A stretch of 11,543 bases of DNA. Source: an uncultured Clostridium sp. Its GTDB lineage: Bacteria; Bacillota; Clostridia; TANB77; CAG-508. Shown here piece after piece: positions 1 through 11,543 of the stretch; position 1 is the first letter of the stretch; the number at the start of each line of letters is the position of its first letter. The notes under the pieces are model-generated. The model worked only from the letters and a program-made list of their open reading frames with translations, had not been told where the DNA came from and searched no databases. Both the position numbers and the translations under genes were made by a program. Where the stretch lies: positions 1 to 11,543 of the forward strand of contig CALYZR010000006.1 in assembly GCA_945610215.1 (NCBI GenBank). Reading direction: 5' to 3'.

Positions 1-217
1 CTGTCTTTCCTTCTTTTTTTATATCATCCACATTTGGCAAAAATTTATATGTATTTGAATATTCTGGTATTATAACATCAACATTTTTTCCTAACTGTTT
101 TAATCCATTATATAATGCCAAACTACTTCCTATTGCATCTCCATCTGGATTTTCATGTGTTAATATTACTATATTATTAGAATTATTAATTTCTTCTACT
201 ATATTATCTAAGGTCAT
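1..217 (-). CDS. nrnA: NrnA-type DHH phosphoesterase (oligoribonuclease / pAp phosphatase), N-terminal part, runs off the left edge
   Basis: Reading the minus strand from the ATG at 217 gives 72 codons open to the window edge. The protein starts MTLDNIVEEI and carries HENPDGDAIGSS at about residues 21-32, the first metal-binding motif of the DHH/DHHA1 phosphoesterases. The following ALYNGLKQLGK and IPEY segments also fit NrnA. In Firmicutes NrnA degrades short oligoribonucleotides and dephosphorylates pAp in the cytoplasm. A GAGG ribosome binding site lies 9 nt before the ATG. Position directly after rbfA is the usual one in Clostridia. The DHH motif itself and the DHHA1 domain lie outside the window, so the exact activity is inferred from the N-terminus and gene order. 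Confidence 0.88.
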   Translation of the reverse strand, partial: MTLDNIVEEINNSNNIVILTHENPDGDAIGSSLALYNGLKQLGKNVDVIIPEYSNTYKFLPNVDDIKKEGKT

Positions 218-323
218 TGTTTTAATCCTCTTTCATTTTATATGTATAGGCACTACGAATAGTAGCCACCATTTAAATTTATATATTATGCCCTTTGGGT
301 ACTTTAAGCAGTGCATCTCATAA

Positions 324-701
324 TTAATTTTCATCATTAGGTTTTATATCTTTCATTATATCTTTTAAAATTGTATCAATTTTCTCTCCATATTCCATTG
401 AATCATCTAGTTCAAAAACTAATTCTGGCGTTACTCTTAAGTTTATGCTTTGTGCAATTCTGCTTCTTATAAATCCGGAAGAAGATTTTAAACCAGCTAA
501 TGTTTGTTTAACATTTCTAGAGTTTAATATACTAACTTTAACTTTTGCATATCTTAAATCTGGGGAAATTTTTACAGAGGTTACACTAACCATTCCAGTT
601 ACATTTGAATTTGTAACTTCATAATTAATTATATTGCTTATTTCCCTTTTTAATTCTTCATTTATTCTATTAAGTCTGTTATTTCCATTTTCCTTTTTCA
701 T
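324..701 (-). CDS. rbfA: 30S ribosome-binding factor A
   Basis: The 125-residue product matches RbfA in length and sequence. It begins with a helix ending in LKREISNII, then has SPDLRYAKVKVS (about residues 46-57) and the C-terminal signature RSRIAQSINLRVTPEL (about 79-94) followed by FELDDS, all within a single KH-type fold. RbfA binds the 30S subunit, helps mature the 5' end of 16S rRNA and is linked to cold adaptation. AAAAGGAG lies 5 nt before the ATG at 701. The gene is 235 nt downstream of infB, an unusually wide gap for this operon, and a palindromic element fills much of it. nrnA follows after about 106 nt. Confidence 0.96.
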   Translation of the reverse strand: MKKENGNNRLNRINEELKREISNIINYEVTNSNVTGMVSVTSVKISPDLRYAKVKVSILNSRNVKQTLAGLKSSSGFIRSRIAQSINLRVTPELVFELDDSMEYGEKIDTILKDIMKDIKPNDEN

Positions 702-821
702 TATTTCTCCTTTTGGAACGTGTCCTTACAGTTCGTTAAAACGAATCACAATTATTTAACAAATTAATTTATTAAAATCACACTTAGTAAACGAAGCAAA
801 TTAGGTATTATGCTAGTTTAT

Positions 822-945
822 AAAAATTAATCAAAAGCGAGTATTGCTAGGCAGACAAGCTAAAAAACCGGAAACGTACAAAGGTACGTTGAGGATTTTT
901 TATGCGCAGTCTAACAACGCAAGACGAAGCTTTTCATTAATTTTT
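822..945 (-). repeat. 124-nt imperfect palindrome between infB and rbfA, overlapping the infB stop codon
   Basis: The two halves pair over about 44 bp. The outer arms 822-831 and 936-945 are perfect 10-bp complements. After a C/C mismatch, 833-838 pairs with 929-934; 841-847 pairs with 919-925 with one mismatch; 853-856 pairs with 909-912; 859-860 pairs with 904-905; 861-867 pairs with 896-902 (seven A/T pairs); 868-869 pairs with 893-894; and 873-879 pairs with 884-890 (AACGTAC/GTACGTT) around a 4-nt loop at 880-883. The outer arm contains the last two codons and stop of infB. It lies in the mRNA as a long broken hairpin ending in a short U run. It could be a processing site, an attenuator, a small MITE-like insertion or a structured RNA; the sequence alone does not decide. 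Confidence 0.75.
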
Positions 946-3747
946 AACTTGTTCCATTATATATGCCTCTATTATGTCTCCTTCTTTAATATCATTAAAG
1001 TTTTCTATCTGAATTCCACATTCAAATCCTTTTGCAACTTCTTTTGCATCATCTTTCATTCTCTTTAATGAAATTAGTTTACCGTCATGTATTACAACAT
1101 TATCTCTTAAAACTCTTACCCCTGCATTTCTTGCAACTTTTCCATTTGTTACATAACATCCTGCAATAGTTCCAACATCAGAAATTTTAAATGTTTGTCT
1201 AACTTCTGCATTTCCTATTACAACTTCTTTAAATACTGGATCTAGCATTCCTTTCATAGCTGCTTCTACATCTTCAATTGCATTGTATATTACAGAATAT
1301 GTCTTTATTTCTACATTTTCTTTGTCTGCCATATCTTTTGCTATTGGCTGTGGTCTTACATTAAATCCTATAATTATTGCATTTGATACATTTGCAAGTG
1401 TAACATCACTTTCTGTTATTGCACCAACGTTTGCATGTATTACTTTAACTTTTACTTCATCATTTGACAATTTTTCTAATGATTGTTTTACAGCTTCTAC
1501 AGAACCTTGAACATCTGCTTTTACTATAATATTTAATTGTTTTAGGTTTCCTTTTTCTATTTGGCTAAATAAATCATCTAATGTAACTCTTGATGATGCT
1601 TTTAATGCTTTATCTCTTGCTTGACGTTTTCTTCTTTCCATTAAATGTTTTGCAGTTTTTTCGTCTTTAACCTCATAGAAAGTATCTCCTGCTTCTGGAA
1701 CATCTGCTAAGCCTGTTATTTCTACTGGTGTTGATGGTCCGGCTTTTTTAACTTTATGACCTTTATCATCTGTCATTGTTCTTATTCTACCTATAACTGA
1801 ACCTACTAAAATAGTATCACCTATGTCTAATGTACCACGTTGTACAAGCATTGTTGCAACTGGTCCTTTTGCTTTATCTAGCTTTGCTTCTATTACTACA
1901 CCTTTTGCTTGTTTATTTGGATTTGATTTTAATTCTTTCATATCAGCAACTAAAAGTACCATTTCTAGTAAATTATCTATATTTATTTTTTTCTTTGCAG
2001 AGATTGGAACAAAGATTGTATCTCCACCCCATTCTTCTGATACTAAACCATATTCTGCTAATTCCTGTTTTACTTTTTCTGGATTTGCTCCTTCAACATC
2101 TATCTTGTTTATTGCTACAATTATTGGAATTCCAGCAGCTTTTGCATGGTCTATTGCTTCAATTGTTTGTGGCATTACACCATCATTTGCAGCAACTACT
2201 AATATTGCTATATCTGTTATTTGTGCACCTCTTGCTCTCATTGCAGTAAATGCTTCGTGTCCTGGTGTATCTAAAAATGTAATTTCTCTACCATTTACAT
2301 CTACTTTATATGCACCAATTGCTTGTGTAATTCCTCCTGCTTCGCCTTCTATTACATTTGTTGATCTTACTGCATCTAGTAACGAAGTTTTACCATGGTC
2401 TACGTGTCCCATAACAACAATTACTGGTGGTCTTGGTTTTAAATCTTCTTCTTTATCTTCGCTATCATCAAATAGGATTTCTTCGTCTGTAACAACTTCT
2501 TTTTTATGAGCTGTTACTCCAAATTCTCCTGCTATCAAAAATGCTGTATCAAAGTCAATTTCGTTATTTATTGTTGCCATAATTCCATATCCTAGTAATT
2601 TTTTTATAATTTCACCACTAGTCTTTTTAAGTTCTGCACTTAAATCTTTTACTGTTATTGTTTCTGGTATTGTTATATCTGTTAAATCAAATATTTTTTG
2701 TTTTACTCTGTTTTCCCCTTGTTGTAGCTTTTTCTTGCCTCTTCTTCCTCTTGTTGTTGTTAAATCATAATAATCAAGCATAGAACCTTCATCAAACATA
2801 TTTGATAATTTATTTTCTTGTTTTAAGTCTTTTAATTTATGACTACTTATTTCTTCAAAATCATTTCTTCTTGACTTAGAAGATTTTTTATTTGTTTTTT
2901 CTTCATATCTATTACTTTTTTGTTTATCTATTGCTTTATTAGCATATTCTCTAACATTTTCTTTTTCTACTACGTCAGAAGCCATGATATTTTTTATGTT
3001 TTTCTCTATTCCTCTTTCGTCTAATGGTCTTCTTCCTCCAAAATTTCCTTGGTTTCTGTTATTATTAAAAGGTCTTTGTCCATCCCTATTAAATGGTCTA
3101 TTGTTTTGTCCATCTCTACTAAAAGGTCTTTGTCCATTTTCTCTATTAAATGGTCTTTGATTATCTCTATTAAAATCTCTGTTATTGTTGAAAGTTCGTT
3201 GTTGTATTGGTCTTTGATTTGTTCTTTCGCTTTGAGATAGCTCCTTATTTGTTTTTTCTACTTTTACTTCTTCTTTTTTTGCAGGTGATGTAATCTCTTC
3301 TTTTTTCTCTGTTTTTTCTACTATTGGTTTTTCAGGTTCTTTTGTTTTACTAGGCTCTTCTTTTTTTCCAAATAATTCACTTACAGTAAGAGGTTTTGTC
3401 GGTTTATTTCTATAGACAATATTATAATCTGTTTTTCTTTGTCTTTCTATAAAGCCAACATCTCTATCCCTTTTTGTCTGTTCTTTTTTTGTTTCCTCTT
3501 TTTTTGCCATATCAGAATCAGTCATAATTACTTCTCTTCTAATTATAACTGGATTATCTCTTTTTTCTTTTGCTTCTTTTTTTGTATTATTATTTGAAAA
3601 TTTTGCTTCTATCTTTTTTGCATCATTTTCATCAACACTGCTCATATGTGTTTTTACATCTAATCCTAATTCTTGTGCTTTTTCTAGTACTTCTTTACTA
3701 TTAACACCCAATTTTTTTGCTATTTCATGTATTTTTATTTTACCCAA
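937..3747 (-). CDS. infB: Translation initiation factor IF-2
   Basis: The GTPase IF2 delivers fMet-tRNA to the 30S subunit and promotes subunit joining. I place the start at TTG 3747 (product 936 aa), since GGGGGTG lies 6 nt before it and the protein then opens [14 protein letters not shown], the usual IF2N beginning; the ATG at 3771 would add eight residues and lacks a comparable site. Order: IF2N domain (about 1-52), a long charged linker with Arg/Pro/Phe/Asn/Asp/Gln repeats (about 192-227), a second IF2N-like domain (about 362-411), the G domain with P-loop GHVDHGKTS near residue 443, DTPGHEAF and NKID, then domains II-IV up to the C-terminus. The linker is long and low in complexity, but the GTPase core is intact. 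The stop codon lies in the arm of the downstream palindrome. Confidence 0.97.
3067..3171 (-). repeat. Degenerate tandem repeat coding the [12 protein letters not shown] tract of IF2
   Basis: Four in-frame units of 24, 30, 27 and 24 nt (3067-3090, 3091-3120, 3121-3147, 3148-3171) each begin with a form of AAAAGGTCT on the plus strand. They encode variants of N-R-D/E-G-Q-R-P-F. All unit lengths are multiples of three, so copy-number changes would keep infB in frame. The tract lies in the disordered linker before the second IF2N-like domain. Confidence 0.8.
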
Positions 3748-3788
3748 TAGTATCACCCCCATAAATTTCATTAATGCTTAAATTGTTT

Positions 3789-4055
3789 TTAATTAGCTTT
3801 GTCAATAATTACACCCCTTAATTCATTATAAATTTCTTCACTTATATTTCTTTCTAGTACTTTTTCTAATCTTTTACTTTTTATTACCTTTTCTAAACAT
3901 TCTATGCTATCACATATATATGCTCCTCTACCAGATAACTTTCCAGTTTTGTCTATTGTAATATTGCCATCTTTTGATGAAACAATTCTAATTAATTCTT
4001 TTTTATCTTTTTTAGTATTACACCCCATACACATTCTTTGTACGACTTTTTTCAT
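3789..4055 (-). CDS. rnpM: YlxR family RNA-binding protein (RnpM)
   Basis: This 88-residue protein has the YlxR hallmarks: R-M-C-M-G-C near the N-terminus (Cys9, Cys12) and GRGAYIC (about 42-48) followed by Cys53. It lies between nusA and infB as in most Firmicutes. The B. subtilis homologue has been renamed RnpM because it binds RNase P RNA and modulates RNase P activity; that role is carried over by family membership. The ATG is preceded by GGAGG with a 9-nt spacer inside the last codons of nusA, and only one base separates the nusA stop from this start, suggesting coupled translation. infB follows after 41 nt. The L7Ae-like gene ylxQ, often next in this operon, is absent. Confidence 0.95.
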   Translation of the reverse strand: MKKVVQRMCMGCNTKKDKKELIRIVSSKDGNITIDKTGKLSGRGAYICDSIECLEKVIKSKRLEKVLERNISEEIYNELRGVIIDKAN

Positions 4056-4056
4056 A

Positions 4057-5157
4057 TTATTCTTCCTCCGAAGTTTCCTCTTTATTTTCTTCTTCGCTTT
4101 CTAGTAATGCTCTAAATTGTGATTCACTTTTAATGTCTATTTTCCAATTTGTAAGTCTTGCAGCTAAACGTGCATTTTGTCCTGATTTTCCTATTGCTAA
4201 AGATAATTGATCATCTGGAACTATTACTTGTGCAAATTTTTCTTCTTCTTTTACATCTACTGCCATAACTTGTGCTGGCAATAATGCTGCTGATATAAAT
4301 ATTGCTGGATCTTCGTTCCATTCTATAACATCTATTTTTTCTCCATTTAATTCATTTATGATATTTTGAATTCTTATTCCTTTTTGTCCAACACAAGAAC
4401 CAACTGGGTCAATATTTTCGTTTGTAGAATATACTGCCACTTTACTTCTTGAACCAGGATCTCTTGAAACGCTCTTTATTTCTATTAAACCTTCATATAT
4501 TTCTGGTATCTCAAATTCAAATAATTTTCTTACAAAATCAGGATGGCTTCTAGAAACTAATACTTGTGGTGTTCCTTTTAGTCCTCTTTCTACACTAACA
4601 ACATATGCTTTTATTTTGTCATTTACACGATATGTTTCTGTTGGTATTTGATCTTTAACTGGCATTATTCCTTCTAATTTTCCTAAATCTAATACAACTG
4701 TTCCACCATCTGCTTTTTGTATAATTCCAGAAACGATTTCTCCTTTTCTGTCATTATATTCTGTATATACCATATTTCTTTCTAGTTCTCTAATTTTTTG
4801 TACAATTACTTGTTTTGCAGTTTGTGCAGCTATTCTTCCGAAGTTTCTAGGTATTATTTCTATCTCTACTTCATCATCAATTTTTGCATCTTTATTTTCT
4901 TTTTTTGCTTCTTCTAAACTTATTTCTAATTGATCATCAATAACTTCTTCTACAACTTTTTTTATAGCATATACTCTTATATCTCCAGTATTTGCATCCA
5001 TAGTAACTTTTACATTTTCAGCCGAATCAAAATTTCTTTTATATGCTGTAACTAAAGCTGTTTCCAATGAGCTTAATAAATATTCTTTACTTATTCCTCT
5101 TTCTTTCTCTAATTCTTCCATTGCTGTTATCAATTCTTTAGTTTCAATTGATTTCAT
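4057..5157 (-). CDS. nusA: Transcription termination/antitermination protein NusA
   Basis: NusA binds RNA polymerase and nascent RNA and tunes pausing, termination and antitermination. Counting from the ATG at 5157 (366 aa), the RNAP-binding N-terminal domain covers about 1-125, an S1 domain about 138-195 (GEIVSGIIQKADGGT), KH1 contains GQKGIRI (257-263) and KH2 contains IGKSGQNARLA (322-332). A short acidic tail ends in SEEE, with no extra acidic repeats, as is usual in Firmicutes. I chose 5157 because AAAGGA lies 8 nt before it and MKSIETKEL is a typical opening; an ATG at 5181 would add eight residues and overlap rimP. The gene follows rimP by 17 nt and its 3' end carries the rnpM ribosome binding site. 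Confidence 0.96.
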   Translation of the reverse strand: MKSIETKELITAMEELEKERGISKEYLLSSLETALVTAYKRNFDSAENVKVTMDANTGDIRVYAIKKVVEEVIDDQLEISLEEAKKENKDAKIDDEVEIEIIPRNFGRIAAQTAKQVIVQKIRELERNMVYTEYNDRKGEIVSGIIQKADGGTVVLDLGKLEGIMPVKDQIPTETYRVNDKIKAYVVSVERGLKGTPQVLVSRSHPDFVRKLFEFEIPEIYEGLIEIKSVSRDPGSRSKVAVYSTNENIDPVGSCVGQKGIRIQNIINELNGEKIDVIEWNEDPAIFISAALLPAQVMAVDVKEEEKFAQVIVPDDQLSLAIGKSGQNARLAARLTNWKIDIKSESQFRALLESEEENKEETSEEE

Positions 5158-5174
5158 TCTAATCATCCTTTCTT

Positions 5175-5633
5175 TTACCAATTATATACTGTTTTTATTT
5201 GTGATATATTTTTTCTGTCTATATCTATTTGTTTTTCATTTTGATCAAATATTTCTATTTTTATTTCATCAAATCCTTTAAGTATTCCTTTATATTGTTT
5301 TTTCCCCTCGAAAGGTTTAAATAGTTTTATTTGTATTTCATTTCCAATATTATCTTTTAAGTGTTTTTCTTTTTTTAAAACTCTCTCAATTCCTGGTGAA
5401 GAAACTTCTAGAAAATATTGTTCTGGTATTATATCTTCTTTATCAAGCAATTCTGTTATATTGTTGCTTACTTTTTCGCAATCATTCAAATCTATTCCTT
5501 TTTTTGAATCAATATAAATTCTTAAAAAGTAGTCTTTTGCTTCTTTTACATATTCTACGTCATAAAGTTCATATTCAAGATCCTCTATGTTTTGCTTAAT
5601 AAGGCTTTCAACCTTTTCTTCTATCTTTGCCAA
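5175..5633 (-). CDS. rimP: Ribosome maturation factor RimP
   Basis: The 152-residue product has the RimP signature EVSSPGIER (about 76-84), the preceding FLRIYIDSKKGIDLNDC segment (36-52), and a C-terminal SH3-like domain with GILKGFDEIKIEI. RimP binds the 30S subunit and assists assembly of its head region. The start is TTG at 5633, set by AAGGAG six nucleotides upstream and the conserved MAKIEEKVE-type opening. It is the first gene of the operon, below the promoter at 5706-5734 and a 27-nt leader hairpin. The TTG start may lower its expression relative to downstream genes; that is inference. Confidence 0.95.
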   Translation of the reverse strand: MAKIEEKVESLIKQNIEDLEYELYDVEYVKEAKDYFLRIYIDSKKGIDLNDCEKVSNNITELLDKEDIIPEQYFLEVSSPGIERVLKKEKHLKDNIGNEIQIKLFKPFEGKKQYKGILKGFDEIKIEIFDQNEKQIDIDRKNISQIKTVYNW

Positions 5634-5654
5634 TTTTTTCTCCTTTTCATAATT

Positions 5655-5681
5655 GAAGAGTGGGATTTGTTCCCACTCTTC
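5655..5681. promoter_or_regulatory. Perfect 11-bp hairpin in the rimP leader (terminator-like on the plus strand)
   Basis: GAAGAGTGGGA (5655-5665) and TCCCACTCTTC (5671-5681) pair perfectly around the loop TTTGT. On the minus strand it lies in the roughly 66-nt rimP 5' leader, ending about 10 nt before the ribosome binding site and without a U run, so it should not stop the operon transcript. On the plus strand it is followed by seven Ts (5687-5693), the form of a terminator, yet no plus-strand gene precedes it. It may stabilise the mRNA 5' end, control access to the TTG start, or block antisense transcription. Confidence 0.7.
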
Positions 5682-5705
5682 TAGTATTTTTTTAATTGCT
5701 TTATT

Positions 5706-5734
5706 ATTATATACTTATTTTTTTAAAAAATCAA
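5706..5734 (-). promoter_or_regulatory. SigA-type promoter of the rimP-nusA-infB operon
   Basis: On the minus strand TTGATT (5734-5729) is separated by exactly 17 nt from TATAAT (5711-5706). The predicted start is near 5699, giving a leader of about 66 nt that includes the 5655-5681 hairpin. This is the only clear promoter seen for the operon. Confidence 0.8.
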
Positions 5735-5850
5735 GTCTTTTCTAGCATTTTTGTTACTTTAATTTTTATTTGTAAACAATTTATATTTCTATCAATTTAT
5801 AAATATTCAAATATGTATATTTATTTGCTATTTATATAAACTAATATATT

Positions 5851-6504
5851 ATGAATCAAATATTATATACTGGTATTAATAATGAAAAAAGTAATTTTAA
5901 AAAAAAATCTAAATCTTTTAAATTTGTATTATGCATTTCTTTATTATTGTTTGTATCTACTATTTCTTATTTTTCTGTCTATTTGTATAATATAAAAAAA
6001 GAGGAAAAATTTGCCTCAACTCTAATTAATTCTTTTAACATAGATAGTTTGTATTCAAATAAAGAAAATTATACTGTTGTAAAGTTAAATAATTCAACTA
6101 AAGCAAAAGTAATTGGAATTATTAAAATTAATACGATAGGAATTGAATATCCTATACTTTCAGAAACCACTAATGAATTACTGAAAATTGCTCCTTGCAA
6201 ATTCTTTGGTTCAGAACCTAATAAGGTCGGAAATCTTTGCATTGCTGGACACAATTTTAATGATGAACGTTTCTTTAGTAAACTCTCCTCATTAAAAATT
6301 GGAGATGTTATAGAAATATATGCACCAGCAAATGTATGCGTATACTATGAAGTTTATGATATGTATGAAATTGAAAAAAATGATATGAATTGCACATCTC
6401 AAGAAACAAATGGTAAGAAAGAAATTACTTTAATTACTTGTAATAATATAAACAAAAAAAGGCTTATAGTAAAAGCCCAAGAAATAAAGCAAAACGCACA
6501 TTAG
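5851..6504 (+). CDS. Membrane-anchored sortase (cysteine transpeptidase)
   Basis: The 217-residue protein has a Lys-rich cytoplasmic N-terminus, one membrane segment (about 25-48) and an extracellular sortase fold. The catalytic triad is visible: His134 in AGHNF, Cys197 in TLITC (the TLxTC motif) and Arg204 in NKKRLIV. YPILSETTNELL and the GDVIEIYA strand also fit the family. Sortases cut a C-terminal sorting signal and join the protein to the cell wall or a pilus; the class cannot be fixed from this sequence, though it looks more like the class D/E group than A or B. No Shine-Dalgarno sequence precedes the ATG, and a stop three codons upstream rules out a longer form. A TATAAA at 5835-5840 would give a nearly leaderless mRNA (low certainty). 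It faces the Asn-rich secreted protein at 6549-6929, a likely substrate. Confidence 0.92.
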   Translation: MNQILYTGINNEKSNFKKKSKSFKFVLCISLLLFVSTISYFSVYLYNIKKEEKFASTLINSFNIDSLYSNKENYTVVKLNNSTKAKVIGIIKINTIGIEYPILSETTNELLKIAPCKFFGSEPNKVGNLCIAGHNFNDERFFSKLSSLKIGDVIEIYAPANVCVYYEVYDMYEIEKNDMNCTSQETNGKKEITLITCNNINKKRLIVKAQEIKQNAH

Positions 6505-6538
6505 AGCTGTTCATAAGAACAGCTCTACAACATTTTTT
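6502..6538 (+). terminator. Intrinsic terminator of the sortase gene
   Basis: TAGAGCTGTTC (6502-6512) and GAACAGCTCTA (6517-6527) form a perfect 11-bp stem with loop ATAA, followed after five bases by six Ts (6533-6538). The stem begins with the TAG stop codon of the sortase, so the gene runs directly into its terminator. It also separates the sortase from the convergent gene at 6549, though the minus-strand T run is weak. Confidence 0.85.
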
Positions 6539-6548
6539 CTAATTAATT

Positions 6549-6929
6549 TTATACATTATAATCTCTTATTTTCTTATATGCATATATTGCTGAAATTCCA
6601 CATACAGCTATTATAAATACTATTGAATAATCAACACCAGCATCTGCATGTTCTGCTGCATTTGATGTACTTGCATTATTATTTGCTTTTAAGTTTGTGT
6701 TGTTTACATTTGAATTATTTACATTAGTATTTACATTAGTATTTGCATTTACATTAGCATTTACATTTTCATTTCTTGTTGGTATATTTTGAACATCATT
6801 ATTTGCATTGCTATTTGCTAAAGTATTAAGTAAAGAACTTGCATCTGATGCGAATACATTTGTTGTTAGTGCTAAAGCTAAAACTGTAACAGCTAATAAA
6901 CATATTAATATTTCTTTTGTTTTTGACAT
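6549..6929 (-). CDS. Secreted Asn-rich surface protein with sortase-type C-terminus
   Basis: This 126-residue protein has a signal peptide (residues 1-27, hydrophobic core LICLLAVTVLALAL, likely cut after VFA), an Asn/Val/Ala/Thr-rich middle (about 40-90) with repeated NVNANVNANTNVNTNV, and a C-terminal module: AEHADAGVDYS, a hydrophobic stretch (103-117) and a basic tail with AYKKIRDYN. That order of short motif ending in G, membrane segment and positive tail is a cell-wall sorting signal, but the motif reads HADAG rather than LPxTG. AAAGGAG lies 9 nt before the ATG and a strong promoter lies at 6985-7013, so it is an independent unit. The convergent sortase is the obvious candidate enzyme (inference). 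It has no recognised functional domain; the middle looks like a flexible stalk. Confidence 0.85.
   Translation of the reverse strand: MSKTKEILICLLAVTVLALALTTNVFASDASSLLNTLANSNANNDVQNIPTRNENVNANVNANTNVNTNVNNSNVNNTNLKANNNASTSNAAEHADAGVDYSIVFIIAVCGISAIYAYKKIRDYNV
6718..6765 (-). repeat. 12-nt tandem repeats encoding the Asn-rich stalk
   Basis: Two exact copies of TTTACATTAGTA (6718-6729, 6730-6741) are followed by two variant 12-mers (6742-6753, 6754-6765), and looser copies extend on both sides. Each 12-mer codes four residues of the N-V-N-A/T pattern, so copy changes would alter stalk length without breaking the frame. Confidence 0.75.
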
Positions 6930-6984
6930 AATTATTATCTCCTTTAAACATAATTATAGTATTATTATAAATTATTCTCTATTA

Positions 6985-7013
6985 TTTATACTACATTTTT
7001 TAGAATATTGCAA
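6985..7013 (-). promoter_or_regulatory. SigA-type promoter of the Asn-rich surface protein
   Basis: On the minus strand TTGCAA (7013-7008) is followed after 17 nt by TATAAA (6990-6985). The predicted start near 6978 leaves a leader of about 49 nt ending in AAAGGAG (6939-6945). Confidence 0.72.
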
Positions 7014-7046
7014 TAGTTATTTGAAAAAAAATGTCTTTTTTTAGTA

Positions 7047-7331
7047 TTAAACATTAAATTTAAATAAAACGATGTCTCCTTCTTGCATTATATATTCTTT
7101 TCCTTCTGATCTAATTAATCCTTTTTCTCTTGCCGCATTCATTGAACCTTCTTTTATTAAATCATCGTAAGAAACTATTTCTGCTTTTATAAACCCTCTT
7201 TGTATGTCTGAATGTATTTTTCCTGCTGCAACTGGTGCTTTTGTTCCTTTTTTTATTGTCCATGCTCTTACTTCTGGTTCTCCTGCTGTTAGAAAACTCA
7301 TTAAGCCTAACACATCATAACTAGCTTTCAC
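7047..7331 (-). CDS. ychF: C-terminal (TGS domain) part of split YchF
   Basis: The 94-residue frame covers the TGS domain of YchF: YDVLGLMSFLTAGEPEVRAW, the AGKIHSDIQRGFIKAE segment and the end GDIVLFKFNV are all typical, and the family C-terminus is complete. It opens with GTG at 7331 and overlaps the upstream frame by 11 nt. A TAA lies directly before the GTG in this frame, so it cannot extend upstream. Only a weak purine-rich stretch (GATAGAG) precedes the GTG. Either the gene carries a frameshift near 7321-7335 and both pieces are relics (or a sequencing error), or the TGS part is made separately by coupled re-initiation. TGS domains occur alone in some proteins, so the second reading is possible but less likely. 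Confidence 0.85.
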   Translation of the reverse strand: MKASYDVLGLMSFLTAGEPEVRAWTIKKGTKAPVAAGKIHSDIQRGFIKAEIVSYDDLIKEGSMNAAREKGLIRSEGKEYIMQEGDIVLFKFNV

Positions 7332-8142
7332 TTATAACTCTATCTAGTCCAGATTCTTTTAGTCCCAAAGCTTCTAACATCTCTTTTTTGTCAGTTTCTT
7401 CTAAACTTGTTAATTCTTCTTCAATTTTTGCACAAAGTGGAATTGCTATACTATTCTCATTTTTTACATATTCTCTTACTTTTTTTACATTTTCGTCATT
7501 TTCTGCATCTGCTAATTGCTCTTCTGATACATTGCAAATATACAAAATTGGTTTTGCTGTAAGAAGCATCATGTCTTTTAATATTTCTTTTTCGTCATCA
7601 TTAAGTTCTAATGTTCTTGCAGGTTTCTCTTCTTCCAAATGTTTTTTTATTTTTTCTAAACAATCAATTTCTTCTTGATATTTTTTATCTGCTTTTAACA
7701 TTTTTTTAGATTTATCTAATCTTTTTTCTACAGTTTCTATATCTGCCAATATTAATTCTAAATTAATTGTTTCTATATCTCTTATTGGATTTATACTTCC
7801 ATCTACGTGTACAATATTAGGGTCTTCAAAGCATCTTACCACTTGTGCTATTGCATCTACTTCTCTTATATGTGATAAAAATTTGTTTCCTAGTCCTTCT
7901 CCCTTGCTTGCACCTTTTACAAGTCCTGCAATATCCACAAATTCCACAATTGCATGAGTTATTTTTTGTGTATTATACATCTTTCCTAAAACTTCTAACC
8001 TTTCATCTGGTACAGGTACCACCCCTACATTGGGCTCTATTGTACAAAATGGATAGTTCGCGCATTCTGCTCCCGCATTTGTTATGCTGTTAAACATTGT
8101 ACTTTTCCCTACATTTGGTAATCCTACTATTCCTATTTTCAT
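7321..8142 (-). CDS. ychF: YchF/OLA1 family GTPase, N-terminal G domain part (frameshifted gene)
   Basis: The 273-residue frame has the Obg-family P-loop GLPNVGKST (7-15), VDIAGLVKGASKGEGLGN (about 69-86, switch II) and the unusual G4 region YICNVSEE, which lets YchF favour ATP over GTP. The helical insertion lies around residues 125-170. YchF associates with the ribosome and is linked to stress responses. The family length is about 365 aa; here the frame ends at TAG (7321-7323) after GLDRVISES, just before the TGS domain, which continues in the frame at 7047-7331. Together they span 1096 nt, one base more than a multiple of three. AGAGGG lies about 6 nt before the ATG at 8142. An upstream TATTAT overlaps the divergent promoter at 8185-8190 and may serve this gene. 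Confidence 0.93.
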   Translation of the reverse strand: MKIGIVGLPNVGKSTMFNSITNAGAECANYPFCTIEPNVGVVPVPDERLEVLGKMYNTQKITHAIVEFVDIAGLVKGASKGEGLGNKFLSHIREVDAIAQVVRCFEDPNIVHVDGSINPIRDIETINLELILADIETVEKRLDKSKKMLKADKKYQEEIDCLEKIKKHLEEEKPARTLELNDDEKEILKDMMLLTAKPILYICNVSEEQLADAENDENVKKVREYVKNENSIAIPLCAKIEEELTSLEETDKKEMLEALGLKESGLDRVISES

Positions 8143-8161
8143 TCTAATCCCTCTTTGCTTT

Positions 8162-8190
8162 TTGATTTTTTATTTTTTTTATGATATAAT
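8162..8190 (+). promoter_or_regulatory. Extended -10 promoter of the 47-codon ORF
   Basis: TTGATT (8162-8167), a 17-nt spacer, and TATAAT (8185-8190) preceded by TGA (8182-8184) form a near-consensus SigA promoter with an extended -10. The start is expected near 8197, about 28 nt before the ATG at 8225. It is divergent from ychF. Confidence 0.82.
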
Positions 8191-8224
8191 ATTTTTTAAT
8201 CCTATATTGAAAGGAGTTGTTATT

Positions 8225-8368
8225 ATGCCGGTTTATTCAGATTTGCAGTATCGCTTAACACCTGTTTGGTGTAAACCAGAAATCTTCTGGAAATCATCTA
8301 AAGCAGTAAACGATTCTGCAAAACAACTGCCGAACTTTTTAGGTTCAGCAAGCAAGCCTAGCAAATAA
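8225..8368 (+). CDS. Unrecognised 47-residue small protein
   Basis: The frame starts MPVYSDLQYRLTPVW and ends LGSASKPSK. It has three aromatic-rich patches (VYSDLQY, VWCKPEIFW, NFLG), one Cys (Cys16), a net positive charge, no signal peptide and no membrane segment. Support for translation is strong: AAAGGAG sits 8 nt before the ATG, and the frame lies between a consensus promoter and a strong terminator in a unit of about 230 nt. Base use differs from the neighbours: 56 of 144 bases are G or C (39%), with codons such as CCG, CGC, CTG, ATC, TTC and AAC that nearby genes seldom use, which fits high expression or an outside origin. I do not recognise the family. It could instead be an RNA whose reading frame is incidental, but the ribosome binding site argues against that. 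Confidence 0.7.
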   Translation: MPVYSDLQYRLTPVWCKPEIFWKSSKAVNDSAKQLPNFLGSASKPSK

Positions 8369-8381
8369 CAATAAAAGGAGT

Positions 8382-8427
8382 GTATATTAGTTCTGATAAT
8401 TTAGGACTAATATACTCTTCTTTTTTT
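8382..8427. terminator. Bidirectional terminator between the small ORF and the sigH/tRNA unit
   Basis: GTATATTAGT (8382-8391) pairs with ACTAATATAC (8406-8415), and the stem extends inward by TCT/AGG (one G-U) to 13 bp with an 8-nt loop. On the plus strand CTTC and seven Ts (8421-8427) follow; on the minus strand CTCC and four Ts follow. It can end the small ORF transcript and the tRNA-Thr transcript, which converge here. The plus-strand T run stops one base before the tRNA CCA end. Confidence 0.85.
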
Positions 8428-8428
8428 A

Positions 8429-8504
8429 TGGAGCTTCCAGCCGGAATTGAACCGGCGACCTCTTGCTTACCACGCAAGTGCTCTACCTACTGAGCTATAG
8501 AAGC
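8429..8504 (-). tRNA. tRNA-Thr (anticodon GGT)
   Basis: A complete 76-nt cloverleaf lies on the minus strand. The acceptor stem GCTTCTA pairs with TGGAAGC (one G-U), the D-arm has AGCTC and GAGC with loop AGTAGGTA, the anticodon stem CTTGC/GCAAG encloses loop GTGGTAA with GGT at 8471-8469, and the T-arm is CCGGTTCAATTCCGG. The discriminator is U and CCA is encoded (8431-8429). GGT reads the Thr codons ACC and ACU. It starts 14 nt after the sigH stop with no promoter in between, so it is probably released from the sigH transcript by RNase P, and it ends at the terminator at 8382-8427. Confidence 0.97.
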
Positions 8505-8510
8505 ATATAA

Positions 8511-8533
8511 GATGAGGATTATTCTTCCTCATC
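8511..8533 (-). promoter_or_regulatory. 8-bp hairpin over the sigH stop codon, just upstream of the tRNA
   Basis: GATGAGGA (8533-8526 on the minus strand) pairs perfectly with TCCTCATC (8518-8511) around a 7-nt loop that holds the TAA stop. No U run follows, so it is unlikely to terminate. The tRNA 5' end lies 6 nt downstream. It may protect the sigH mRNA 3' end once RNase P cuts at the tRNA. Confidence 0.6.
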
Positions 8534-9190
8534 TACTATATTTCTAATTGCTTTTTTTCTAATTCTTTGTATCGCATTATCAACTGATTTTACTTGAGTA
8601 TCAAGCTTTTGGGCAATCGTTACATAACTTTCTCCTTTTACAAATCTACTCAAAACTTGCTTTTCAAAGCCACTTAAATGCTCATCTATTTTTGTTCCTA
8701 CTTTTTTATAATATTCTTTTTTTGTTATAGTATCCAATGGGTCTTCAACTGTTTTAGAATTGAAGCACTCTATTAATGAAGTATCATCATCATTTTCATA
8801 TACTGAAGTATTTAATGATAAAGAAGAATTTAATGGTATATGTTTTTGCCTGTTTGAAGTTTTTATTGCAGTAATTAATTGTCTTTCTATACACAAATTT
8901 GCAAATGATTTAAAAGAATTTTGTTTGTCTTTTTCAAAATTTTTTACAGCTTTATAAAGCCCTATCATTGCTTCTTGTACTATATCCTCTTTTTCTGCAC
9001 CAACAATAAAATACTTACTTACTTTCATATTAACAAGATTCTTATATCTTTCAAATAAGTATTCTAATGCTTTGTCATTTCCTTCTTTTGCAAAAGTTAC
9101 TAATTGTTCATCTGTTTTATTATTTAAATCGTCATCAAATGAATACGCTAATTTACATTGTGCCATTTGTTTTACTTTTGCCTCCATCAT
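8519..9190 (-). CDS. sigH: RNA polymerase sigma factor SigH (sigma-30 type)
   Basis: About 223 residues match SigH of spore-forming Firmicutes. Region 2 has LEYLFERYKNLVNMK, IVGAEKEDIVQEAMIGLYKA, and FANLCIERQLITAIKTSNRQ followed by KHIPLNSSLSL; region 4 has a helix-turn-helix with LSRFVKGESYVTIAQKL and VDNAIQRIRKK. In Bacillus and Clostridium SigH drives early-stationary and sporulation-entry genes. The start is uncertain: ATG 9190, ATG 9187 and TTG 9193 lie together, only 8-14 nt from the predicted transcription start, so there is no room for a Shine-Dalgarno sequence. An in-frame ATG at 9166 has GGAGG upstream but with a 14-nt spacer. The N-terminus is not conserved in the family, so homology does not decide. 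tRNA-Thr follows directly. Confidence 0.93.
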   Translation of the reverse strand: MMEAKVKQMAQCKLAYSFDDDLNNKTDEQLVTFAKEGNDKALEYLFERYKNLVNMKVSKYFIVGAEKEDIVQEAMIGLYKAVKNFEKDKQNSFKSFANLCIERQLITAIKTSNRQKHIPLNSSLSLNTSVYENDDDTSLIECFNSKTVEDPLDTITKKEYYKKVGTKIDEHLSGFEKQVLSRFVKGESYVTIAQKLDTQVKSVDNAIQRIRKKAIRNIVDEEE

Positions 9191-9207
9191 CAATTGAATT
9201 TGACCTT

Positions 9208-9236
9208 ATTATATTAGCTAAACGTAGCAAAGTCAA
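9208..9236 (-). promoter_or_regulatory. Near-consensus SigA promoter of sigH
   Basis: On the minus strand TTGACT (9236-9231), a 17-nt spacer and TATAAT (9213-9208) differ from consensus by one base. Transcription should begin near 9201, only about 8-14 nt before the first start codons of sigH. It lies in the 60-nt gap after the UAP1-like gene, where no terminator is seen, so read-through from upstream is also possible. Confidence 0.85.
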
Positions 9237-9252
9237 TAGTTTCAAAACATTT

Positions 9253-10443
9253 TTATTTTTTATTATATTCTTTTATCGCAATTTCTATATCTTCTTTATT
9301 TTTTATTGGCATAAATTCATCTTTTTCTATTCTTAAAACTAACATATCATTGAAATATGAAAAAGCATCAAATATAAACTTTTCGAACTTGAAGCTATCT
9401 TGTATTGTACTCTCTCCATTTTGATTTAATGCATTAGTTTTTCTAAACACTCTATGATATGGTAAGTCTTTTTCTACAACTTTCTTTACTGCTTTTAATG
9501 TCATAAGATGTGCAAGTACATTGCAGTCTCTATATAAATATCTTCCATCTCTTGCTTTTTCTTCTGATAATTCTTTTGAAATATTATTGTAGTCTAATAT
9601 ATATGGTTTGTTCTTTCTATTACAAAAAACTGCTGACTTCTCTAGTGTACTTTCTTTAAAAATAGATTTCGAAGCTATTTCATACTTTTTGTAAGCCATC
9701 ATTCCTAAAAAAATTAAATCAATTGGTTTTGCTAAAATATTATCTATTCCCATAAATGATATATATTCTATGTTTTCTTTTTCTAATATTTCTATAATAT
9801 TATTCTTACTTAAAGCTGTAAAAACATCTCCATTTCCATTTGCAGCTTTCTTTATTTTGCATTTTTCTTCTAATAAAATTTTTCCGTTTAAGTCTAATAC
9901 AGGTATTTCGTCTTGTGTAAAAAATATTATTTTATTTTTAGGATAGCCAAAATAATTATTGTTTTTAAAAAATTCTTGAGTTTGAAAATTGTTTTCTTTA
10001 CTGGTCATTATAAGCCATAGAATTTCTATATTATATTGTTTGTTTGCTTCAATCAATTTTTCACAGTTAATTTCAAAAAGACTTTTTAAAGTTCCATCTA
10101 TATTTAATTTAAAAGTCCCCTTAGGTCCATTTACTCCTAATCTACTTCCTTGTCCTCCAGCCATTGTAAGAACACATAATTTATTCTTCTTTAAAATTTC
10201 ATTTGCTAACTTTAAATATTCTTCTGTTTCTTTTTGATTTAATTCTTTTTTTATATAATATTTAATTGGTGTAATTTCTTTTAAATCAATAGAATCGTCT
10301 TTCTTTGAATTTATATATAAATTATTCATCTGTTCAAAATTTGTGTTTTCTATTTCTTTTTCAAGACTACTTTGCTGACTTTTGCTTAGCTGATTATAAA
10401 ATCTTAAAAGTTGTTCTTGAGCATATTCTTTTAAAATATTCAT
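9253..10443 (-). CDS. UDPGP-family nucleotidyltransferase, UAP1-like (probable UDP-sugar pyrophosphorylase)
   Basis: The 396-residue protein has the nucleotide-binding signature AGGQGSRLGVNGPKG (95-109), which is of the UDP-N-acetylhexosamine pyrophosphorylase type rather than the NGGLGT type of UDP-glucose enzymes. Further family marks are MTSKEN (146-151), FTQDEIPVLD (175-184), NGNGDVFTAL (202-211) and FMGIDNILAKP (230-240), which carries the metal/sugar-binding Asp. The family joins UTP and a sugar-1-phosphate to make a UDP-sugar plus pyrophosphate in the cytoplasm. GlcNAc-1-P is the likeliest substrate by motif, but Glc-1-P or GalNAc-1-P cannot be excluded. Bacteria mostly use GlmU for UDP-GlcNAc, so this is a less common enzyme. 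AAGGAG, fused to the stop of the upstream 79-residue gene, lies 6 nt before the ATG, so translation is coupled. Confidence 0.9.
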   Translation of the reverse strand: MNILKEYAQEQLLRFYNQLSKSQQSSLEKEIENTNFEQMNNLYINSKKDDSIDLKEITPIKYYIKKELNQKETEEYLKLANEILKKNKLCVLTMAGGQGSRLGVNGPKGTFKLNIDGTLKSLFEINCEKLIEANKQYNIEILWLIMTSKENNFQTQEFFKNNNYFGYPKNKIIFFTQDEIPVLDLNGKILLEEKCKIKKAANGNGDVFTALSKNNIIEILEKENIEYISFMGIDNILAKPIDLIFLGMMAYKKYEIASKSIFKESTLEKSAVFCNRKNKPYILDYNNISKELSEEKARDGRYLYRDCNVLAHLMTLKAVKKVVEKDLPYHRVFRKTNALNQNGESTIQDSFKFEKFIFDAFSYFNDMLVLRIEKDEFMPIKNKEDIEIAIKEYNKK

Positions 10444-10453
10444 AGGAAGCTCC

Positions 10454-10693
10454 TTATGCTTGAATTTTATATTCTATTTCTTCCATAAAAGGATGTATTT
10501 CTTTTACTGCCTTTAATGTTATAATTTGAGTTTTTGGATGAGGTCCTTTACCACTAAAATTAACTATTTCTCTTGAATAACAATTTTTAGTAAGTTTACT
10601 AAGCAAATATCTTGTGCCCATATATGTGTAATATATTTGGTAGCCATCGTTTAAGTCTTTCCATAGTTGTTCAAAACTGTAATCTTTATTCAT
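10454..10693 (-). CDS. Unrecognised 79-residue protein
   Basis: This is a convincing gene of unknown function. AAAGGAG lies 6 nt before the ATG at 10693 and overlaps the ligA stop codon; its own stop overlaps the ribosome binding site of the UAP1-like gene. The protein is soluble, with an aromatic-rich first half (YSFEQLWKDLNDGYQIYYTY, then MGTRYLL), a central NFSGKGPHPKTQIITLKAV and an acidic end PFMEEIEY. It has two Cys-free halves apart from Cys38, no signal peptide and no membrane segment. The alternating hydrophobic pattern suggests a small alpha/beta fold. Position between ligA and a nucleotidyltransferase is not enough to assign a role. Confidence 0.8.
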   Translation of the reverse strand: MNKDYSFEQLWKDLNDGYQIYYTYMGTRYLLSKLTKNCYSREIVNFSGKGPHPKTQIITLKAVKEIHPFMEEIEYKIQA

Positions 10694-10704
10694 TCTGTTC
10701 TCCT

Positions 10705-11543
<839 letters not shown>

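Follow-up and report, generated by a model that had tools for sequence, protein, structure and literature searches.

A long imperfect palindrome located between the infB and rbfA genes of an uncultured Clostridium sp. is probably one copy of a non-autonomous, REP/ERIC-like mobile palindromic repeat of Clostridia. This reading is based on the dispersal of the element, on the near-identical copies found in Eubacterium plexicaudatum and on the occurrence of both filled and empty sites. The DNA analysed, hereafter the window, comprises 11,543 nucleotides (contig CALYZR010000006.1) and is part of an assembly (GCA_945610215.1) of 838,662 bases in 161 contigs, 61.8% complete. The names infB and rbfA, assumed throughout, come from the original prediction and from the protein sequences. 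The relevant features of the window are the following:

821..946, plus strand (the motif strand, antisense to infB and rbfA): palindromic element, subtype A, from the fold and the covariance-model match
868..896, plus strand: tip, CC-GGA-AA-CGTAC, 4-nt loop, GTACG-TT-GA-GG-AT, from the tip-pattern match
844..853, plus strand: 5′ side of the middle node, TTGC-TA-G-GC, opposite about 913-922, from the fold and from inspection of copies of subtypes A and C by eye
936..946, plus strand: outer arm over the infB stop codon and preceding codons, pairing with 821-831, from the fold and ORF coordinates
785..816, plus strand: arm left over from an older subtype-C copy, matching locus L142 at 94% in 32 nt, E 2.6e-7 (best E with 100 shuffled queries, 2.7e-4)
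937..3771, minus strand: infB, upstream operon gene, from the ORF
324..701, minus strand: rbfA, downstream operon gene, from the ORF, with homologues in 17 of 17 same-genus genomes

The palindrome lies in the 235-nt gap separating the infB stop codon from the rbfA start. Folding of positions 812-955 yielded −41.4 kcal/mol, compared to −23.7 (sd 3.2) in 200 dinucleotide shuffles, none of which was as stable (z −5.59). The predicted fold agrees with what the original prediction had described at this place. It contains 46 pairs, G-U included, within 821-946 (about 44 bp of complementarity had been claimed) and starts from a perfect basal helix of 11 bp, 821-831 with 936-946, where perfect ends of 10 bp had been proposed. 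A C832/C935 mismatch directly above this helix, internal loops half-way up the hairpin and a tip stem of 7 bp (873-879/884-890) closed by a 4-nt loop (880-883) correspond to the irregularities and tip anticipated, and the infB stop codon (937-939, minus strand) does fall in the outer arm. Only the reference to G/C-rich arms was loosely worded, the model-matched element being 35% G+C. A scan of the window against Rfam up to E 1 returned a tRNA and a sub-threshold match overlapping that tRNA, with none at the palindrome; six loci gave 0 matches, and a copy from E. plexicaudatum gave a single match at chance level (17 bits vs a threshold of 249). A known Rfam RNA family was rejected as the identity of the element, since it had no match at family threshold in the window, the six loci or the E. 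plexicaudatum copy. Elsewhere in the window, at 8370-8427 and 8432-8504, a 25-nt inverted repeat with an 8-nt spacer adjoins a minus-strand tRNA gene. By eye, a sortase-like ORF (5851-6504, plus strand) stands beside an ORF (6549-6929, minus strand) encoding a secreted protein rich in Asn and bearing a membrane anchor at its C-terminus.

The element is repeated in its own genome, where further copies follow an ABC-transporter ATPase gene and separate dnaK from dnaJ, and an inverted pair lies upstream of adk (all gene names outside the window are presumptive, being assigned from protein sequence). A tip pattern, CCGGARRCGTAC-N3-6-GTACGTTGAGGAT, was present in 16 of 56 relatives, with 0 matches to the reversed control pattern. 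A covariance model of 131 positions (R1), built on the motif strand from 29 copies, matched the window at 820-948 on the plus strand with 117.8 bits. At E 0.01 the model found copies in 35 of the 56 relatives and 18 of 30 genera, with a maximum of 24 copies per genome; at E 1e-4 and with strict filters, it found them in 14 genomes of a sample of 391 from the class. A wider tip pattern identified at least 113 stretches in named genome contigs, and the matches listed (80 loci) were by title nearly all from Clostridia and included the isolate E. plexicaudatum ASF492 and an Oscillospiraceae bin. On a contig labelled Nitrospira (L206, 5438-5562), a G+C-rich version (57%) with re-paired arms was observed, reflecting transfer or misbinning. 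For the counts below, 82 of 113 R1 matches were used, the other 31 being opposite-strand matches at places already counted, together with 102 of 108 wider-pattern locus matches, after six short, cut, misfolded or overlapping-neighbour rows had been dropped by hand. Removal of matches shorter than 110 nt and of identical copies left 171 distinct copies. The tip pattern occurred in 0 viral contigs, and a link to phages was discarded. In the open-licence literature, as judged by titles and the beginnings of abstracts, no description of the repeat family was found, and the tip strings occurred in five papers, none with a title on bacterial repeats. Thus the mobile-type repeat originally proposed has dispersed copies both in its own genome and in relatives, and the suggested search and covariance model turned up the other copies and the compensatory changes whose joint absence would have spoken against it.

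In E. plexicaudatum, five full copies are 99-100% identical and have unrelated flanks. A search with the whole element revealed in addition two divergent or partial copies and no longer partner with the same ends. All five full copies have CTAG at both ends, and such palindromic ends would mask a target duplication. One divergent copy (L323) matches the query over its inner 90 nt only; its outer arms are quite different in sequence, yet complementary. More generally, comparison of copies showed the ends of the element to differ between them. In a genome of another family (G040), several copies (L091, L092, L094 and L095) have at least 30 nt of conserved sequence in common to the left of the hairpin, which suggests that a longer unit may move there.

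By eye, each folded copy is a single long hairpin interrupted by irregular nodes: a C/C or G/A mismatch near the base, a middle node consisting of one G-C pair between two internal loops (absent in subtype B) and a tip of the form CC-GGA-RR-stem / stem-UU-GA-GG (altered in subtype C), whose conservation is partly a matter of ascertainment, copies having been gathered by tip patterns. The T-run beside the tip is, also by eye, not kept in every copy, and an intrinsic terminator was rejected. Double compensatory changes affected 20 of the 31 predicted pairs in 29 copies, and 28 of 31 pairs had changed on both sides in 104 distinct copies, bearing out the covariation that had been claimed for the arms. 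Over the 104 rows, 93.6% of cells pair, as opposed to 36-45% when slid, and the covariation score is 0.604 vs 0.199 in shuffled and 0.08-0.11 in slid controls; these figures come from an alignment fitted to the model and lean towards structure. Pairing is kept by compensatory change, and the palindrome is more than a product of chance.

The fold is conserved on the motif strand, antisense to the genes, an assignment made because G-U pairs exceed A-C oppositions and because the motif strand folds lower. The 31 pairs, read on the motif strand with R1, which was built on that strand and so favours G-U to some extent, comprised 2710 Watson-Crick, 252 G-U and 40 A-C cells and 163 other mismatches. 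Two pairs at the tip take the G-U form more often than any other (in 73 and 74 of the 102 rows that have letters there); with these left out, G-U and A-C numbered 105 vs 40 cells. A strand-neutral fold of 97 copies, in which G-T and A-C were scored alike, gave 253 G-T against 108 A-C stacked cells, and the motif strand folded lower than its complement in 92 of these copies (mean −48.3 vs −38.4 kcal/mol). The original prediction had left the choice between selection for RNA structure and a mobile repeat. A mobile-type repeat with a kept fold is the part that holds, whereas a structured operon transcript is not the most economical interpretation, because the fold is conserved on the strand antisense to infB-rbfA.

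At the infB-rbfA locus, the element is found in 12 of 17 same-genus genomes (by eye, subtype A in five, one of them the window, subtype B in two and subtype C in five); four of the parsed gaps, measuring 9, 17, 52 and 70 nt, are empty and one matchless locus was unparsed. The combination of filled loci, three subtypes and empty gaps weakens the earlier proposal of an integral operon element. At nusG-rplK, 9 of 14 parsed genomes have the element; of those without it, three show a 12-nt gap with the TAG stop overlapping TAGGAGG and two a gap of 125-127 nt. The rplK-rplA gap holds it in 7 of 14 genomes, the other seven gaps measuring 47-166 nt. Comparison of filled with empty sites gave no proof of a target-site duplication. 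Half-elements broken at the hairpin tip lie beside intact copies at L139, L140, L144 and L145; by eye, they look as if the tip had been cut and one arm lost. Among copies having an ortholog, the nearest relative was the orthologous copy in 28 of 50 cases, indicating much vertical inheritance, which tells against a mobile repeat; vertical descent and replacement both occur, and inheritance by locus and by genome is mixed. The infB-rbfA gap and those flanking rplK (L134-L149, L325-L340) were also seen by eye to hold REP-like hairpins of the GTAGGGGCG type and another repeat, of the GTAGGGGACATAGC / GGGACATACC type; given several repeat families in the same gaps, these intervals look like layered landing pads.

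The infB coding sequence ends in K-Q-stop in 12 of 16 parsed genomes, the window being among the 16. Those ending in K-N-stop are the window, two further genomes with subtype A and one whose gap is empty. In another species, the 16-nt arm AAAATTAATGAAAAGC is also found after the stop codon of a gene other than infB. Judging from these sequences, the element likely supplied the last infB codon and the stop in the window. The suggestion that it gave infB a new end is made plausible by the K-N vs K-Q ends and by the recurrence of AAAATTAATGAAAAGC; on the other side, the recommended comparison of infB C-termini found the empty-gap genomes not to be uniform, one of them also having K-N-stop.

The 171 distinct copies include 132 lying between co-directional genes with the motif antisense and 14 in the same setting with the motif sense; the remainder fall in two mixed classes (9 and 6) or at contig or locus edges (10), and some of the "+-" context rows reflect spurious ORFs on the wrong strand. 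The stop codon of the co-oriented upstream gene is no more than 25 nt from the element in 129 of 144 cases, and 10 of 11 inspected copies end beside an apparent ribosome-binding site of the next gene. Recurring host gaps are what we take, from the protein sequences, to be rpsG-fusA, nusG-rplK, rplK-rplA, rplJ-rplL, dnaK-dnaJ, grpE-dnaK and purH-purD. Seven of the 14 sense copies belong to a divergent pair, in which they come second, and 9 of 10 mixed-orientation pairs less than 600 nt apart are divergent. Compact operons together with purifying selection most simply account for the position next to stop codons. The 132:14 orientation bias, for its part, is not explained by random insertion and tolerance; it may stem from the target or from selection against the opposite orientation, which would place the stronger hairpin in the mRNA. 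Pairing around the stop was scored in 108 copies with a clear basal register, from 133 lying near the stop of a frame of 70 codons. The entire stop codon is paired in 33 of the 108, no CDS base beside the stop in 71, and at least four contiguous CDS bases in 11; eight of the 33 copies with the whole stop codon paired have at least four contiguous CDS bases paired (null fraction 0.000). A count with unlimited extension was uninformative (16.1 observed vs 15.8 null paired positions). Copying of the arms from host coding ends was rejected as a general rule, the stricter count showing only a minority of such cases.

If the palindrome is indeed a mobile repeat, a putative trans-acting enzyme would recognise the folded single motif strand as ssDNA or RNA; it is the strand-specific wobble and the conserved nodes that suggest recognition of a folded single strand. 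The GGA/GA tip loop, the tandem G-U pairs and the middle node would be the determinants of recognition, self-complementarity being the sole requirement in the basal helix. Copies would survive directly after stops, the harmless site being presumably limited to the interval between stop codon and ribosome-binding site because compact-operon gaps can be 10-20 nt, and an arm of the element could provide the stop of the host gene. In the infB-rbfA mRNA, the copy would form a long hairpin, and any effect on expression would be a by-product varying with the species. The search for the mobilising enzyme yielded no longer partner in E. plexicaudatum and no linkage to the 38 RAYT-like loci. A bolder and rather doubtful proposal is that the motif strand is the active form of a new selfish element, a hairpin of folded ssDNA or RNA whose tip (GGA/GA loop, tandem G-U) serves for recognition and which some putative machinery inserts one-way at the stops of transcribed operons; its basal arms could be rebuilt using sequence present at the site.

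Several other explanations were considered. The hairpin could be a cis-acting element of the operon mRNA which, lying after the stop, protects the upstream message from nucleases or exposes it to them, or attenuates the downstream genes. The presence of 132 of 171 copies in co-directional operon gaps agrees with such a role, and the sense strand still folds (mean −38.4 kcal/mol); ERIC sequences, according to excerpts of PMC2229807, act on operon mRNA in an orientation-dependent manner. We nonetheless regard this explanation as unlikely: wobble pairs of the antisense strand become A-C mismatches in the mRNA, although selection could arguably be weakening the hairpin there, and presence varies within the genus (nusG-rplK 9/14, rplK-rplA 7/14, infB-rbfA 12/17). 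It is more doubtful that the repeat is a giant REP owing its mobility to the RAYT-like Y1 transposases encoded in these genomes, which act on folded ssDNA. With RAYT-like ORFs set at 230 aa or more, copies occur in 24 of 26 genomes having such an ORF vs 11 of 30 without (Fisher p 1.9e-5) and, outside the genus, in 12 of 14 vs 7 of 25 (Fisher p 7.7e-4), kinship being ignored in both tests. REPs, too, lie less than 20 bp from upstream 3′ ends (PMC3733652, in part). However, 0 of 38 RAYT-like loci had a copy at E <0.1 within the stretch searched, several have other palindromes alongside (by eye), and genomes G006 (24 copies) and G033 (11 copies) are without a RAYT-like ORF of that size; the link was not adopted, strong co-occurrence being accompanied by no physical linkage. 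Of two IS200-type loci, one had a copy. As to the 38 loci themselves (L162-L199), genes for Y1 transposases of ~250 aa are common in the relatives, and several are flanked on one or both sides by GGGGAC-type palindromes, probably the repeats proper to these genes.

Palindrome correction by template switching might keep the arms of a passive repeat complementary without selection. Whole outer arms do differ while complementarity stays (L323 and the three subtypes), and the final codons of the host gene recur in some arms (11 of 108 copies; 8 of 33 with the whole stop paired). This process would nevertheless not preserve a shared set of mismatches and loops, nor give an excess of G-U over A-C on a single strand; it leaves spread and orientation without explanation, and 71 of 108 copies have no paired CDS base beside the stop. 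We consider it very improbable. Hardly any credence can be given to a gene for a small antisense RNA on the motif strand: the strand-specific G-U pairs and conserved tip do resemble RNA, but no conserved columns were present upstream, and promoter-like pairs (two mismatches at most) numbered 13 in 168 flanks vs 6 in 168 shuffled ones, and 9 vs 2 on the other side, at most a weak and unspecific excess. With no clear signal in the 168 flanks, a promoter proper to the motif strand was rejected. A reverse transcriptase (PF00078) was likewise discarded, copies occurring in 19 of 32 genomes with it and in 16 of 24 without (p 0.78).

Taken as a mobile repeat, the family would add many structured elements to mostly uncultured gut bacteria, with copies sitting in core ribosomal, translation and chaperone operons. 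The usual logic of MITEs is reversed, the tip being conserved and the ends variable. The strand-specific fold and orientation bias offer a handle on a putative enzyme reading folded single strands, and the genus provides natural comparisons of operon expression with and without a copy at the same site.

In integrons, the active strand of attC folds as a single strand, is antisense to the gene and comes after a stop codon, much as here; the Clostridia repeat differs in occurring as single copies in housekeeping operons. Like MITEs and ERIC-like elements, which measure about 100-300 bp, it is small (131 model positions), self-complementary and dispersed in many intergenic copies with no transposase coding capacity; conserved terminal inverted repeats common with an autonomous element were not found, the ends varying and E. 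plexicaudatum having no longer partner. According to excerpts of PMC3733652, fewer than 20 bp separate a REP from the 3′ end of the preceding ORF, whose TAG stop it often supplies, and its distance to the next ORF varies. Location near the upstream 3′ end, the possible supply of a stop and the inverted pairs recall REPs and REPINs, but REPs measure 20-40 bp and bear a GTAG or CGTC tag, against about 125 nt here with no such tag at the ends by eye. Since both the tag and RAYT flanking (0 of 38 RAYT-like loci at E <0.1) are lacking, the repeat is not filed as a REP. NEMIS and Correia elements are likewise small mobile hairpins in transcribed gaps, NEMIS being RNase III substrates with terminal inverted repeats of about 24 bp, a feature not seen here (PMC2229807, excerpts). 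Excerpts of PMC3049150 describe pneumococcal BOX, RUP and SPRITE as small, interspersed, folded Gram-positive repeats affecting co-transcribed genes, a likeness tempered by the fact that RUP shares its ends with an IS630 element (PMC2229807, in part) and no partner was found for the Clostridia repeat. ERIC (also IRU or RU-1), as portrayed in parts of PMC2229807 and PMC10969869, is an enterobacterial imperfect palindrome of about 127 bp, intercistronic and transcribed with its neighbours, whose orientation matters for the mRNA. Similar length, imperfect palindromy and intercistronic place unite the two, set side by side by description rather than by sequence; ERIC belongs to another phylum and has a TA duplication, whereas the Clostridia repeat has a conserved tip, variable ends and its fold on the antisense strand. 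By analogy, then, the Clostridia repeat resembles ERIC, REP and NEMIS in size, dispersal and place.
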